Translations under genes and position numbers: made by a program
Origin: Kribbella amoyensis
GTDB taxonomy: Bacteria; Actinomycetota; Actinomycetes; Propionibacteriales; Kribbellaceae
Reading direction: 5' to 3'
Assembly: GCF_007828865.1 (NCBI RefSeq)
Contig: NZ_VIVK01000001.1
Span: 4,588,001-4,652,000, forward strand
Length of the DNA: 64,000 nt
The notes under the pieces: generated by a model
What the model was told of the DNA's origin: nothing
What the model saw: the letters and a program-made list of their open reading frames with translations, nothing else
The model's database searches: none
Shown here: positions 1 through 64,000 of the stretch, one piece after another
How positions within the stretch are numbered: position 1 is the stretch's first letter
Layout: the number at the start of each line of letters is the position of its first letter

Positions 1-395
1 TCTTCGACCGCACCACGGAGACGTCCGGCCTGCTCAAACAAGCGGCCGTCGACGGTTTCGGCCTGGTCGTCTACAGCCCGCTCGCCCAGGGTCTGCTCAC
101 CGACAAGTACCTGGACGGCACGATCCCGCCGAACGCCCGCGCCGCGAACAGCGCCTTCCTCTCGCCCGACCAGCTCGACGAGTCATACCGGGAGCGCGCC
201 ACGGCGCTCAACCAGCTCGCCCTGAATCGCGGCCAGTCCCTTGCCCAACTCGCCCTTCAATGGGTCCTCCGCCAACCCGAGGTCACCAGCGCGATCCTCG
301 GTGCGAGCTCCACGGCCCAGCTCGACCACAACCTCGCCGCCCTCGACTTCCCACCTCTCACCGAGGAAGAGCTCGCACAGATCGACAGGACGTAG
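1..395 (+). CDS. Aldo/keto reductase, C-terminal part (5' truncated by window edge)
   Basis: The first complete codon is at position 3 and the frame is open to TAG at 393-395, giving about 130 C-terminal residues. The segment reads VVYSPLAQGLL, then LAQLALQWVLRQPEVTSAILGAS, the last strands and helices of the TIM-barrel NADPH-dependent aldo/keto reductases, closest in style to the YghZ/potassium-channel-beta-like group. The SPLAQGLLT and ILGAS stretches are the usual cofactor phosphate-binding region. The catalytic Asp/Tyr/Lys lie upstream of the window. Substrate cannot be told. It lies tail to tail with the TetR gene. Confidence 0.85.
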   Translation, partial: FDRTTETSGLLKQAAVDGFGLVVYSPLAQGLLTDKYLDGTIPPNARAANSAFLSPDQLDESYRERATALNQLALNRGQSLAQLALQWVLRQPEVTSAILGASSTAQLDHNLAALDFPPLTEEELAQIDRT

Positions 396-431
396 GCGCT
401 GTCGGCCGGTATGGCTGAGCGTCCGGCTCGG

Positions 432-1043
432 TCAGGTGGGCCTGGCTGGGTCCACCACGTCCTGTCCGGCTGCACGGTGAACGCGCAGACCGTCCACGAG
501 GAGGGTGATCAGGCGCTGCGACTGCTCCCGCTGCCGGTCAGGCGCGGCAGCGATCGCCGCGCCGGCCATCCCGGCGACGAGGTCGTCGGGGGTGACGTCG
601 TCCCGGAACGTTCCGGCGGTCACGCCGGCGGCCAGGAGGTACTGGGCCGCGTCGGCGAGCCGGGCCCGGGTGTCGGTCTGGGTGATGGTGCCTGAGGCAA
701 CCAATGCCCGGAGGTCGTCGCCCATCACCCGTTTCGAGTCGACGAAGTCGAGATAGTGCTGCATCCAGGTGAGCAACGCCGCATCGGGCGGACCGGCCTC
801 CGCCAGGGCCGGTGCAGCGTCGCATACCCGGGCGAGTTCCTGGCGGTAGACCGCCTCGAGCAGCGCCTCCCTGGTCGGGAAGTGCCGGTACAGCGTCGCG
901 ATGCCCACGCCGGCCCGGGCCGCGATCTTGTCGAGGGACAGGCGTACAGCCTCGCCGTCGCGCGCGGCCTGGGTGAGCTCGGCCAGCTCGTCACCGGCCG
1001 CGGTCACCACCTGTTCGCGTTTCCGCGCTGCGTCCCTGCGCAT
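432..1043 (-). CDS. TetR family transcriptional repressor
   Basis: 203 residues. The N-terminal half has a TetR helix-turn-helix: LSLDKIAARAGVGIATLYRHFPTREALLEAV at about residues 38-68. The C-terminal part is the variable ligand pocket, resembling the TetR_C_33-type regulators of oxidoreductases. It is divergently transcribed from an aldo/keto reductase gene at 1132. The 88-bp gap carries two matching 12-14 bp palindromes, one touching each gene, so it probably represses both itself and the reductase. The ligand is unknown. Confidence 0.9.
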   Translation of the reverse strand: MRRDAARKREQVVTAAGDELAELTQAARDGEAVRLSLDKIAARAGVGIATLYRHFPTREALLEAVYRQELARVCDAAPALAEAGPPDAALLTWMQHYLDFVDSKRVMGDDLRALVASGTITQTDTRARLADAAQYLLAAGVTAGTFRDDVTPDDLVAGMAGAAIAAAPDRQREQSQRLITLLVDGLRVHRAAGQDVVDPARPT

Positions 1044-1046
1044 AAG

Positions 1047-1097
1047 TGGAGAAACCTCCAGTTCGTGGTACGGTCGGTTCAGAACGGAGAAATCTCC
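1047..1097. promoter_or_regulatory. Pair of TetR operators in the tetR/aldo-keto reductase divergent promoter
   Basis: Two near-identical palindromes stand 38 bp apart centre to centre. TGGAGAAACCTCCA is at 1047-1060 and GGAGAAATCTCC is at 1086-1097. The first lies just upstream of the tetR start and the second 35 bp before the reductase start. The shared core GGAGAAAYCTCC is typical in size and symmetry of TetR dimer sites. Binding by the adjacent TetR is inferred. Confidence 0.75.
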
Positions 1098-1131
1098 ATT
1101 TCCGCCACCACTCTACCTGGGGAGCACGCTG

Positions 1132-2007
1132 ATGACACCTCAACGACCAGGCGGCACCCTGCGACTGGGGCCGTACGAGATCAGCCGGATCGGGTACGGC
1201 GCGATGCAGCTCGAGCACGTCGACGGCGCAGCAGCCGGGGACCTCCTCCGCCGGGCCGTCGAGCTGGGCGTCAACCACTTCGACACCGCCTCGTTCTACG
1301 GTCACGCGACCGTCAACGGCCATCTCCGCGCGGCGTTCCACCCCTACCCGGACGACCTCGTCCTCGTGAGCAAGGTCGGAGCGCGCCGCGTGGACGCGCC
1401 GTTTCCGCTCGTCCCCGCTCAGCGGCCGGAAGAGTTGCGGGAGCAGGTTCAGCTCGATCTCGCGACGCTCGGGCTGGAGCAGGTGCCGGTCGTCAACCTG
1501 CGTCGCGCGGACCGGGGCCCGGGGATCAGCGTCGAGGGGGACCAGGCCGTCCCGCTCGACGACCAGCTCGCCGAGCTGATTGCCCTGCGCAACGAAGGAC
1601 TGATCGGCGGGATCGGTCTGAGCAACGTCGGTACCGAGCAGCTCGAGCAGGCGTTGCCGGCCGGGATCGTCTGCGTCCAGAACGCCTACAGCGTGCTCGA
1701 CCGCTCCTCGGAGGAGCTGCTGAAGCTGTGCGCGGCGAACGGCATCGCGTGGATCCCGTTCTTCCCCTTGGGCTCGGCCTTCGACGGGCTGCCGTCGCCC
1801 ACCGAGCATGCGGTGGTCCAGAAGATCGCCGCAGAGCTCGGCGTCTCGCCGGCCGTAGTCAGCCTGGCCTGGATCCTCGCCCACGACGAGTACACCGCGC
1901 TCATCCCCGGCACCCGCAGCATCGAGCACCTCGAGGACAACGTCCGCACCGCCGAAGTACGCCTCGATGCCGAAGCGCTCAGGCTCCTGGACGGCATCGC
2001 ATCCTGA
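1132..2007 (+). CDS. Aldo/keto reductase
   Basis: 291 residues from the ATG at 1132, which follows a GGGGAG ribosome site at 1119-1124; the frame is open further upstream, but that would cross the operators. The fold shows IGYGAMQLE, then the catalytic Asp/Tyr in FDTASFYG and Lys in LVSKVG. The usual catalytic His position (LH in most members) is VNLRR here, as in several actinobacterial members. C-terminal IPGTRSIEHLEDN is the NADPH-binding signature. It is divergent from and probably repressed by the TetR protein. Substrate is unknown; a role in carbonyl or xenobiotic reduction is inferred. Confidence 0.88.
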   Translation: MTPQRPGGTLRLGPYEISRIGYGAMQLEHVDGAAAGDLLRRAVELGVNHFDTASFYGHATVNGHLRAAFHPYPDDLVLVSKVGARRVDAPFPLVPAQRPEELREQVQLDLATLGLEQVPVVNLRRADRGPGISVEGDQAVPLDDQLAELIALRNEGLIGGIGLSNVGTEQLEQALPAGIVCVQNAYSVLDRSSEELLKLCAANGIAWIPFFPLGSAFDGLPSPTEHAVVQKIAAELGVSPAVVSLAWILAHDEYTALIPGTRSIEHLEDNVRTAEVRLDAEALRLLDGIAS

Positions 2008-2019
2008 GCCGGGCTGTCC

Positions 2020-2859
2020 TCAGGGCGTGCCGAGGACGGACAGTAGCTGCAGCCGCTCGTAGCTGTCGCTGCCCGGTACGGCGGTGTAGACGAGCAGTGA
2101 GTGCGACTGGTCGGGGTCCTGCAGGATCTGGCAGTTCAGTTCCAGCAGCCCGACGGTCGGATGCTGGTACCGCTTGACCTCGCGCGGCCGCAGACCGATC
2201 TCGTGGTCCTTCCACAGAGCACGGAACTCCTCGCTCTGCCCGGAGAGCAGGTCCGCGAGGTACGCCGCGCGGGAGCCGGGTCCGCGCAGGGTGACCACCC
2301 GGCGGAGGCCCGAGACGTACATCCGTGAGTAGAAGGCGTGGTCCTCGGCCGGGTGAAGGTCGCGGGCGGCCGGTTCGGTGAACCAGCGGTACCCGATGCT
2401 CCGCGCCGGTCCGCTGAACCTGGCCAGATCCCCGACGAGCGCGATCCCCGGCGGGGTCTGGCGCAACGTCTCACCGAGCTCGGTGACGATCTCCGCCGGG
2501 GTGTCGACGAGGCGGTCGAGGATCCGCAGCATTCCTGGGCTGATGTGGTCGCTGCCTGGTCCACGGGTCGGCGGTTGGTGCCCGGCGAGCCGGAACAGGT
2601 GGTCGCGTTCGTCGAGGGACAGGTGCAGTCCCTGGGCGATCGACGCGATCATCTGCTCCGACGGGTGCGGCCCGCGCTCCCGTTCCAGGCGCGAGTAGTA
2701 GTCGGTCGACATGTGGCAGAGCACGGCGACCTCCTCGCGGCGCAGCCCGTCGGTCCGCCGGCGCTGCCCCCGCGGCAGTCCGACGTCCTCCGGTTGCAAC
2801 GCCTCCCGGCGACTTCGGAGGAACGCGGCGAGTCCGCTTCGATCGATCATGCTCGCCAT
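2020..2859 (-). CDS. XRE-type regulator with MmyB-like ligand domain
   Basis: 279 residues from the ATG at 2859; an ATG three codons in, at 2850, is equally possible. The N-terminal HTH contains LRREEVAVLCHMSTDYYSRLE, preceded by the typical FLRSRREALQPEDVGLPRGQRRRT. From about residue 110 the MmyB-like PAS-type domain follows, ending HPTVGLLELNCQILQDPDQSHSLLVYTA, a strongly conserved signature. Such proteins sit divergent to a short-chain dehydrogenase very often in actinomycetes, exactly as here (SDR at 2974). It likely senses a small hydrophobic molecule and controls that gene. Confidence 0.92.
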   Translation of the reverse strand: MASMIDRSGLAAFLRSRREALQPEDVGLPRGQRRRTDGLRREEVAVLCHMSTDYYSRLERERGPHPSEQMIASIAQGLHLSLDERDHLFRLAGHQPPTRGPGSDHISPGMLRILDRLVDTPAEIVTELGETLRQTPPGIALVGDLARFSGPARSIGYRWFTEPAARDLHPAEDHAFYSRMYVSGLRRVVTLRGPGSRAAYLADLLSGQSEEFRALWKDHEIGLRPREVKRYQHPTVGLLELNCQILQDPDQSHSLLVYTAVPGSDSYERLQLLSVLGTP

Positions 2860-2973
2860 GGTCTCGTGCGAACGGACCGGTGAGCCACGGATCGTCAGGC
2901 CGTGGATAACTTCCCGGCGGTCGGCGAGCTTGGGTACCGCAAGGGTCGCAGCGGACGACGGAGGAGAAGGCGC

Positions 2974-3912
2974 ATGCCACGCAGGGAGTACGACATCACG
3001 GTTCCCGACCTGACCGGCCGGCGAGCGGTGGTCACCGGAGCCAGCGACGGCGTCGGCCTCGGTATCGCGACCAGGCTCGCCGCGGCCGGTGCCGAGGTGG
3101 TCATGCCGGTCCGGAACCCGGCCAAGGGCGAACGGGCCGCGGCCACGATCCGCGAGCAGGTACCGGGGGCGCGGCTCGTCCTGGCCGAGCTGGACCTGTC
3201 CTCGCTGGCGTCGGTGGCGGCCCTCGGCGAGAAGCTGCGGGCCGAGGACGAACCGATCCACTTCCTGATCAACAACGCGGGCGTGATGACCCCACCGGAC
3301 CGCCAGACCACGGCGGACGGGTTCGAGCTGCAGTTCGGCACCAACCACCTCGGCCACTTCGCCCTCACCGCGCACCTGCTGCCGCTGCTAGTGGCCGGGC
3401 GGGCCCGGGTGACGACACAGGCGAGCATCGCCGCCCGCAGCGGTGCGATCAACTGGGACGACCTGAACTGGGAGCGCTCGTACGACGGGATGAGCGCCTA
3501 CCGGCAGTCCAAGATCGCCTGCGGACTCTTCGGCCTCGAACTCACCCGCCGAAGCGCCGCCGCCGGCTGGGGCATCACGAGCACCATCTCCCACCCAGGC
3601 GTAGCCCCGACCAACCTCCTCGCCGCCCGCCCGGAAGTCGGCCGATCAGCAGACACCAGGGGAGTACGAATCATCCGCTGGCTCTCCACCCACGGCCTCG
3701 TAGTCGGCACCGTCGAAACAGCCAAACTCCCCGCCCTCCTCGCCGCAACCGGCCCAACCACCGAAGACGGCGCCTTCTACGGCCCCCAATGGCCCGGCAA
3801 CGTAGGCGGCCCACCCGGCCCGCAGAAGTTGTGGAAACCCCTCCGCAACCCCAAAGAAGCAACCCGCCTCTGGACCACCTCCGAACAACTGACAGCCGTT
3901 CCGTTCAGCTGA
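2974..3912 (+). CDS. Short-chain dehydrogenase/reductase
   Basis: 312 residues. The ATG at 2974 follows GGAGGAGAAGG at 2960-2970, a very strong ribosome site, so the longer in-frame extension to 2902 is rejected. The Rossmann motif [12 protein letters not shown] is near residue 17, INNAGVM near residue 94, and the active site is YRQSK. The stretch [21 protein letters not shown] is typical of the retinol-dehydrogenase/WW-oxidoreductase-like SDR group. Substrate is unknown. It is divergent from the XRE/MmyB regulator, with which it forms a common two-gene module. Confidence 0.92.
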
Positions 3913-3915
3913 CGT

Positions 3916-5207
3916 CTACGGAATCTTCGCGACGGCGTCGACGGCGTCCTCGAGGTTGCTGATGGCAATGATGTGGCCGCCGTCGCCTGGGTCGGGGTCG
4001 GGGAGGATCGATTCCGGGTCGATGAGGTAGATGGCCAGACCGTCGAGGGTGAGTCGTCGGGCGACCTCCAGGAGCATGCGCCGTGCCACGTCGTCGATCG
4101 AAGAGACGGCCGTGAGGTCGAAAACCACCCGTGGTTCTGCTGGACCCGCGTCGACGACCTCCCGCACAACTCTCTCGGCTGCGGCGAATCGGATCCCGCC
4201 CTGGAGTTGCAGCACTCTGGTCGCATCGGGCCCGGTACCCACGACGTGATGGGAGCGGACGACCGCGCGGGCCGCCGGGGGAACCTCCATGACGTGCAGG
4301 CCCATGTCGGACGAGAATCGTTCGAACAGGGAAACTCCTCGCACACTGGTCCCGTGCGAGTCCAGCCGTGGTGAGAACGTCGCAAGTCCCAGCTGGCCCG
4401 GCAGCGCACCGATGATTCCGCCGGCGACGCCGCTCTTCGCCGGAATGCCGACCTGGGTCGCCCAGTCACCGGCGGAGTCGTACATCCCGCAGGTGGCCAT
4501 GACGCTCAACACCTGGCGTACGACCGGTTCGGGCACCACTCGCCGGCCGGAGCGGGGGTTGATCCCGCGGTTCGCCAGCGTCGCGGCCATCAGGGCCAGG
4601 TCGCGGGCCGTGACGAGCAGCGAGCACTGCCGGGTGTACCCGTCGACAACGACGGAGGGTCCTCGCTGAGGATGTTGTGACTGCGGAGCATGTTGGCGAT
4701 GGCGAGATTGCGGTACGCGTGCGCCAGCTCCGAGCGGTACACGGACTCGTCCAGCTCCAGGCGACGACCGGCGAACGCCGAGAGACCGGCGACCACCCGC
4801 TCCAACCGGCCCGCGGGGTCCAGCGACTCGGGACCAACAAGGGAGTGAGTAGTGATCGCGCCGGCATTGATCATCGGGTTGCGTGGACGACCGGACCCGA
4901 CCTCGAGGGAGATCTCGTTGAACGCCTCGCCGGACGGCTCGACGCCGACCCTGGTCAGTACGGCGTCGAAGCCGCGGTCGGCCAGGGCCAGCGCGTAGGT
5001 GAAGGGCTTCGAGATCGACTGGATCGTGAACTCGACGTCGATGTCGCCGGCACCGTAGATCTCGCCGTCGACGGTGGCGAAGACCGCGGCCAGGCGTTCG
5101 GGCTCCGCGGTGGCGAGTTCGGGGATGTACCCCGCCGGAGCACCGGAGGTGTCCGCTGCGACCCCCGCCACGGCCTCGGCCAGGTAGACGGGAATGGGTG
5201 AACGCAT
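3916..5207 (-). pseudogene. glsA: Glutaminase A with C-terminal STAS domain, interrupted by a frameshift
   Basis: Glutaminase converts glutamine to glutamate and ammonia. The N-terminal part (start 5207, AAGGGG ribosome site) reads FTIQSISKPFTYAL with the catalytic SxxK, then NPMINAGAI and YRSELAHAYRNLAIANMLRS. Near 4656-4662 the frame jumps. The continuation VDGYTRQCSLLVTARDLA, AKSGVAGGI and a STAS domain (FDLTAVSSIDDVARRML) is in another frame, ending at 3916. Restoring one C to the CCT codon would give a continuous E-D-P-S-V-V-V-D-G-Y. Both halves keep all expected motifs, so this is either a recent mutation or a sequencing error. STAS-fused glutaminases are known in actinobacteria. Confidence 0.85.
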
Positions 5208-5260
5208 GCCGCTGCCCCTTCATCGGGTGGTGAGAACGCCGGCTTCCTTGGGCCTCCAGG

Positions 5261-5659
5261 TCAGGATGGTCGTTCCTTCGCCCGATCGCCGCCGATGCGT
5301 CCGAGGTGGGTGTGCTGGAACGAGTCCGGCAGCTTCAGTCCGTACCCGAGGGCGCGGTCGACACCGACGTGGAAGGCCCACGCGCACGCGAGCACACCGG
5401 CCGCCGTCGACGGCACCCCCTCGAGGACGAGTGCGGCCAGCGCCGCCAGCGCCGGAAACGCGTAGTTGTGCACCGCGTTGTACGTCGTGGCGCCGATGAC
5501 GGTCGATCGCACGTATCCCAGCATCGACAGGTCGAAGGCGAGGAACGCCGCGAAGACCACCCACCACCAGTCGGGATACAGCGCGACGGCGGCGGCGAGG
5601 GCGACGAGTGCCACCGCCCCCGCCTCGATCCGCTGGGTCACACGGACCTGGCCGGTCAT
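5261..5659 (-). CDS. DUF4260 family small membrane protein
   Basis: 132 residues from the ATG at 5659. Three or four hydrophobic helices are visible: AGAVALVALAAAVALY, WWWVVFAAFLAFDLSMLGY and FPALAALAALVLEG. The C-terminal signature WAFHVGVDRALGYGLKLPDSFQHTHLG marks DUF4260, whose function is unknown. It follows the hydrolase gene with a 4-bp gap on the same strand, so the two are probably cotranscribed. A longer form starting at 5707 would run into the hydrolase coding region and is unlikely. Confidence 0.85.
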   Translation of the reverse strand: MTGQVRVTQRIEAGAVALVALAAAVALYPDWWWVVFAAFLAFDLSMLGYVRSTVIGATTYNAVHNYAFPALAALAALVLEGVPSTAAGVLACAWAFHVGVDRALGYGLKLPDSFQHTHLGRIGGDRAKERPS

Positions 5660-5663
5660 CGAC

Positions 5664-6581
<918 letters not shown>

Positions 6582-7301
6582 TCATCGACGCGGTTCCCAG
6601 CGGAACAGGCGGGCAGCCACCCCGGCGGCGACGACGAGCCAGATCAAAGTGACGGCCACCAGTGGCAGCGAGTCGGCAACGGGAACGCCACCGTTCCATG
6701 AGTCGACGACCAGTACGGTGGCCGAGCCGCCGGGCAGAAGGCGCTTGAGCAGACCGAGCTCCTCGGTGCCGGTGAGCCCCACCCAGCTGGCTACCGCGAT
6801 GACTCCCAGGCTGACGGGCAGGGTGGTCACCTGCGCATGCTCGGGAGAGTTCGTGAGTCCCGCCGTGGCCAAGGCCAGCGCGACCATCATGCCTGTCGTC
6901 GCCAGGACCGCCGCGATGAGGAAGGGGACGTTGGCCGGGCTGGTGGCGACCACGCCGAACACGACCAGGATCGCGACCACCTGGACAAGTGCGATGGCGG
7001 TGATGGGCAGGACGAGCCCGGCGAGGATCTCGGCGTCGCCGGCAGTGGTGGACCGCAGTCGCTTGAGGAACAGGTTCTGCCGCCGCGAGGCCACGGTGGT
7101 CACTGCCGTGGTGTAGAGCCCGAACGCCATGACTGTGAACACGACGATGGCCGCGATGTAGCCGAGACTGGCTTCGTCGGCGAACAGGTCGTGCCGGTAG
7201 ACGAAGAAACCGCTGACGACGACGGGGATCAGCAGCCCGGTGACCAGCACCAGCCGGTTCCGAAAGATCTGGATCAGCTCAGAACGAGCGATGGCGAGCA
7301 T
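6582..7301 (-). CDS. ABC-2 type transporter permease
   Basis: 239 residues with six predicted membrane segments, for example LVTGLLIPVVVSGFFVY, LGYIAAIVVFTVMAFGLY, ALVQVVAILVVFGVVA and SLPLVAVTLIWLVVAAGVAA. The motif TTAVTTVASRRQNLFLKRLRSTTAGDAEILAG is typical of DrrB-like ABC-2 permeases. It lies 50 bp after its ATPase gene on the same strand. The pair probably exports a hydrophobic compound or antibiotic. Confidence 0.9.
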   Translation of the reverse strand: MLAIARSELIQIFRNRLVLVTGLLIPVVVSGFFVYRHDLFADEASLGYIAAIVVFTVMAFGLYTTAVTTVASRRQNLFLKRLRSTTAGDAEILAGLVLPITAIALVQVVAILVVFGVVATSPANVPFLIAAVLATTGMMVALALATAGLTNSPEHAQVTTLPVSLGVIAVASWVGLTGTEELGLLKRLLPGGSATVLVVDSWNGGVPVADSLPLVAVTLIWLVVAAGVAARLFRWEPRR

Positions 7302-7351
7302 GGCAGCGTTCCCTTCGCGGTGAGGTGTCGTGGTGGTGAGCGGACCGGAGT

Positions 7352-8230
7352 TCAGGCGGCGTCGAGCGTGCGGAACACGTCGTCGAGGCGGGTCGGGCCG
7401 GCCTTGAGGTCGAGCAGCTCCACATCGGCGTCGTGAGCCCAGTCCAGGAGTCGGTGGAGGTCCTGCTGGAGGCTGAACGTCTCGATGTGGAAGCCGCCGT
7501 TGAGCGCACCTACGGTCGGCGGTTCGGGCGCTCCTGGCGGCAACGCGAAACTGATCACCGCGGGCAGGGTCTGCGTGAGCTCAGCGATGGTCCCCTCCCG
7601 GCGCAGCGTGCCCTCGTGCATCACTCCGATCCGGTCGGCGCGCTGCTGGGCCTCCTCCAGGTAGTGGGTGGTGAGAACGACCGTGGACCCCTCTTCGCGG
7701 AGCCTGTCCACAGCGGCCCAGAGCGCGTCGCGGGACTGGATGTCCAGGCCTGTCGTGGGTTCGTCCAGGATGACCAGGGCGGGGCCGCCGTAGACGGCGG
7801 TGGCGAAGTCCAGCCGACGCTTCTCGCCGCCGGACAGCTGGGAGACCTGGGTGCCGGCCTTGCGGGTGAGACCGGCGACGCCGAGTACCCGGTCGACGTC
7901 GTCGCGCCGTCCGCTCAGCGTGCCGATGAGACCCACCGACTCACGGACCGTCAGGTCGGGGGAGAGGCCGCTCTCCTGCAGCATGATCCCCGTCCGTGGC
8001 CGCACCGCACGCCGATTCTGCGGGCTCTCGCCGAAGATTCGCACGGTACCGCCGGTGGCCTGGCGGTGACCTTCGACGACTTCCAGCGTGGACGTCTTAC
8101 CGGCCCCGTTCGTGCCGAGCAACGCGTACAGTTCCCCGCTCCTGACCTGGAAGGAGAGGTCCCGGACGGCAGTGAAGTCGCCGTAGGTGACGGTGAGGCT
8201 TTCGACGTCGATCACGGGCGTTTCGGGCAT
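7352..8230 (-). CDS. ABC transporter ATP-binding protein (DrrA-like)
   Basis: 292 residues. Walker A is GTNGAGKTST, the signature LSGGEKRRL, and Walker B LVILDEPTTGLD, followed by the H-loop TTHYLEEA. The roughly 80-residue C-terminal extension is usual for drug-exporter ATPases of the DrrA/CcmA type. It is first in the operon with the permease at 6582. It is divergent from a large LuxR-type regulator at 8423, whose 192-bp shared upstream region suggests control of the exporter. Confidence 0.92.
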   Translation of the reverse strand: MPETPVIDVESLTVTYGDFTAVRDLSFQVRSGELYALLGTNGAGKTSTLEVVEGHRQATGGTVRIFGESPQNRRAVRPRTGIMLQESGLSPDLTVRESVGLIGTLSGRRDDVDRVLGVAGLTRKAGTQVSQLSGGEKRRLDFATAVYGGPALVILDEPTTGLDIQSRDALWAAVDRLREEGSTVVLTTHYLEEAQQRADRIGVMHEGTLRREGTIAELTQTLPAVISFALPPGAPEPPTVGALNGGFHIETFSLQQDLHRLLDWAHDADVELLDLKAGPTRLDDVFRTLDAA

Positions 8231-8422
8231 GGGACCGCTCCTGTCGTTCTTCCGAGTGCCGTGTCATCAGGTTCGCCCAGCTCGCGGAGTCTTCGCGTCG
8301 GTGAAAGGCCCCGATGGTGGAGCGGTCCCTCGTCCGGTGCGGCGAGGGGGTGACCTGGCGGGCCTGGTTCGCATCGGTAAGAATCACCTAGGCCGCCGAC
8401 CCGACGGACAGGAGCGTTTCTG

Positions 8423-11164
8423 GTGAAGCTCGTGGGCCGGCGCGCCGAGCGCGAAGCGGTCGAGGACCTGCTCGAAGGTGCTCGGGCCGCCCGGAGCCGT
8501 GTGCTCGTGGTGCGAGGAGAAGCGGGCATCGGGAAGACGGCGCTGCTCGAGCACACGCGCGCGATCGCCACCGCCTCGGGTTTCCGGGTCGAGAGCTCGG
8601 TCGGGATCGAGTCCGAGTCCCAGTTCGCCTTCGGAGGTCTCCATCAGCTCTGCCTGCCGCTGATGGACCATCTGGATGCCCTGCCGCCGCCACAGCAGGC
8701 CGCGCTGAATGTCGCGTTCGGGCAGCAGGCCGGTCCTGCGCCCGACCGGTTCCTGGTCGGGCTGGCTGTGCTGAACCTGCTGGCCGAGGTCGCTGAGGAC
8801 GGCCCGTTGCTGTGCCTCGTGGACGACGCGCAGTGGCAGGACGAAGGTACCGCCCAGGTGCTGGCCTTCGTTGCCCGGCGGCTGGCGGCCGAGCGGGTGG
8901 CCCTGTTGATCCTGCTCCGTGACCCCAGCGACGGCGGCGATGTCAGCTCGTTCGAGGGCTTGCCGGAGCTCCGCCTGGACGGACTCAGCCTGCGGGACGC
9001 GCGGGAGCTACTGGCCGACGTCGTGCCCACACCCCTCGACGAGCGGGTTCGGGAGCGGATCATCGCCGAGGCACGAGGCAACCCTCTCGCCCTGCTGGAG
9101 CTGCCACGGAGCGCCTCGCCCGCCCGTCTGGCCGGAGGTTTCGCACTGCCGGACACCATGGGCCTGCCGCGCAGGATCGAGGACATGTTCCGGCTCCGCT
9201 CCGTCAGCCTGCCCGCGGAGACCCAGCTGTTGCTGCTGGTCGCCGCGGCGGAGCCGACTGGTGACGCGGAGCTGTTGTGGCGCGCGGCGGGCGAGCTCGG
9301 GATCGCTCCCGAGTCGGCTGAGCCGGCCGAAGCCGCCGAGCTGGTGATGATCGACGCTCGCGTACGGTTCCGCCATCCGTTGGTGCGCTCGGCGGTCTAC
9401 CGAGCGGCTTCGCCACCGGATCGTCGCCGAGCGCACCGCGCACTGGCCGCGGCCACTGATCCACGGCTCGATCCTGACCGCCGTGCGTGGCACAGCGCGC
9501 AGGCTGTGCGGGGAGTCGACGAATCGGTGGCAGCTCAGCTGGAGCATTCGGCGGGGCGGGCGCGTGCACGGGGTGGTGTGGCGGCCGCGGCGGCGTTCCT
9601 CCAGCAGGCCGCCGATCTGTCACCCGAGCCCGCCGATCGCGCGAGGCGGGCTTTGGAAGCCGCACTCGCCAAGCACGAGGCAGGCGCGTCCGAGGCCGCC
9701 CTCCAGTTGCTCGCTGTCGCGAGGGTGGGACCGCTGGATTCTCTCCAGCAGGGCCGTAGCGACCTGTTGGACGCGCAGATCAGGTTCCATCTCTCACGCG
9801 ACCTCGACTCGCCGGGAATGATGGTCGCCGCCGCTGGTTCGCTCGCTCCGCTCGACGGTGCGCTGGCCCGGGAGACGTACCTGCACGCGCTGGATGCGGC
9901 GATCATCAACGGCGGAGGTGAGGCTGTGCGTATTGCCGAAGCGGCCTTGACCGCCCCCGCCGCCGGCACTCCACCGCGACCCGTCGACCGCCTGCTCGAC
10001 GGTCTCGTGGCCACCCTGACGGGAGGCTTCGCGGCGGGAGCGCCCAAGCTGCGCCGAGCCCTCGAGGCGTTTCGTGACAGCCCGCACGAGGATCGCCTCC
10101 ACGATCCCGACGACGACCGCTGGTTGTGGCTGGCCGGCCGCAACGCGGTGGCGATCCTCGACGACGAACTGGTGTACGTCCTTGCCAGTCGCAACGTTCA
10201 GCTCGCCCGGGCAGCCGGTGCGCTGGCGACGCTTCCCGCGGCCCTGAGCTTCCTGTCGATCACCTCGGTACTGATGGGCGAGCTCGCCCGAGCCGGCGAG
10301 CTCGCGGCGGAGGCGAAGGCCATCACCCGGGACACCGGTGGTGTGCACCTGCGGCACGCTCACATCATCTTGAGCGCGTGGTGCGGCGACGAGGCGGAGA
10401 CCACAGCGCTCAGTGCTGTCACCGCCCAGGATCCTGCCCACCCGGACGAGGGCACCGATGCTTCTCTGGCCCGCTATGCGATGTCGGTCCTGCACAACGG
10501 ATTGGGGAACTATGCGGCCGCGAGGGATGCGGCGTCGCGTGCCTGCGAGTCCCATGAGCTGTCGCTCAGCAGCGCGGGTCTGCCCGAGTTCGTGGAGGCC
10601 TGTGTTCGGTCCAACGACCCAGCACGCGCGGAAGCGGCGGCGGACGAGATCGATGCGCGCGCCGACGCGACAGGAACGGCCTGGGCGATCGGGCTGGCCG
10701 CACGCTCGCGGGCGCTGATGAGCGTCGGCCCGTCCGCTGAAGCGCACTATCGGGAGGCGATCGAGCGACTCCGAGACTGCCGGATGACGGTCTACCTCGC
10801 CCGCACGCATCTCGTCTACGGCGAGTGGCTCCGCCGCGAGGGTCGCCGCCAGGATGCCCGCGAACAGCTCCGCACCGCCCACCAGATGCTGTCGGACATG
10901 GGTGCGGGGGCGTTCGCCGCGCGAGCCGCCCGGGAACTCCGTGCCACCGGTGAGCACCCGCGCAAACGCCTCGCCCAACCCACCGATGTCCTCACCGCAC
11001 AGGAACTGCAGATCGCGCGCGTGGTAGCCACCGGGGCGACCTCGCGTGAGGTGGCTGCGCAACTGTTCCTCAGCCCCCGGACGATCGAGGCCCATCTGCG
11101 CAACATCTTCCGCAAACTGGGCATCACCTCACGTCGCCACCTGAAGGATCTGCGCCTCACCTGA
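8423..11164 (+). CDS. LAL-type LuxR regulator with AAA ATPase domain
   Basis: 913 residues from a GTG at 8423 preceded by ACAGGAG. At the N-terminus is a STAND/AAA module: LVGRRAEREAVEDLL, Walker A VVRGEAGIGKTALLEH (about residue 36) and Walker B LLCLVDDAQWQDEGT. The middle is tetratricopeptide-like helical repeats. The C-terminus is a LuxR HTH: LTAQELQIARVVATGATSREVAAQLFLSPRTIEAHLRNIFRKLG. This is the full domain order of the large ATP-binding LuxR family. It is divergent from the DrrAB-like exporter and just upstream of the 11.4-15 kb operon, either of which may be its target. Confidence 0.93.
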   Translation: MKLVGRRAEREAVEDLLEGARAARSRVLVVRGEAGIGKTALLEHTRAIATASGFRVESSVGIESESQFAFGGLHQLCLPLMDHLDALPPPQQAALNVAFGQQAGPAPDRFLVGLAVLNLLAEVAEDGPLLCLVDDAQWQDEGTAQVLAFVARRLAAERVALLILLRDPSDGGDVSSFEGLPELRLDGLSLRDARELLADVVPTPLDERVRERIIAEARGNPLALLELPRSASPARLAGGFALPDTMGLPRRIEDMFRLRSVSLPAETQLLLLVAAAEPTGDAELLWRAAGELGIAPESAEPAEAAELVMIDARVRFRHPLVRSAVYRAASPPDRRRAHRALAAATDPRLDPDRRAWHSAQAVRGVDESVAAQLEHSAGRARARGGVAAAAAFLQQAADLSPEPADRARRALEAALAKHEAGASEAALQLLAVARVGPLDSLQQGRSDLLDAQIRFHLSRDLDSPGMMVAAAGSLAPLDGALARETYLHALDAAIINGGGEAVRIAEAALTAPAAGTPPRPVDRLLDGLVATLTGGFAAGAPKLRRALEAFRDSPHEDRLHDPDDDRWLWLAGRNAVAILDDELVYVLASRNVQLARAAGALATLPAALSFLSITSVLMGELARAGELAAEAKAITRDTGGVHLRHAHIILSAWCGDEAETTALSAVTAQDPAHPDEGTDASLARYAMSVLHNGLGNYAAARDAASRACESHELSLSSAGLPEFVEACVRSNDPARAEAAADEIDARADATGTAWAIGLAARSRALMSVGPSAEAHYREAIERLRDCRMTVYLARTHLVYGEWLRREGRRQDAREQLRTAHQMLSDMGAGAFAARAARELRATGEHPRKRLAQPTDVLTAQELQIARVVATGATSREVAAQLFLSPRTIEAHLRNIFRKLGITSRRHLKDLRLT

Positions 11165-11360
11165 GCACGATCGACCCTTCACCTTCGTCAGCTCGGCGTC
11201 GCAGCGTCGAGTACTCAGTGATCTTCACCGATGCGAAGTCATCGCTTCAGGCACCAGGCTCGGGGCGGTCGGGCGCGCTCCCGGGCCGGCTCGTCGAGGT
11301 CGGCGCGGAAGTACCAGCTGACGACCTGCATCAAATCAACGAAGGAAGGGCCCCACCCAC

Positions 11361-11693
11361 ATGTCCACGAACGATGTCACCGTGACCAACAACGCTGCTC
11401 GTCAGCGGTACGAGGCCGTCACCGGGTCGGCGACGGTCGCCGGGTTCGTCGACTACCAAGAGACCAGTCAGCTGGTCGTCCTGGCCCATACCGAGGTCGA
11501 CCCGGCGTTCGAGGGCCGAGGGATCGGCAGCACCCTCGCCCGCGCCGCGCTCGACGACATCCGCGAGCGGGGACTGAGGGCGCTGGTGATCTGTCCCTTC
11601 ATCGTCGGTTGGCTGCGCAACCACCCGGAGTACCGGGACCTGCTGTACAACGCGCCGCGGTCCGCAGCTGGTGACCAGCGGCAGCAGTCATGA
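11361..11693 (+). CDS. GNAT-like N-acetyltransferase (YjdJ/NATD1 type)
   Basis: 110 residues. The short GNAT fold shows ATVAGFVDYQETSQLVVLAHTEVDPAFEGRGIGSTLARAALDDIRERGLRALVICPFIVGWLRNHPEY. RGIGSTLA is the acetyl-CoA pyrophosphate loop and the NHPEY end is diagnostic of the YjdJ/GTL3B subfamily. The substrate is unknown. It is the first gene of a chain: its stop overlaps the next gene's start by 4 bp (ATGA at 11690). Confidence 0.9.
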   Translation: MSTNDVTVTNNAARQRYEAVTGSATVAGFVDYQETSQLVVLAHTEVDPAFEGRGIGSTLARAALDDIRERGLRALVICPFIVGWLRNHPEYRDLLYNAPRSAAGDQRQQS

Positions 11694-12427
11694 CGGAATC
11701 CGCAGCAGCCGCCGCAGCTGTGCCGCCACGGTTCGACGGGCTGAAGGCCGTCTTCATCAACGCGACCCTCAAGCGCTCGCCGGAGCCCAGCAACACGGAG
11801 GGGCTGGTCCGTCTCAGCGGGCGCATCATGCAGGAGCACGGGGTTGTGGTCGACGTCGTCCGAGCCGTCGACCACGACATCGCGACCGGATTGTGGCCGG
11901 ACATGACCGAGCACGGCGAGGACGTCGACGACTGGCCGGCGCTGTTCGGCAAGGTGCTGGCCGCGGACATCCTGGTCCTGGCGGGGCCGATCTGGCTCGG
12001 AGACAACAGCTCGGTGATGAAGCGGGTGATCGAGCGGCTCTACGGCTGCTCCGGCTCGCTGAACGACGCGGGTCAGTACGCCTACTACGGACGCGTGGCC
12101 GGCTGTGTGATCACCGGCAACGAGGACGGCGTCAAGCATTGCGCGATGAACGTGCTCTACAGCCTGCAACACCTCGGCTTCACCGTTCCGCCGCAGGCCG
12201 ATGCGGGCTGGATCGGGCCGGTCGGACCGGGGCCGTCCCACCTGGACCCCGGGTCGGGCGGCCCCGAGAACGACTTCACCAACCGCAACACCACGTTCAT
12301 GACCTACAACCTGATGCACCTCGCGGCGATGCTGCGTGCCGCGGGTGGCATCCCGGCGTACGGCAACAGACGCAGCGAGTGGGACGCCGGCTGTGCCCCG
12401 GATCAGGTCAACCCCGAGCACCGATAG
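11690..12427 (+). CDS. Flavodoxin-like NAD(P)H-dependent FMN reductase
   Basis: 245 residues. The N-terminal FINATLKRSPEPSNTEGLV is the FMN phosphate-binding loop of the WrbA/NADPH-dependent reductase fold. ADILVLAGPIWLGDNSSVMKRVIERLYG is the second flavin loop, and RVAGCVITGNEDGVKH follows. Such proteins reduce quinones, azo dyes or flavins. Translation is coupled to the acetyltransferase before it. A 26-bp gap separates it from the DUF5996 gene. Confidence 0.88.
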   Translation: MTESAAAAAAVPPRFDGLKAVFINATLKRSPEPSNTEGLVRLSGRIMQEHGVVVDVVRAVDHDIATGLWPDMTEHGEDVDDWPALFGKVLAADILVLAGPIWLGDNSSVMKRVIERLYGCSGSLNDAGQYAYYGRVAGCVITGNEDGVKHCAMNVLYSLQHLGFTVPPQADAGWIGPVGPGPSHLDPGSGGPENDFTNRNTTFMTYNLMHLAAMLRAAGGIPAYGNRRSEWDAGCAPDQVNPEHR

Positions 12428-12453
12428 AACCCTGCCGAGAAGGAGAACACCTG

Positions 12454-13407
12454 ATGGCCACCATCAGCCCAGCAAAGTTGTGGCCGCGGCTCCGGGTCGA
12501 CGACTGGACCGAGACCCGCGACACCGTGCACATGTGGACCCAGATCGTCGGAAAGATCCGGCTTTCGCAAGCCCCGCTGCTCAACCACTGGTGGCAGGTC
12601 ACCCTGTACGTCAGTCCGCGCGGGCTGACGACCGGTGCGATCCCTCACCGTGGCGGAATGTTCGACCTGGAGTTCGACTTCGTCGAGCACCGCCTCAGGG
12701 CGCGCAGCAGCAACGGTGGCGAGCGTCTGGTCGCCTTGTCGTCGCGTCCGGTGGCCGACTTCTACCAAGAGACCATGCGAGCGCTGCAGGAACTCGGCAT
12801 CGAGGCCACGATCGGCGCACGACCCAACGAGGTGGAGCCGTCGATCCCGTTCGCGGAGAATCATCGGAACGCCACCTACGACCCCGAGGCGGCTCACCTG
12901 TTCTGGGGCCAGCTCGTGCAAGCCGATCGGGTGATGGGCGAGTTCCGCTCCCACTTCGTCGGCAAGGTCAGCCCCGTGCACTTCTTCTGGGGCGCGATGG
13001 ACCTGGCCTGTACCCGTTTCTCCGGGCGTGCGGCGCCCGAGCATCCCGGCGGCGCCCCCAACTGTGGGGACTGGGTGATGGTCGAGGGGTACTCCCGGGA
13101 GCTGAGCAGTTGCGGGTTCTGGCCCGGTGGTGGCGAGGAAGGCGCCTTCTACGCCTACGCCTACCCCGAGCCCGACGGTTTCCCCGACTTTCCGGTAGGC
13201 CCGGACGGGGCGTACTACAGCGTCGAGAACGGCCAGTTCCTGTTGCCCTACGAGGCGGTGGCCGATGCCGAGGACCCCGACCAGAGTCTTGAGCAGTTCC
13301 TGCACACCACTTATCAGGCTGCCGCGGATCTCGGTGGCTGGGATCGGAAGAGCCTGGAGGACGATCCGGCCCGATGGCCACAACACCGACACGGGCACCG
13401 GCGGTGA
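12454..13407 (+). CDS. DUF5996 family protein
   Basis: 317 residues from the ATG at 12454 behind GAGAAGGAGA. The family signatures are NHWWQVTLYVSPRGLTTGAIPHRG, FDLEFDFVEHRL, and VSPVHFFWGAMDLACTRFSGR around residue 170. No catalytic motif is recognised; the many conserved His and Trp residues hint at an enzyme. It lies in an operon between a flavin reductase and an MFS exporter, and its last 34 bp overlap the exporter gene in another frame. Function unknown. Confidence 0.88.
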   Translation: MATISPAKLWPRLRVDDWTETRDTVHMWTQIVGKIRLSQAPLLNHWWQVTLYVSPRGLTTGAIPHRGGMFDLEFDFVEHRLRARSSNGGERLVALSSRPVADFYQETMRALQELGIEATIGARPNEVEPSIPFAENHRNATYDPEAAHLFWGQLVQADRVMGEFRSHFVGKVSPVHFFWGAMDLACTRFSGRAAPEHPGGAPNCGDWVMVEGYSRELSSCGFWPGGGEEGAFYAYAYPEPDGFPDFPVGPDGAYYSVENGQFLLPYEAVADAEDPDQSLEQFLHTTYQAAADLGGWDRKSLEDDPARWPQHRHGHRR

Positions 13408-14972
13408 CAACCGACGGTGACTCCGTGCGCCTGCCGCCGGCGAGCCGATCGTCTGCGAACCCGCAGACGCCGCTGCGGATGGGGACCGCTCGGGGTCGCT
13501 GGGTGCTGCTGACCACGGTGCTCGGCTCGGGCCTGGCGATGCTGGACGCCACTGTCGTCCACGTGGCTCTGCGCCAGATCGGCACCGATCTCGATGCCGG
13601 GTTTGCCGGGCTGCAGTGGACCGTCAACGCCTACACCCTGACTCTGGCCTCGCTCATCCTGCTCGGGGGCTCCCTGGGCGACAGGTACGGGCGACGTCGG
13701 GTCTTCGTCGTCGGAGTGGTGTGGTTCGGGGTTGCCTCCCTCCTGTGCGGGCTGGCCCCGAACATCGAGACGCTGGTGGTTGCCCGCGCCCTTCAGGGGG
13801 TGGGCGGCGCGCTGCTCACCCCGGGGAGTCTCGCGATCATCTCCGCTTCCTTCCGCGGGCAGGACCGCGCCGCCGCCATCGGTGCCTGGTCGGGTCTCGG
13901 GGGGCTGGCCGGCGCGATCGGCCCGTTCGTCGGTGGATGGCTGGTCGAGTGGAGCTGGCGTGCTGTGTTCCTCGTCAACCTTCCGGTCGCCGTGCTGATC
14001 GTCGCCGTGGCGTCCCGGCACGTCCCCGAGAGCCGCGACGAAAGCGCTGCGGGCAGGCTCGACCTGACCGGCACGATACTCACCGTCGTCGGTCTCGGGG
14101 CCCTGACCTTCGGCCTCACCGCCGCAGGTGAGGAAGGCTTCGACACGACGACCATCGCCGGTGTCCTCGTCGGCCTGTTCGCTCTGACCGGCTTCGTGGT
14201 CGTTCAGGCTCGCAGCCGGCATCCGCTCGTGCCGCTCGCGCTGTTCCGGGTTCGTCAATTCAGCGCGGCCAACGCCGTGACACTCTTGGTCTACGGCGCT
14301 CTCGGAGCGCTGTTCTTGCTCCTGACCTTCCAGCTCCAGGTGGTCGCCGGATTCACCCCACTGCTGGCCGGCGTCGCCATGCTCCCCGTCACGGTGATCA
14401 TGGTGCTGTTCTCCTCCCGCGCCGGCGCCTTGGCCCAGCGGATCGGACCGCGGCTGCCGATGACGGTCGGTCCGTTGATCGCTGCGCTCGGGGTCCTGTG
14501 GATGGCACGGATCGACGCCGGCGCCTCGTACATCGTCGACGTGTTGCTGCCCGTCGCTGTTCTCGGGGCGGGCCTCGCCGTGATGGTGGCGCCGTTGACC
14601 GCCGCCGTACTCAGCGCCGCGCCGGACCGTCTGGCCGGTGTCGCCTCCGGGGTGAACAACGCAGTGGCCCGCGCCGCAGGACTGCTCGCAGTCGCGGTGA
14701 TCCCGGTCATGGTCGGACTGAGCGGCGACGCGTACACCAGCCCGGCGGACTTCGCCGGCGGATTCTCCAAGGCCACAACGTTGATCGCAGCCCTCTTCGT
14801 GGGTGGAGCCGTGCTGGCTGCCGTCTTCATGCGGGGGCCGATCGAACCTGACGACGGGCCACGGATCCGGGTCGAAAAGCTTACGCATTGCGGCGTGGCA
14901 GGACCACAGATCCACCCACCCGCCGAGGCGGCTTCCGGACGACCGAGTCAAGGCCCGCTCGCTCAGACCTGA
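13374..14972 (+). CDS. MFS drug exporter, DHA2 (14-helix) family
   Basis: 532 residues. After a 40-residue cytoplasmic lead, the first helix begins VLLTTVLGSGLAMLDATVVHVAL. LDATVVHVAL matches the DHA2 motif LDxTVVNVAL, with GGSLGDRYGRRRVF as motif A and GPFVGGWLVEWSWRAVFLVNLP as motif C. Length and motifs fit EmrB/QacA-type proton-driven multidrug export. The start lies inside the DUF5996 gene; a GTG at 13403 is an alternative. The start of helix 1 is unaffected by this choice. A strong hairpin follows at 15025. Confidence 0.92.
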   Translation: MATTPTRAPAVTTDGDSVRLPPASRSSANPQTPLRMGTARGRWVLLTTVLGSGLAMLDATVVHVALRQIGTDLDAGFAGLQWTVNAYTLTLASLILLGGSLGDRYGRRRVFVVGVVWFGVASLLCGLAPNIETLVVARALQGVGGALLTPGSLAIISASFRGQDRAAAIGAWSGLGGLAGAIGPFVGGWLVEWSWRAVFLVNLPVAVLIVAVASRHVPESRDESAAGRLDLTGTILTVVGLGALTFGLTAAGEEGFDTTTIAGVLVGLFALTGFVVVQARSRHPLVPLALFRVRQFSAANAVTLLVYGALGALFLLLTFQLQVVAGFTPLLAGVAMLPVTVIMVLFSSRAGALAQRIGPRLPMTVGPLIAALGVLWMARIDAGASYIVDVLLPVAVLGAGLAVMVAPLTAAVLSAAPDRLAGVASGVNNAVARAAGLLAVAVIPVMVGLSGDAYTSPADFAGGFSKATTLIAALFVGGAVLAAVFMRGPIEPDDGPRIRVEKLTHCGVAGPQIHPPAEAASGRPSQGPLAQT

Positions 14973-15024
14973 CGGCTTGGTCCGGGCGTCATCTACGTCT
15001 GGCCCGACGAGACTTGAGAAAAGC

Positions 15025-15055
15025 AACGAGGCTCCGGCAATGCCGGAGCCTCGTT
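15025..15055. terminator. Bidirectional terminator hairpin between MFS gene and glnA
   Basis: A perfect 14-bp stem, AACGAGGCTCCGGC, with loop AAT. It lies between the convergent ends of the MFS gene (14972) and glnA (15093) and can serve both strands. AA and TT at the stem ends give short U tracts in either direction. Confidence 0.85.
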
Positions 15056-15092
15056 GTCGAACGGTGGGTTCGAGCGCTACGCCTAGCTGTGA

Positions 15093-16517
15093 CTAGACGT
15101 CGTAGTACAGCTCGAACTCGTGCGGGTGCGGGCGGAGCTGGATCGGGGCGATCTCCTGCTCGCGCTTGAGGTCGATCCAGGTCTCGATCAGGTCCGCGGT
15201 GAACACGTCACCCTCGAGCAGGAACTCGTGGTCGGCCTCGAGGGCGTCGATCACGGCCGGCAGCGAGGTCGGCACCTGGGCGATGCCCGCGTGCTCCTCC
15301 GGCGGCAGCTCGTAGAGGTCCTTGTCGACCGGGTCGGCCGGCTCGATCTTGTTGCGGATACCGTCCAGGCCGGCCAGCAGCTGCGCCGCGAAGGCCAGGT
15401 ACGGGTTCGCCGACGGGTCGGGGCAGCGGAACTCGATCCGCTTTGCCTTCGGGTTCGACCCGGTGATCGGGATCCGGATGCAGGCCGAGCGGTTCCGGGA
15501 CGAGTAGACCAGGTTGACCGGCGCCTCGAAGCCCGGGACCAGGCGGTGGTACGAGTTCACCGTCGGATTGGTGAAGGCCAGCAGCGACGGGGCGTGCTTG
15601 AGCAGGCCGCCGATGTACCAGCGGGCGGTGTCGGACAGGCCGCCGTACCCGGACTCGTCGTAGAACAGCGGGTCGCCGTTGCTCCACAGCGACTGGTGGC
15701 AATGCATGCCGGACCCGTTGTCACCGAAGATCGGCTTCGGCATGAAGGTCGCGGTCTTGCCGGCCTCCCACGCCTTGTTCTTGACGATGTACTTGAACTT
15801 CATCACGTCGTCGGCGGCCTTGAGCAGCTCGTCGAAGCGGAAGTTGATCTCTGCCTGACCCGCGGTGCCGACCTCGTGGTGGGCGCGCTCGACGATCAGA
15901 CCGGACCGCTCCAGCGCCAGCGTGATGTCGTCGCGCAGCTCGCCGAAGTGGTCGGTCGGCGCGACCGGGAAGTAGCCACCCTTGTAGCGGACCTTGTACC
16001 CTCGGTTGCCGCCGTCCTCAACCCGGCCGGTGTTCCAGGCGCCGGCGATCGAGTCGATCGAGTAGTGTGAGCTGTTCGACTTGGTCTCGAACCGGACGTC
16101 GTCGAAGACGTAGAACTCGGCCTCGGGGGCGAAGAACGCGGTGTCGGCAATGCCGGTCGACTTCAGGTACTCCTGCGCCTTCCGGGCGATGTTGCGCGGG
16201 TCACGCGAGTACGCCTCACCGGTCAGCGGGTCGTGCACGAAGAAGTTGATCACCAGCGTCTTCGCGGTGCGGAACTCGTCGATGTAGGCGCTCGTCGGGT
16301 CCGGCAGCAGCTTCATGTCGGACTCGTGGATCTGCTGGAATCCGCGCACCGACGACCCGTCGAACGCCAGGCCCTCTTCGAAGACCTCGGGTCCGAACGA
16401 CGACACCGGGACGGTGAAGTGCTGCATGATGCCCGGCAGGTCGCAGAATCGGACGTCGACGATCTCGACGCCCTCGTCCTTGACGTAGGCGAGCAGCTCC
16501 TCAGCGCTGGAAAACAT
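15093..16517 (-). CDS. glnA: Glutamine synthetase type I
   Basis: 474 residues, full length for the GSI-beta enzyme that makes glutamine from glutamate, ammonia and ATP as a cytoplasmic dodecamer. Visible are the [11 protein letters not shown] loop, PEAEFYVFD, the metal-site segment [14 protein letters not shown], the ammonium/ATP region [11 protein letters not shown] and [20 protein letters not shown] near Tyr402 is the adenylylation loop, so GlnE-type control is likely. GAGGAG precedes the ATG. It is divergent from an RDD membrane protein gene, a standard actinobacterial pairing. Confidence 0.98.
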
Positions 16518-16673
16518 TCGTACTCCTCGGGGTGGCTCAGAGATTGATCTGAACGTAGGCCCTGCCGATTACTCGGCCGTGACCCCAATGTTTCGCGGAT
16601 GTTACGCCCAGCGTGTCCGCGCTGACCCACTGGTGTACGCGGGGGAGGGGAGTGAGATCTCGCCCGTCCTCCG

Positions 16674-16679
16674 TAAGGT
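16674..16679 (+). promoter_or_regulatory. -10 box of a likely leaderless promoter (RDD gene)
   Basis: TAAGGT stands 6 nt before the ATG at 16686, so transcription should start at or next to the A of the start codon. No ribosome site is present at the usual distance. Confidence 0.55.
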
Positions 16680-16685
16680 TGCATC

Positions 16686-17159
16686 ATGGCATCATCCCCG
16701 CAGTCCGGAACAGGACCCGCCGAAGAGTTCCGCTATCCGGGCAACCGTCTCGGCCTCCCCGAGGAGGGCCCCGGCTCGGTGGCCGGCTGGGGACGCAGAG
16801 TGCTCGCCCTCTTCCTCGACTGGTTCATCGCCGGCCTGGTCGCGAGCGCCGTCACCAGCAAGCCGATCTGGGCCGGAGGCAACGACTACAACACCGCCCA
16901 GCTGGTCGTCTTCTTCGCCATGACAGCAATCCTGGTAGGCCTGGTCGGCTCCACGATCGGCCACCGCGTCTTCGGCATGCGCGTGATCACGACCAAGCGA
17001 ACCGACGTGAAAGCCGAGGGGTACGCGGCGCAGGTCGGCCTGCTGTCGGGAGCGATCCGCGCGCTGCTCGTGAGTCTGGTCCTGCCCGCGGTGATCTACG
17101 ACCGCGACCACCGAGGCCTCCACGACCGAGCCGCCAACACCATCATCGTCCGCCGCTGA
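16686..17159 (+). CDS. RDD family membrane protein
   Basis: 157 residues. The RDD signature is in GWGRRVLALFLDWFIAGLV (Arg and Asp of helix 1) and RDHRGLHDRAANTIIV at the end. Three membrane segments are visible: ALFLDWFIAGLVASAV, LVVFFAMTAILVGLVGSTIG and LLSGAIRALLVSLVLPAVI. This short RDD protein sits next to glnA in many actinobacteria, but its role is not established. The start is probably leaderless. Confidence 0.9.
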   Translation: MASSPQSGTGPAEEFRYPGNRLGLPEEGPGSVAGWGRRVLALFLDWFIAGLVASAVTSKPIWAGGNDYNTAQLVVFFAMTAILVGLVGSTIGHRVFGMRVITTKRTDVKAEGYAAQVGLLSGAIRALLVSLVLPAVIYDRDHRGLHDRAANTIIVRR

Positions 17160-17293
17160 AGATCCGGATTGTGAGGTGGTGATGGGGATGGCGGGAATGT
17201 GACGAGGATCATCTAAGGATTCTTCGCGATCCTCAGGTGACTGGTTGTGTTTCAGAGGAAAGGCAAGCGCTGCCTGGCGAGCGTGGGGAGTAC

Positions 17294-18580
17294 CTAGCGC
17301 TTCGTGAGCAGCAGTTGGACGTCGTCGAGGTAGCCGGAGCGGAAGCCTGCCTCGGAGTACGCGAGGTAGAACTCCCACATCCGCTTGAAGGTCTCGTCGA
17401 AGCCCAGCGCCGCGATGTTCGGCCACTGGTCGACGAAGCGGTTGCGCCAGATCCGCAACGTGCGGGCGTAGTCCGGACCGAGGTGGCGGAGGACCTGGGC
17501 CTGCAGGCCGGTGTGTTCGGTGGTGACGTCCTTGATCACCTTCACCGACGGGATGAGTCCGCCCGGGAAGATGTACTTCTGCACCCAGGTGAAGGTGTTC
17601 CGCGTCGCCAGCATCCGTTCGTGCGGCATCACGATCGCCTGGACCACGGCAACTCCGCCGGGCGCGAGCCGGCGCTCGATCGCGTCGAAGTAGACCGGCC
17701 AGTACTTCTCGCCGACCGCCTCGATCATCTCCACGCTGAGCACGGCGTCGAACTCGCCGATCTGGTCCCGGTAGTCCCGCAGCGCGACCTGGACCCGGTC
17801 GCTCACCCCGGAGTCGGCGATCCGGCGTTGGGCGAGCAGCGCCTGCTGGGACGCGATCGTGATCGCCGTGACCCACGCACCCCGTTGCGCCGCCCTGATC
17901 GCCAGGCTCGCCCACCCGCACCCGATGTCGAGCACCCTGGACCCGGACCGTACCCCGGCCGCGTCCAGGATCGCGTCCAGCTTGGCCAGTTGGGCCGCGG
18001 TGAGTTCGTCGTACGACGCGGTCGCGAGATCCGCGGTCGCCCGCTCACCGAAGTACGCCGCGGAGTACGTCAGGGTGGGATCGAGGAACTCGGAGAACAT
18101 CGCGTTGGACAGGTCGTAGTGACGGCTGATGTTCTGCCGGGAGCCGGCTCGGTCGTTCTCCTGCTCGCCCGGCTGGGACCGCGTCACCAGCCAGCGCAGC
18201 GACTGCGCCCACTTCGGCAGCAGTTGCCGCTTCTCCTCGTCGCTGAACCGCTGCGCGAACGGCAGCAACAGGTCCCCGAGGTCGGTCCCGGGTGCGGGAT
18301 CCCAGTCGCCGGCCAGGTACGCCTCGCCGAAGCCGGATCCGGCGTCCTGGCTGAGCCGGTCCAGGAACGGGCCGCTGCGGTGGACACGCATCGCCGGATC
18401 GCCGGTCCCACCCCGTCCGTACGTGCGGTTGTCCATCGTGATCGTGGCCGGCAGGTCCTTGCCGATGAAACGGATCGCGGCCAGCGCGCCCGCGCGCCGG
18501 ACCGGGTTCGACCGGGGCGCGACCAGCGTCGGCCACGTCTCGGCCACCGGCTGGTGCACCGCCGGGATGAGATCCGTCAT
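17294..18580 (-). CDS. cfa: Cyclopropane-fatty-acyl-phospholipid synthase family methyltransferase
   Basis: 428 residues. The N-terminal substrate-binding domain is followed from about residue 160 by ISRHYDLSNAMFSEFLDPTLTYSAAYF, then the SAM-binding glycine loop VLDIGCGWASLAIRAA and SVEMIEAVGEKYW. Near the end, YIFPGGLIPS carries the conserved PGG. This is the CFA synthase family, which adds a methylene group from SAM to unsaturated lipid acyl chains at the membrane. Related enzymes methylate instead, as in tuberculostearate pathways, so the exact product is open. Confidence 0.93.
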   Translation of the reverse strand: MTDLIPAVHQPVAETWPTLVAPRSNPVRRAGALAAIRFIGKDLPATITMDNRTYGRGGTGDPAMRVHRSGPFLDRLSQDAGSGFGEAYLAGDWDPAPGTDLGDLLLPFAQRFSDEEKRQLLPKWAQSLRWLVTRSQPGEQENDRAGSRQNISRHYDLSNAMFSEFLDPTLTYSAAYFGERATADLATASYDELTAAQLAKLDAILDAAGVRSGSRVLDIGCGWASLAIRAAQRGAWVTAITIASQQALLAQRRIADSGVSDRVQVALRDYRDQIGEFDAVLSVEMIEAVGEKYWPVYFDAIERRLAPGGVAVVQAIVMPHERMLATRNTFTWVQKYIFPGGLIPSVKVIKDVTTEHTGLQAQVLRHLGPDYARTLRIWRNRFVDQWPNIAALGFDETFKRMWEFYLAYSEAGFRSGYLDDVQLLLTKR

Positions 18581-18667
18581 GTCTGTCTACCTCTGGTTTC
18601 GCGGCGTCCTGGTCGCACCTTAAGGCCGCGAGGCGACGAAAAGGTGCGACACGAGGACACGGTGGTC

Positions 18668-19039
18668 TCAGCTGCCCCGCTGGCCGAGGACGAGGCGGTT
18701 GCCGTCGGGATCCTCGGCCCGCGCGACCCGCTCACCCCACGGCTGCTCGGTCGGTTCCTCGGTGACCCTGCCGGTACCCGTCCGGATCGCGTCGACGGCC
18801 GCCTGGCAGTCGTCGACGTACAGCCACAGCGCGATCGCGGGGGTGCCGTCGGTCCGGCGGTACTCCGGGTCGTGGCCGAGGCCGAGCGACGCCTTGCCGA
18901 ACCGTAGGCTGACGTACGCCGGCGGCCCGGTGGGCGGGAACTGGTAGGTCAGTTCGCCACCGAGCACGTCGGTGTAGAACGGCAGCAGCCGCTCCAGGCC
19001 AGCAGTGGTCACGATAGGAAAAACGTCGTCGGCGGCCAT
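18668..19039 (-). CDS. VOC (glyoxalase/bleomycin-resistance) family protein
   Basis: 123 residues, one VOC module with paired beta-alpha-beta-beta-beta units: FPIVTTAGLERLLPFYTDVLGGELTYQF and AIALWLYVDDCQAAVDAI. It ends with VARAEDPDGNRLVLGQ, the usual metal-site or ligand-site end strand. A very strong GAGGAGGTAAC site precedes the ATG. Ligand and reaction are unknown; metal residues cannot all be assigned. It lies 87 bp upstream of cfa. Confidence 0.88.
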   Translation of the reverse strand: MAADDVFPIVTTAGLERLLPFYTDVLGGELTYQFPPTGPPAYVSLRFGKASLGLGHDPEYRRTDGTPAIALWLYVDDCQAAVDAIRTGTGRVTEEPTEQPWGERVARAEDPDGNRLVLGQRGS

Positions 19040-19138
19040 CGGTTACCTCCTCGTTCGCAGGGTAGGACCTCAACCTGACGAACGAGGAGACCGGAAATCG
19101 ACGCCCGACCGCCCAGCAGGCGACCGATCGGGGCTGGT

Positions 19139-19834
19139 TCAGCGGCCCTTCATCGCCTGGCGGGCACCCTTGAGGCTGGTCGGGACCGGCCCCTTCGGCA
19201 TCGGGACCTGCGGGCGGACCGCGTCGAGCGCCTTGAGCCGCTGCAGCAGGTCGGTGATCTCGGACGGCTGCAGCGCGGCCGGCAGCTTCATCACGTGCTT
19301 GGTCAGCTTGCGGATGTCGACCTCGCCCTCGCCCTGACCGGCGATGATCTCGATCACCGGCGCGCCGCCGGCCACCCGGGAGTGCTTCTTGCGCTCCGCG
19401 GTGAGCAGGTTCTTCACCCGGCTCGGCTGGCCCTCACCGACCAGGACGATGCCCGGCCGGCCGACCACCCGGTGCACGATGTCGGCGTTCTTGGTGACCG
19501 CGACCGCGGGCGTCACGTTCCAGCCGCGACGCAGGGTCTGCAGCGCGGACGCGGCGGCACCGGCCTGACCCTCGATCTGGCTGTACGCCGCTTTCTCGAC
19601 CCTGCGGCCGAACACGATCGTCGTGGCCAGGAACGCGAGCGCCACGCCCAGCGGGATCCACACCAGCAGCGGGCCGACGAAGATGCCGAGGACGACGAAC
19701 ACGGCGACCAGGCCGAGGAAGATCGCGGCGAGCAGCAGCCCGATCCGCGGGTCGGACTTCTTGGTCAGCTGGTACGCCGACCGGATCTGCTTCAGCCGGC
19801 CGGTCTTCTCGGCGGGGGCGTCGTTCTTGGCCAT
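19139..19834 (-). CDS. DUF4191 family membrane protein
   Basis: 231 residues. A short charged N-terminus (RLKQIRSAYQLTKKSDPRIG) is followed by two adjacent membrane helices, LLLAAIFLGLVAVFVVLG and GPLLVWIPLGVALAFLATTIVFG. A 150-residue cytoplasmic domain follows, with GRPGIVLVGEGQPSRVKNLLTAERKKHSRV. DUF4191 has no known function but is almost always next to lipA in actinobacteria, as here (21-bp gap, same strand), so a link to lipoylation is plausible. Confidence 0.9.
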   Translation of the reverse strand: MAKNDAPAEKTGRLKQIRSAYQLTKKSDPRIGLLLAAIFLGLVAVFVVLGIFVGPLLVWIPLGVALAFLATTIVFGRRVEKAAYSQIEGQAGAAASALQTLRRGWNVTPAVAVTKNADIVHRVVGRPGIVLVGEGQPSRVKNLLTAERKKHSRVAGGAPVIEIIAGQGEGEVDIRKLTKHVMKLPAALQPSEITDLLQRLKALDAVRPQVPMPKGPVPTSLKGARQAMKGR

Positions 19835-19855
19835 CTCTACCTTTGTCCGTTGTCT

Positions 19856-20800
19856 CTACGCGTCCTGGGTCGCGGCGGTCATCCGCGACTCCACCGCCTG
19901 ACGGTACAGCCGACCGGCCCGGTACGACGAACGCACCAGCGGACCGGACATGACCCCGGCGAAGCCGATCTCCTCCGCCTCGGCCTGCAGCTCGACGAAC
20001 TCCTCCGGCCGGACCCAGCGCTCGACCGGGTGGTGCCGCACCGACGGGCGCAGGTATTGGGTGATGGTGATGATCTCGCAGCCGGCGTCGTGCAGGTCGG
20101 TCAGCGCCTGGCTGACCTCCTCGCGGGTCTCGCCCATGCCGAGGATCAGGTTGGACTTGGTCACCAGGCCGTAGTCGCGGGCCTGGGTGATCACGTCGAG
20201 GGAGCGCTCGTACCGGAAGCCGGGGCGGATCCGGCGGAAGATCCGCGGCACCGTCTCGACGTTGTGCGCGAACACCTCCGGCCGGGACGAGAACACCTCG
20301 GCCAGCTGCTCGGGCACCGCGTTGAAGTCGGGCGCCAGCATCTCGACCCCGGTGCCCGGGTTCAGCTCGTGGATCTGCCGGATCGTCTCGGCGTACAGCC
20401 AGGCGCCGCCGTCGTCCAGGTCGTCGCGGGCGACGCCGGTCACGGTGGCGTAGCGCAGGCCCATGGTCCGGACCGACTCGGCGACGCGGCGCGGCTCGTC
20501 CCGGTCCAGCGCCTGCGGTTTGCCGGTGTCGATCTGGCAGAAGTCGCAGCGCCGGGTGCACTGGTCACCGCCGATGAGGAAGGTGGCCTCGCGGTCCTCC
20601 CAGCACTCGAAGATGTTCGGGCAGCCCGCTTCCTGACACACCGTGTGCAGTTCCTCGGACTTCACCAGCTTCTGCAGCTTCTGGTACTCCGAGCCCATCT
20701 TGGCGCGCGTCTTGATCCACTCGGGTTTGCGCTCGATCGGGGTCTCCGCGTTGCGCACCTCGAGCCTGAGCAGTTTCCGTCCTTCTGGGGCGATCGTCAC
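19856..20800 (-). CDS. lipA: Lipoyl synthase
   Basis: 314 residues from the GTG at 20800, where the family's usual [22 protein letters not shown] begins. This radical-SAM enzyme inserts two sulfurs into octanoylated lipoyl domains. The auxiliary cluster cysteines are Cys55, Cys60 and Cys66 ([12 protein letters not shown]), the radical-SAM CxxxCxxC is Cys81, Cys85 and Cys88 (CTRRCDFC), and the C-terminal RSSY serine ligand is present. An in-frame extension to 20854 exists but lacks conservation. It pairs with lipB at 31679 and is followed by the DUF4191 gene. Confidence 0.97.
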
Positions 20801-20807
20801 GCCCCCC

Positions 20808-20813
20808 AGAGTA
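20808..20813 (-). promoter_or_regulatory. -10 box of a likely leaderless lipA promoter
   Basis: On the minus strand TACTCT is followed by 7 nt (six G and a C) and then the GTG start of lipA. The start codon would be at or one base from the transcription start. Confidence 0.55.
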
Positions 20814-20878
20814 CGCGCCGCCTCAGCGCGCCCGGCCACCCGGACGCCGTCCACGCGCTCCGAAGATCGGACACCACC

Positions 20879-20884
20879 TAGTCT
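20879..20884 (+). promoter_or_regulatory. -10 box of a likely leaderless histidine kinase promoter
   Basis: TAGTCT stands 8 nt before the ATG at 20893, and no ribosome site is visible. It lies 65 bp from the opposing lipA -10 box, so the two promoters share a short divergent region. Confidence 0.45.
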
Positions 20885-20892
20885 TGGGACCC

Positions 20893-22374
20893 ATGTCCAC
20901 CCCTCAGCCCGGCGTCGCCGCCCCGGCCGGCACCGCCTCGGCGGCCCCCGCCGGGACGAAGTCCGCCGCAGCCGCCGAGACGCTGATCGGCGCCCAGCCG
21001 GGTCAGCCGCCGGCGGCCGGGGTGAGCGGGGACTGGCAGCGGCCGGGCCCGACGAAGCGGGAGCGCCGGTTCGACGTCTTCCTCGGGCTGGCGATGGCCG
21101 TCGCGGGCCTGATCGGGACCGAGCTCGCCAAGGCCATCTCCCCGGGTCCGGTGCAGATGGGGCTCGGCGGCGTCGAGGCGTACGTACTGAGCGTGGCCAT
21201 CACGCTGCCGCTGTGCTTCCGCCGCCGGTACCCGCTGATGGCACTGGTCGCGGTGGCGGCGCTCTTCGTGGTCTCGGGCGAGCGCACCCCGTTCGCCTTC
21301 GCGGGCAACCTGGTCACCCAGGCCACCCAGTTCATGGCGATCTACGCCGCCGTGGCCTGGGCGCGGAACCGCCGGCGGATGAAGGTGACGGTCGTCCTGA
21401 TCTTCGCCGGGATGTTCTGCTGGCTCTTCTACGGCTTCGTCAAGGCGCTCCGCGAGGACGCGATCCAGGGTGCGAACGAGGGGATGTTGCCGCCGTACGT
21501 CTCGTTCGTGCTGCTCAACTTCGCCCTCAACGTCGTGTACTTCTTCGGGGCGTACTTCTGGGGCCGGACCGCCTGGGGGATCGCCCGGCAGCGGCACGAG
21601 CTGGAGGAGCAGGCCGCCGAGCTGGCCGCCCAGCAGGAGGCGAACGCCCGCCGCGCCGTGATCGACGAGCGGCTCCGGATCTCCCGGGAACTGCACGACG
21701 TCGTCGCCCACCACATCAGCAGCATCGGCGTCCAGGCCGGCGGCGCCCGCCGGGTGATGGCGAAGGACCCCGAGGCCGCCAAGAACGCGCTCAGCGTGAT
21801 CGAGAACTCCAGCCGCACCGCGGTCAACGAGATGCGCCAGCTCCTCGGCATGCTCCGGGCCGCGGACCCCGACCTCGACCTCGGTGGTCCCGATCCGAAG
21901 GCGCCCCAGGCCGGGGCGGAACGGCTGCCTGCGCTCGTCGCCACGGTCGGCGACGACGGTCTGTCGGTCGGGTTCCACCAGATCGGGACGCCGGTCCAGC
22001 TGCCGGAGACGGTGTCGGTCTCGGTGTACCGGATCGCGCAGGAGGCGCTCACCAACGTCCGCCGCCACTCCACCGCCCGCAGCGCCCACGTCACCTTGCG
22101 GTACCTGGGTGACGTCGCCGTCGAGGTCGAGGTGATCGACGACGGCCGCCCCAAGCACGCCCCGGTCGGAAGCCGGCTCGGCCATGTCGGGATCCGGGAG
22201 CGGGTCAGCCTGCTCGGCGGCGAGAGCGAGATCGGACCGCGCCCGGTCGGTGGCTTCCGGGTCCGCGCCCGGATCCCGCTGAAGGCCCCGACCGACCTGC
22301 CCGACGACCAGCCGCTCGATGCCGTACCGACCGGCGCGACCGGTGACCGCCGCACCGAAGGAGATCAGCCGTGA
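20893..22374 (+). CDS. Two-component sensor histidine kinase (NarX/DesK type)
   Basis: 493 residues from the ATG at 20893. After a 50-residue Ala/Pro-rich cytoplasmic lead come about five membrane helices, with no large external sensor. HisKA_3 carries the phospho-acceptor His in [22 protein letters not shown]. The ATPase domain shows [18 protein letters not shown] (N box), VIDDGRP and [16 protein letters not shown] (G box). The signal is unknown. It shares a 4-bp overlap (GTGA) with its response regulator gene. Confidence 0.94.
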
Positions 22375-23057
22375 CCGCGACCGACCCCAGTCCGCCGATG
22401 CGGGTCCTGCTGGTGGACGACCAGGACCTCGTCCGCGCGGGCTTCCGGATGATCCTCTCGGTGGAGCCCGACATCGAGGTGGTCGGTGAGGCCGCCGACG
22501 GCGAGAAGGCGGTCGAGCTGGCCGCCGAGCTGCGCCCCGACGTGGTGCTGATGGATGTCCAGATGCCCGGGCTGGACGGGATCGCCGCGACCCAGCGGAT
22601 CGTGGCCGCGAACGCGGGCAAGGTGGTCATCCTGACCACGTTCGACCGCGACGACTACCTGTTCGAGTCACTCGGCGCCGGGGCCAGCGGGTTCCTGCTG
22701 AAGAACACCGCGCCCGAGGACCTGGTCGAGGCGATCCAGGTGGTCCACTCCGGCCACGCCCTGCTCGCCCCCGAGGTGACCCGGCGGGTGATCAAGCGGT
22801 TCACCGGCAGCGGCGAGCGCGTCTACCGGCCGGACCTGGTGGCCGACCTGACCGAGCGCGAACGGGAGGTCCTGGGCCTGATCGCGCGCGGCCTCACCAA
22901 CACCGAGATCGCGGCCCAGCTGTTCGTCGGCGAGGCCACCGTGAAGACGCACGTCTCCCGGGTCCTGCTCAAACTCGGTCTCCGCGACCGCGTCCAGGCG
23001 GTCGTCTTCGCCTACGAGTGCGGCCTCGTCGTCCCCGGCGACGACCCAGCTTCCTGA
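22371..23057 (+). CDS. NarL/LuxR-type response regulator
   Basis: 228 residues, GTG start inside the kinase stop. The receiver domain has VLLVDDQDLVRAGF (acidic pair), phospho-acceptor Asp in DVVLMDVQMPGLDG, Thr in VVILTTF and Lys in GFLLKNTAPE. The C-terminal LuxR HTH reads LTEREREVLGLIARGLTNTEIAAQLFVGEATVKTHVSRVLLKLGLRDR. It is the cognate regulator of the kinase. Its last 390 bp are overlapped on the other strand by the open frame of the LtrA gene. Confidence 0.95.
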   Translation: MTATDPSPPMRVLLVDDQDLVRAGFRMILSVEPDIEVVGEAADGEKAVELAAELRPDVVLMDVQMPGLDGIAATQRIVAANAGKVVILTTFDRDDYLFESLGAGASGFLLKNTAPEDLVEAIQVVHSGHALLAPEVTRRVIKRFTGSGERVYRPDLVADLTEREREVLGLIARGLTNTEIAAQLFVGEATVKTHVSRVLLKLGLRDRVQAVVFAYECGLVVPGDDPAS

Positions 23058-24209
23058 TCCGATCCCGGTCAGCACGATCACCACCACGGCCACTAGCGCC
23101 GTCAACGCCACCACGGCCGGCGCGGTGACCTGCTCGGCAAGCAGCGGCAGCCCCGCGAGAACGGCGACCGAGCCGAGGACGACGCGCGGCCTCAGTACGG
23201 GTGTCGTCACGATCGGCCGGTGGACGGCCCACAGCAACAGTAGGAACGCCCCCGCCGGTCCGGCGACCGTGTAGCTCAGCAGTATGGGGGAGAGCTCGTG
23301 ACTGCTCGGCTGGACAGCCACCTCAAGGCCCGCACCGACAGCGGCGAGCGCGGCGAAGATCCCGTAGTGCCCGTACCCCCACCGGTACGAGCGCTCGCGC
23401 CGTTCACTCAGTCCACCCGCGGCCGGCTGGAGGAAGTAGAGCCACCACAGCGCGAAGAGCAGGACGAGCCCGGACGCGGCGATCAGGACGACGGAGCCGT
23501 TCACGTCCCCGCGCGTCACGGCGACCTGCACGCCCCTGGTTGCCGCGAGCACGCTTTCGCCGAGCAGGATGATCGCGAACAGGCCGTACCGCTCCGCGAT
23601 GTGGTGCGGGTGCCAGGTCGTCGGGTGGGTTCGCTCCGCCCACAGGGGGACCACTAGTTCGAGCAGAACCAGCAGCAGGAACACCGGCAGCTGGAGCGCT
23701 CCGCCGGCCAGGACGAGGCCGAGGATCCACCCGAGTTGGGCGAACGCGATCCCGCCCGCGTACCGCAGCGCCGTCCGCCGTCCGGCCTGATCCTCCAGCG
23801 CGGCCCGTACCCACTGCGCGACCAGGGCGACCCGCATGATCAGGTAGCCGAGCAGCACGGCCCGGTAGTCCCCGTCCGCGGCCGCCGCCGGTACACCCGC
23901 GGCCAGGACCAGGACACCGCCCATCTGCACCATCGTCAGCAACCGGTACGGGACGTCGTCGATGGCGTACGACGAGGCGAACCAGGTGAAGTTCATCCAC
24001 GCCCACCAGATCGCGAAGAACACCTGCAGGAACGGCACCAGCCCGTCGACGGCGTGCCCGGCCTCGATCTCATGGGCCAGCTCGGCCGTGACGGCGGCGA
24101 CGGCCACCACGAAGGTCAGATCGAACAGCAGCTCCAGCGGGCTCGCCGTTCGATGCGGCTCGTCGATCGCGCGGGCGGTCATCCGGATCCTGATCCTGGC
24201 TACGGGCAC
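22668..24209 (-). CDS. Low-temperature-requirement A (LtrA) family membrane protein with long C-terminal overhang
   Basis: 513 residues from a GTG at 24209 behind GAGAGGAGT. Residues 1-385 are a normal LtrA protein: RTASPLELLFDLTFVVAV, FFAIWWAWMNFTWFASSY, HHIAERYGLFAIILLGESVLA and many helices. After the last helix (VVVIVLTGIG), the frame does not stop but runs a further 130 codons antisense through the response regulator gene, giving a charged soluble tail with no family match. Family members are usually near 370-430 residues. Function unknown. The end may be mis-set by lost stop or frameshift. Confidence 0.8.
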   Translation of the reverse strand: MPVARIRIRMTARAIDEPHRTASPLELLFDLTFVVAVAAVTAELAHEIEAGHAVDGLVPFLQVFFAIWWAWMNFTWFASSYAIDDVPYRLLTMVQMGGVLVLAAGVPAAAADGDYRAVLLGYLIMRVALVAQWVRAALEDQAGRRTALRYAGGIAFAQLGWILGLVLAGGALQLPVFLLLVLLELVVPLWAERTHPTTWHPHHIAERYGLFAIILLGESVLAATRGVQVAVTRGDVNGSVVLIAASGLVLLFALWWLYFLQPAAGGLSERRERSYRWGYGHYGIFAALAAVGAGLEVAVQPSSHELSPILLSYTVAGPAGAFLLLLWAVHRPIVTTPVLRPRVVLGSVAVLAGLPLLAEQVTAPAVVALTALVAVVVIVLTGIGSGSWVVAGDDEAALVGEDDRLDAVAETEFEQDPGDVRLHGGLADEQLGRDLGVGEAARDQAQDLPFALGQVGHQVRPVDALAAAGEPLDHPPGHLGGEQGVAGVDHLDRLDQVLGRGVLQQEPAGPGAE

Positions 24210-24359
24210 GGTGTGACTCCTCTCGGTCCGTCCACACAGACCGGACAGACCGGCGATTTGTGACCGGCGACTTTCCTGCAGTGGTCACAACGCGGCCTGC
24301 TGTCCTGTCTTAGCTGGCACCAGGGCGGCCATCAGGTGCCCGCGGACAGGAGGACGAGC

Positions 24360-24383
24360 ATGCAGAGCATGGTGTCGCGATGA
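24360..24383 (+). CDS. Seven-codon leader ORF (MQSMVSR)
   Basis: ATG at 24360 follows AGGAGG at 24348-24353, the only strong ribosome site in this region. The ORF encodes seven residues and its TGA overlaps the next ATG (ATGA at 24380-24383). It is thus the entry point of a translationally coupled chain leading to the sigma factor gene. No attenuation codon run or terminator hairpin was seen; a simple coupling role is inferred. Confidence 0.5.
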   Translation: MQSMVSR

Positions 24384-24601
24384 GCACCGGACCCGGCGAG
24401 TTCCTGCACGGCCTGGAGGTTGAGGTGGAAGCCGATCTCGGCATGATCGCGGACAGCCGCCCGGAGGAGGCCGCGGCCGCACCGGTCACCGAGTGGCTGG
24501 TCGACCCGGCCGAGGTCGAGCGCGAGCAGATCGGTCTGCGCAGCCTGCTGGGAGCCGTCGAGGCGTTGGAGGGCGACGCGTACCACCACGGCGACGTATG
24601 A
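24380..24601 (+). CDS. Small acidic hypothetical protein upstream of ECF41 sigma gene
   Basis: 73 residues, strongly acidic, no membrane helix or signal peptide, not recognised. Codon third positions are almost all G or C, as expected of real genes here. The ATG overlaps the stop of a 7-codon leader, and its own stop overlaps the sigma factor ATG (ATGA at 24598). Reading VTEWLVDPAEVEREQIGLRSLLGAVEALEG suggests one or two amphipathic helices. Its location suggests a regulator or partner of the sigma factor, but nothing proves it. Confidence 0.6.
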   Translation: MSTGPGEFLHGLEVEVEADLGMIADSRPEEAAAAPVTEWLVDPAEVEREQIGLRSLLGAVEALEGDAYHHGDV

Positions 24602-25521
24602 CCGAAGATGTGGGAGACGGCGAACCGGCGGACGGCGGAGGAGCGCGGGTGACCGACTGGGAGGACCTCGAAGAGGCGGCGAAGGTGTTCGCGGAGTTGC
24701 GGCCGCGGTTGTTCGGCATCGCGTACCGGATGCTGGCCAGCGCGAGCGAGGCCGAGGACCTGGTCCAGGACGTCTGGCTGCGCTGGCAGGCGACCGACCG
24801 CGGCGTCGTCACCAACCCGGGGGCATACCTGGCGACGGCCACCACGCGGCTCGCGATCAACGTGGCCAAGTCCGCCCGGGTCCGCCGGGAGACGTACGTC
24901 GGTCCGTGGTTGCCCGAGCCGGTCGACACCAGCAGCGACCCGCTCCTCGGTGCGGAACGCGGTGAGGCGCTGGAGTTCGCCGTACTGCTCCTGCTGGAAC
25001 GCCTGTCGCCCAACGAGCGAGCCGCGTACGTCCTGCGGGAGGCGTTCGACTACCCGTACTCGGACATCGCCGAGATCCTCCAGACCAGCGAACCCGCGGT
25101 CCGCCAGCTCGTCAGCCGCGCCCGCAAGCAGGTCACCGGCGATCGGCGGAAGCCGGTGAGCGGTGTTGAGCAGCGGGAACTCCTGAGCGCCTTCGTGACC
25201 GCGGCGAGGTCGGGTGACCTGGCCGCCCTGGAGAAGTTGTTCGCGCCGGACGTGAAGAGCCTGTCCGACGGGGGCGGCATCGTCCGGGCCTCGCGGATCC
25301 CGGTGCTCGGCGCGGACCGGGTCGCGCGGTACATCGCTGCCTTCAAGGACCGCTTCTGGGTGGACGTCGACGTACGGTTCGCCACGGTCAACGGTCAGGC
25401 GGCCGCGCTGTTGCGGCACGACGGGGAGACCTTCGCGGTCCTCACCGTCCACGGTTCCGCAGAGGGGATCGAGCAGGTGCTGTGGATGATGAACCCGGGC
25501 AAGCTGGGGGCGGTTGGGTGA
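24598..25521 (+). CDS. ECF41-family RNA polymerase sigma factor (SigJ-like) with SnoaL-like C-terminal domain
   Basis: 307 residues from the ATG at 24598; a GTG at 24649 is an alternative. Sigma region 2 is FAELRPRLFGIAYRMLASASEAEDLVQDVWLRW, the ECF41 linker hallmark WLPEP follows, and region 4 is ERAAYVLREAFDYPYSDIAEILQTSEPAVRQLVSRARKQV. The extra NTF2/SnoaL-like domain starts near residue 195 and has the family's DGGG and NPGKL (normally NPDKL) motifs, which are known to tune sigma activity without an anti-sigma factor. The usual partner gene (COE-type oxidoreductase) is absent; overlapping small genes flank it instead. Confidence 0.93.
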   Translation: MTEDVGDGEPADGGGARVTDWEDLEEAAKVFAELRPRLFGIAYRMLASASEAEDLVQDVWLRWQATDRGVVTNPGAYLATATTRLAINVAKSARVRRETYVGPWLPEPVDTSSDPLLGAERGEALEFAVLLLLERLSPNERAAYVLREAFDYPYSDIAEILQTSEPAVRQLVSRARKQVTGDRRKPVSGVEQRELLSAFVTAARSGDLAALEKLFAPDVKSLSDGGGIVRASRIPVLGADRVARYIAAFKDRFWVDVDVRFATVNGQAAALLRHDGETFAVLTVHGSAEGIEQVLWMMNPGKLGAVG

Positions 25522-25892
25522 CCACGCGCGAGGTCGTTCTCCGCTTCGCCGAGGCGTGCGCGGCGGGGGACACCGAGGCGCTGGTCCGGGTACTGGCCGT
25601 CGACGTCGAGCTCGTCGTCGACAGCGGTGGCCGTGTCCTCGCACCGCTGCGCCCGATCCGCGGGTGGTCCGCGAGTGCCGAACGAGTCATCGCCTTGTTC
25701 GCCGCGCGCCCTGCTGCCGAAGTGGAGCTCGCGGACGTCAACGGCGGCACGGGCCTCGTCGTACTCCGCGCCGGGGTGACCGAGGCGGTGATCAGCCTCG
25801 CCGTCGACGGTCCGCTCGTCACCGCCGTCTGGATCGTGCTCAACCCGGACAAGCTGCGCCACTGGAACCACCGGAGTCCGTCCCACGGATGA
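25518..25892 (+). CDS. Free-standing SnoaL/NTF2-like protein resembling the ECF41 C-terminal domain
   Basis: 124 residues from a GTG that overlaps the sigma stop by 4 bp (GTGA). TTREVVLRFAEACAAGDTEALVRVLAVDVELVVDSGGRVLAPLRPIRG matches the layout of the sigma factor's own tail: DSGGR aligns with DGGG and VLNPDKL is the perfect ECF41 end motif. It looks like a detached paralogue of that tail. It may act in trans on the sigma factor or on its ligand; no catalytic residues are assigned. Confidence 0.8.
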   Translation: MTTREVVLRFAEACAAGDTEALVRVLAVDVELVVDSGGRVLAPLRPIRGWSASAERVIALFAARPAAEVELADVNGGTGLVVLRAGVTEAVISLAVDGPLVTAVWIVLNPDKLRHWNHRSPSHG

Positions 25893-26022
25893 TGTGACCG
25901 ATCACCCTGCGGGCCGACGTGTGCGGCAGCCGTGATCACTAGCTTTGGAGATGCTCCCGCGTCGGGAGTGGCCGGACACGGGTCCGGTCCGGGGGCCGAG
26001 GCAGCAGAGGAACGGTGAACGG

Positions 26023-26904
26023 ATGCTGAGCGTTGCTGGGTTGACCCGGCGGTTCGGTGATCACCTCGCCCTGGACGACGTGAGTTTCGACGTCGTGCCG
26101 GGCCGGATGACCGGGTTCGTCGGGGCGAACGGGGCCGGCAAGACGACGACGATGCGGATCATCCTCGGGGTACTCGGGGCGACCGCCGGCGAGGTGCGGT
26201 GGCAGGGCGGCCCGCTGACCCAGCAGGTCCGGCAGGACTTCGGGTACATGCCCGAGGAGCGTGGGCTGTACCCGAAGATGAAGATCCGTGACCAGCTGGT
26301 GTTCTTCGGCCGGTTGCACGGGCTGGACCCGGTCCGGGCGGGGGAGCGGACCGACAAGCTGCTCGAACGGCTGTCGCTGGCCGAGCGGTCCGGCGACATG
26401 CTGGAGACGTTGTCGCTCGGTAACCAGCAGCGCGTCCAGATCGCCGCGGCGCTCGTCCACGAGCCGATCGCGCTGGTGCTGGACGAGCCGTTCAGCGGAC
26501 TCGACCCGCTCGCCGTGGACGCCATGGTCGACCTGCTCCGCGAAGAGGTCAGCCCTGAGGTCCCGGTGCTGTTCTCCAGTCACCAGCTCGACCTGGTGGA
26601 GCGTCTGTGCGACGACCTGGTCGTGCTGTCCCGCGGCAAGGTGGTTGCCGCCGGCCCGGTTTCCGAGCTGGCCGCGACCTCCACCGCGACGTACCGGTTG
26701 GTGGTCGACGGTGACGCCGGCTGGTTGCGCGACGTGCCGGGGATCCAGGTCCGCGACGTGGCCGGCGGCAGCGCGCTGTTCGACGTCACGGACGCGGGCC
26801 GGGAGCAACAGGTACTGCAGGAGGCGATGAGCCGCGGTTCGGTGATCGAGTTCGGTCCCGAGCGGGTGGCGTTGAGCGACGTGTTCCGGGAGGCGACCCG
26901 ATGA
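26023..26904 (+). CDS. ABC transporter ATP-binding protein (NatA-like)
   Basis: 293 residues from the ATG at 26023, behind AGAGGAA. Walker A is GANGAGKTTT, the signature is LSLGNQQR (a variant of LSGGQ common in this group), Walker B is ALVLDEPFSGLDP and the switch is SSHQLDLVERLCD. MPEERGLYPKMKI is the Q-loop region of the DUF4162-type exporters, and a C-terminal domain follows. It is coupled to a NatB-like permease by an ATGA overlap. The exported compound is unknown. Confidence 0.92.
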   Translation: MLSVAGLTRRFGDHLALDDVSFDVVPGRMTGFVGANGAGKTTTMRIILGVLGATAGEVRWQGGPLTQQVRQDFGYMPEERGLYPKMKIRDQLVFFGRLHGLDPVRAGERTDKLLERLSLAERSGDMLETLSLGNQQRVQIAAALVHEPIALVLDEPFSGLDPLAVDAMVDLLREEVSPEVPVLFSSHQLDLVERLCDDLVVLSRGKVVAAGPVSELAATSTATYRLVVDGDAGWLRDVPGIQVRDVAGGSALFDVTDAGREQQVLQEAMSRGSVIEFGPERVALSDVFREATR

Positions 26905-28079
26905 GCGAGCAGCACAGCCGATTGCGGCACCCCTGGCAGTTGGTGGCCCACCGCGAGGTCAGTACGAAACTGCGGGACAAGACCTTCCTCGGGTCGACCG
27001 CGTTCATGCTGATCATCGTGCTGGCTGCCGTGATCATCCCGGCGATGATCGCGGGCCGCGGTGGCGCGGACAAGATCGCTGTCCTGAACGACGCCGGCGC
27101 GAAGATCGTGCAGACCGCAGACCTGATCAAGGGCGGCGACAGCTTCGAGCCGGTACAGGTGGCGAACCGGGCCGCGGCCGAGCGTTCGGTGACCGACGGA
27201 GACGCGAAGGCCGCGCTGCTGCCGGCCGACAACGGGTACATCGTGCTCGGCGACGACCGGGTCGACTCCGGCATCCAGACCAGCCTGCGCGAGGCCGTGG
27301 TCAACCTCGGGATGGAGCAGAACGCCGCCGGCGCCGGCCTCACCCCCGAGCAGCTGCGCGCGAACACGGCCCTCACCGAGGAACTGCTGAACCCGGGCCC
27401 GTTGCCCGACGTGGTCGCCGAGTTCGTGAACATCGGGCTCGCGCTGGTCTTCTACATGACCGCGCTCGGCTTCGGCATGATGATCGCGCAGAGCGTGGTC
27501 CAGGAGAAGGAGAGCCGGGTCGTCGAGATCCTCGCCGCCGCGGTGCCGATCCGGGCGCTGCTGTGGGGCAAGGTGATCGGCAACACCGTGCTCGCGCTCT
27601 CCCAGATCGTGGTGATCGCGGCCGCGTCGATGGTCGGCCTGCTGGTCACCGGCCAGGCGGACATCCTCGAGGTGATCGCGCCGGTCGCGGGCTGGTTCGT
27701 GGTCTTCTTCGTGCTCGGGTTCGTCGCGCTCGCCGGACTGTGGGCGGTGGCCGGGTCGCTGGCCACCCGGCAGGAGGACCTCGGCTCGACCACGTTGCCG
27801 GGCCAGATGATCCTGATGGTGCCGTTCTTCTTCTCGGTGTTCGCCGGCTCGTCGGCCAAGACGGTGGCCTCGTTCATCCCGATCGCGTCGTCGATGGCGA
27901 TGCCGGGCCGGATGCTGACCGAGGACGTGCCGCTCTGGCAGCCGCTGGTCGCGATCGTGTTGTTGCTGCTGGCGACGGTCCTGATCGTGCGGCTCGGGGC
28001 GAAGTTGTACGAGCGGACCCTGCTGCAGACCGGCCGCCGGCTCGGGTACCGGGAGGCGATGGCGCTGAAGGCGTCATGA
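26901..28079 (+). CDS. ABC-2 permease (NatB/YhaP-like)
   Basis: 392 residues. After a cytoplasmic start (LVAHREVSTKLRDKTFL) comes a first helix, FMLIIVLAAVIIPAMIAG, then a large external loop of about 150 residues. Five more helices follow from FVNIGLALVFYMTALGFGMMIAQSVVQEKESRVVEILAAAVP, the hallmark of ABC-2 permeases with the QEKESRVVEIL coupling motif. Forms an exporter with the preceding ATPase. The NatAB name reflects fold only; sodium export is not shown. Confidence 0.9.
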   Translation: MSEQHSRLRHPWQLVAHREVSTKLRDKTFLGSTAFMLIIVLAAVIIPAMIAGRGGADKIAVLNDAGAKIVQTADLIKGGDSFEPVQVANRAAAERSVTDGDAKAALLPADNGYIVLGDDRVDSGIQTSLREAVVNLGMEQNAAGAGLTPEQLRANTALTEELLNPGPLPDVVAEFVNIGLALVFYMTALGFGMMIAQSVVQEKESRVVEILAAAVPIRALLWGKVIGNTVLALSQIVVIAAASMVGLLVTGQADILEVIAPVAGWFVVFFVLGFVALAGLWAVAGSLATRQEDLGSTTLPGQMILMVPFFFSVFAGSSAKTVASFIPIASSMAMPGRMLTEDVPLWQPLVAIVLLLLATVLIVRLGAKLYERTLLQTGRRLGYREAMALKAS

Positions 28080-28085
28080 CTTATC

Positions 28086-28128
28086 GTCACAGCCGGGGAA
28101 GCGTTACAGGAAACTCCCCGGCTGTGAC
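28086..28128. terminator. Long inverted repeat after the NatAB-like operon
   Basis: Perfect 14-bp arms GTCACAGCCGGGGA (28086-28099) and its complement (28115-28128) around a 15-nt loop, starting 6 bp after the permease stop. Position suggests a terminator, though there is no U tract and the loop is large. It also lies 60 bp before the LysR start, so a protein-binding site is possible. Confidence 0.6.
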
Positions 28129-28173
28129 GAAACCGCAACACGTGATCACTGTGAGCTGTGTCCGGACCTCGAC

Positions 28174-28179
28174 TACGGT
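28174..28179 (+). promoter_or_regulatory. -10 box of a likely leaderless lysR promoter
   Basis: TACGGT stands 8 nt before the ATG at 28188, with no ribosome site between them. Confidence 0.45.
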
Positions 28180-28187
28180 CTCAACGC

Positions 28188-29156
28188 ATGAACGTCGAGC
28201 TGCGCCACCTGCGGGTGGTGGTCCTGGTGGCAGAAGCGGGGTCCGTCGGACGGGCCGCCCGCTGGCTGAAGGTCAGCCAGCCGAGCCTCACGGCGCAGCT
28301 GAAAAGGATCGAGACCGCGTTCGGCGGTGAGCTGTTCGAGCGCTCCCGCACCGGTGTCACCCCCACCGCCCTGGGCCGGTACGCCGTGGACCGGGCCCGC
28401 GCGATCCTCGTCGACGTCGACCATCTTTCGGCCACCGTGTCCGCGATGACCGCGGTGGAGTCGAGCGCGGTCCGCCTCGGCGGCTTCCCGACCGCACCGA
28501 TGTCGGGCATCGCCAGCCGGCTGCGCGACCACGGCGAGATCGAGCAGGTCAGCATCGAGGTCGAATGGTCGACCAGCGTGCTCCTGCAGCAGCTGGAGAG
28601 CGGCCGCCTCGACTTCGCCCTGCTGCGCGAGTTCCCCGGCTTCGAGCTCCGCCTTCCGACCGGTGTCGAGGCCTGCACGATCGTCGAGTCCGAGTCGGCC
28701 TACGTGGTCCTGGCCGCCGATCATCCGCAAGCGGTCGCCACCCGGCTCCGCGGCGAGATCGACCTGGCCGTCCTCTCCGGTGAGGAGTGGATCGGCGAAC
28801 CACCGGACGACAGCGGCTTCCACGTCCTCTTCCGTGCCGCCTGCGAGACCGCCGGCTTCAGCCCGCGCGTCGAACACCACTCGGTCGACACCTCGGTCCT
28901 GATGGGCTTCGTGACCAGCGGACAAGGCGTCGCCCTGGTCTCACCGACCTCGTACCGCATGCTCTCCAGCGACGTGACCACCCGCGCCCTCGAGGGCGAC
29001 CCGATCCACCGCCGCCTCCTGCTGGCCTGGAGCACCGAGTCGCCCCGCGCCCAGATGGCCTCCGACGTCTGCCAGATGGCGATCCAGGCCTACGACGAAG
29101 CCTTCGCCGAACACGCCCGCCGAGGCCGGCACCAACAACGCATGCACGTAGCCTGA
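28188..29156 (+). CDS. LysR family transcriptional regulator
   Basis: 322 residues from the ATG at 28188. The winged helix is at the N-terminus: VELRHLRVVVLVAEAGSVGRAARWLKVSQPSLTAQLKRIETAFGGELFERSRTGVTPTALG. The PBP2-like effector domain follows (LDFALLREFPGF, SGQGVALVSP). LysR proteins usually control a neighbouring divergent gene, but here the upstream gene is co-directional, so the target is not obvious. A strong hairpin follows the gene. Confidence 0.92.
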   Translation: MNVELRHLRVVVLVAEAGSVGRAARWLKVSQPSLTAQLKRIETAFGGELFERSRTGVTPTALGRYAVDRARAILVDVDHLSATVSAMTAVESSAVRLGGFPTAPMSGIASRLRDHGEIEQVSIEVEWSTSVLLQQLESGRLDFALLREFPGFELRLPTGVEACTIVESESAYVVLAADHPQAVATRLRGEIDLAVLSGEEWIGEPPDDSGFHVLFRAACETAGFSPRVEHHSVDTSVLMGFVTSGQGVALVSPTSYRMLSSDVTTRALEGDPIHRRLLLAWSTESPRAQMASDVCQMAIQAYDEAFAEHARRGRHQQRMHVA

Positions 29157-29157
29157 C

Positions 29158-29201
29158 GCAACGACAGAGGGCCCGCCGACCGGCGGGCCCTCTCTCGTTG
29201 C
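29158..29201. terminator. Strong bidirectional terminator after lysR
   Basis: The outer stem GCAACGA and inner stem AGAGGGCCCGCC, separated by one C:C mismatch, enclose a GACC loop. It sits between the convergent ends of the LysR gene and the membrane protein gene at 29233. Confidence 0.9.
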
Positions 29202-29232
29202 GCTGACTTCGTCGTCGGGTCTTGGAACCCGG

Positions 29233-30696
29233 CTAGGCGCCGGCCGCCCGAGGCGAGTTCATCATCGGATTCCCACCCATCGACGAGTTGTCGACCCCGA
29301 ACCCAGGATTCACGAACCCGCCGAAGAACATCTCCCCGGTGTCCTCAGGATTGAACCCCTCCATCCGCTCCCGATACTGCTGCCCAACCTCCTGCACCTT
29401 GCCGACAGAAGCCGAAGCAGCCTTCACCTCACCCTCCACACCAGCCTTGGCAACGGGCGCACCCCCAGCACCCCCAGCACGGGAAACTCCCTGAGCCTCA
29501 CCACTGGGCGCCTCCGGCGAAGATTCCCGAACATCCTCAGCCCGCCCCACAGGACCAGCCTGCTGAGAAGGAGCCGCCTGCTGAGGGGAAGCCGCCGACT
29601 GCGAACCAGCCGCCTGCTGACTCGGTTGCCCAGAGCCACCACCCACTACCCCGTCGCCACTACCACCACCCGCACCGCGATCATCACCGCCGTCACGAGC
29701 ACCATCAGCGGCATCGCGAGCACCAGTGTCACCGTCGCCACCACCCTCGCGACCGTCACCACCCTGCGACGGCGAACCTTGCAACTCATCTGAACTGCCG
29801 CTCTGCGGCTCCTGCGAAGGCGCCTCCGGTACCTCGTCGGCTTGCCCGGGCTCCTGAACCGTCACGTCTCGATCAGCCTCAGCCGGAACCTGCCCCGCGT
29901 CCGCAGCCTGAGCCTGATCCTCGACAGGAGCTTGTACCGGCGCCTCAGCCTGAACCGCCCGACCAGCATCGCCCGACTCCTCGGCGACCGGAACCGCGAC
30001 GGTCTCGTCCCGATCGGTCGGCACCAACACCGTCCGGTCCAGATCGTTGCCCTCGGCATCGTCAACCTCGGACGGCGCGAACTGCATCGTGTGCTCGTCC
30101 GCCTGGTTCCGCGGCCGCACCGGCTCCGGCTCCTCGTCGAACAGGTCGTCGTAGCTGGTGTTCCCGAAGTTCGAGAAGCGGTTCTCCGCCCCGTACTCAC
30201 CCCCGGCGGCCGCCGCCGGGTACGCCCCGGCGAGCTGAGCAGCCTCGGCCGCGGCGGCCTCCTCCTGCTCGCGCTGCAACCGCTCGGCCTCGGCCCGCCG
30301 CGCCCGTCGCCGCTGAACGGCCCGAGTCATCAACTGGATCGAGTACACCAGCGAGATCACCGCGAGAATCGGCACGACACCGTTCAGCACGTACTGCTTG
30401 AGCCCGTCGATCATCCCGGTCGTGACCCCGGGAACGTCGTTCAGGAAGTTCGTCGTCCGATTCGGGATCCAGTGCACCGCGTAGATCATCAGCCCGAACG
30501 TCAACGCCGCCCCGAGCGCCGCAGCTCCCGCGAAGTACGAAACCACCGCCCAGAAGATCAGCGCCGCAATGCCGTAGGCGAGCGCCATCTCCTTCGCACT
30601 CAGCTCGATACCGCCCTCGGCGGCCAGCACTCCGAACCCGGCCGGCAGAGCCACCGCCACAGCGATTCCCAGAAGGAACCCAAGGAATTTGGACAC
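29233..30696 (-). CDS. Membrane protein with long disordered acidic/Gln-rich tail, unknown family
   Basis: 487 residues from a GTG at 30696. Residues 1-130 hold about four membrane helices (FLGFLLGIAVAVALPAGFGVL, YGIAALIFWAVVSYFAGAAALG, LTFGLMIYAVHWI, GVVPILAVISLVYSIQLM). A basic/acidic coiled-coil-like stretch follows (RRRARRAEAERLQREQEE). The remaining 330 residues are low-complexity, rich in Glu, Gln, Gly, Pro and Ala, with repeated QAAPSQQ-like units. It ends with a more ordered segment, EDTGEMFFGGFVNPGFGVDNS. I do not recognise a family. It is apparently a single-gene, leaderless unit. Confidence 0.75.
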   Translation of the reverse strand: MSKFLGFLLGIAVAVALPAGFGVLAAEGGIELSAKEMALAYGIAALIFWAVVSYFAGAAALGAALTFGLMIYAVHWIPNRTTNFLNDVPGVTTGMIDGLKQYVLNGVVPILAVISLVYSIQLMTRAVQRRRARRAEAERLQREQEEAAAAEAAQLAGAYPAAAAGGEYGAENRFSNFGNTSYDDLFDEEPEPVRPRNQADEHTMQFAPSEVDDAEGNDLDRTVLVPTDRDETVAVPVAEESGDAGRAVQAEAPVQAPVEDQAQAADAGQVPAEADRDVTVQEPGQADEVPEAPSQEPQSGSSDELQGSPSQGGDGREGGGDGDTGARDAADGARDGGDDRGAGGGSGDGVVGGGSGQPSQQAAGSQSAASPQQAAPSQQAGPVGRAEDVRESSPEAPSGEAQGVSRAGGAGGAPVAKAGVEGEVKAASASVGKVQEVGQQYRERMEGFNPEDTGEMFFGGFVNPGFGVDNSSMGGNPMMNSPRAAGA

Positions 30697-30702
30697 GTGC
30701 CC

Positions 30703-30708
30703 ACCGTA
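30703..30708 (-). promoter_or_regulatory. -10 box of a likely leaderless promoter (membrane protein gene)
   Basis: On the minus strand TACGGT is followed by GGGCAC and then the GTG start at 30696, a 6-nt spacing. Confidence 0.5.
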
Positions 30709-30956
30709 GCGACGATCGAGCCCGACACCCCGCAGACACTTCGCGAAACCTTTACACGCTGCGACGTGCGCTCACACAAACACTTGATCCCACCCGCAAA
30801 CCCACAGCCCCACACACCAACCCACAACGTCAGCGGGGATTCCGGACCAATCCACCGACCCTGCCAGCCGATTCGAGCCCGCGAACGCGCAGCATGCGGG
30901 GAAGCGCCGCCGTGGGGGAGAGCAGACGCTGTCCCCAGATCCCGCGAGCTGGCCGA

Positions 30957-31679
30957 CTACGGCGTGACGGCGAGCCCGTACGTGATGCCCGTCGGCGCCG
31001 TGTCCTCGTGGTCGAGGTCAGGTGTGCGGTCGTACTCGTCCCACGCGAGCATGCGATCGAGCTCCCGTCGCACCGGCGTAAGCACCTCGGCGATGCTCAC
31101 GTCGCGGCCGAGCTCCTTCGACAGCGTGGTCACGTCCGCGTCGGAGATCCCACACGGCACGATCCGATCGAACCAGCCCAGATCGTTGTCGCAGTTCAGC
31201 GCGAGCCCGTGCATCGTCACACCCTGCGAGACCCGGATCCCGATCGCCGCGATCTTCCGTTCCCGGCCACGATCGTCGGCCGCCACCCACACCCCGCTGC
31301 GGCCCTTCACCCGTCCGGTCGTCACCCCGAGCTCGGCGCAGACCGCGATCAGCGCTTCCTCCAGCCGCCGAACGTAGTCCACGACGTACACATGTGAGGC
31401 CAGCTTCACGATCGGGTACCCCACCAGCTGCCCCGGACCGTGCCAGGTGATCTTGCCGCCCCGATCGACGTCGACCACCGGCGTACCGTCCATCGGCCGC
31501 TCGTGCGGCTCCGTCCGCTTGCCCGCCGTGTACACCGGCGGGTGCTCGAGCAGGATCACCGTGTCCGACTCCGTGCCCTCGGCAACCGCCGAGTGCAGGC
31601 GCCGCTGCTCCGCCCACGCGCTCTCGTAGTCGACCGCGTCGGCGCCGAATCCGGCTTCCACGTACTTGATAGCCCTCAC
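30957..31679 (-). CDS. lipB: Octanoyltransferase (lipoyl(octanoyl) transferase)
   Basis: 240 residues from the GTG at 31679. LipB moves octanoate from acyl carrier protein to lipoyl domains, the first step of lipoate assembly. Signatures are [30 protein letters not shown], catalytic Lys142 in [21 protein letters not shown] and nucleophile Cys176 in IVPCGISD. The frame extends upstream to 31805 but that would overlap the pseudokinase gene and its promoter. It works with lipA (19856) on SucB (36694) and the glycine-cleavage H protein. Confidence 0.97.
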
Positions 31680-31686
31680 GCCTTCG

Positions 31687-31692
31687 AGTGTA
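31687..31692 (-). promoter_or_regulatory. -10 box of a likely leaderless lipB promoter
   Basis: On the minus strand TACACT is followed by CGAAGGC (7 nt) and the GTG start of lipB. The GAAGG is too close to the GTG to serve as a normal ribosome site. Confidence 0.55.
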
Positions 31693-31798
31693 TGCCTGCC
31701 GCCTCCGGCCCTTGTCTCCCCATCCACAGGCCCAGGTCGGAACAGGCCGCTGTGGATAACTTCCGCGCTGCTCCGGCCGAGTCGTGCACTCTCTTTGC

Positions 31799-33697
31799 AT
31801 GGCACTCGAAGACATCGCCGGCTACAGCCTGCGCCGGAGGCTCGGGGCCGGATCAGTCGGGACTGTCTGGCTGCTCCGCGACCTCGCCTCCGGCCGGCAC
31901 GCCGTGCTCAAACGCATCCCCACCACCGCGATCCACGACCCGGAGGAGTTCCACCGTGACCTGACCCTCATCCGCAGCATCGACCACGCCCACATCGCCC
32001 GCCTGATCGAGGTCCGCCAGACCGAGACCGACTGGCTCCTCTTCAGCCAGTACGTCCCCGCCGGCACCCTGGGCGCTCTGCTGAAACGTCGAGGGGACCT
32101 CACCCGAGGCGAGCTCGTCACCCTGATGGGTCCCTTGGCGCAAGCCCTCTCCACGCTGCACCAGCTGGATCTTCATCACGGTGCTCTCAGCCTGACCAAC
32201 ATCATGCTCGACGCCGACGGCCGCCCCGTCATCACCGACGCCGGCCTCCGCACCCTCCAAACCACCGGAACCCAACCGGCTGCGACCCAACCCACTGCGA
32301 CCCAGCCGACCGGAACAGCAGCCGAGGACCTCGCAGTCCTGGCCACCCTCGCCCGCCGAGCCGGCGCCGACATCGACCTGCTCCCGGACGGCCTCTTCGC
32401 CGCCGACGCCAGAACCCTCGCCCAGACGGTCTTCCGGCTGGCCGAACCCGTAGCCCTCAACCTCGGTTTCGAAGCAGAAACCACCTCACTCGCTACCGAT
32501 TCGACCAGTCCACCCACCGACACAAAGGAGGTCCAGCCCAAGCCGATCAACCTGACAGCCCGGCGCCTCCCACCCCGCCGCAAACCCACCACCCCGAGCA
32601 GCCAAGCCCTGGCCCGCAGACCCTTCCTCGTCGTCCCCAGCACAGACCACCACCGGCCCGAAACGCCCACCCGAACCCCGCCCAACCCCAACGCGCCAAA
32701 CCCCGCCCCGACAAACCCCGCTCCGACGAATGCCGCCCCGACGAGCCCCATCCCCAGACTGGCCGCCCCCACCCCATCAGCCCGCCCAGCAGACGTTTCG
32801 CCGCCAACGTCTGCTTCATTGGCCACGCCAAACGGACCGCTGCCCACGCCTGACCTGTCGTCACCCAGCCCTGGATCGGCTACCTCCTCGAACCGTCCTG
32901 CCCAGACCCGCCGATCCCGCCCGGCCAAAGCCCGCCGCAGTCACAGCCGAGGAAGGAGCCAACTCCGCCGCACCAGCCGTCCGAGCCGTAAGCCACGCCG
33001 CACCACATCCCAGCGCCTCGACCGGATCCTCACCACCGCCCGCCAAGCCGCCGGCCGTAAGCAAGCCGCCTACGGCATCCTCGCCGCAGCCGCGCTCGCC
33101 GCGGTCATCGTCCTGGTCCTCGGCCTCATCACCCTCGACGTCCTCGGCACCCCGACCACCAACCCCGCCGCGGCCTCAACCCCCACGGCCGATCCGACCC
33201 GGACAACCCCGACCCCAACAACCCCAGCCCTGACCCCCGCACCCACCACCTCGACAACACCGCCGCCATCAACCACAACGGCGGTGAATCCCTCAGCTCC
33301 GCATGCCACCAGCAACCAACCCTCGGCCTGGCTACAGATCCTGAAATCCCTTGACCAGCAGAGATCCCGCGCCTTCGCCTCCCTCGATCCCACGGCCCTG
33401 AGCGCGGTCTACCACCCCGGCTCGCCACCCTGGACCGCCGACCGAGCTCTCCTCGCCACCTACAAGGCCCAGCAAGTCCGCATCGACAACCTGCAGATCC
33501 AGATCCAGCACCTGACGATCGAGAAGGCCGACCCCACCACAACGGTCCTTCGCGTCACCGACCGCCTCTACTCAGGCACGGCCACAGACAAAGCGGGCCA
33601 CCGCACGACCTTCGAGCCAGGCACACCCACACCCCGCCGGATCACCCTCACCGCCACCAACAACACTTGGCGCATCGCCGCCATCACCAAGGCCTGA
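31799..33697 (+). CDS. Membrane-anchored protein-kinase-like protein, predicted pseudokinase
   Basis: 632 residues from the ATG at 31799. The kinase-like domain is residues 8-150: glycine loop [11 protein letters not shown] and ATP-lysine Lys38 in HAVLKRI. In the catalytic loop the HRDxKxxN motif reads HGALSLTN, so the catalytic Asp is replaced by Ala129 and the Lys by Ser131, though Asn134 remains. DFG is DAG (147-149). The domain looks short, passing into a Pro/Thr/basic linker of about 200 residues. One membrane helix follows (about 425-450), then a Thr/Pro-rich stalk and a 120-residue external NTF2-like domain. Probably a signalling scaffold. Confidence 0.85.
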
Positions 33698-33749
33698 CGA
33701 CCACCACACGCCGACCATCGGCGCGAGCACTGATAACCAAGGAGCCGTG

Positions 33750-33974
33750 ATGCCCCCAGAGGATTCCCCGGTCCCCACCGAGTACCCGCAGTCCATCGGC
33801 CGAACGGCACGTCGCGAACTGGCCCTCAACGGCTTCACCACGTTCGACCAACTCACGAAGGTCACACCGGCCGAACTGCTCGAGATCCACGGGGTCGGAC
33901 CCAAAGCAGTCCGCCTCCTCACCGAAGAGCTCACCGCCAGGGGGCAGTCCTTCGCCGGGGGCCAACCTCACTAA
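33750..33974 (+). CDS. Small helix-hairpin-helix protein
   Basis: 74 residues from the ATG at 33750, 5 nt after AAGGAG; a GTG at 33747 is also in frame. TARRELALNGFTTFDQLTKVTPAELLEIHGVGPKAVRLLTEELTARG has a helix-hairpin-helix motif with the GVGPKA hairpin, as in the RNA polymerase alpha C-terminal domain and ligase-like DNA-binding modules. Probably binds DNA non-specifically or a protein partner; the role is unknown. It follows the pseudokinase gene by 52 bp. Confidence 0.8.
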   Translation: MPPEDSPVPTEYPQSIGRTARRELALNGFTTFDQLTKVTPAELLEIHGVGPKAVRLLTEELTARGQSFAGGQPH

Positions 33975-34045
33975 CGGCGGCGCCTAGGGGCAGATCATGG
34001 CGGCGGCAGTCCCTGCCGACAGGTCGGAGGCGACTGCAGAGGAGC

Positions 34046-34477
34046 TCATCGATGAGGGTGCGAGCGACTCGAGGTAGTGGAGGCGAGTGAGACTGGCTGG
34101 TCCGGGCCTGTGATGTTCAGTTCGCGGCTCGCGGTCGCGATCACGTCTTCGAGCACGGTGCGCGACGTAGCCAGGTGAATGATCATCTGGTCGATGCGGT
34201 CACGCTCCACCTTCAGTTCGGTGACCAACGCAGGGGTCGCGTGCTGATTCGGGCCGCCGTCGGCGTCGCGCATGCACGGCAGCAACTGCCCGATCTTCCT
34301 GCTGGACAGCCCGGCCGCGAGAAGCTGCTGGATCAGGATGACCCGGTCGACCGCGGATTCGGTGTACTGACGGTGACCGCCGTGACTGCGGTCCGAGCTG
34401 AGCAGCCCCTGCGTCTCGTAGTAGCGCAGAGACCGTTCGCTGACTCCGGTCCGACGAGACAGCTCACCGATCCGCAC
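34046..34477 (-). CDS. MerR family transcriptional regulator
   Basis: 143 residues from the GTG at 34477, 6 nt after GTGGAG. A TTG at 34519 is in frame but lies inside the operator. The MerR HTH starts immediately: VRIGELSRRTGVSERSLRYYETQGLLSSDRSHGGHRQYTESAVDRVILIQQLLAAGLSSRKIGQLLPCM. A dimerising helix follows (LKVERDRIDQMIIHLATSRTVLEDVI). No metal-binding Cys cluster is present, so an organic ligand or oxidative signal is likely. It is divergent from the deacetylase gene. Confidence 0.92.
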   Translation of the reverse strand: MRIGELSRRTGVSERSLRYYETQGLLSSDRSHGGHRQYTESAVDRVILIQQLLAAGLSSRKIGQLLPCMRDADGGPNQHATPALVTELKVERDRIDQMIIHLATSRTVLEDVIATASRELNITGPDQPVSLASTTSSRSHPHR

Positions 34478-34497
34478 AAGCCACTCCACTTCGCCGC

Positions 34498-34535
34498 TTG
34501 AACCTGACACTGATGTCAACTCTTACCGTCAGAGT
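34498..34535 (+). promoter_or_regulatory. MerR-type promoter and operator for the deacetylase gene
   Basis: -35 TTGAAC (34498-34503) and -10 TACCGT (34524-34529) are 20 bp apart, longer than the normal 17. The spacer carries the dyad TGACACTGATGTCA (34505-34518). This overlong spacer with a centred dyad is the established MerR activation design. The -10 lies 6 nt before the ATG at 34536, so the transcript is probably leaderless. Binding by the adjacent MerR protein is inferred. Confidence 0.75.
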
Positions 34536-35375
34536 ATGACTCTGTTCAACTACAGCCCGATCACTGAACGCCCACCGATCGCCTGGCCTGACGGTAAGCG
34601 GGTCGCCTTCTATGTCGGACTCAATCTCGAGCACTTCCTGCCCGGAGAGCCGTCAACCAGTATCTGGCCACTCGACGTCACACCCGACCCGCTGAACCAC
34701 GGCTGGCGGGACTACGGCGCGCGGGTCGGAATCTGGCGGACGATCGACATCCTCGACCGCTACGGGATTCGCGCCAGCGCACTGGTCAACTCGATGGTTG
34801 TCGAGCACAACCCGCAGATCATCCGGGCCGGCGTCGAGCGGGACTGGGCATGGCTTGCGCACGGCCAGACCAACTCGATCCTGCACACCGGCTACCTGCC
34901 GGACGACGAGCGCCCCATCCTGACCGAAATCACGACCGCGATCGAGTCCGCCACCGGCCGGAGGCCGAGAGGGTGGATGGGGCCGGCACTCACCGAGACT
35001 GTCAATACGCCGGCGCTGCTGCGGGAGCATGGCTACCAGTACGTCCTCGACTGGACCAATGACGACCAGCCCTACCATCTGAACGTCCCCGGAATGATCA
35101 GCGTGCCGTACACCGTCGAACTCAATGATCTTGGGTTGTTCCTCCGCGGCCTGAGCGGTCCCGACTTTCTCCAGATGGTCAAGGACCAGTTCGACGTACT
35201 ACGCGACGAGTCGGCCGCGAGCGGTCGAGTGATGGCACTCGCGCTGCATCCGTTCGTCATCGGTCAGGCGTTCCGTGCGAAGTACCTCGACCTCGCGCTG
35301 GAGTACATCGCCGCGCGGCCAGATGTCTGGCTGACGACCTCGGACGAGATCGCAACCCACTATCTGACGAGCTGA
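34536..35375 (+). CDS. Polysaccharide deacetylase (NodB/PuuE-like) family protein
   Basis: 279 residues. The fold is that of the allantoinase/peptidoglycan-deacetylase-like branch: RVAFYVGLNLEHFLPG, YGARVGIWRTIDILDRYGIRASALVNSMVVE, WLAHGQTNS and GWMGPALTETVNTPALLREHGYQYVLDWTNDDQPY. The ending ALALHPFVIGQAFRAKYLDLALEYI holds the conserved HP. Acts on an amide bond in a sugar or purine-like substrate, not identifiable here. Expression is probably activated by the divergent MerR protein. Confidence 0.9.
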   Translation: MTLFNYSPITERPPIAWPDGKRVAFYVGLNLEHFLPGEPSTSIWPLDVTPDPLNHGWRDYGARVGIWRTIDILDRYGIRASALVNSMVVEHNPQIIRAGVERDWAWLAHGQTNSILHTGYLPDDERPILTEITTAIESATGRRPRGWMGPALTETVNTPALLREHGYQYVLDWTNDDQPYHLNVPGMISVPYTVELNDLGLFLRGLSGPDFLQMVKDQFDVLRDESAASGRVMALALHPFVIGQAFRAKYLDLALEYIAARPDVWLTTSDEIATHYLTS

Positions 35376-35434
35376 GACCAAGGTCGACACGTCGGCGCCC
35401 AGGCGGATCGCGGTGGTGGCCGAGGTGGATGCCG

Positions 35435-36325
35435 TTACTGCTTGAGGGCCGCGGCGATGGCTTGGTCGGCGGTGGGGTGGTCGAAGGTGAAGTTGGTGGA
35501 CTCCAGCTTCTGGGGGAGGACTCGGTTGCTGCCGAGGAGTTCCCACGCGAATTCGCCGAGGACGGTGGTGAGGACGAAGGACGGCACCGGGATGGCGGCC
35601 GGGCGGTGGAGGGCCCCGGCCAGCGACTTGGTGAACTCCTTGTTGGTCACGGGGTTCGGGAGGGTGAGGTTGACCGGGCCCTCGACGGACTCGGTCTCGG
35701 CGACGTGGCGGACCGCGCGGAGCCAGTCGGTGAGGGAGATGACGGGGAAGTACTGATCACCGGAGCCGAGGCGGCCGCCGAAGCCCAGACGGAAGGGGAG
35801 AGACATGAGCTGAAAGGCGGGCGCGGCATGGTCGAGGACTACGCCGGTACGAAGGGCCGCAACGCGGACGCCGGCTTCACGGGCCGGGTCGGCGGCCCCT
35901 TCCCAGAGGCGGACCACGTCGGAGAGGAAGCCATCGCCCAGCTCGGACTCTTCGGTCAGGATGCGGTCGCCGCAGTCCTTGCCGTAGCCGCCGACGCCGC
36001 TCTGGGTGAGGAAGACGGGCTTCCGATCCAGCTTCGCGGCGGCTGCCGCCAGCGTGCCGGTGGTGCTGACGCGGCTCTCACGGATGACGTTGCGGTACTT
36101 CGGGGTCCACGGGCGGCCGATGTTCGCACCGGCCAGGTTGATGAGGACGTCGGCGTCCTCGAGGGCGGTCGGGTCGAGAGTGCCCGCGGCCGGGTCCCAG
36201 CGGACCTCACTGGGCTGGCTCGGCGCACGACGGACCAGGCGGGTCACCTGGTGCCCGTCGGCCAGCAGGTCACGCGCGAGCGCCTTGCCGAGGAAACCGG
36301 ACGAACCGGCCAGCACGTACTTCAT
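35435..36325 (-). CDS. TIGR01777-type NAD-dependent epimerase/dehydratase
   Basis: 296 residues from the ATG at 36325, behind GGGAGGA. The Rossmann loop is MKYVLAGSSGFLGKALARDLL, then VLINLAGANIGRPWTPKYRNVIRESRV, diagnostic of this YfcH/SULA-like family. FLTQSGVGGYG and RTGVVLD follow. The C-terminal half holds the DUF1731-like segment ending VLPQKLESTNFTFDHPTADQAIAAAL. The substrate is unknown. In actinobacteria this gene often sits between sucB and lipB, as here. Confidence 0.9.
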   Translation of the reverse strand: MKYVLAGSSGFLGKALARDLLADGHQVTRLVRRAPSQPSEVRWDPAAGTLDPTALEDADVLINLAGANIGRPWTPKYRNVIRESRVSTTGTLAAAAAKLDRKPVFLTQSGVGGYGKDCGDRILTEESELGDGFLSDVVRLWEGAADPAREAGVRVAALRTGVVLDHAAPAFQLMSLPFRLGFGGRLGSGDQYFPVISLTDWLRAVRHVAETESVEGPVNLTLPNPVTNKEFTKSLAGALHRPAAIPVPSFVLTTVLGEFAWELLGSNRVLPQKLESTNFTFDHPTADQAIAAALKQ

Positions 36326-36693
36326 CTCGGATCCTCCCGGGATCGCCCTGTTCGCCATCCAACGCCAACGGTCCGCACGGTACTCCGCGCGCACCAACCG
36401 TCCCTCCAAAGCCGCGTCTTCACCTCCGACGCGGCCACCAGCAACAACTACCCACCACTCACCAATCCACGCCCCAGCCCAGCTCGGCCAGCCCGCCTCT
36501 GACTAGCTCGCGGAGTCGTCTGCCCCTTTGCTACCTGCTGATGAGTCGCATCGGTCGCCGACGCGCCGGGCGACGGCTGCGGGACTGGGTCGCGGTCGGT
36601 GGAAGTAGCTGGGGGCAACGAAAGCCGGCCCGCCGCGGTGGGCGGCGGGCCGGCTTCAGGTCGTGCTTGAGTCAGCTGGTGCTGACGGCAACC
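36326..36693. other. Gene-free region between epimerase and sucB
   Basis: 368 bp. It contains the epimerase upstream region and, at 36622-36656, the sucB terminator hairpin. No other gene, RNA or repeat is supported; a small open frame beginning ATG at 36541 has no family features and runs on antisense to sucB. Confidence 0.6.
36622..36656. terminator. Terminator hairpin downstream of sucB
   Basis: A 15-bp perfect stem, AAGCCGGCCCGCCGC (36622-36636) with its complement at 36642-36656 and a 5-nt loop. It lies 38 bp past the sucB stop. Confidence 0.85.
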
Positions 36694-38553
36694 TCAGACG
36701 TCGAACTGGGCTTCTTCGAGGCGCTGCTTGACCGCGGTCAGGTAGCGGGCCGCGTCAGCGCCGTCGACGATGCGGTGGTCGTAGGTGAGGGCCAGGTACA
36801 CCATCTGGCGGATGGCGATGGTCTCACCGAGCTCCGGGTGGGTGATGACGACCGGGCGCTTGACCACGGCACCGGTGCCGAGCATGCCGACCTGGGGCTG
36901 GTTCAGGATCGGGGTGTCGAACAGGGCGCCGCGGCTGCCGGTGTTCGTGATCGTGAACGTGCCACCGGCCATCTCGTCCGGCAGCACCTTGTTGTTGCGG
37001 GTGCGGTCGGCGAGGTCGGCGATCTTCTTCGCCAGGCCGGCGATGTTCAGGTCACCGGCGTTGTGGACGACCGGGACCATCAGGCCCTTCTCCGCGTCGA
37101 CGGCGATGCCGAGGTGCTCGGCGGCGTGGTAGGTGACCTCGCCCTTCTCGTCGTCGATCGAGGCGTTCAGCTTCGGGTACTGCTTGAGCGCGTCCACCGC
37201 GGCCAGGGCGAAGAACGGCAGGAAGGACAGCTTGACGCCCTCGCGGGCCTGGAATTCGGCCTTCTTCGCGTTCCGCAGCTTGGCGATCTCGGTGACGTCG
37301 ACCTCGACCACGGTGGTCAGCTGGGCCGACACCTTGAGCGAGTTGACCATGTGGTTCGCGATGGCCTTGCGGATCCGGCTCATCTTCTCGGTCGTACCGC
37401 GCAGCGGGCTGATCGCCGGCGCCGCGGACTTCGCCTGGCCGGCGGCCGGGGCCTCGGCGGCAGGCGCCGGGGCGGCCTTCTTCGCCTCGGCGGCGGCGAT
37501 GACATCCTGCTTGCGGATCCGGCCACCGACGCCGGTGCCCTGGACCGACCCGAGGTCGACCTGGTGCTCGGCGGCGAGCTTGCGGACCAGCGGGGTCACG
37601 TAGTTCGGGCCCTCGGAGGAGGAACCGTTCGACGCGGCCGCCGGAGCCGACGGGGCCGGAGCCGACGCAGCCGGAGCCGCGGCGGGAGCGGACTGCGGAG
37701 CCGGCGCAGCGGCCGGGGCCGGAGCCGCGGCAGGAGCAGCAGCGGGAGCCGGAGCGGCCTGCGGAGCCGGTGCAGGAGCAGCAGCGGGAGCCGGAGCAGC
37801 AGCCGGGGCCTCGGCAGCGGGGGCCTCAGCGGCGGGAGCCGGGGCAGCCTCCGGGGCGGGGGCCTCGGCCGGGGCGGGCGCCGCGTCGCCGGAACCGACG
37901 ACGGCCAGCTCGGCGCCGACCTCGACGGTCTCGTCCTCGGCGACCTTGATCTCGAGCAGCTTGCCCGCGACCGGCGACGGGATCTCGGTGTCGACCTTGT
38001 CGGTGGAGACCTCGAGCAGCGGCTCGTCCACCGCCACATCGTCGCCGACCTGCTTCAGCCAGCGGGTCACGGTGCCCTCGGTGACGCTCTCACCCAGCGC
38101 GGGCAGCGTCACCGGCGTACCGGAACCCGACCCAGCGGCGGGGGCGGCCTCAGCGGCGGGGGCTTCGGCGGCCGGAGCCGGAGCGGCCTCCTCGGCGGGC
38201 GCAGCCTCAGCGGCCGGAGCCGGGGCAGCCTCCTCAGCAGGGGCCTCCTCGGCGCGAGCCGGAGCGGCCTCGGCAGGGGCGGCCTCGGCGGGGGCCGAGG
38301 AGCCGGTACTCTCGCCGGCGTCGCCGACGACGGCCAGCTCGGCGCCGACCTCGACGGTCTCGTCCTCGGCGGCCTTGATCTCCAGCAGGGTGCCGGCCAC
38401 CGGCGAGGGGATCTCGGTGTCGACCTTGTCGGTCGAGACCTCCAGCAGGGGCTCGTCGACGGCTACCGTGTCGCCGACCTGCTTGAGCCAGCGGGTGACG
38501 GTTCCTTCGGTGACGCTCTCCCCGAGGGCCGGCAGGGTTACAGAGGTCGGCAT
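36694..38553 (-). CDS. sucB: Dihydrolipoamide acyltransferase (E2) with two lipoyl domains
   Basis: 619 residues. Two lipoyl domains (about 4-77 and 147-222) carry TDKVDTE with lipoyl-lysines Lys43 and Lys186. They are joined and followed by long Ala/Pro/Glu linkers. The peripheral-subunit-binding domain reads [32 protein letters not shown], and the catalytic domain ends in [15 protein letters not shown] with the active His and Asp. Usually annotated SucB, but in actinobacteria this protein is typically the E2 of pyruvate dehydrogenase, because the 2-oxoglutarate complex uses the Kgd/OdhA fusion. lpd follows the same strand just upstream (102-bp gap). Confidence 0.95.
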
Positions 38554-38655
38554 GACGGTGGTTGCTCCTTCGTCTGATCGGACTCGTTGTCAGCCTACGG
38601 TGTCGCGCGCGCCAACCGGAGCCGGGTCACCCGGTGACCGGAACCGGCCGCGCCG

Positions 38656-40038
38656 TCAGTCGTGGAAGTGCAGCGGCTTCCCGGCCAGCGCCAGGTGCGC
38701 CTCGCCGAGGGCCTCGTTCTGGGTCGGGTGGGCGTGCACCAGCGGGGCCACGTCGGCCGGGTACGCCTCCCAGTTGTAGATCAGCTGGGCCTCGCCGATC
38801 AGTTCGCCGACCCGGGAGCCGACCATGTGCAGGCCGACCACGGCGCCGTCCTTGGCCCGGACCAGCTTGACGAAGCCCTGGGTCTTGAGGATCTGGCTCT
38901 TGCCGTTGCCGCCCAGGTTGTAGTTGAGCACCTCGACGTCGCCGTACTTCGCCTTCGCCTGCTCCTCGGTGAGTCCGACGGACGCGACCTCGGGCTCGGA
39001 GTACGTGACCCGTGGGATGCCGGCCTCGTCGATCGGGGTCGGGTTCAGCCCGGCGAGGTGCTCGGCGACGAAGATGCCCTGCTGGAAGCCGCGGTGCGCG
39101 AGCTGCAGCCCCGGCACGATGTCGCCGACCGCGTACACGCCCGGCACACTCGTCCGCAGGTGCTCGTCGACGGTCACGAACCCGCGATCCAGGGCGACGC
39201 CGACCTCCTCGTACCCGAGGCCGCTGGTGTTCGGGCCGCGGCCGACGGCGACCAGCAGCACCTCGGCCTCGATCACCTCACCACCCGCGACGGTCACCTT
39301 CACGCCGTTCTCGGAAGTCTCGACGGACTCGAACGGCGTGCCCGTCCTGAACGCGATCTTGCGCTTGCGGAATGCTCGCTCCAACGTCTTGCCGCAGTCC
39401 GCGTCCTCGGCCGGAACCAGCCGGGGGAGCGCCTCGACGATCGTCACCTTGGTCCCGAACGACGTCCACGCGCTGGCGAACTCCACCCCGATCACGCCAC
39501 CGCCGAGCACCACCGCGGACTCCGGCACCCGGTCCAGCGTCAGCGCGTGCTCGCTGGCGATGACGTGCCGGCCGTCCACTTCGAGCCCGGGCAGCGACTT
39601 CGAGTACGACCCGGAGGCGAGGATGACGTTCTTCCCGGTGTACGTCGCACCGGCGACCTCGACCGTCGTCGGCGACGTGAGCCGGCCCTCGCCCTCGATC
39701 ACGGTGATGCCGCGAGCCTTGATCTGGCCCTGCAGCCCCTTGAACAACCGGTCGACGATGCCGTCCTTGTACTTGTTCACGCCGCCCATGTCGACACCCT
39801 CGAGCGTCGTCCGGACCCCGAACTGCTCACCCTCGCGGGCCGAGTCGGCCACCTCGGCGGCGTGCAGCAGCGCCTTGGTGGGGATACAGCCGCGGTGCAG
39901 GCAGGTACCGCCCAGCTTGTCCTTCTCCACCAGCGCCACCGACAGGCCGAGGGTCGCGGCCCGCAGTGCGGCGGCGTACCCACCGCTGCCGCCGCCGAGG
40001 ATCACCAGGTCGTACGTGCTGTCTGCCGTGTTCGTCAC
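38656..40038 (-). CDS. lpdA: Dihydrolipoyl dehydrogenase (E3)
   Basis: 460 residues, GTG start behind GGAGGA. FAD motif VILGGGSGGYAAALRAA, redox-active disulfide Cys46/Cys51 in GGTCLHRGCIPTK, NAD motif VVLGGGVIGVEFAS, and C-terminal active base His in HAHPTQNEALGEAH. It reoxidises dihydrolipoyl groups of E2 proteins and the glycine-cleavage H protein and passes electrons to NAD. It precedes sucB on the same strand, the E3-E2 order being consistent with a shared transcript. Confidence 0.97.
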   Translation of the reverse strand: MTNTADSTYDLVILGGGSGGYAAALRAATLGLSVALVEKDKLGGTCLHRGCIPTKALLHAAEVADSAREGEQFGVRTTLEGVDMGGVNKYKDGIVDRLFKGLQGQIKARGITVIEGEGRLTSPTTVEVAGATYTGKNVILASGSYSKSLPGLEVDGRHVIASEHALTLDRVPESAVVLGGGVIGVEFASAWTSFGTKVTIVEALPRLVPAEDADCGKTLERAFRKRKIAFRTGTPFESVETSENGVKVTVAGGEVIEAEVLLVAVGRGPNTSGLGYEEVGVALDRGFVTVDEHLRTSVPGVYAVGDIVPGLQLAHRGFQQGIFVAEHLAGLNPTPIDEAGIPRVTYSEPEVASVGLTEEQAKAKYGDVEVLNYNLGGNGKSQILKTQGFVKLVRAKDGAVVGLHMVGSRVGELIGEAQLIYNWEAYPADVAPLVHAHPTQNEALGEAHLALAGKPLHFHD

Positions 40039-40310
40039 GAGTTCCTCCGTGGGCTTCTGGTCGGCGGGGCGGCCCCGGATCGCGGAGTACCGGCCCGGGC
40101 GTCATCTTGTCACCGTCACCCCGCTCCGCGCCGCCCGGGATGCCCGGTGAGACAACTTCCGGGGCGTTGTCGGCGTCGTAGCTGGTGACCACTCGCGTAC
40201 TGCGTGCTGCCGGCGTGGCGTGGTCGAGCTGTCGTACCGGCCGGGGGCGGGCGTTTCGTTGGTGGGCGTGGTGCTGGGAGGGACTTGCGGTGATAGGGGA
40301 CACTTACGTC

Positions 40311-40628
40311 ATGAAGTGGTTCGGTCGCCGGCAGAGGCCGGGCACGATGCGCCGGTCGGACAATCCGGACCAGGCGCACCTCCGGGAGTTCGCCCAGACG
40401 CGGCAGGGCGTCGAGGGGTTCGTCGAGCCGCGCACGGCGGTGACGGACTACACGATGCTGCTTGTCGCCATCGACGGCGAGTGGACGCGGCGCCGCGTGC
40501 CGTCGGTCGAGTGGGCCCACTCCTTCGCCAACAAGCTGGGCATCCCGTCGTACGACGCGGCCGTCGTCGGCTATCCACCCCGCATGCGCGAGTACAACGC
40601 CCGCCAGAAGAAGAACGGCCTGGCCTGA
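40311..40628 (+). CDS. Small conserved actinobacterial hypothetical protein
   Basis: 105 residues. KWFGRRQRPGTMRRSDNPDQAHLREFAQTRQGVEGFVEPRTAVTDYTMLLVAIDGEWTRRRVPSVEWAHSFANKLGIPSYDAAVVGYPPRMREY matches a short conserved protein often near lpd/sucB; no enzymatic motif is seen. Start choice: ATG at 40311 matches my memory of the family, but a GTG at 40290 has the better ribosome site (GGGAGGG at 40276-40282) and would add seven residues. Confidence 0.75.
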   Translation: MKWFGRRQRPGTMRRSDNPDQAHLREFAQTRQGVEGFVEPRTAVTDYTMLLVAIDGEWTRRRVPSVEWAHSFANKLGIPSYDAAVVGYPPRMREYNARQKKNGLA

Positions 40629-40856
40629 CCACGACCAACCTCGCACGCGGATTCAGCTAGTTGGCGCGGCGGTCAGCTGATCGCTGGTCTGGGGGGCTGG
40701 GGACGCGAGCATGCTCGTCTGTGGGTCGTACACCCACCTGTGGAGCCCGGTCAGCTATCTGCTCAGAGCAACCCGCGCCGCCGGCAACCAACGGTTGGAA
40801 CGGCCGAGCCGCCGGGGCCCTCAGGCTTCCGGCGGCTCGGGTGGTACTGCACTACT

Positions 40857-42350
40857 TCAGGCTGTGGCTGCGGCCAGCTCTACCAGGGTTCGGACTGCGT
40901 AGCCGGTGCCGCCGGTGGGGGTGTAACCGGAGGGGCCGCCGTCGTTGAAGGCCGGGCCCGCTACGTCGAGGTGGACCCAGTCGATGCCTTCTTCGACGAA
41001 GTCGCCCAGGAAGGCTGCTGCCGCCAGCGCGCCGCCCCACGGCTCGCCGGTGATGTTGGCCAGGTCGGCGACCTTGGAGTGGTTCTTGAGCTTGTCCAGC
41101 ATCTCGGCGGGGATCGGCAGCGGCCACATCGCCTCGCCCGCGGCCAGGGCGGCGTCCACCACGCGCTCGCGGGCGGTGTCGGTGTTCGCGAAGGCGCCCG
41201 CCACCTTGGTGCCGAGGGCAACGACGCAGGCGCCGGTCAGGGTGGCCACGTCGACGATCAGGTCGGGCTGGTCCTCGGACGCCCGGACCAGCGCGTCGCC
41301 GAGGACGAGGCGGCCCTCGGCGTCGGTGTTCAGCACCTCGACCGTCTTGCCGCCGTACATCGTCAGCACGTCGGACGGCCGCGCCGCCGAACCGGACGGC
41401 ATGTTCTCCGCCATCGCGGCGTACGTGGTGACCTGGACCGGCAGGCCGAGCCGCGCGATCGCCAGGGTCGCGCCGACGACGGCGGCCGCGCCGGCCATGT
41501 CCGCCTTCATGCTGATCATGCCGCTCGCGGTCTTCAGCGACAGGCCGCCGGAGTCGAACGTGATGCCCTTGCCCACGTACGCGAGGTGGGTGACCGGCTT
41601 CTTCGGCGTGTAGCTGATCCGGATCAGCCGCGGCGGGTGGCTCGAGCCCTGGCCGACGCCGAGGATGCCGCCGTACCCGCCCTTGGCCAGCGCCTTCTCG
41701 TCCAGCACCTCGACCTTGACGCCGTACTCCTTGCCGAGTTTCTGCACGTGCTCGGCGAACTCGGCCGGGTGCAGGTCGGACGGCGGCATGTTCACCCAGT
41801 CGCGCACCTGGTGCACCGCGTCGGCGACGATCGAGGCCCGCTCCAGCGCGGCCTTGGCGTCCTTGTTCCGGGCCAGGTCGGTGAGCACCGTGAGGTTGCC
41901 GGGGGCGTCGTTGGTCGCCTCGGACTTGTACGCGGTGAACGCGTACCGCCCGATCAGCGCGCCCTCGGCGACGGCGCGGACGCAATCGGCGTCCGGCGTC
42001 GGCAGCGCGAACGCGACGGACTGGGAGGCCTTGGCAGCACGTACGCCCACTCCCGCCGCGGTCCGCAGGTCCTCGGTCTTCAGCTCGCCGTCCGGGGCGG
42101 TGCCGAGGCCGACCGCGACCAGCAGCGCCGACTTGCCGGGCTTCGGGCCGGGGACCTTGGTCACCTCGCCGGCCTTGCCGGTGGCGCCGAGCCCCGACAG
42201 CACCTCCACCAGCTTGCCGTCGTACGCGGCGTTCAGCGACTCGGTGCCGGCCGGCAGGGCGACGCCGCCGTCGAGCTTGACGACGCCGATGACGACGACG
42301 TCGGTCTTGACGCTCGCCGCATCGGACTTGCTCAGGGTGATGGTGCTCAC
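40857..42350 (-). CDS. pepA: Leucyl aminopeptidase (M17)
   Basis: 497 residues from the GTG at 42350 behind TGAGGA; the frame is open to 42410 but without conservation. The C-terminal catalytic domain shows the two-metal site: GKGITFDSGGLSLK (Lys and Asp), MKADMAGAAAV (Asp) and the family signature NTDAEGRLVLGDAL. GYTPTGGTGYAVRTL ends the protein. It is a cytoplasmic hexameric exopeptidase removing N-terminal residues in peptide turnover. It is divergent from gcvT. Confidence 0.96.
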   Translation of the reverse strand: MSTITLSKSDAASVKTDVVVIGVVKLDGGVALPAGTESLNAAYDGKLVEVLSGLGATGKAGEVTKVPGPKPGKSALLVAVGLGTAPDGELKTEDLRTAAGVGVRAAKASQSVAFALPTPDADCVRAVAEGALIGRYAFTAYKSEATNDAPGNLTVLTDLARNKDAKAALERASIVADAVHQVRDWVNMPPSDLHPAEFAEHVQKLGKEYGVKVEVLDEKALAKGGYGGILGVGQGSSHPPRLIRISYTPKKPVTHLAYVGKGITFDSGGLSLKTASGMISMKADMAGAAAVVGATLAIARLGLPVQVTTYAAMAENMPSGSAARPSDVLTMYGGKTVEVLNTDAEGRLVLGDALVRASEDQPDLIVDVATLTGACVVALGTKVAGAFANTDTARERVVDAALAAGEAMWPLPIPAEMLDKLKNHSKVADLANITGEPWGGALAAAAFLGDFVEEGIDWVHLDVAGPAFNDGGPSGYTPTGGTGYAVRTLVELAAATA

Positions 42351-42481
42351 GGAATCCTCAGTCCTCCTTGACCGGGTGGCAGATGTGCCCGGTCGTGACG
42401 GTACGTGCATGCTGCCTCCGCATGCTACGCGCCGGTGCCCCGCAGTGGCTTGCCCGACCGTCGCGGCAGGGCACGTTCAGG

Positions 42482-42487
42482 TAGGTT
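42482..42487 (+). promoter_or_regulatory. -10 box of a likely leaderless gcvT promoter
   Basis: TAGGTT stands exactly 7 nt before the ATG at 42495, and there is no ribosome site. No glycine riboswitch was recognised in the short region before it. Confidence 0.6.
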
Positions 42488-42494
42488 CCGCTCC

Positions 42495-43592
42495 ATGAGC
42501 ACCTTGAAGAAGTCCCCGCTGCACGAACGGCACGTCGCCCTGGGAGCCAAGTTCGCCGAGTTCGGCGGCTGGGAGATGCCGCTCGAGTACGGCGGGGTGG
42601 TGGCCGAGCACACCGCGGTCCGGACCGCGGTCGGTGTGTTCGACGTCAGCCACCTCGGCAAGGCGACCGTGACGGGTCCGGGCGCTGCGGCATACGTGAA
42701 CGCCTGCCTGACCAACGACCTGGGCAAGATCGCCTCCGGCCAGGCGCAGTACACGCTCTGCTGTGCGGAGGACGGCGGTGTGGTCGACGACCTGATCGCG
42801 TACCTGCACGCCGACGACAACGTGTTCCTGATCCCGAACGCGGCCAACACCGCCGAGGTGGTCCGGCGCCTGCAGGAGTCCGCGCCCGAGGGCGTCGAGG
42901 TGACGAACCGGCACGACGACTACGCGATCCTCGCGGTCCAGGGCACCCACAGCGACGAGGTGGTCTCCGCGCTCGGCCTGCCGATCGGCCACGACTACAT
43001 GGCTTTCGCGGTCGCCGACTTCTCCGGTACCCCGGTCGTCGTCTGCCGGACCGGGTACACCGGCGAGCGCGGGTACGAGCTCGTCGTCCCGAACGAGGCG
43101 GCCGTCGCCGTGTTCGACGCGATCCTGGCCGCGGGGGAGCAGTACGGCATCGTCCCGGCCGGTCTGGGCGCGCGGGACACCCTGCGGACCGAGATGGGCT
43201 ATCCGCTGCACGGGCAGGACATCTCGCCGAGCATCACCCCGGTGCAGGCGCGGTCCGGCTGGGCGGTCGGCTGGAAGAAGGAGCACTTCTGGGGCGACCA
43301 GGCCCTGCGTGCCGAGAAGGAGGCCGGCCCGGCCCGGATCCTGCGCGGCCTGCGCGCGGTCGGCCGGGGCATCCCGCGGCCGCACATGAACGTCGTCGGT
43401 CCCGACGGCGGCGCGCTCGGCGAGGTCACGTCGGGCACCTTCTCGCCGACCCTGAAGAAGGGCATCGCGCTGGCCCTGCTGGACGCGAGCGTCAAGGAGG
43501 GCGACCAGGTCGCCGTCGACATCCGCGGCCGGCAGGAGCTGTTCGACGTCGTGAAGCCCCCGTTCGTCACGGTCCACGTCCGCGAGAGCTGA
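42495..43592 (+). CDS. gcvT: Glycine cleavage system aminomethyltransferase (T protein)
   Basis: 365 residues from the ATG at 42495. Signatures are [76 protein letters not shown] and [20 protein letters not shown]. It passes the methylene from the aminomethyl-lipoyl H protein to tetrahydrofolate, releasing ammonia, with Lpd closing the cycle. gcvH and gcvP are not in the window. A hairpin 8 bp after the stop ends the unit. Confidence 0.97.
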
Positions 43593-43600
43593 CCGGGCCA

Positions 43601-43639
43601 CGAAGCCCCGGCCGCCTCGACGAGGTGGCCGGGGCTTCG
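43601..43639 (+). terminator. Terminator hairpin after gcvT
   Basis: CGAAGCCCCGGCC (43601-43613) pairs with 43627-43639, and an inner CCTCG/CGAGG pair lies above a G/T mismatch. It begins 8 bp past the gcvT stop. Confidence 0.88.
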
Positions 43640-44090
43640 GTCTGCCCGGGGGAAGCGGTGCGGATTCCGGGGGCCTTGCGGCCGCCGTCTATGCTCTTCG
43701 ACGGCAGCTGAGCGGCCCGGAAAACGTCGTTTGATCACTCGCTGTAATGATCGACGAGCCGCTCAACTTTCTTCACGGTGTGTGACATTCTGGCACAAAT
43801 GGGCCAGTGTCGGTGCTGTGCCGCCGCTTTTCGTGGACGATCGGTTGCACACCGTAAGCATTGGAACGAAATGTACCGGTGCGATATGCGTTCCGGTAAC
43901 GATTTGTACACTGCTGCCGGACACCGCTGGTCTGCTGTCACATCGTCGGGCAGGCTAGCGCGCGGTTGTGGGGGACCGGGGTGTCAAGGGGATTTGCCCC
44001 GAACCACCGCAGGACCAAGGTTCGGCCCGATCTACAGACCGTGGCCGGACCGGCATCGGGAATCTGGCTGACAGAGCTGACGGAGCGCGA
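43640..44090. other. AT-richer region upstream of the oligopeptide ABC operon
   Basis: 451 bp without a supported gene. From about 43720 to 43910 the base composition is visibly lower in GC than the rest of the window, as expected for a regulated promoter region. A TACACT -10-like box is at 43897-43902. CGGAG at 44080-44084 is the ribosome site of the first operon gene. No riboswitch was recognised. Confidence 0.5.
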
Positions 44091-45098
44091 ATGAGCATCG
44101 GTTCACCCGACTCGACCGTAGGGGTCGAGGAACACCCGGCCTCGGCGGAGCCGGTCCGCGACGCGACCGTCGCGCACGGCAAGTCGCCGACCCGGATCGC
44201 GATGGACCGGTTGCGCAAGGACCGGGTCGCGGTGGTCTGCGCGAGCATCGTGCTGTTCTTCATCCTGATCGCGATCTTCGCGCCGCTGCTGGCCAAGCTC
44301 GAGGGCGCCGACATCGGTACCTTCCAGCCGGATCTGGTCGACGATTACGGCTTCCCGGTGATCGGCATCACCCCGGACCACTGGTTCGGCGTCGAGCCGA
44401 AGACCGGCCGGGACAACTTCGCCCGCTGGGTGTACGGCGCCCGCCCGTCGCTCATGGTCGCCTTCACCGCGACCATCTTCGGCACCGTCGTCGGCGTCGT
44501 GATGGGCCTGCTGGCCGGCTTCCTCGGCGGCTGGGTGGACCGGGTCATCTCCTGGTGCATCGACTTCGTGCTGAGCCTGCCGTACCTGCTGTTCGCGATC
44601 GCGATGGTGCCGATCGTGGAGTCGCTGCGCGGCGGTTCGTTCAACCTCACACCCGACGAGCAGGCCTCGACGAGGTTCTTCGTCCTGATCTTCGTACTCT
44701 CGTTCTTCGGCTGGGCGGGTCTGGCCCGCATCATCCGGGGCGAGGTGCTGTCCCTGCGTGAGCGCGAGTTCGTGCTCGCTGCGAAGGCGATCGGCGTGCC
44801 GACCCGGCAAGTACTCTTCAAGGAGCTGCTGCCCAACCTGGTCGCGCCGATCGTGATCTCGGCATCGCTGGCGCTGCCGGCCTACGTGACCGCGGAGGCG
44901 GGGCTGTCCTTCCTCGGCGTCGGTCTGATCGAGCCGATCCCGTCGTGGGGTCAGACGATCGCGACCGCGACGAACTGGTTCAAGGCCGACCCGCTGTACC
45001 TGTGGCTGCCGGTGCTCGGCATCACCTCGCTGGTGCTCGCACTGGCGCTGCTCGGTGACGCCGTCCGAGACGCCTTCGACCCCAAGACCCGCCGGTAG
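44091..45098 (+). CDS. oppC: Oligopeptide ABC transporter permease (OppC-like)
   Basis: 335 residues. After a 45-residue cytoplasmic lead comes helix 1, VVCASIVLFFILIAIFAPLL, the OppC N-terminal domain. The main permease domain begins GVEPKTGRDNFARWVYGARPSLMVA with five more helices. The EAA coupling loop is EFVLAAKAIGVPTRQVLFKELLPNLVAPI. It forms the membrane channel with OppB (47004). First gene of an operon ordered C-A-B-D-F; more often the binding protein or OppB comes first. Confidence 0.93.
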   Translation: MSIGSPDSTVGVEEHPASAEPVRDATVAHGKSPTRIAMDRLRKDRVAVVCASIVLFFILIAIFAPLLAKLEGADIGTFQPDLVDDYGFPVIGITPDHWFGVEPKTGRDNFARWVYGARPSLMVAFTATIFGTVVGVVMGLLAGFLGGWVDRVISWCIDFVLSLPYLLFAIAMVPIVESLRGGSFNLTPDEQASTRFFVLIFVLSFFGWAGLARIIRGEVLSLREREFVLAAKAIGVPTRQVLFKELLPNLVAPIVISASLALPAYVTAEAGLSFLGVGLIEPIPSWGQTIATATNWFKADPLYLWLPVLGITSLVLALALLGDAVRDAFDPKTRR

Positions 45099-45138
45099 CC
45101 CGGCGTTGCCCCAGCGGCAGAAAAGGAGAAACACGACA

Positions 45139-46899
45139 ATGCAGTGGAAGCGGATCACCGCTGTCGCGGCGACGGTCATGCTGGCCGCCGTGGCCTGCGG
45201 TAGCCCCTCGTCGAACAACAACAGCGGCGGCAACAACACGGGCGATGCCGGCCAGGCCCAGGAGAAGGCCACCGACCCGACCCTCAAGGGCCCGGCGGCG
45301 GAGATCGACGGGGCGAAGAAGGGTGGCACGATCACCGTCCTGTCGGACGTGACGCCGGACACCTTCGACCCGACGAACATCTACTACACCGACGGCAACC
45401 AGATCGCCAAGCTGATGTACCGGTCGCTGACCCAGTACCAGCTGGACGAGAAGACCGGTAAGCCGGTCCTGGTACCGGACCTCGCCGAGGACCTGGGCAC
45501 CAAGTCGGCCGACGGCCTGACCTGGACGTTCAAGCTCAAGCAGGGCATCAAGTACATGGACGGCTCCGAGGTCAAGGCCGAGGACTTCGCGTACGCGATC
45601 AAGCGGTCCTTCGCGCACGACCTGTACGACGCCGGACCCACGTACCAGATGCAGTTCTTCAAGGACGGCGACAAGTACAAGGGCCCGTACGCGGCCGGCG
45701 GCGACGCCTACGCCGGTGTGGAGACCCCGGACAACAGCACCCTGGTCATCCACCTGGCCAAGAAGTTCGACGACCTTCCGTTCTACGCGGCGTTCCCGAT
45801 GTTCACGCCGATCCCGAAGGCCAAGGACACCAAGAAGAACTACGAGCAGAAGCCGATGGCGACCGGCCCGTACCAGGTCGAGTCGTACACCCCGGGTTCG
45901 CAGCTCAAGCTCAGCAAGAACCCGAACTGGGACGCGAACAGCGACCCGGTCCGGCACCAGTACCCGGACGCGTTCGACTTCAAGTTCGCGCAGGACACCA
46001 TCAAGGTGCAGCGTCAGGTCCTGGCCTCCTCCGGCCCGGACGCCAGCGCGCTGAACTACTCGAACCTGGACGTCAGCCTCTACCCCGAGGTCAAGGACCA
46101 GAGCCAGATCATCAAGGGCGCCTCGCCGTGCACGATCACCTGGCCGATGGACACCCGCAAGATCCCGCTCGAGGTGCGTCAGCTGATCGCCAAGGCGTAC
46201 CCGTACGACTCGTGGCGCAAGGTCGCCGGTCTCGACCCGCAGACCGCGATCCCGGCCTCGACGATCCTGCCGCCGGCCGTCCCGGGCTACGAGAAGTACG
46301 AGCTGCCGGGCCTGAACGGCACCGGTAAGGGCGCCGAGGACGAGGCTGTCGCCAACGAGGTGAAGGCGAAGCTGAAGGAGCTCGGCAAGGAGAACTTCGA
46401 GCTCAGCTGGTACTACTCGAACGACGACAAGATCGCCACCCAGGTCAACCAGCTGCGCACCCAGGTCTTCCAGAAGGCCGGCTTCAAGGTGAAGGCCATC
46501 GGTGTCCCGAAGGCGAAGATCCGCACCCTGACCGGTGACCAGAACGCGCCGGTGAACGTCGGCAAGACCCCGACCGGTTGGTGCTCCGACTGGCCGGCCG
46601 GTACCTCCTGGTACCCGGTGCTGTTCAAGTCCGACGCGATCGGCCTGGGCAACTCCGTCGGTCAGCTGCAGGACAAGGCCCTCGACACCGAGATCGACCG
46701 CGTCGCGAACCTGACGCCGGACGAGCAGCTCAAGGAGTGGATGAAGGTCGACCGCAACATCCTGGAGAAGCACCTCCCGGCGGTTCCGCTGTACTACGCC
46801 GGCTCCGCGTTCCCGGTCGGCAAGAACATCGGCCACGCCATCAACGACGTGACCCAGGGCCTGCCCGAGTTCACCTCGTTGTACCTGAAGCAGCCCTGA
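45139..46899 (+). CDS. oppA: Oligopeptide ABC transporter substrate-binding lipoprotein (OppA-like)
   Basis: 586 residues behind AAAAGGAGAAA. Signal peptide and lipobox LAAVAC with lipidated Cys20, then a flexible Ser/Asn/Gly stretch. The family 5 extracellular fold shows FDPTNIYYTDGNQIAKLMYRSLTQY, LTWTFKLKQGIKYMDGSEVKAEDFAYAIKRSF and KPMATGPYQVESY. Captures peptides outside the membrane and delivers them to OppBC. A 13-bp hairpin (46947) between this gene and oppB probably raises its mRNA level over the downstream genes. Confidence 0.95.
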   Translation: MQWKRITAVAATVMLAAVACGSPSSNNNSGGNNTGDAGQAQEKATDPTLKGPAAEIDGAKKGGTITVLSDVTPDTFDPTNIYYTDGNQIAKLMYRSLTQYQLDEKTGKPVLVPDLAEDLGTKSADGLTWTFKLKQGIKYMDGSEVKAEDFAYAIKRSFAHDLYDAGPTYQMQFFKDGDKYKGPYAAGGDAYAGVETPDNSTLVIHLAKKFDDLPFYAAFPMFTPIPKAKDTKKNYEQKPMATGPYQVESYTPGSQLKLSKNPNWDANSDPVRHQYPDAFDFKFAQDTIKVQRQVLASSGPDASALNYSNLDVSLYPEVKDQSQIIKGASPCTITWPMDTRKIPLEVRQLIAKAYPYDSWRKVAGLDPQTAIPASTILPPAVPGYEKYELPGLNGTGKGAEDEAVANEVKAKLKELGKENFELSWYYSNDDKIATQVNQLRTQVFQKAGFKVKAIGVPKAKIRTLTGDQNAPVNVGKTPTGWCSDWPAGTSWYPVLFKSDAIGLGNSVGQLQDKALDTEIDRVANLTPDEQLKEWMKVDRNILEKHLPAVPLYYAGSAFPVGKNIGHAINDVTQGLPEFTSLYLKQP

Positions 46900-46946
46900 T
46901 CCGGACTGCGGTCGAGCAACATCTAGCAGTCTGATCATCTGATGGT

Positions 46947-46982
46947 GGGGTGGTGACCGGACCTCGGTTCGGTCACCACCCC
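46947..46982 (+). terminator. Intra-operon hairpin between oppA and oppB
   Basis: Arms GGGGTGGTGACCG (46947-46959) and complement (46970-46982) with a 10-nt loop, ending 21 bp before the oppB start. No U tract follows, so partial termination or 3'-end protection of the binding-protein message fits better than full termination. Confidence 0.65.
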
Positions 46983-47003
46983 GATCGGTGAGGAGAATCC
47001 CTC

Positions 47004-47996
47004 GTGCTCTACTTCGTGGCGCGCCGGCTGGTGAGCGCGCTCAGCGTCGTGCTGGTCACGCTGATCGCGACCTTCACGCTGTTCTTCGTCGCGCCGACGG
47101 ACCCGGCGGCGGCGATCTGTGGTGAGCGCAACTGCACCCAGGAGCGCTACAACGAAATCAAGCAGAACCTGCACCTCGACAAGCCGAAGGTGCAGCAGTT
47201 CGCCGAGTACACGGCGGGCATCTTCGCCGGGCGGACCTTCGAGACGTCCGGCACCACGCAGGAGTGCGCGGCGCCCTGCCTGGGCTTCTCCTTCAAGAAC
47301 GACCGGCCGGTCACCGAGATGTTGAAGGACCGGTTGCCGGTGACGGTGTCGCTGGTGGCCGGCTACGCGGTGCTGGTCCTCACCATCGGTGTCTTCGTGG
47401 GCTCGATGGCCGCGAAGAGACGCGGAACCGTCGGGGACCGGGTGCTGATGTCCAGCACGCTGATCCTCAGCTCGGTCCCGTACTACATCGTCGCGCTGAT
47501 GATCTCGCTGTACCTGACGATCCTGTACCCGATCCTGCCGCGCGGCGGCTACACGCCGCTGTCCGAGAACCCGGCCAAGTGGTTCCTCGGGCTGCTCACG
47601 CCGTGGCTGGTGATCGGGATCTACAACTGCACCCAGTACGCGCGTTACTCGCGTGGCTCGATGGTGGAGACGCTCAGCGAGGACTTCATCCGGACCGCCC
47701 GGGCCAAGGGCCTGTCGGACCGGAAGGTCACCTACAAGCACGCGCTGCGCTCCGGCCTGATCCCGGTCATCACGATCTTCGGCCTGGACATCGCCGGCAG
47801 CCTCGCCGGCGCGATCTTCACCGAGCGGATCTTCGATCTGCCGGGTCTCGGCAACCTCGTGCTGGAGAGCCTGAACAACTACGACCTGCCGGTCATCATG
47901 GGCACCGTGCTGGTCGCTTCGGTCATCCTCGTCGCGATGAACTTCCTCGTCGACGTGGCCTACAGCATCGTCGACCCGCGGGTGAGGCTCTCGTGA
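47004..47996 (+). CDS. oppB: Oligopeptide ABC transporter permease (OppB-like)
   Basis: 330 residues from a GTG at 47004 behind GAGGAGA. It begins MLYFVARRLVSALSVVLVTLIATFTLFFVAPTDPA, the typical OppB start. An unusual external loop follows with four cysteines (CGERNC and CAAPC), then five helices. EAA loop: EDFIRTARAKGLSDRKVTYKHALRSGLIPVITIFG. The Cys pairs may form disulfides outside the cell. It pairs with OppC. The stop overlaps the next GTG by 4 bp. Confidence 0.94.
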   Translation: MLYFVARRLVSALSVVLVTLIATFTLFFVAPTDPAAAICGERNCTQERYNEIKQNLHLDKPKVQQFAEYTAGIFAGRTFETSGTTQECAAPCLGFSFKNDRPVTEMLKDRLPVTVSLVAGYAVLVLTIGVFVGSMAAKRRGTVGDRVLMSSTLILSSVPYYIVALMISLYLTILYPILPRGGYTPLSENPAKWFLGLLTPWLVIGIYNCTQYARYSRGSMVETLSEDFIRTARAKGLSDRKVTYKHALRSGLIPVITIFGLDIAGSLAGAIFTERIFDLPGLGNLVLESLNNYDLPVIMGTVLVASVILVAMNFLVDVAYSIVDPRVRLS

Positions 47997-49159
47997 GCAC
48001 CCCGGCGGACGACGGACGGAAGGACATCCAGGACACCATGGCCGACTCCGCAGACGCGACGGCCGCGCCGGACGCCAGGCGCGGCCCGGCCATCGCCACC
48101 CGCGAACGCCGCCAGGCCTCGCTCAACCCGAGCGGGGAGAAGCCGTACCTGGAGGTGAGCGACCTCACCGTGAAGTTCCCCACCGCCGACGGCCTCGTCA
48201 GCGCGGTGAACGGGCTGAGCTACACCGTGCCGCTCGGCCGGACGCTCGCGATCGTGGGCGAGTCCGGTTCCGGCAAGTCGGTCTCGAGCATGGCCGTGAT
48301 GGGCCTGCACGACCGCAAGCGGACCCAGATCACCGGGTCGATCCGGCTCGGCGGCGACGAGATCGTCGGCCTGTCCGAGAACGACCTGATGAAGATCCGC
48401 GGCGACGCGGTGTCGATGGTGTTCCAGGACCCGCAGTCCTCGCTGCACCCGCTCTACACCGTCGGCAACCAGATCGCCGAGGCCTACCTGGTGCACCACA
48501 AGGTCGGCAAGGAGGTCGCCAAGAAGCGCGCCCTGGAGATGCTCGACCTGGTCGGCATCCCGAACCCGCAGCGCCGGTTCAAGCAGTACCCGCACGAGTT
48601 CTCCGGCGGGATGCGGCAGCGCGCGATGATCGCGATGGGCCTGGTCAACGACCCGAAGCTGGTGATCGCCGACGAGCCGACCACCGCGCTCGACGTCACC
48701 GTCCAGGCGCAGATCCTGGACCTGCTGAACAACCTGCAGAAGGAGTTCGGCTCGGCGATCGTGCTGATCACCCACGACCTCGGGGTGGTCGCCGAGATGG
48801 CCGACGACGTCCTGGTCATGTACGCCGGCCGCTGCGTCGAGTACGGCACCGCCGAGGACGTGCTGGCGAACCCGCGGATGCCGTACACCTGGGGTCTGCT
48901 CGAGTCGATCCCGACGGTGTCGGCCGCGAGCGAGCGGCTGCGCCCGATCAAGGGCCTGCCGCCGAGCCTGCTGAACCTGCCCGGCGGTTGTTCCTTCAAC
49001 CCGCGGTGCCCGTACAAGGACCGGGTGAAGGGCGAGCGCTGCACCACCGAGCTGCCCGAGCTGCTGCCGGTCGACGGCGCCGGCGCGCACACGTCCCGTT
49101 GCCACCTGCACGACAAGGCCTCCGTCTACGAGGCCGAGGTCGCACCGAGACTGGGCTGA
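47993..49159 (+). CDS. oppD: Oligopeptide ABC transporter ATPase (OppD-like)
   Basis: 388 residues from the GTG overlapping the oppB stop; an ATG at 48038 is an alternative. The first 55 residues are an extra hydrophilic extension. Walker A GESGSGKSVSS, signature FSGGMRQR, Walker B VIADEPTTALD, then the oligopeptide-ATPase C-terminal region with Cys-containing GGCSFNPRCPYKDRVKGERC, where related proteins bind an iron-sulfur cluster. It drives OppBC together with OppF. Confidence 0.94.
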   Translation: MSTPADDGRKDIQDTMADSADATAAPDARRGPAIATRERRQASLNPSGEKPYLEVSDLTVKFPTADGLVSAVNGLSYTVPLGRTLAIVGESGSGKSVSSMAVMGLHDRKRTQITGSIRLGGDEIVGLSENDLMKIRGDAVSMVFQDPQSSLHPLYTVGNQIAEAYLVHHKVGKEVAKKRALEMLDLVGIPNPQRRFKQYPHEFSGGMRQRAMIAMGLVNDPKLVIADEPTTALDVTVQAQILDLLNNLQKEFGSAIVLITHDLGVVAEMADDVLVMYAGRCVEYGTAEDVLANPRMPYTWGLLESIPTVSAASERLRPIKGLPPSLLNLPGGCSFNPRCPYKDRVKGERCTTELPELLPVDGAGAHTSRCHLHDKASVYEAEVAPRLG

Positions 49160-49167
49160 GGAGAGAG

Positions 49168-50226
49168 ATGAGCACGAACGCGCAGGACACCACCGCGACC
49201 TCCGCCGGCACCACCCCGCTGCTGCAGGTCCGCGATCTGACCATGCACTTCCCGATCAAGGAGGCGGCCGGTCTCGGCCGCACCAAGAAGGTCGTGCAGG
49301 CCGTCGACGGGGTCAGCTTCGACCTGAAGCCCGGCGGCAGCCTCGGCCTGGTCGGCGAGTCCGGCTGTGGCAAGTCGACCACCGGCCGGATGATCACCCG
49401 GCTGCTCACCCCGACGTCCGGCCAGATCCTCTTCAAGGGCACCGACATCGCCCGGCTGAAGGAGAAGGACCTGCGGCCGTTCCGGCGGGAGCTGCAGATC
49501 GTCTTCCAGGACCCGTACAGCTCGCTGAACCCGCGGCAGACGGTCAGCAACATCATCAGTACGCCGTTGCGGGTGCACAACCTGGTGAAGAAGGGCAAGG
49601 AGCTCGAGCGGGTCCAGGAGCTGCTCGAGCGGGTCGGCCTGAACCCGGAGCACCACAACCGGTACCCGAACGAGTTCTCCGGCGGCCAGCGGCAGCGGAT
49701 CGGGATCGCCCGGGCGCTGGCGGTGGAGCCGGAGGTGATCATCGCCGACGAGCCGGTCTCCGCGCTGGACGTGTCGATCCAGGCCCAGGTGATGAACCTG
49801 ATGGAGGACCTGCGGCGCGACCTCGGGATCGCCTTCGTCTTCATCGCGCACGACCTCGGCGTGGTCCGGCACTTCTGCGACCAGGTCGCCGTGATGTACC
49901 TGGGCAAGATCGTCGAGCAGGGACCGCGGGAGCAGATCTACGGCGCCCCGCAGCACCCGTACACGCAGGCGTTGCTGTCCGCGGCGCCGGACCTGGGCAC
50001 CATCCGCGGCGTCCCGCCGAAGGAGCGGATCCGGCTGGTCGGGGACGTCCCGTCGCCGATCGACCCGCCGAGCGGCTGCCGGTTCCGGACCCGTTGCTGG
50101 AAGGCGGAGGACATCTGCGCCACCCAGGAGCCGCTGCTGGAGATCAAGCCGCGCTCGACCGGCGGCCACACCGCGGCCTGCCACTTCGCCGAGCCGAAGG
50201 TCGACCTGACCGCCGCCACGGCCTGA
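49168..50226 (+). CDS. oppF: Oligopeptide ABC transporter ATPase (OppF-like)
   Basis: 352 residues from the ATG at 49168, behind GAGGAGAG. Walker A GESGCGKSTTGRM, signature FSGGQRQRIGIARALA, Walker B VIIADEPVSALDVS, and C-terminal SGCRFRTRCWKAEDIC, the Cys-rich end of this ATPase group. Heterodimer partner of OppD. Last gene of the operon, followed by a strong hairpin at 50244. Confidence 0.95.
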   Translation: MSTNAQDTTATSAGTTPLLQVRDLTMHFPIKEAAGLGRTKKVVQAVDGVSFDLKPGGSLGLVGESGCGKSTTGRMITRLLTPTSGQILFKGTDIARLKEKDLRPFRRELQIVFQDPYSSLNPRQTVSNIISTPLRVHNLVKKGKELERVQELLERVGLNPEHHNRYPNEFSGGQRQRIGIARALAVEPEVIIADEPVSALDVSIQAQVMNLMEDLRRDLGIAFVFIAHDLGVVRHFCDQVAVMYLGKIVEQGPREQIYGAPQHPYTQALLSAAPDLGTIRGVPPKERIRLVGDVPSPIDPPSGCRFRTRCWKAEDICATQEPLLEIKPRSTGGHTAACHFAEPKVDLTAATA

Positions 50227-50243
50227 GCCGGCCGCACGACCAG

Positions 50244-50277
50244 GAAGACCCTCACCCCGAGCGGGGTGAGGGTCTTC
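50244..50277 (+). terminator. Terminator of the opp operon
   Basis: A 15-bp perfect stem GAAGACCCTCACCCC with loop GAGC, followed by G TCG T; 17 bp past the oppF stop. Confidence 0.88.
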
Positions 50278-50303
50278 GTCGTAATGGGCCTGAGGCAAAG
50301 GAA

Positions 50304-50375
50304 ACGGGTCGCCGCTCGGGCGGAGAGCGGCGACCCGTGGTCCCCGGGGCCGAGCGGGCAGCTGCCCCGGGGACC
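50304..50375 (-). terminator. Tandem terminator hairpins of the sugar ABC operon
   Basis: Two adjacent stem-loops. One is ACGGGTCGCCGCTC with its complement (50304-50338). The other is GGTCCCCGGGGC with its complement (50339-50350 and 50364-50375). They lie 17 bp past the stop of the convergent permease gene, and together with 50244-50277 they insulate the two ABC operons. Confidence 0.8.
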
Positions 50376-50392
50376 GGATGGACTTCGAGGGT

Positions 50393-51709
50393 CTACGCCC
50401 GGCCGTGGGCCTGCCGGCTGCGGCGGCTGAGCGAGTCGATGGTGACGGCGATCAGCAGCACGCCGGCGGTGACCATGTACCGCACGCTGGAGTCCAGGCT
50501 GAGCAGCGCCAGGCCGTTGGAGATCGACATGATCACCAGCGCGCCGAGCAGGGCGGAGTACGCCGAACCGCGGCCGCCGAACAGGCTGGTCCCGCCGATC
50601 ACCGCGGCCGCGATCGCGTTCAGGTTGGTGTCACCGCCACCGCTGCTCTGGTTCACCGCGACCAGCCGGGCCGCCGCGAGCAGGCCGCCGACGGCCGCGA
50701 AGGTGGAGCACGCGGCGAACACGGACAGGTAGATCATCCGGACGTTGATCCCAGCTCGCCGCGCGGCCTCCACGTTGCCGCCGACCGCCATCACCGAGCG
50801 GCCCCACCGGGTCTTGCGGACCGCGAAGTCCGTGGCCACCACCAGGGCGAGGAACAGCACGAACATCGACGAGACGCCGCGGTCGCCGTTCAGGACCAGG
50901 ACCGGGACCAGCAGGACCAGGGTGAGGGCACCGGCCTTGACCGCGATCATCGAGTTCGGTGCCGCCGACAGACCGGCCGCGACGCGGGCGCCTCTACCGC
51001 GCAGCCGGGTCAGCACGTACACCGCGACGACGACCGCGACCAGCCCGTAGGCCAGTGCGGGGGAGAGGAAGCTGCGGGTGGCGAAACCGACGAGCGCGGA
51101 GTCGAAGGGCAGGTTGAGCGAACCTTCCTTGCCCAGGACCAGCAGCTGCAGACCGAGGAAACCGAGCAGACCGGCCAGCGTGATGACGAAGCTGGGGACG
51201 CCGAACCGGTTGTAGAGCGCGCCGTAGAACAACCCGATCACCAAACCGAGGACGACGGCGGCGACGAGCGACAGGACCAGTGGCCAGCCCTCGTTGACGA
51301 AAGTGACCCCGAGGACAGCGGCGGCCAGGCCGCTGACCGAGCCGACGGACAGGTCGATCTCGCCGAGCAGCAGGACCAGCACGATGCCGATCGCGATCAC
51401 GCCGACCGAGGTGGTCTGCAGGGTCAGGTTCACCAGGTTGCGGCTGGACAGGAAGGAGCTGTTCGCGATCTGGAACACCGCCCAGATGATGATCAGCCCG
51501 ACCACGACCGGTACCGAGCCCAGGTCACCGGACTTCAGCCGCGCGGTGAACGCCGAGATCGCCCCGCCGACCCCGTGGCTCGCGATCAGCCGCTCGTCCT
51601 GCAGGTCGGCCGGCAGCGCGGTCTCGTTGCCCGCTGCCCCTTTTCCGTTGCCGTCGGCACCCGGCGGGACCGTGTCCTGGACCCGTGCCTCGGAATTCTC
51701 GACACTCAT
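50393..51709 (-). CDS. Sugar ABC transporter permease (XylH/RbsC-like)
   Basis: 438 residues from the ATG at 51709, overlapping the ATPase stop by 4 bp. A hydrophilic lead of 60 residues is followed by about ten to twelve helices. Family marks are VIAIGIVLVLLLGEIDLSVGSVSGLAAAV, FGVPSFVITLAGLLGFLGLQLLVLG, GRSVMAVGGNVEAARRAGINV and AAAVIGGTSLFGGRGSAYSALLGALVI. This is the ribose/xylose branch (BPD_transp_2). It imports a monosaccharide captured by the protein at 52610; xylose is only the closest annotation. Confidence 0.93.
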   Translation of the reverse strand: MSVENSEARVQDTVPPGADGNGKGAAGNETALPADLQDERLIASHGVGGAISAFTARLKSGDLGSVPVVVGLIIIWAVFQIANSSFLSSRNLVNLTLQTTSVGVIAIGIVLVLLLGEIDLSVGSVSGLAAAVLGVTFVNEGWPLVLSLVAAVVLGLVIGLFYGALYNRFGVPSFVITLAGLLGFLGLQLLVLGKEGSLNLPFDSALVGFATRSFLSPALAYGLVAVVVAVYVLTRLRGRGARVAAGLSAAPNSMIAVKAGALTLVLLVPVLVLNGDRGVSSMFVLFLALVVATDFAVRKTRWGRSVMAVGGNVEAARRAGINVRMIYLSVFAACSTFAAVGGLLAAARLVAVNQSSGGGDTNLNAIAAAVIGGTSLFGGRGSAYSALLGALVIMSISNGLALLSLDSSVRYMVTAGVLLIAVTIDSLSRRSRQAHGRA

Positions 51710-52521
51710 GAAGCCGACCCCTCCTGGTGCGTACGGCGTGCCGCGCGCTCCGACACCGCGTTGTCGGTGGCGCCGGTGATCGCGGCGATGATGTCCTGCG
51801 TCTTGGTCTCGCTGACCGTGAAGACGCCGTTGTTGCGGCCGAGGCGCAGGACCGCGACCCGGTCGGCGACCGCCATCACGTCGGCCATGTTGTGGCTGAT
51901 CAGGATCACCGCGAGACCGCGTTCCCGCAGTCGCTCGACCAGGTTCAGCACCTCGGCGGTCTGGGCGACACCGAGGGCGGCGGTCGGCTCGTCCAGCATC
52001 ACCACCTTGGGCTGGCCGAGCAGGCTGCGGGCGATCGCGACGGTCTGCCGCTGGCCGCCGGACAGGCTGGCCACCGGGATCCGGACCGACGGGATCTTCG
52101 CGGACAGCTGGCGGAGCAGCTCCCAGGAGGACCGCTCCATCTCCACCTCGTCGAGCACCCGGCCTTGCCGGAGTTCGCGGCCGAGGTAGAGGTTCGCGAC
52201 CACGTCGAGGTTGTCGCACAGGGCCAGGTCCTGGAAGACCGTGGCGATACCGAGCTGCTGTGCCTCGGCCGGACTGCCGACCCGGACCTCCTGCCCGTCG
52301 AACACCATCGTGCCGTCGTCGGCGGTGTACACCCCGGCGATCGTCTTCACCAGCGTCGACTTGCCGGCGCCGTTGTCGCCGACCAGGGCGAGCACCTCGC
52401 CGGCGCGGACGTCCAGGTCGATGTTCTTCAGTGCCTGGACCGCGCCGAAGCGCTTGGAGACACCCCGCAGCGCCAGTACGGTGCCGGCGGCAACCGAGGC
52501 GGGGGTGGGAGTGACGGTCAT
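51706..52521 (-). CDS. Sugar ABC transporter ATP-binding protein, single cassette
   Basis: 271 residues with Walker A GDNGAGKSTLVK, signature LSGGQRQTVAIARSLL and Walker B VVMLDEPTAALG, then SHNMADVMAVADRV. ATPases of the ribose/xylose branch (RbsA, XylG) usually have two fused cassettes and about 500 residues; this one has a single cassette and must act as a homodimer. The same half-size form is known in some actinobacterial and rhizobial (FrcA) systems. Second gene of the operon. Confidence 0.92.
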   Translation of the reverse strand: MTVTPTPASVAAGTVLALRGVSKRFGAVQALKNIDLDVRAGEVLALVGDNGAGKSTLVKTIAGVYTADDGTMVFDGQEVRVGSPAEAQQLGIATVFQDLALCDNLDVVANLYLGRELRQGRVLDEVEMERSSWELLRQLSAKIPSVRIPVASLSGGQRQTVAIARSLLGQPKVVMLDEPTAALGVAQTAEVLNLVERLRERGLAVILISHNMADVMAVADRVAVLRLGRNNGVFTVSETKTQDIIAAITGATDNAVSERAARRTHQEGSAS

Positions 52522-52609
52522 CGATTCAGCCTCCTGGGGCTAACGTTCAGGCCTGCACCCGGACGGCACCCCGGCCTCATCCGGGCCGGGGTGCCGCCGG
52601 AACAGGGCT

Positions 52610-53683
52610 TTACTTGAGGCCGGCGGCTGCGCAGGCGGTCGCGAACGACGCGGTGCAGATGTCGGACACCTTGTAGAGCTCGTCCTTCACCACAGTGTCG
52701 TTGATGTTGTCCTTGGTCACGGCGACCGGATCGAGAATCGTGGCCGGCACACCCTCCTTGTCGCCGGTGGCCTCGGGCTTGCCGCCGTTCGCCAGCGCGA
52801 CCGCCCCCTTGGCGGCCGCCTCCGCCTCCGGCTTCACGGCCTTGTAGATGGTCATCGCCTGGTCGCCGGCGACGATCCGCTGGATCGCGGCCAGCTCGGA
52901 GTCCTGCCCGGTGACCGGCGGCAGCGGCTTCACGCCGCCACCCTTCAGGGCCGCGATCGCGCCACCGGCGGTGCCGTCGTTCGCGGCGTACACACCGACC
53001 AGGCCGTTCTTGATCGCGCTGAGCTGGCCCTCCATCCAGGCCTGCGCCTTGTCCGGGCTCCAGTCCGGGGTGTCGAACTCGGCCGCGATCTTGAAACCAC
53101 TGCCGTCGAGCACGCTGTGCGCGCCCTTCTTGAAGTCGGCCGCGTTCGGGTCGGTCGGCGAGCCGTTGATCATGGCCAGGTTGCCCGACGTCTTGCCGGC
53201 CGCCTTCAGCAGGTCCACCAGGGTCTGCGCCTGGAGCTTGCCGACGGCCTCGTTCTCGAACGACACGTAGTAGTTCGCGCCCTCGATGAACCGGTCGTAC
53301 GCGACCACCGGGACGTTCTGGCTCTTGGCCGAGGCAACGACCGCGGAGGCCGCCTTGCCGTCGACCGGGTCCAGGACGAGGACGTTGGCGCCCTGGGTCA
53401 GCGCGGCCTCGGCCTGCTGCTGTTGCTTGGCGGCGTCCTGGTCGGCGTTGCTGTAGATCAGTTCGCAGTCGGCGCAGGCGGTCTTCAGCGCCTCGGTGAA
53501 CAGCGGCCGGTCGAGGGCCTCGTACCGGGTGGTCTTGGACTCGGGCAGGAGCAGGGCGACCTTCTTGCCGCCCGAGCCGCTGCCGGCCGAACCGGAGTCG
53601 CCGGACCCACAGGCGACCAGGGAGAGTGCGAGGGCCGAGACGGCGATGCCGAGGCCGACGAGACGGGTTGGTGTGACGGACAT
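52610..53683 (-). CDS. Sugar ABC transporter substrate-binding lipoprotein (XylF-like)
   Basis: 357 residues from the ATG at 53683 behind AAGGAG. Lipobox LSLVAC, then a short Gly/Ser linker. The periplasmic-binding-protein type 1 fold reads KKVALLLPESKTTRYEALDRPLFTEALK, GANVLVLDPVDGKAASAVVASAKSQNVPVVAYDRFI, INGSPTDPNAADFKKGAH and VYAANDGTAGGAIAALK. The YDRFI and ND residues fit sugar binding of the xylose-binding type. First gene of the operon, downstream of the ROK gene. Confidence 0.93.
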   Translation of the reverse strand: MSVTPTRLVGLGIAVSALALSLVACGSGDSGSAGSGSGGKKVALLLPESKTTRYEALDRPLFTEALKTACADCELIYSNADQDAAKQQQQAEAALTQGANVLVLDPVDGKAASAVVASAKSQNVPVVAYDRFIEGANYYVSFENEAVGKLQAQTLVDLLKAAGKTSGNLAMINGSPTDPNAADFKKGAHSVLDGSGFKIAAEFDTPDWSPDKAQAWMEGQLSAIKNGLVGVYAANDGTAGGAIAALKGGGVKPLPPVTGQDSELAAIQRIVAGDQAMTIYKAVKPEAEAAAKGAVALANGGKPEATGDKEGVPATILDPVAVTKDNINDTVVKDELYKVSDICTASFATACAAAGLK

Positions 53684-53756
53684 GCGGTGACTCCTTGACG
53701 TGGAAGCCCGAGTAGGCCTGAGCAGAGTCAAGCCGGGTCCAGGCTTGGCGTCAAGA

Positions 53757-53768
53757 CTTGAATTCAAG
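53757..53768. promoter_or_regulatory. Palindromic site upstream of the sugar-binding protein gene
   Basis: Perfect palindrome CTTGAATTCAAG, with a second TCTTGA half-site next to it. CAAGCC/GGCTTG inverted arms are at 53729-53734 and 53742-53747. It lies in the 127-bp gap between the ROK gene and the sugar operon. A good candidate ROK operator, by position and symmetry only. Confidence 0.55.
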
Positions 53769-53810
53769 AAATAGACATATTGCGGTAACACCTGCGTCTC
53801 GGAAGGTCGG

Positions 53811-54986
53811 TCAGCCGCGGGCCGCCTGGGCGTGGGAGAGCGTGGACGCCAGCTGGATGGCGCCGAGGACGTCGGCCTCGTCGCCCAGCTCGGCGGGCCG
53901 CAGTTCGACCGAGGCGGCCGCGCTCGGGATCGCGCACCGGTCCAGGGCCTCGCGCAACGGGGCCATCACCAGGTCGCCCGCCTCGGCCATCTTGCCGCCG
54001 ACCACGATCACCTCGGGGTTGACCAGGTTCACCAGGCCGGCGACCGCGAGCCCGACCCGGCGGCCGGCGTCCTCGATCACCCGGCGGCAGCCGAGATCCC
54101 CGGCCAGCGCCTTGGTGATCACGTCACGCAGCCGCAGCGGTCCGTGCGAAGCCGCGAGCGAACCGATCAACGCGCGGGATCCGACGAACGTGTCCAGGCA
54201 GCCGCGGTTGCCGCAGCGGCAGATCGGCCCGTTCTCGTCGATGGTGAGGTGGCCGATCTCGCCGGCCGTCCCGGCGGACCCGCGGAACACCTCGCCGCCG
54301 AGCACCAGGCCCGCGCCCACGCCGTACGAGAACTTCAGGTAGCAGCCGTGCTGGACGCCGCGCAGGGCGCCGCTGCGGAGTTCGCCGAGGGCGGCCAGGT
54401 TCGCGGTGTTGTCGAGGCCGACGGGCGCGTTGACGTACCCGGACATCGCCTCGGCGACGTTCACTCCGCGCCAGCCGGGCAGTACGGTGTCGGACCCGGC
54501 CTGGCCGCTGACCGAGTCGACCGGGGTGGGTAGGCCGAAGCCGACGCCGCTGATGTCCTCGACGCCCTGGCCGACGGTCTCGGCGAGGTCGGCGAGCAGC
54601 CGGGCGGCCCGCTCCATCCCCTCGTCGGCGACGTGGTCGGCCTGCAGCGGCATCAGTTGCTGGGCGAGGATCTCGCGGCTCTCGGACGCGATCGCGACGC
54701 GGACGTCCCGCTCGCCGAACGCGACGCCGGCCAGCAGTCCGCCGCCCGAGGCCAGCGACACCAGGACGGCGCGGCGGCCGTTGCGGATGCTGCGGGCCAG
54801 GCCGACCAGGCCGGCCTGGTCGAGCTCCTTCACCATGTTCGACACGGTCGCGGCGGAGAGCCCGGAGGCGGCAGCGATCTCGACCTGGGTGAGCGGTCCG
54901 TGCTGCCGGACAACCCCCAGGACACGCTCACGATTGGCTTCGCGGAGCGAAGCCTGTGAGCCAGGTGCTGGGCGGGTTGCGTTCAT
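53811..54986 (-). CDS. ROK family transcriptional repressor
   Basis: 391 residues from the ATG at 54986. The winged HTH is REANRERVLGVVRQHGPLTQVEIAAASGLSAATVSNMVKELDQAGLV. The ROK sugar-kinase fold follows, with the zinc motif CRCGNRGCLDTF and the signature GTAGEIGHLTIDENGPIC. It lies directly upstream of and co-directional with the sugar ABC operon, so it very probably represses that operon and responds to its sugar. The start appears leaderless. Confidence 0.93.
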   Translation of the reverse strand: MNATRPAPGSQASLREANRERVLGVVRQHGPLTQVEIAAASGLSAATVSNMVKELDQAGLVGLARSIRNGRRAVLVSLASGGGLLAGVAFGERDVRVAIASESREILAQQLMPLQADHVADEGMERAARLLADLAETVGQGVEDISGVGFGLPTPVDSVSGQAGSDTVLPGWRGVNVAEAMSGYVNAPVGLDNTANLAALGELRSGALRGVQHGCYLKFSYGVGAGLVLGGEVFRGSAGTAGEIGHLTIDENGPICRCGNRGCLDTFVGSRALIGSLAASHGPLRLRDVITKALAGDLGCRRVIEDAGRRVGLAVAGLVNLVNPEVIVVGGKMAEAGDLVMAPLREALDRCAIPSAAASVELRPAELGDEADVLGAIQLASTLSHAQAARG

Positions 54987-54992
54987 TACATA

Positions 54993-54998
54993 AAGATA
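54993..54998 (-). promoter_or_regulatory. -10 box of a likely leaderless ROK gene promoter
   Basis: On the minus strand TATCTT is followed by TATGTA (6 nt) and the ATG at 54986, with no ribosome site. Confidence 0.55.
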
Positions 54999-55214
54999 AC
55001 GGATCCGAAGGTCCACACCGAGTGGTCGGCGGGCGCTGAGCCCGCGCCGGCCCTGCTCGTGATCGTCATCCGCCCTCGCCGTTCCGCGTGGTCCTGCCCA
55101 CCAGGACGCTCGCCGCGACAGTAATGCACCAACAGCCCCAGTGGCACCAGACCCGCCTGCACGGTGGACTGATCCCACTCGCTGTACCGAGATAGTTGCG
55201 GAGAGCGGCCGAGT

Positions 55215-56069
55215 TCAGGCGATGAGGGCGAGGGCGAGAAGCGCCGTGGGGAGGGCGATCTCCACTGCAGTACCGAGGGTGTCGCCGGTGATGCCGCCGA
55301 GGGAGCTGCGGGCCTTGCGGGTGACCGCGATGCCGGCGGCAACCGCAGCCAGCACAACGAGGGGCGCGCCGATCATCGTCCGCAGATGGGTGCCGTCACC
55401 GACGAGCGAGGTCAGCCAGGTCAGGTTGAGGGCGGCCAAGACGGCGAGGACGGTGACGACTACCGCAGTGGCCGGGCGGACCGTGGAAGCTACGAGGGCG
55501 CCGAGGCCGTCGGGGCGGGCGGTGGGGATCGTGGTGCGGCAGGACCAAGCGAGGGTGAGTCGGCTGGCCGTGGTCGCGATCAGGATCGCCTGCCAGCCGA
55601 AGCCGGCTTGAAGGCAGGTGGTCAGCGCGGCGACGTCGATCAGCAGGACGGCGAAGATCGCGATCACCCCGAACGGGCCGATGTCGCTCTGCTTCATGAT
55701 CCGCAGCATCGTCTCGCGATCCCGCCGGCTACCGAGCGCGTCGGCGAAGTCCGCCAGCCCGTCGAGATGCAGCGCCCCGGACAACACCACCAGCGTGACG
55801 ATCCCGAGGACCGCGGCCAGCAGCTCCGCGTCCGGCTTCACCAGCTGAACCAGGCCGACCACCGCGGCCGCGATCGCCCCGAGCACCAACCCCACCACGG
55901 GAGCCAGCACCATCGCCCACCCGGCCACCCGCCGGTCGACCCGGGTCGGCATCGGCGCCGGCAGAACGGTCAACGTGCCGAACGCCAACCGCAGTCCGTC
56001 ACCCACGCCCGTCACGCCGTCACCCCGCTCGCCACGCACGCCCGTCACCCGCGTGCGGACGTGCAGCAC
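55215..56069 (-). CDS. cobS: Adenosylcobinamide-GDP ribazoletransferase (cobalamin synthase)
   Basis: 284 residues from a GTG at 56069; GTGs at 56015 and 56006 are possible and would trim to the usual start DGLRLAFGTLTVLP. A polytopic membrane enzyme joining adenosylcobinamide-GDP with alpha-ribazole. Family signatures are GALHLDGLADFADALGSRRDRETMLRIMKQSDIGPFGVIA, where the Asp-rich HLDGLADFADA segment binds metal, and SRLTLAW. Last gene of the B12 salvage operon, 90 bp after cobU. Confidence 0.94.
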   Translation of the reverse strand: MLHVRTRVTGVRGERGDGVTGVGDGLRLAFGTLTVLPAPMPTRVDRRVAGWAMVLAPVVGLVLGAIAAAVVGLVQLVKPDAELLAAVLGIVTLVVLSGALHLDGLADFADALGSRRDRETMLRIMKQSDIGPFGVIAIFAVLLIDVAALTTCLQAGFGWQAILIATTASRLTLAWSCRTTIPTARPDGLGALVASTVRPATAVVVTVLAVLAALNLTWLTSLVGDGTHLRTMIGAPLVVLAAVAAGIAVTRKARSSLGGITGDTLGTAVEIALPTALLALALIA

Positions 56070-56159
56070 TCATCAACCCTGCGCGGCCAGGGTGTGCCGC
56101 GCACTCGGCGACGCGGGAGAGGCAGCCCGGGCGAGGTTGGTGAGTGGTGAGGATCCGGT

Positions 56160-56864
56160 TCACAGGGTGGTCACCCGGCCGGCCACGCACCAGAGGACCG
56201 TGGTCGAGTGGTGGGCGATGGTGGTGTTGAGGCGGCCCATCAGGTCCCGGTAGAGGCGGGTGCCGGGGTCGGGCGGGACGATGCCGGTGCCCACTTCGTT
56301 GCTCACGGCCACCACCTTGCGTGGAGTCACGGACCAGGCGGTGCCGAGTTCGTCGATCGCCCGCTCCACCATCACGACCCGGCCGTGGTCCGTCCAGACC
56401 TCGGCGGCGTCCATCGTCCGGGCGAGCCAGAGCGTCAGGCAGTCGATCAGCAACGGCGGCCCCGGTTCCGCGAGCAACGGCACCAGGTCGATGGTCTCGG
56501 CCAGCCCCCACGTCGACGGGCGACGGGCCCGGTGGATCGCGATCCGGTCGGCCCACTCCGGATCGGCCGACCCGTCACCACCGGTCGCGACGTACAAGGT
56601 GTCCGGGTGCCCGGCGAGAAGGCGCTCGGCTTCGGTCGACTTGCCCGAGCGGGCTCCGCCGAGGACGAGGGTCCGTTGATCCCCGAGACCGGGCGCCGTC
56701 CACGAGACCAGGCTCCCGTCTGGCGTGCGCACGTCGTACCTGAGGCCCTCGGGTGTCGCCGTACTGCGGACCTCGTACCCCGCGGCGCCGACGGTCCCCT
56801 CGACCCCGAGGCGGAGTACGCCGTCGACCACGGCGCCGTCGGGTCCCGTCACCAGGTCAGCCAT
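56160..56864 (-). CDS. cobU: Adenosylcobinamide kinase/guanylyltransferase with N-terminal extension
   Basis: 234 residues. The CobU enzyme starts only at about residue 65: P-loop LVLGGARSGKS, then IAIHRARRP with the His that is guanylylated in known enzymes, and VSNEVGTGIVPPDPGTRLYRDLMGRLN. The first 62 residues (GVLRLGVEGTVGAAGYEVRS and following) are an extra small beta-rich domain absent from standard CobU of about 180 residues. It phosphorylates and GMP-activates adenosylcobinamide. It overlaps the S-component gene by 8 bp. Confidence 0.93.
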   Translation of the reverse strand: MADLVTGPDGAVVDGVLRLGVEGTVGAAGYEVRSTATPEGLRYDVRTPDGSLVSWTAPGLGDQRTLVLGGARSGKSTEAERLLAGHPDTLYVATGGDGSADPEWADRIAIHRARRPSTWGLAETIDLVPLLAEPGPPLLIDCLTLWLARTMDAAEVWTDHGRVVMVERAIDELGTAWSVTPRKVVAVSNEVGTGIVPPDPGTRLYRDLMGRLNTTIAHHSTTVLWCVAGRVTTL

Positions 56865-57666
56865 CGGCCCTCCCGCGGTCGAACACCACCGGTACGTCGA
56901 ACGCGGCCTTGCGCGCCGTCCTCCGGAAGGCGGCGAGGACCGGCTTGCCCAGCAGCAGCACGAGGGTCGCGCAGAGGATGCCGCGCGGGATGTCCCAGCC
57001 GAGTGATGTGGCGATGACGAAGAGGACGTACCGGTGGAGGTTCTCGGCCAGGGAGTCGCCCGGGATGAAGGAGAAGTCGCTGCCGAAGGTCGCGTACGGC
57101 CAGAACCACAGGTTCATCACCAGTCCGTACCCGATCCCCGCCACCAGCGAGTACAGCGCGAGTACCTGGATCTCGAGCCACCCGCCGATCCGGGGAAGCA
57201 GCCCCGCGAAACACCCGACCCAGGCGCAGGCGAACATCTGGAACGGCATCCACGGTCCCACGCCACCGCTGATCAGCGCGCCCGCCAGCAACGACACCGA
57301 CCCCAGCACGAACCCGAACCCGGCCCCGAACGCCCGGCCGGCCAGCACCAGCAAGAAGAACCCGGGCTCGAGTCCCGCGGTCCCCGGTCCGAGCGCCCGC
57401 AACGCTGCGCCGACGGCGGCGAGCATCCCGAGCAGCGAGATCGTCTTCGCGTCGATGCCCGACTCGGCCAGCTCGGCGAGGACGACGGCCACCAGCAACG
57501 GCAGCAGCAGCACGAACAACCACGGCGCGTCCGTCGTGTGTCCGATCGCCGACTCACCCGCCTGCGAGGTCTGCCACAGCAGCGGCCAGCCGAAGGCGAG
57601 TACGCCGACCAGCGACGCCAGGATCAGCGTCGCCGTACTCCGGGGCTTGAGCTGGACGAGTCTCAC
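56857..57666 (-). CDS. ECF transporter S component (predicted cobalamin/cobinamide)
   Basis: 269 residues from the GTG overlapping the ATPase stop by 4 bp. About six helices: STATLILASLVGVLAFGWPLLW, VLLLPLLVAVVLAEL, ISLLGMLAAVGAALRALGPG and later ones. FFLLVLAGRAFGAGFGFVLGSVSLLAGALISGGVGPWMPFQMFACAWVG is the classical S-component core. It captures the vitamin in the membrane and docks on EcfT. Substrate assignment rests on the cobalamin riboswitch and the linked cobU and cobS. Confidence 0.9.
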   Translation of the reverse strand: MRLVQLKPRSTATLILASLVGVLAFGWPLLWQTSQAGESAIGHTTDAPWLFVLLLPLLVAVVLAELAESGIDAKTISLLGMLAAVGAALRALGPGTAGLEPGFFLLVLAGRAFGAGFGFVLGSVSLLAGALISGGVGPWMPFQMFACAWVGCFAGLLPRIGGWLEIQVLALYSLVAGIGYGLVMNLWFWPYATFGSDFSFIPGDSLAENLHRYVLFVIATSLGWDIPRGILCATLVLLLGKPVLAAFRRTARKAAFDVPVVFDRGRADG

Positions 57667-59273
57667 GACGCGCGTTCCAATGCGGTCTCCACTTCGCCGA
57701 CGGTGAGGAACGGCAACGGGGCCAGGATCTTCGCCACCTGCGGCGCGAACGCGGGGGAGCCGGCGATCACGGTCGCGGTCTCGCCGTCGCTGACCAGGTC
57801 GCCCTCGGCCAGGACCAGCACCCGGGTCGCGACCTCGGCCACCAGCTCCACGTCGTGCGTCGACAACACGATCGCGTGGCCCTCGGCGGCGAGCTCGCGC
57901 AGGATCGCGACGAGTCGTCGTTTGGCGCCGTAGTCCAGGCCGCGCGTCGGCTCGTCGAGCAGCAGCAGCGGGGGAGCGCCGCAGAGGACCACGGCCAACG
58001 CCAGACAGAGCCGCTGTCCCTCGGAGAGGTCCCGCGGATGCAGCTGGTCGTCGATGTCCGGTGCGAGCCGGTCCAGCAGCGACCGGCAGCGCCCGGGGGT
58101 GACCTGGAAGTCCGCGTCGGCGGCCGCACATTCGCCCGCCACGGTGGCGGCGTACAGGAGGTCGGCCGGCTCCTGGGGGACCAGACCGACCGCCTTGACC
58201 AGCTGCGCGGGCTTCGTCCGGCGCGGGTCCAGTCCGGAGGCCGTGACCTTGCCGGAGCGCGGCTGGACCAGGCCGACCAGCGCGTTCAGCAGCGTGGACT
58301 TGCCGGCGCCGTTGCGGCCCATCAGCGCGACGATCTCGCCGGACCGCAGGCTCAGCGACACCCCGCGCAACGCCAGGACGTTGCCGTAGCCAACGACCAG
58401 GTCGTTGCACTTGGCAAGTTCGGTACCGGCGGCCGCGACCCGCTGCGGCGGCGTGGTCCCATCGAGCTGGTCCCGCAGCGCACCGGCGGCGCGCCGGGCG
58501 TCCCGGACCGACAGGGGGAGCGGGGACCAGCCGGCCAGGCGGCCGAGCTCGACCACCGGCGGGGCGACGGGCGCGGTGACCATCAGGTCGGCGGGCAAGC
58601 CGGTCGACACCGGCTCGCTCCCACCAGGGACCTCGATCACGCGGTCGGCGTACTGGATCACGCGCTCGAGGCGGTGTTCGGCCATGATCACCGTGACGCC
58701 CAGGTCGTGCACCAGCCGCTGCAACGCCGCGAGGACCTCCTCGGCCGCTTGCGGGTCGAGCGCTGACGTCGGTTCGTCGAGGACCAGGACAGCCGGGTGG
58801 GACGTGAGCGCCGCGCCGATCGCGGTCCGTTGCCGTTGTCCGCCGGAGAGCGAGGTGAGCGGGCGGTCCCGGACCTCGGCCAGTCCGAGCAGGTCGAGCG
58901 TCTCCTCCACGCGGCGGCGCATCACGTCGGCCGCGATGCCGATCGACTCCATGCTGTACGCCAGCTCTTCCTCGACCGTGTCGGTGACGAAGCCGGCCAT
59001 CGGGTCCTGCCCGACGATGCCGACCACGTCCGCCAGGTCCCGCGGCCGGTGCTCGCGGGTGTCACGGCCGGCCACCAGGACCCGGCCGGCCAGGGTGCCG
59101 CCGGTGAAGTGCGGGACCAGCCCGTGGATCGCGCGCAACAGGGTGGACTTGCCCGAGCCGGTCCGGCCGATCACCAGCGCCAGTTCCCCTTCGGGCACGG
59201 TGAAACTGACGTCGCGGAACGCGGGCCGGTCCGCGCCGTCGTACGTCATCGTCACCCGGTTGAACTCGATCAT
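57663..59273 (-). CDS. ECF transporter double ATPase (EcfA-EcfA' fusion)
   Basis: 536 residues from the ATG at 59273, overlapping the EcfT stop by 4 bp. Two cassettes in one chain: first Walker A GRTGSGKSTLLRA with signature LSGGQRQR and LVLDEPTSALDP; second GRNGAGKSTLLNA with LSEGQRL and LLLDEPTRGLD. The Gly-to-Glu change in the second signature is noted but LSEGQ occurs in this family. Powers the B12 transporter with EcfT and the S component. Confidence 0.94.
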   Translation of the reverse strand: MIEFNRVTMTYDGADRPAFRDVSFTVPEGELALVIGRTGSGKSTLLRAIHGLVPHFTGGTLAGRVLVAGRDTREHRPRDLADVVGIVGQDPMAGFVTDTVEEELAYSMESIGIAADVMRRRVEETLDLLGLAEVRDRPLTSLSGGQRQRTAIGAALTSHPAVLVLDEPTSALDPQAAEEVLAALQRLVHDLGVTVIMAEHRLERVIQYADRVIEVPGGSEPVSTGLPADLMVTAPVAPPVVELGRLAGWSPLPLSVRDARRAAGALRDQLDGTTPPQRVAAAGTELAKCNDLVVGYGNVLALRGVSLSLRSGEIVALMGRNGAGKSTLLNALVGLVQPRSGKVTASGLDPRRTKPAQLVKAVGLVPQEPADLLYAATVAGECAAADADFQVTPGRCRSLLDRLAPDIDDQLHPRDLSEGQRLCLALAVVLCGAPPLLLLDEPTRGLDYGAKRRLVAILRELAAEGHAIVLSTHDVELVAEVATRVLVLAEGDLVSDGETATVIAGSPAFAPQVAKILAPLPFLTVGEVETALERAS

Positions 59274-60367
59274 GCCGGTACCAGCTCCCGTCGGGGGGTC
59301 AGCGGAGGGGCGGCGACCGCCGGGGCGAGGCCGAGCAACAGGCCGAGGACCGGGAGGACCGGTACGGGCGGGATCACCAGCGGGCCGGCCAGGTACAGGC
59401 CTTCGACGCCGCGGGCGGAGGCGATGATCATCGTCGCCGCGACCGCCGCCCCGGACGCGCTGACCAGCCATTCGGGCAACGCCCACGGATCGGGCCGGTA
59501 CCTGGTCCGGGTCACCCGTTGCCGGCCCACGGCCAGCGCGCCCGTCGCCAGCAGCAGACCGAGGACCAGGAAGCCGGCGGCGAGCGGACCGGCCATCGCG
59601 TCGGTGAGCAGCGAGTACACGCCGAGCATGATGCCGAGCAGCCCGAGCAGGACCGAGGTCCCGGTGATCCGACGCTGCCGGCGCGGGACGTGCGCGGTCC
59701 GGCCGTACCCGCGGGAGTCCATCGCCGCGGCCAGTTCGACGGACCGGTCGAGCGCGCCCTCCAGGACCGGGATCGCCGTGGTCCGGAAGGATCCCCGGGT
59801 CCGGCCACGCAGCCGCCTGGCCGCGCGGATCCGCCTGGCGTCGATGACGAGCTGCGGCGCGAACGTCAGCGCGACCACGCAGGCGACACCCATCTCATAA
59901 AGGGCCCCAGGCAACGACTTGAGCAGCCGGCGCGGACTCGCCAGGGCGTTGGCGGCGCCGATACAACACAGCATGACGGCGAGCTGGAGGCCGTCGTACA
60001 GAGCGGTCAGCAACGCCTCGGCGGTCACCTCACCGCCGAGCTTGACCCCGTTCGCCCAGTCCGGCAAGGGAATCAGCGGCAGCGTGAACAGCACCGCGTT
60101 CCCCTGCGAACGCGTGGACAGCAACGCCTGCAGGACGATCCGCACCCCGATCACGACCAGACCGAGCTTGAGGAACGCCAGGTAGCTGTTCGCCCAGGGC
60201 GCGTTGCTCCGGCGGGCCGCGACGACGAAGCCGGCCACGGCCAGGATGAGGATCAGCAGTACCGGGTTCCGGGTCCGGCTGGCGGCCACGGCCAGCCCGA
60301 TCGCCCACAGCCACCAGGCCCCCGGGTGCAGGGCCCGGGGGACGGTCGGCTGGTGGACGGAGCGCAC
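59270..60367 (-). CDS. ECF transporter transmembrane component EcfT
   Basis: 365 residues from a GTG that directly abuts the stop of the preceding gene. Helices occur in two groups, with cytoplasmic coupling helices between them. IDARRIRAARRLRGR and LAAAMDSRGYGR carry the Ala-Arg-Gly-type signatures that contact the ATPases. N-terminal LHPGAWWLWAIGLAVAASRTRNPVLLI is typical of CbiQ/EcfT. An extra C-terminal helical part makes it longer than the usual 260-residue EcfT. Confidence 0.92.
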   Translation of the reverse strand: MRSVHQPTVPRALHPGAWWLWAIGLAVAASRTRNPVLLILILAVAGFVVAARRSNAPWANSYLAFLKLGLVVIGVRIVLQALLSTRSQGNAVLFTLPLIPLPDWANGVKLGGEVTAEALLTALYDGLQLAVMLCCIGAANALASPRRLLKSLPGALYEMGVACVVALTFAPQLVIDARRIRAARRLRGRTRGSFRTTAIPVLEGALDRSVELAAAMDSRGYGRTAHVPRRQRRITGTSVLLGLLGIMLGVYSLLTDAMAGPLAAGFLVLGLLLATGALAVGRQRVTRTRYRPDPWALPEWLVSASGAAVAATMIIASARGVEGLYLAGPLVIPPVPVLPVLGLLLGLAPAVAAPPLTPRRELVPA

Positions 60368-61078
60368 TCAGCCCTGCTGACTCGCGCGACGCCGGGCGAC
60401 CACGACGCCGCCTCCGGCCAGGACCAGCACCACGAGCGCGGCGATCACGATGCCCGCCCACGGCGTACCGCTGTCCTCGGTCTGGGCCGGGTTGTCGGTG
60501 GCCGGCTTGGCGGTGGAACCGACCGCGGCGCCGACCTGCAGCTGGACCGGCGCGTCGGTGGCCGGGACCTTGATGTTCTTCACCGGCTCACCGCAGCCCT
60601 GGGCCGGGTAGCCGCCGATGCCACAGCTCAGGCCCTTCTCGATCCGGACCGGCTCGATCGCGGCCAGGATCTTGGCACCGGTCGCGGCCGGGTCGGTGAC
60701 GACACAGGTCCCGGTCGCCGCCTTCGGGGTCGCACCGGCCGGGGCGTCCTCCGGGGTCCCCGGGTCGACGACGACGGCCACCCGCTTCTTGCCGGACTCG
60801 GCCGGGGTCGGGCCGCAGATCGCGGCGAAGTCGCCGGCCGCCCGCGGTACCCGCGGCTTCGTACCGCCCAGGGCGTACCGCCAGCCCTCGACGGCGCCGT
60901 CGGCGGGGACGACGGCCTCGGACCCCTTCTGGGCGAAGGCCCACTGGCCGTTCGTCCACTGGTAGTAGCCCCAGAAGCGGTAGCCGTCCTCGGCATGCGC
61001 GGTGGTGGTGACGGTCCCAGCCAGCAGGAGACCCGCCAGCAGGCTGAGGACCAGTCGTACGGTCCGGTGTGCAGTCAT
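60368..61078 (-). CDS. SCO2322-family secreted, membrane-anchored protein
   Basis: 236 residues from the ATG at 61078. Signal peptide RLVLSLLAGLLLAGTVTTTAHA with cleavage near residue 29, then the family start EDGYRFWGYYQWTNGQWAFA. An external domain with paired cysteines follows (ICGP, TCVV, LSCGIGGYPAQGCGEP), and the protein ends in one membrane helix, IVIAALVVLVLAGGGVVVA, and RRR. It is the first gene behind the cobalamin riboswitch and abuts ecfT, so it is probably a surface factor for B12 or cobinamide uptake. Its biochemical role is unknown. Confidence 0.9.
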   Translation of the reverse strand: MTAHRTVRLVLSLLAGLLLAGTVTTTAHAEDGYRFWGYYQWTNGQWAFAQKGSEAVVPADGAVEGWRYALGGTKPRVPRAAGDFAAICGPTPAESGKKRVAVVVDPGTPEDAPAGATPKAATGTCVVTDPAATGAKILAAIEPVRIEKGLSCGIGGYPAQGCGEPVKNIKVPATDAPVQLQVGAAVGSTAKPATDNPAQTEDSGTPWAGIVIAALVVLVLAGGGVVVARRRASQQG

Positions 61079-61179
61079 CTCGTGTCCTCGATCGGGCCGG
61101 GCCCGACGGAGGAGGGCACCATGACACGGAGGCACGGGCCGGCTCCTCCCGCGGACCTCGGCGGGTAGGTGAGCCTGCT

Positions 61180-61310
61180 GCCTGGTGCCGCAGTGTTCCG
61201 GCTCGCCGCGACGGTGCGCGGCCTACGGTTGCGGGTCAGCGCCGGATTCGGACCGGCTTCCCTGTGACACGGCAGTGGTTCGAGCGCAGCTTACCGCTCA
61301 GCGATCCACC
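61180..61310 (-). promoter_or_regulatory. Cobalamin riboswitch upstream of the B12 uptake/salvage operon
   Basis: On the minus strand the diagnostic core is present: AGGGAAGCCGGT, then CCGAATCCGGCGCTGACCCG and CAACCGT (about 61225-61263). CCACTG lies just before it at 61272-61277. The B12-box-like GAGCCGGAACACTGCGGCACC is at 61184-61204. The aptamer ends about 105 nt before the first gene. Cobalamin binding should shut off the operon. Outer limits are approximate. Confidence 0.88.
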
Positions 61311-61415
61311 CGGACCCGGCCCGGCCCTGCGAACGTGCGACAGCCCACAACACCGAGCCCGTACCGCGGGCCGCGGCGGCGCGCGGTTCGCAGTACGGGC
61401 TGTCGGCCTTGGGTG

Positions 61416-61625
61416 CTACTCGGGCGCGGCCAGGCTCATCGGGCCGTAGACCTCGCGGTCGTCCTCGATCAGGTACACCTGGCCGACGCCCTGGTCGGCC
61501 AGCTCCCGCCAGATCTCCCCGAGCCAGCTCTCGGCGTCGCCCTGGGCGGAGAACTCGGCGCCGCCGAGGTCGCCAGGATCGGCCGGCTCACCGGCGGCGG
61601 TCTCGAACCGCCACGTCCAGCTCAC
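61416..61625 (-). CDS. Small conserved actinobacterial protein
   Basis: 69 residues from the GTG at 61625, overlapping the stop of the aldo/keto reductase gene (GTGA). WTWRFETAAGEPADPGDLGGAEFSAQGDAESWLGEIWRELADQGVGQVYLIEDDREVYGPMSL is a compact, acidic, conserved unit known from many actinomycetes with no assigned function. Translational coupling to the reductase suggests a shared role. Confidence 0.8.
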   Translation of the reverse strand: MSWTWRFETAAGEPADPGDLGGAEFSAQGDAESWLGEIWRELADQGVGQVYLIEDDREVYGPMSLAAPE

Positions 61626-62635
61626 GAGCCCGGCCGGGTCGTCGGCGCGTTCTGCGCGGTCTTGGCCGGATCCCGCTCGACGACGCCGCCGAGGATCTCG
61701 TCGATCTGCTTCAGCGCGCTCTCCTCGAGCTTCACGCCGGCCGCCTTGACGTTCTCGGCGACCTGCTCGGGCCGGGACGCGCCGATGATGGCGGAGGAGA
61801 CGTTCGGGTTCTGCAGGACCCAGGCGACGGCCAGCTGGGACAGGCTCAGCCCGGCCTCGTCGGCGACCGGCCGGAGCTCCTGGACCCGGGTCAGCACGTC
61901 GTCGGTGAGGTACCGCTTGATGAAGTTCGCGCCGCCCTTCTCGTCGGTCGCGCGGGACCCGGCCGGCGGCTGCTCGCCCGGCTTGTACTTCCCGGTGAGC
62001 ACGCCCTGGCCGATCGGCGAGAACACCACCTGGCCGATCCCGAGCTCCTCCGAGACCGGTACCACCTCGGGCTCGATCACCCGCCAGAGCATGCTGTACT
62101 GCGGCTGGTTCGAGACGAACGGGAAGCGCAGCTCGCGGGCCAGCCGGTGCCCCTCGCGGAGCTGGTCGGCGGTCCACTCCGACACGCCGATGTACAGCGC
62201 CTTGCCGGCCCGGACGACGTCGGCGAACGCCTCCATCGTCTCCTCGAGCGGCGTCTCGGTGTCGTACCGGTGGGCCTGGTACACGTCGACGTAGTCGGTC
62301 CGGAGCCGCTTCAGCGACGCGTTGATCGACTCGTGGAGGTGCTTGCGGGACAGCCCGGTGTCGTTGGGCCCGCCCGGGCCGGTCGGCCAGTACACCTTGG
62401 TGAGGATCTCCAGCGACTCCCGGCGCTCACCCGCCAGCGCCTCGCCGAGCACACTCTCCGCGGCGGTGTTCGCGTACGTGTCCGCGGTGTCGAACGTGGT
62501 GATGCCGGCCTCGAGCGCGGCCCGCACACAGGCCGCGGCCTGCTCGTTCTCCACCTGCGATCCGTGCGTCAGCCAGTTCCCGTAGGAGATCTCGCTGACC
62601 TTCAGTCCACTGTTCCCGAGATAACGGAAGTCCAT
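61622..62635 (-). CDS. Aldo/keto reductase (potassium-channel-beta/YghZ-like)
   Basis: 337 residues. Catalytic Asp and Tyr in TFDTADTYANTAAE, Lys in LEILTKVYWPTG, and His in DVYQAHRYDTETPLEETMEAFADVVRAGKALYIGVSEWT. The NADPH site NVSSAIIGASRPEQVAENVKA is near the C-terminus. The family reduces aldehydes or acts as a redox sensor; substrate unknown. A similar truncated reductase starts this window, but the two differ clearly in sequence. Confidence 0.93.
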   Translation of the reverse strand: MDFRYLGNSGLKVSEISYGNWLTHGSQVENEQAAACVRAALEAGITTFDTADTYANTAAESVLGEALAGERRESLEILTKVYWPTGPGGPNDTGLSRKHLHESINASLKRLRTDYVDVYQAHRYDTETPLEETMEAFADVVRAGKALYIGVSEWTADQLREGHRLARELRFPFVSNQPQYSMLWRVIEPEVVPVSEELGIGQVVFSPIGQGVLTGKYKPGEQPPAGSRATDEKGGANFIKRYLTDDVLTRVQELRPVADEAGLSLSQLAVAWVLQNPNVSSAIIGASRPEQVAENVKAAGVKLEESALKQIDEILGGVVERDPAKTAQNAPTTRPGS

Positions 62636-62733
62636 GGACCGACCCTACTTCCCACCACCCCCACAAGCCCTCCGAACCCGCGCGGTCCGACCCCACCGCC
62701 CACGACCCGACCCAACCCGCCACTCCGAGCACC

Positions 62734-63017
62734 CGTGAACACCTAGCGGGGCCCGCGGACACCAAGCGGGGACCGCGGACACCATGCGGGACCGCGGACA
62801 CCTACTGGGAACCTCGGACACCTACTGGGAACCTCGGACACGTTCTTTGATGTCCGAGGTCCCTGGATGGTGTCCGAAGACGCCGGGTTGGTGGGGTCCG
62901 GAGCCACCATGACTGGTATCGCGGCTGGCCGTGAACAAATTATGGGGACCGTGACCATGCAATTGGGTGTCCGAAGTCCCGGGCGAGTGGTGCGCGGTCC
63001 CCAGTAGGTGTCCGTGG
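62734..63017. repeat. CGGACACC repeat array, direct then inverted
   Basis: Six direct copies of CGGACACC-like units start at 62734, 62754, 62774, 62793, 62813 and 62833, i.e. a period of 20, 20, 19, 20 and 20 bp (unit CGCGGACACCTACTGGGAAC with changes). They are followed by inverted copies (GTGTCCGA-type) near 62851, 62869, 62965 and 63006. The last matches units 4-5 over about 18 bp. It fills most of the 426-bp gene-free gap between 62636 and 63061. No spacer variation as in CRISPR; function unknown. Confidence 0.8.
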
Positions 63018-63061
63018 TGCCGGTGGGGGCACGGCGGCTGTGGTGTCGGGGCCGGCGTGGG

Positions 63062-63652
63062 TCAGGCCGGCTTCTCGCCGCGGGCGACCATCGGCTTCGG
63101 CAACCGCCAGCGGCGCATCTGCATGGTGCGCCGGACGGCGTAGAAGCCGATGCCCTTCGGGGACTCCTTCGGGAACTTGGCGGTGACCGACTTCTTCAGG
63201 CCGCTGGTCAGGATCAGCCAGTCCAGCGCGATCGCGGCGATCATCACCAGGAAGAGCAGGTTGACCACCGCCGGCAGCCAGGTGAAGACGCCGGAGAAGA
63301 CGACGCCGAGCAGCGAGACGACCAGCAGCACCGGCAGCGCGAACTCCATCACCGACCAGCGGGCGTCGACGTAGTCGCGGGCGAACCGGCGGACCGGGCC
63401 CTTGTCGGCGGCGGGCAGGTACCGGTCGTCGCCGGTGCGCATGGCGTCCTGCATCTTGGCCCGCTCGGTGCGGACCTTCTCGCGCCGCAGCGCCGCGGCC
63501 TCCTTGCGGTTCCGCGGCTTCTTGAACGTGGCCTTGCGGGCCGCCTCGGCCTCCTTGCGGCTGGGGGTCGGGCGACCCTTGCCGCCCGGCTTCGGTTGGG
63601 GGGCCGGTTCGGCCGGTGCGGGCGATGTCTCAGACTTGGTACGACGGAACAC
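63062..63652 (-). CDS. DUF3043 family membrane protein
   Basis: 196 residues from a GTG at 63652. A highly basic, Pro/Lys-rich N-terminus (KPGGKGRPTPSRKEAEAARKATFKKPRNRKEAAALRREK) is followed by MQDAMRTGDDRYLPAADKGPVRRFARDYVDARWSVME, the DUF3043 signature, then two helices (FALPVLLVVSLLGVVFSGVF, AVVNLLFLVMIAAIALDWLIL). Conserved in actinobacteria, function unknown. It is divergent from the PspA-like gene. Confidence 0.92.
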   Translation of the reverse strand: MFRRTKSETSPAPAEPAPQPKPGGKGRPTPSRKEAEAARKATFKKPRNRKEAAALRREKVRTERAKMQDAMRTGDDRYLPAADKGPVRRFARDYVDARWSVMEFALPVLLVVSLLGVVFSGVFTWLPAVVNLLFLVMIAAIALDWLILTSGLKKSVTAKFPKESPKGIGFYAVRRTMQMRRWRLPKPMVARGEKPA

Positions 63653-63836
63653 GGGGTCTGAACCTCATTCGGGCTGTGCTGCGCGGTCGGGGCCTGCCTG
63701 GTCACTCGGGGTGGTCCCCGGACCTTTGCACCACTTTATCGGGGCCGGTCCTGATGGTGTGGTGACCCATGGGGACATAGGGTGGTTGACACGCACGCCG
63801 GGTCCACTCGCCGGCACAGAAGGGGTACGGATATCG

Positions 63837-64000
63837 ATGAGCATCTTCAAGCGGATGTCGACGATCTTCAAGGCCAAGGCGAACACAGCTTTGGACAAGG
63901 CCGAAGATCCTCGCGAAACCCTTGACTACTCGTATCAGAAGCAACTGGAACTGTTGCAGAAGGTACGCCGTGGTGTGGCCGACGTGGCCACCAGCCGGAA
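63837..64000 (+). CDS. PspA/IM30 family protein, N-terminal part (3' truncated by window edge)
   Basis: The first 54 residues of the gene are in the window, from the ATG at 63837. SIFKRMSTIFKAKANTALDKAEDPRETLDYSYQKQLELLQKVRRGVADVATSR is the amphipathic helix and first coiled-coil of the phage-shock/IM30 family, which assembles on damaged membranes. The conserved ALDKAEDP segment supports the call. Confidence 0.92.
   Translation, partial: MSIFKRMSTIFKAKANTALDKAEDPRETLDYSYQKQLELLQKVRRGVADVATSR

Follow-up and report, generated by a model that had tools for sequence, protein, structure and literature searches.

A Kribbella ECF41 sigma factor operon in which the regulatory domain may be divided between the sigma factor and a separate tail protein

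Introduction

The closest described relatives of the locus reported here are the ECF41 sigma factors, such as Ecf41 of Bacillus licheniformis and Rhodobacter sphaeroides and SigJ of Mycobacterium tuberculosis, with which it shares the sigma core, the WLPEP linker, the SnoaL tail, a promoter of the TGTCACA type with an operon behind it and, in its relatives, a neighbouring gene of the NmrA/epimerase type. Such a neighbour is not found beside every published ECF41 factor (PMC3426412, table 4). The NPDKL box in the ECF41 tail links to the YVGPWLPEP linker (PMC7730460). Cutting off the distal part of the tail raised activity about 20-fold for the factor of B. licheniformis and about 120-fold for that of R. 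sphaeroides, whereas removal of the whole tail inactivates ECF41 (PMC3426412). The effect of the distal truncation suggests that the part bearing the box inhibits. Unlike these ECF41 factors, the sigma factor described here has a degenerate NPDKL box in its fused tail, the intact box being found in a second protein.

Sigma factors with a separate protein partner are known from other groups. SigG1 of Streptomyces tsukubaensis (ECF56) is likewise a sigma factor with a SnoaL_2 tail and has a separate, co-transcribed protein, RsfG, which antagonizes it (PMC7730460). RsfG is described in the available passages of that source as having no conserved Pfam domain and SigG1 as having no NPDKL, whereas the second protein reported here is itself an ECF41 tail. 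In SigO-RsoA, the sigma function is also distributed over two proteins; however, these contribute sigma4 and sigma2 separately and both are needed (PMC10028694), whereas the present locus combines a complete core with a regulatory-domain partner, and a sigma2 remnant occurs only in partners at other loci. Classical pairs of ECF sigma and anti-sigma factors share with it a co-expressed small regulator and an autoregulated operon (PMC3426412), but the regulator proposed here would be derived from a sigma factor of the ECF41 family itself, not from an anti-sigma family. A literature search, which was incomplete, turned up neither stand-alone ECF41 tails nor decayed ECF41 partners, although earlier ECF41 papers may mention them, and no papers on ECF factors that are degenerate or lack region 4. 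Such a locus bears on how sigma factors are controlled by fused ECF tails and on the origin of sigma/anti-sigma pairs.

Results

Layout of the Locus and Start Sites

The locus is a piece of the 8.12 Mb genome of Kribbella amoyensis and was analysed in a window of 64,000 nucleotides, which is the whole stretch of DNA under study. A leader, a small acidic protein (p73), the sigma factor, and a free-standing tail protein (free tail) follow one another in an overlapping chain (Table 1). The coordinates, overlaps, and motifs of this chain in the original prediction, which had been made from the letters alone, are correct in the sequence, although the second ATGA, which joins p73 to the sigma factor, is present only when ATG 24598 is taken as the sigma start. 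The prediction had also given the leader the only strong ribosome site of the chain; this does not hold, since a Shine-Dalgarno sequence (GGAGGAG) is located at 24637-24643, 5 bases 5' of GTG 24649, the 18th codon of the sigma's ATG reading. Homology to the best matches within the genus starts at about residue 10-23 of the sigma query and, together with this ribosome site, suggests that GTG 24649 may be the true start, in which case the second ATGA would no longer be a start-stop overlap. The GTGA that joins the free tail to the sigma gene is present here but is a local detail, as the junction at other loci is TGATG or a gap and the free tail often has a Shine-Dalgarno sequence of its own.

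Table 1. Features of the locus, in coordinates of the window.
Feature	Position	Strand	Remarks
LtrA membrane protein gene (low temperature requirement A)	22668..24209	-	Pfam PF06772, E 2e-95
ECF41-type promoter facing LtrA	24238..24264	-	GTCACA-N15-CGGTC; divergent site
Operon ECF41-type promoter	24284..24313	+	GTCACA-N15-CTGTCTTAG; exact match to the searched pattern
7-codon leader MQSMVSR	24360..24383	+	ATG 24360, TGA 24383; probable oxidoreductase stub
p73, 73-aa acidic protein	24380..24601	+	joined to the leader by ATGA; predicted helical hairpin, no known family
ECF41 sigma factor, SigJ-like	24598..25521	+	YVGPWLPEP, DGGG, NPGKL; alternative start GTG 24649
Free ECF41 regulatory tail, NTF2/SnoaL fold, 124 aa	25518..25892	+	DSGG, NPDKL; proposed trans-acting partner

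The Sigma Factor and the Free Tail

The sigma factor scored above the curated cut-offs of both TIGR02957 (339.1 bits; cut-off 323.25) and PRK09636 (282.3 bits; cut-off 271), which upholds its assignment to ECF41. YVGPWLPEP forms its linker between sigma2 and sigma4, and its C-terminal tail is SnoaL-like and contains DGGG, with a SnoaL_2 match that is below the Pfam cut-off (21 vs 27 bits). In place of an intact NPDKL, the terminal box of the fused tail reads NPGKL. The protein is a member of ECF41 by core, linker, and profile, and the box is the point of difference. The motifs DGGG and NPGKL in this tail and DSGGR and NPDKL in the 124-aa protein, as first noticed, were borne out by the sequence.

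The 124-aa protein matched the SigJ profile over the tail region with an E value of 4e-21, compared with 1e-4 for SnoaL_2. When a free-tail profile was searched against PDB sequences, SigJ (5xe7) was the best match (E 1.9e-10), followed by a steroid isomerase (7e-4). The AlphaFold model is NTF2-like (pLDDT 87.5), and a fold search placed SigJ 5xe7 third, among designed NTF2-like proteins and isomerases. Invariant residues of the free tails include D35, G37-G38, N75-G76, N109-P110, and K112-L113. Judged by these profile comparisons, the protein is an ECF41 tail and not an unrelated SnoaL enzyme, in agreement with the original prediction. No sigma domain was found in the free tail of the window or in its open frame; it does not supply a sigma domain as the second protein of a two-subunit sigma factor does, and it also lacks the linker.

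A Module Conserved in Kribbella

The locus is a trimmed form of a module that is conserved in Kribbella. The full order, consisting of an NmrA-like oxidoreductase, p73, the ECF41 sigma factor, and the free tail, was found with the genes adjacent in 16 of 38 Kribbella genomes (gene orders were counted with sigma matches of at least 58% identity and tail matches of E < 1e-35). Many relatives share the synteny of the window plus one gene, in the form of a divergent LtrA gene, an NmrA/NAD-binding oxidoreductase, p73, the sigma factor, and the free tail, and several also have a response regulator before the module and two ABC transporter genes after it. The comparison with relatives that had been suggested for the four-ORF order thus returned a recurrent four-gene module, with the oxidoreductase in the place of the leader. 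Among the 38 genomes, the oxidoreductase was present in 34 (E up to 1e-60), p73 in 31, and the free tail in 25, so that most relatives keep the small ORFs. As the 124-aa protein is also nearer to ECF41 tails than to SnoaL enzymes, neither of the two outcomes named beforehand as refuting the original prediction was observed. In a chosen sample of pairs, the median dN/dS was 0.26 for p73 (10 pairs, one of which gave 1.5) and 0.17 for the free tail (8 pairs), compared with 0.15 for the oxidoreductase and 0.14 for the sigma factor. The occurrence of p73 and the free tail across the genus and the purifying selection on both indicate that these small genes are not there by chance.

The module is not uniform. 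The sigma gene is inverted and the free tail missing in three genomes (L050, L055, and L056), parts of the module are scattered in further genomes of the genus, and some of these scattered parts are also preceded by promoters. Several genomes have the sigma factor without any free tail, and in G041 the free tail follows the oxidoreductase and p73, with the sigma factor located elsewhere. In G019 (L226, around 4983-5330) a free tail is present, and searches of that genome found no orthologous sigma factor, p73, or oxidoreductase.

Promoters and the Lost Oxidoreductase

The operon promoter is located 76 bp 5' of the leader ATG, and in 16 of 19 relatives the motif lies 65-81 bp before the oxidoreductase start, the other three having no match to the pattern. 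Across the 8.12 Mb genome, the pattern GTCACA-N15-CBGTCYTAG matched exactly at two sites and with one mismatch at another two, and the reversed control pattern had one match at up to one mismatch. Compared with the TGTCACA-N16-CGTC form, the site at 24284 reads GTCACA-N15-CTGTC, a form common to the relatives, in which the first base of TGTCACA is G and CGTC reads TGTC. The divergent LtrA gene has an ECF41-type promoter of its own, and 16 of the 18 relatives scanned have a similar site (by a looser pattern) no more than 200 bp upstream of LtrA; these sites make LtrA a likely member of the ECF41 regulon. The passages of the ECF41 literature consulted contain no mention of LtrA in this role. At 22668-23057, the LtrA frame extends antisense into a response regulator gene; the ORF is 513 aa long and its Pfam domain ends at residue 378.

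No decarboxylase, oxidoreductase, or epimerase neighbour was found in the window, where the leader occupies the position at which relatives carry the oxidoreductase. The leader shares its 5' layout and start position with the oxidoreductase of the relatives, and its codons 2-5 were identical to those of the oxidoreductase at 7-9 of 12 bases in 17 of 20 homologues, a match that was equalled at 0.14% of the positions along the gene for the best two homologues. From promoter spacing, start position, and codon matches, the leader is probably the stub of a lost NmrA-like oxidoreductase gene, which would feed ribosomes to p73 through the ATGA. Two genomes, G000 and G039, have lost the oxidoreductase from the operon, and G039 has no such leader. 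The leader was also considered as a conserved regulatory peptide, which was rejected because relatives have a full oxidoreductase at this position and because of its absence from G039.

The second exact promoter match in the genome stands before an oxidoreductase paralog on contig C6. This gene was considered as the relocated gene of the operon and rejected, since the operon oxidoreductases of the nearest relatives form a branch (100/96) that does not include it and since it adjoins a cupin gene, as in other genomes. Its own position in the oxidoreductase tree is not supported, and it appears to be an older paralog with a cupin gene as its neighbour. On this contig (L066, 5204-6479) the oxidoreductase is followed by the cupin gene, and the same pair was seen in six other genomes inspected, three of them with p73 behind it.

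Occurrence of p73

No match to p73 was found in Pfam or NCBIfam. AlphaFold predicted an acidic helical hairpin (pLDDT 86.7), for which the best match in a fold search of the PDB had an E value of 1.8. Within the 38 genomes of the genus, p73 is confined to those with the oxidoreductase, which it follows in 28 of 31 genomes; a cupin gene stands between the two in G004, G024, and G050. It directly precedes the sigma gene in 18 of these 31 genomes, and one copy stands alone behind an ECF41-type promoter (L163). A search of 391 genomes added 3 of the order outside the genus that carry p73, one of them at E 1e-4 only, and the gene was also present in 14 of 38 non-Kribbella loci called free-tail loci. 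Thus, p73 tracks the oxidoreductase more than the sigma factor, and this tie suggests, as a guess, that it serves the oxidoreductase or its target. It may also be part of the switch, as the original prediction had it. Near the oxidoreductase outside Kribbella, p73 was observed at L221 and L223 (order relatives G058 and G035); G058, an Actinopolymorpha, also has a sigma factor and a partner with a sigma2 remnant close to p73.

Ancestry of the Free Tail

The free tail had initially been read as a detached copy of the tail of its own sigma factor. A tree of 93 tails separated the free tails of the genus, all 25 on one branch (97/84), from the own tails, all 38 on another (100/97), and a duplicate of the neighbour's tail was rejected on this basis. 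The layout in the original prediction is real, whereas the single ribosome site, a general GTGA coupling, and the copy of the own tail had to be given up. A paralog with NPEKL..W was rejected as the donor as well; it adjoins the free tails in the genus-only tree (87/67), but a wider sample places the partners of other families closer. The tail trees draw on some 120 columns, and the wide ones were built by a quick method with no bootstrap. In a wider tree of this kind, the free tails of the genus fell within a branch of 57 rows together with partners of other Actinomycetota, many of which still have a sigma2 remnant, and with no own tail.

A tail-profile scan of named genomes gave 122 confirmed stretches, of which the best 80 were kept; ten Kribbella loci were left out, resulting in 70 non-Kribbella loci (L303 and L306 come from the same Streptomyces strain, as separate contigs). 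Among these best 80 of 122, the partners at the 70 loci comprised 13 intact ECF41 factors (Rhodococcus, Agromyces, Amnibacterium, Cryobacterium, Paenibacillus, and Paludisphaera), 14 degenerate sigma2-sigma4 cores, all from Streptomyces, 35 with a sigma2 remnant, 2 with a sigma4 remnant, and 6 in which no core was seen. Most partners of Streptomyces in this set retained a degenerate core, most of those of Streptosporangiaceae consisted of a sigma2 remnant plus the tail, and the remnants of the set scored 28-65 bits against the core profile (E 5e-7 or better). In Kribbella, 3 of the 25 free tails (G001, G018, and G020) have a sigma2 remnant at 25-34 bits, and none was seen in the other 22, that of the window included. 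Of the 57 loci among the best 80 of 122 whose partner is non-intact, 39 had an intact ECF41 factor (>250 bits) within 2.5 kb; for the remaining 18, no intact main sigma factor was found at this distance in the stretch covered. These main sigma factors and that of the window group on a single branch (85 rows, SH-aLRT 97, quick tree). As far as their sequences tell, the partners form a graded series from intact ECF41 through a degenerate core and a sigma2 remnant plus tail to the tail alone.

In the same best 80 of 122, the promoter motif occurred 20-220 bp upstream of 24 of 63 tail-bearing genes with a sigma2 part and of none of the 13 intact partners, at an expectation of 0.019 per 200 bp. The partner itself is thus probably made under an ECF41 promoter, i.e., under feedback.

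Division of WLPEP and NPDKL

Among the best 80 of 122 stretches, WLPEP was absent from all 57 non-intact partners, six of which had no core that could be seen, and was present in all 40 nearby intact main sigma factors; as these were taken at >250 bits and those below were left out, the set may favour keepers of WLPEP. Of the 38 main sigma factors in this set whose box could be scored, 30 had no acidic residue there and 8 had one; in the other 2 the box was cut off. The eight with an acidic residue beside a non-intact partner belong to Herbidospora (six) and Streptomyces (two). In the intact pair of Cryobacterium, both members have NPDKL. The composition of the partner boxes is biased because the pattern of the wide scan contained NP[DAK]K.

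In Kribbella, the acidic box residue is missing from all 24 sigma factors of genomes with a free tail, whereas 8 of 14 sigma factors in genomes without a free tail keep it and six have lost it. The association between loss of the residue and the free tail gave a Fisher p of 6e-5 with genomes counted regardless of kinship; the independent pairs, 3 on well-supported branches and 6 on all branches, included no discordant one and are too few for significance. This count leaves out the outgroup paralogs, G025, and the G047 fragment. NPDKL was found in 21 of the 25 free tails of the genus, the other four having no Asp, and in a chosen set of 30 other ECF41 tails the acidic residue was present in 24. 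The motif pattern favours the action in trans that had been put forward at the outset; the docking, its sign, and the signal are what we infer beyond it.

Discussion

Read from its motifs, the locus is a clear ECF41 system in which the regulatory contact appears to be divided between two proteins. We consider it reasonably probable (about 0.6) that it represents an autoregulated ECF41 module with a regulatory domain shared between the sigma factor and a free tail that docks in trans. The operon would once have begun with an NmrA-like oxidoreductase, a usual type of ECF41 target, which would here have been deleted down to the 7-codon leader. Because of the broken box, the sigma factor would be poorly restrained by its own tail, and the free tail can supply the box by docking its NPDKL on the linker of the sigma factor. 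Docking would most likely keep the sigma factor less active until it is released by a signal, which may be a ligand in the pocket of the free tail. Since the free tail is the last gene of the operon of its sigma factor, the proposed outcome is a delayed negative feedback. On the evolutionary side, we lean slightly toward the view that a large group of Actinomycetota had two adjacent ECF41 sigma factors, one of which decayed into a dedicated trans-regulator of the other, with WLPEP and NPDKL split by reciprocal loss. The free tail would be the last remnant of a second ECF41 gene beside the first, and the degenerate cores of Streptomyces, the sigma2 remnants of Streptosporangiaceae, and the tail alone in most Kribbella would represent steps of this decay.

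The sign of the interaction could also be the reverse, with the partner as a positive subunit that docks on the sigma factor and is needed for binding of RNA polymerase or for promoter activation. One operon would provide a fixed ratio of the two proteins, split sigma factors that need both parts are known (SigO-RsoA, PMC10028694), and the loss of ECF41 activity on removal of the full fused extension indicates that parts of the tail can be needed (PMC3426412). However, truncation of the distal tail raised activity in the same study (PMC3426412), and the Kribbella genomes that have the sigma factor and no free tail also render this role unlikely. It appears somewhat more doubtful still that the free tail is a SnoaL/NTF2 enzyme acting on the small molecule of the oxidoreductase, its kinship to ECF41 being history only. 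Its fold does resemble that of ketosteroid isomerase and SnoaL enzymes, it shares an operon with the oxidoreductase in relatives, and in G041 it follows the oxidoreductase and p73 away from the sigma factor, but the motifs of ECF41 tails (D.GG, NG, and NP.KL) are among its invariant residues, and an enzyme would leave the loss of the acidic residue in the sigma factor unexplained. The two losses of the oxidoreductase from the operon and the scattering of parts in other genomes would fit a free tail and p73 that are passive relics or hitchhikers of operon decay, which is nevertheless very improbable given the purifying selection on both, the conservation of motifs, and the promoters before some scattered parts.

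If this reading is true, a regulatory domain that had been fused has become a separate regulator again, by steps that are still to be seen in living genomes, and the partner series would display a route from transcription factor to regulatory subunit. The natural split of the contact motifs makes docking testable by single-residue swaps. Such partners may be annotated as SnoaL enzymes or as fragments of sigma factors, as we expect, and the system could thus be overlooked.

The genus also contains a second ECF41-like sigma factor (L031-L044), which is 50-63% identical over the core. Its tail ends after the first stretch in all 14 cases inspected, many ending like LLTADLAA, and these short-tailed sigma factors resemble the artificially truncated, hyperactive ECF41 of Wecke 2012.
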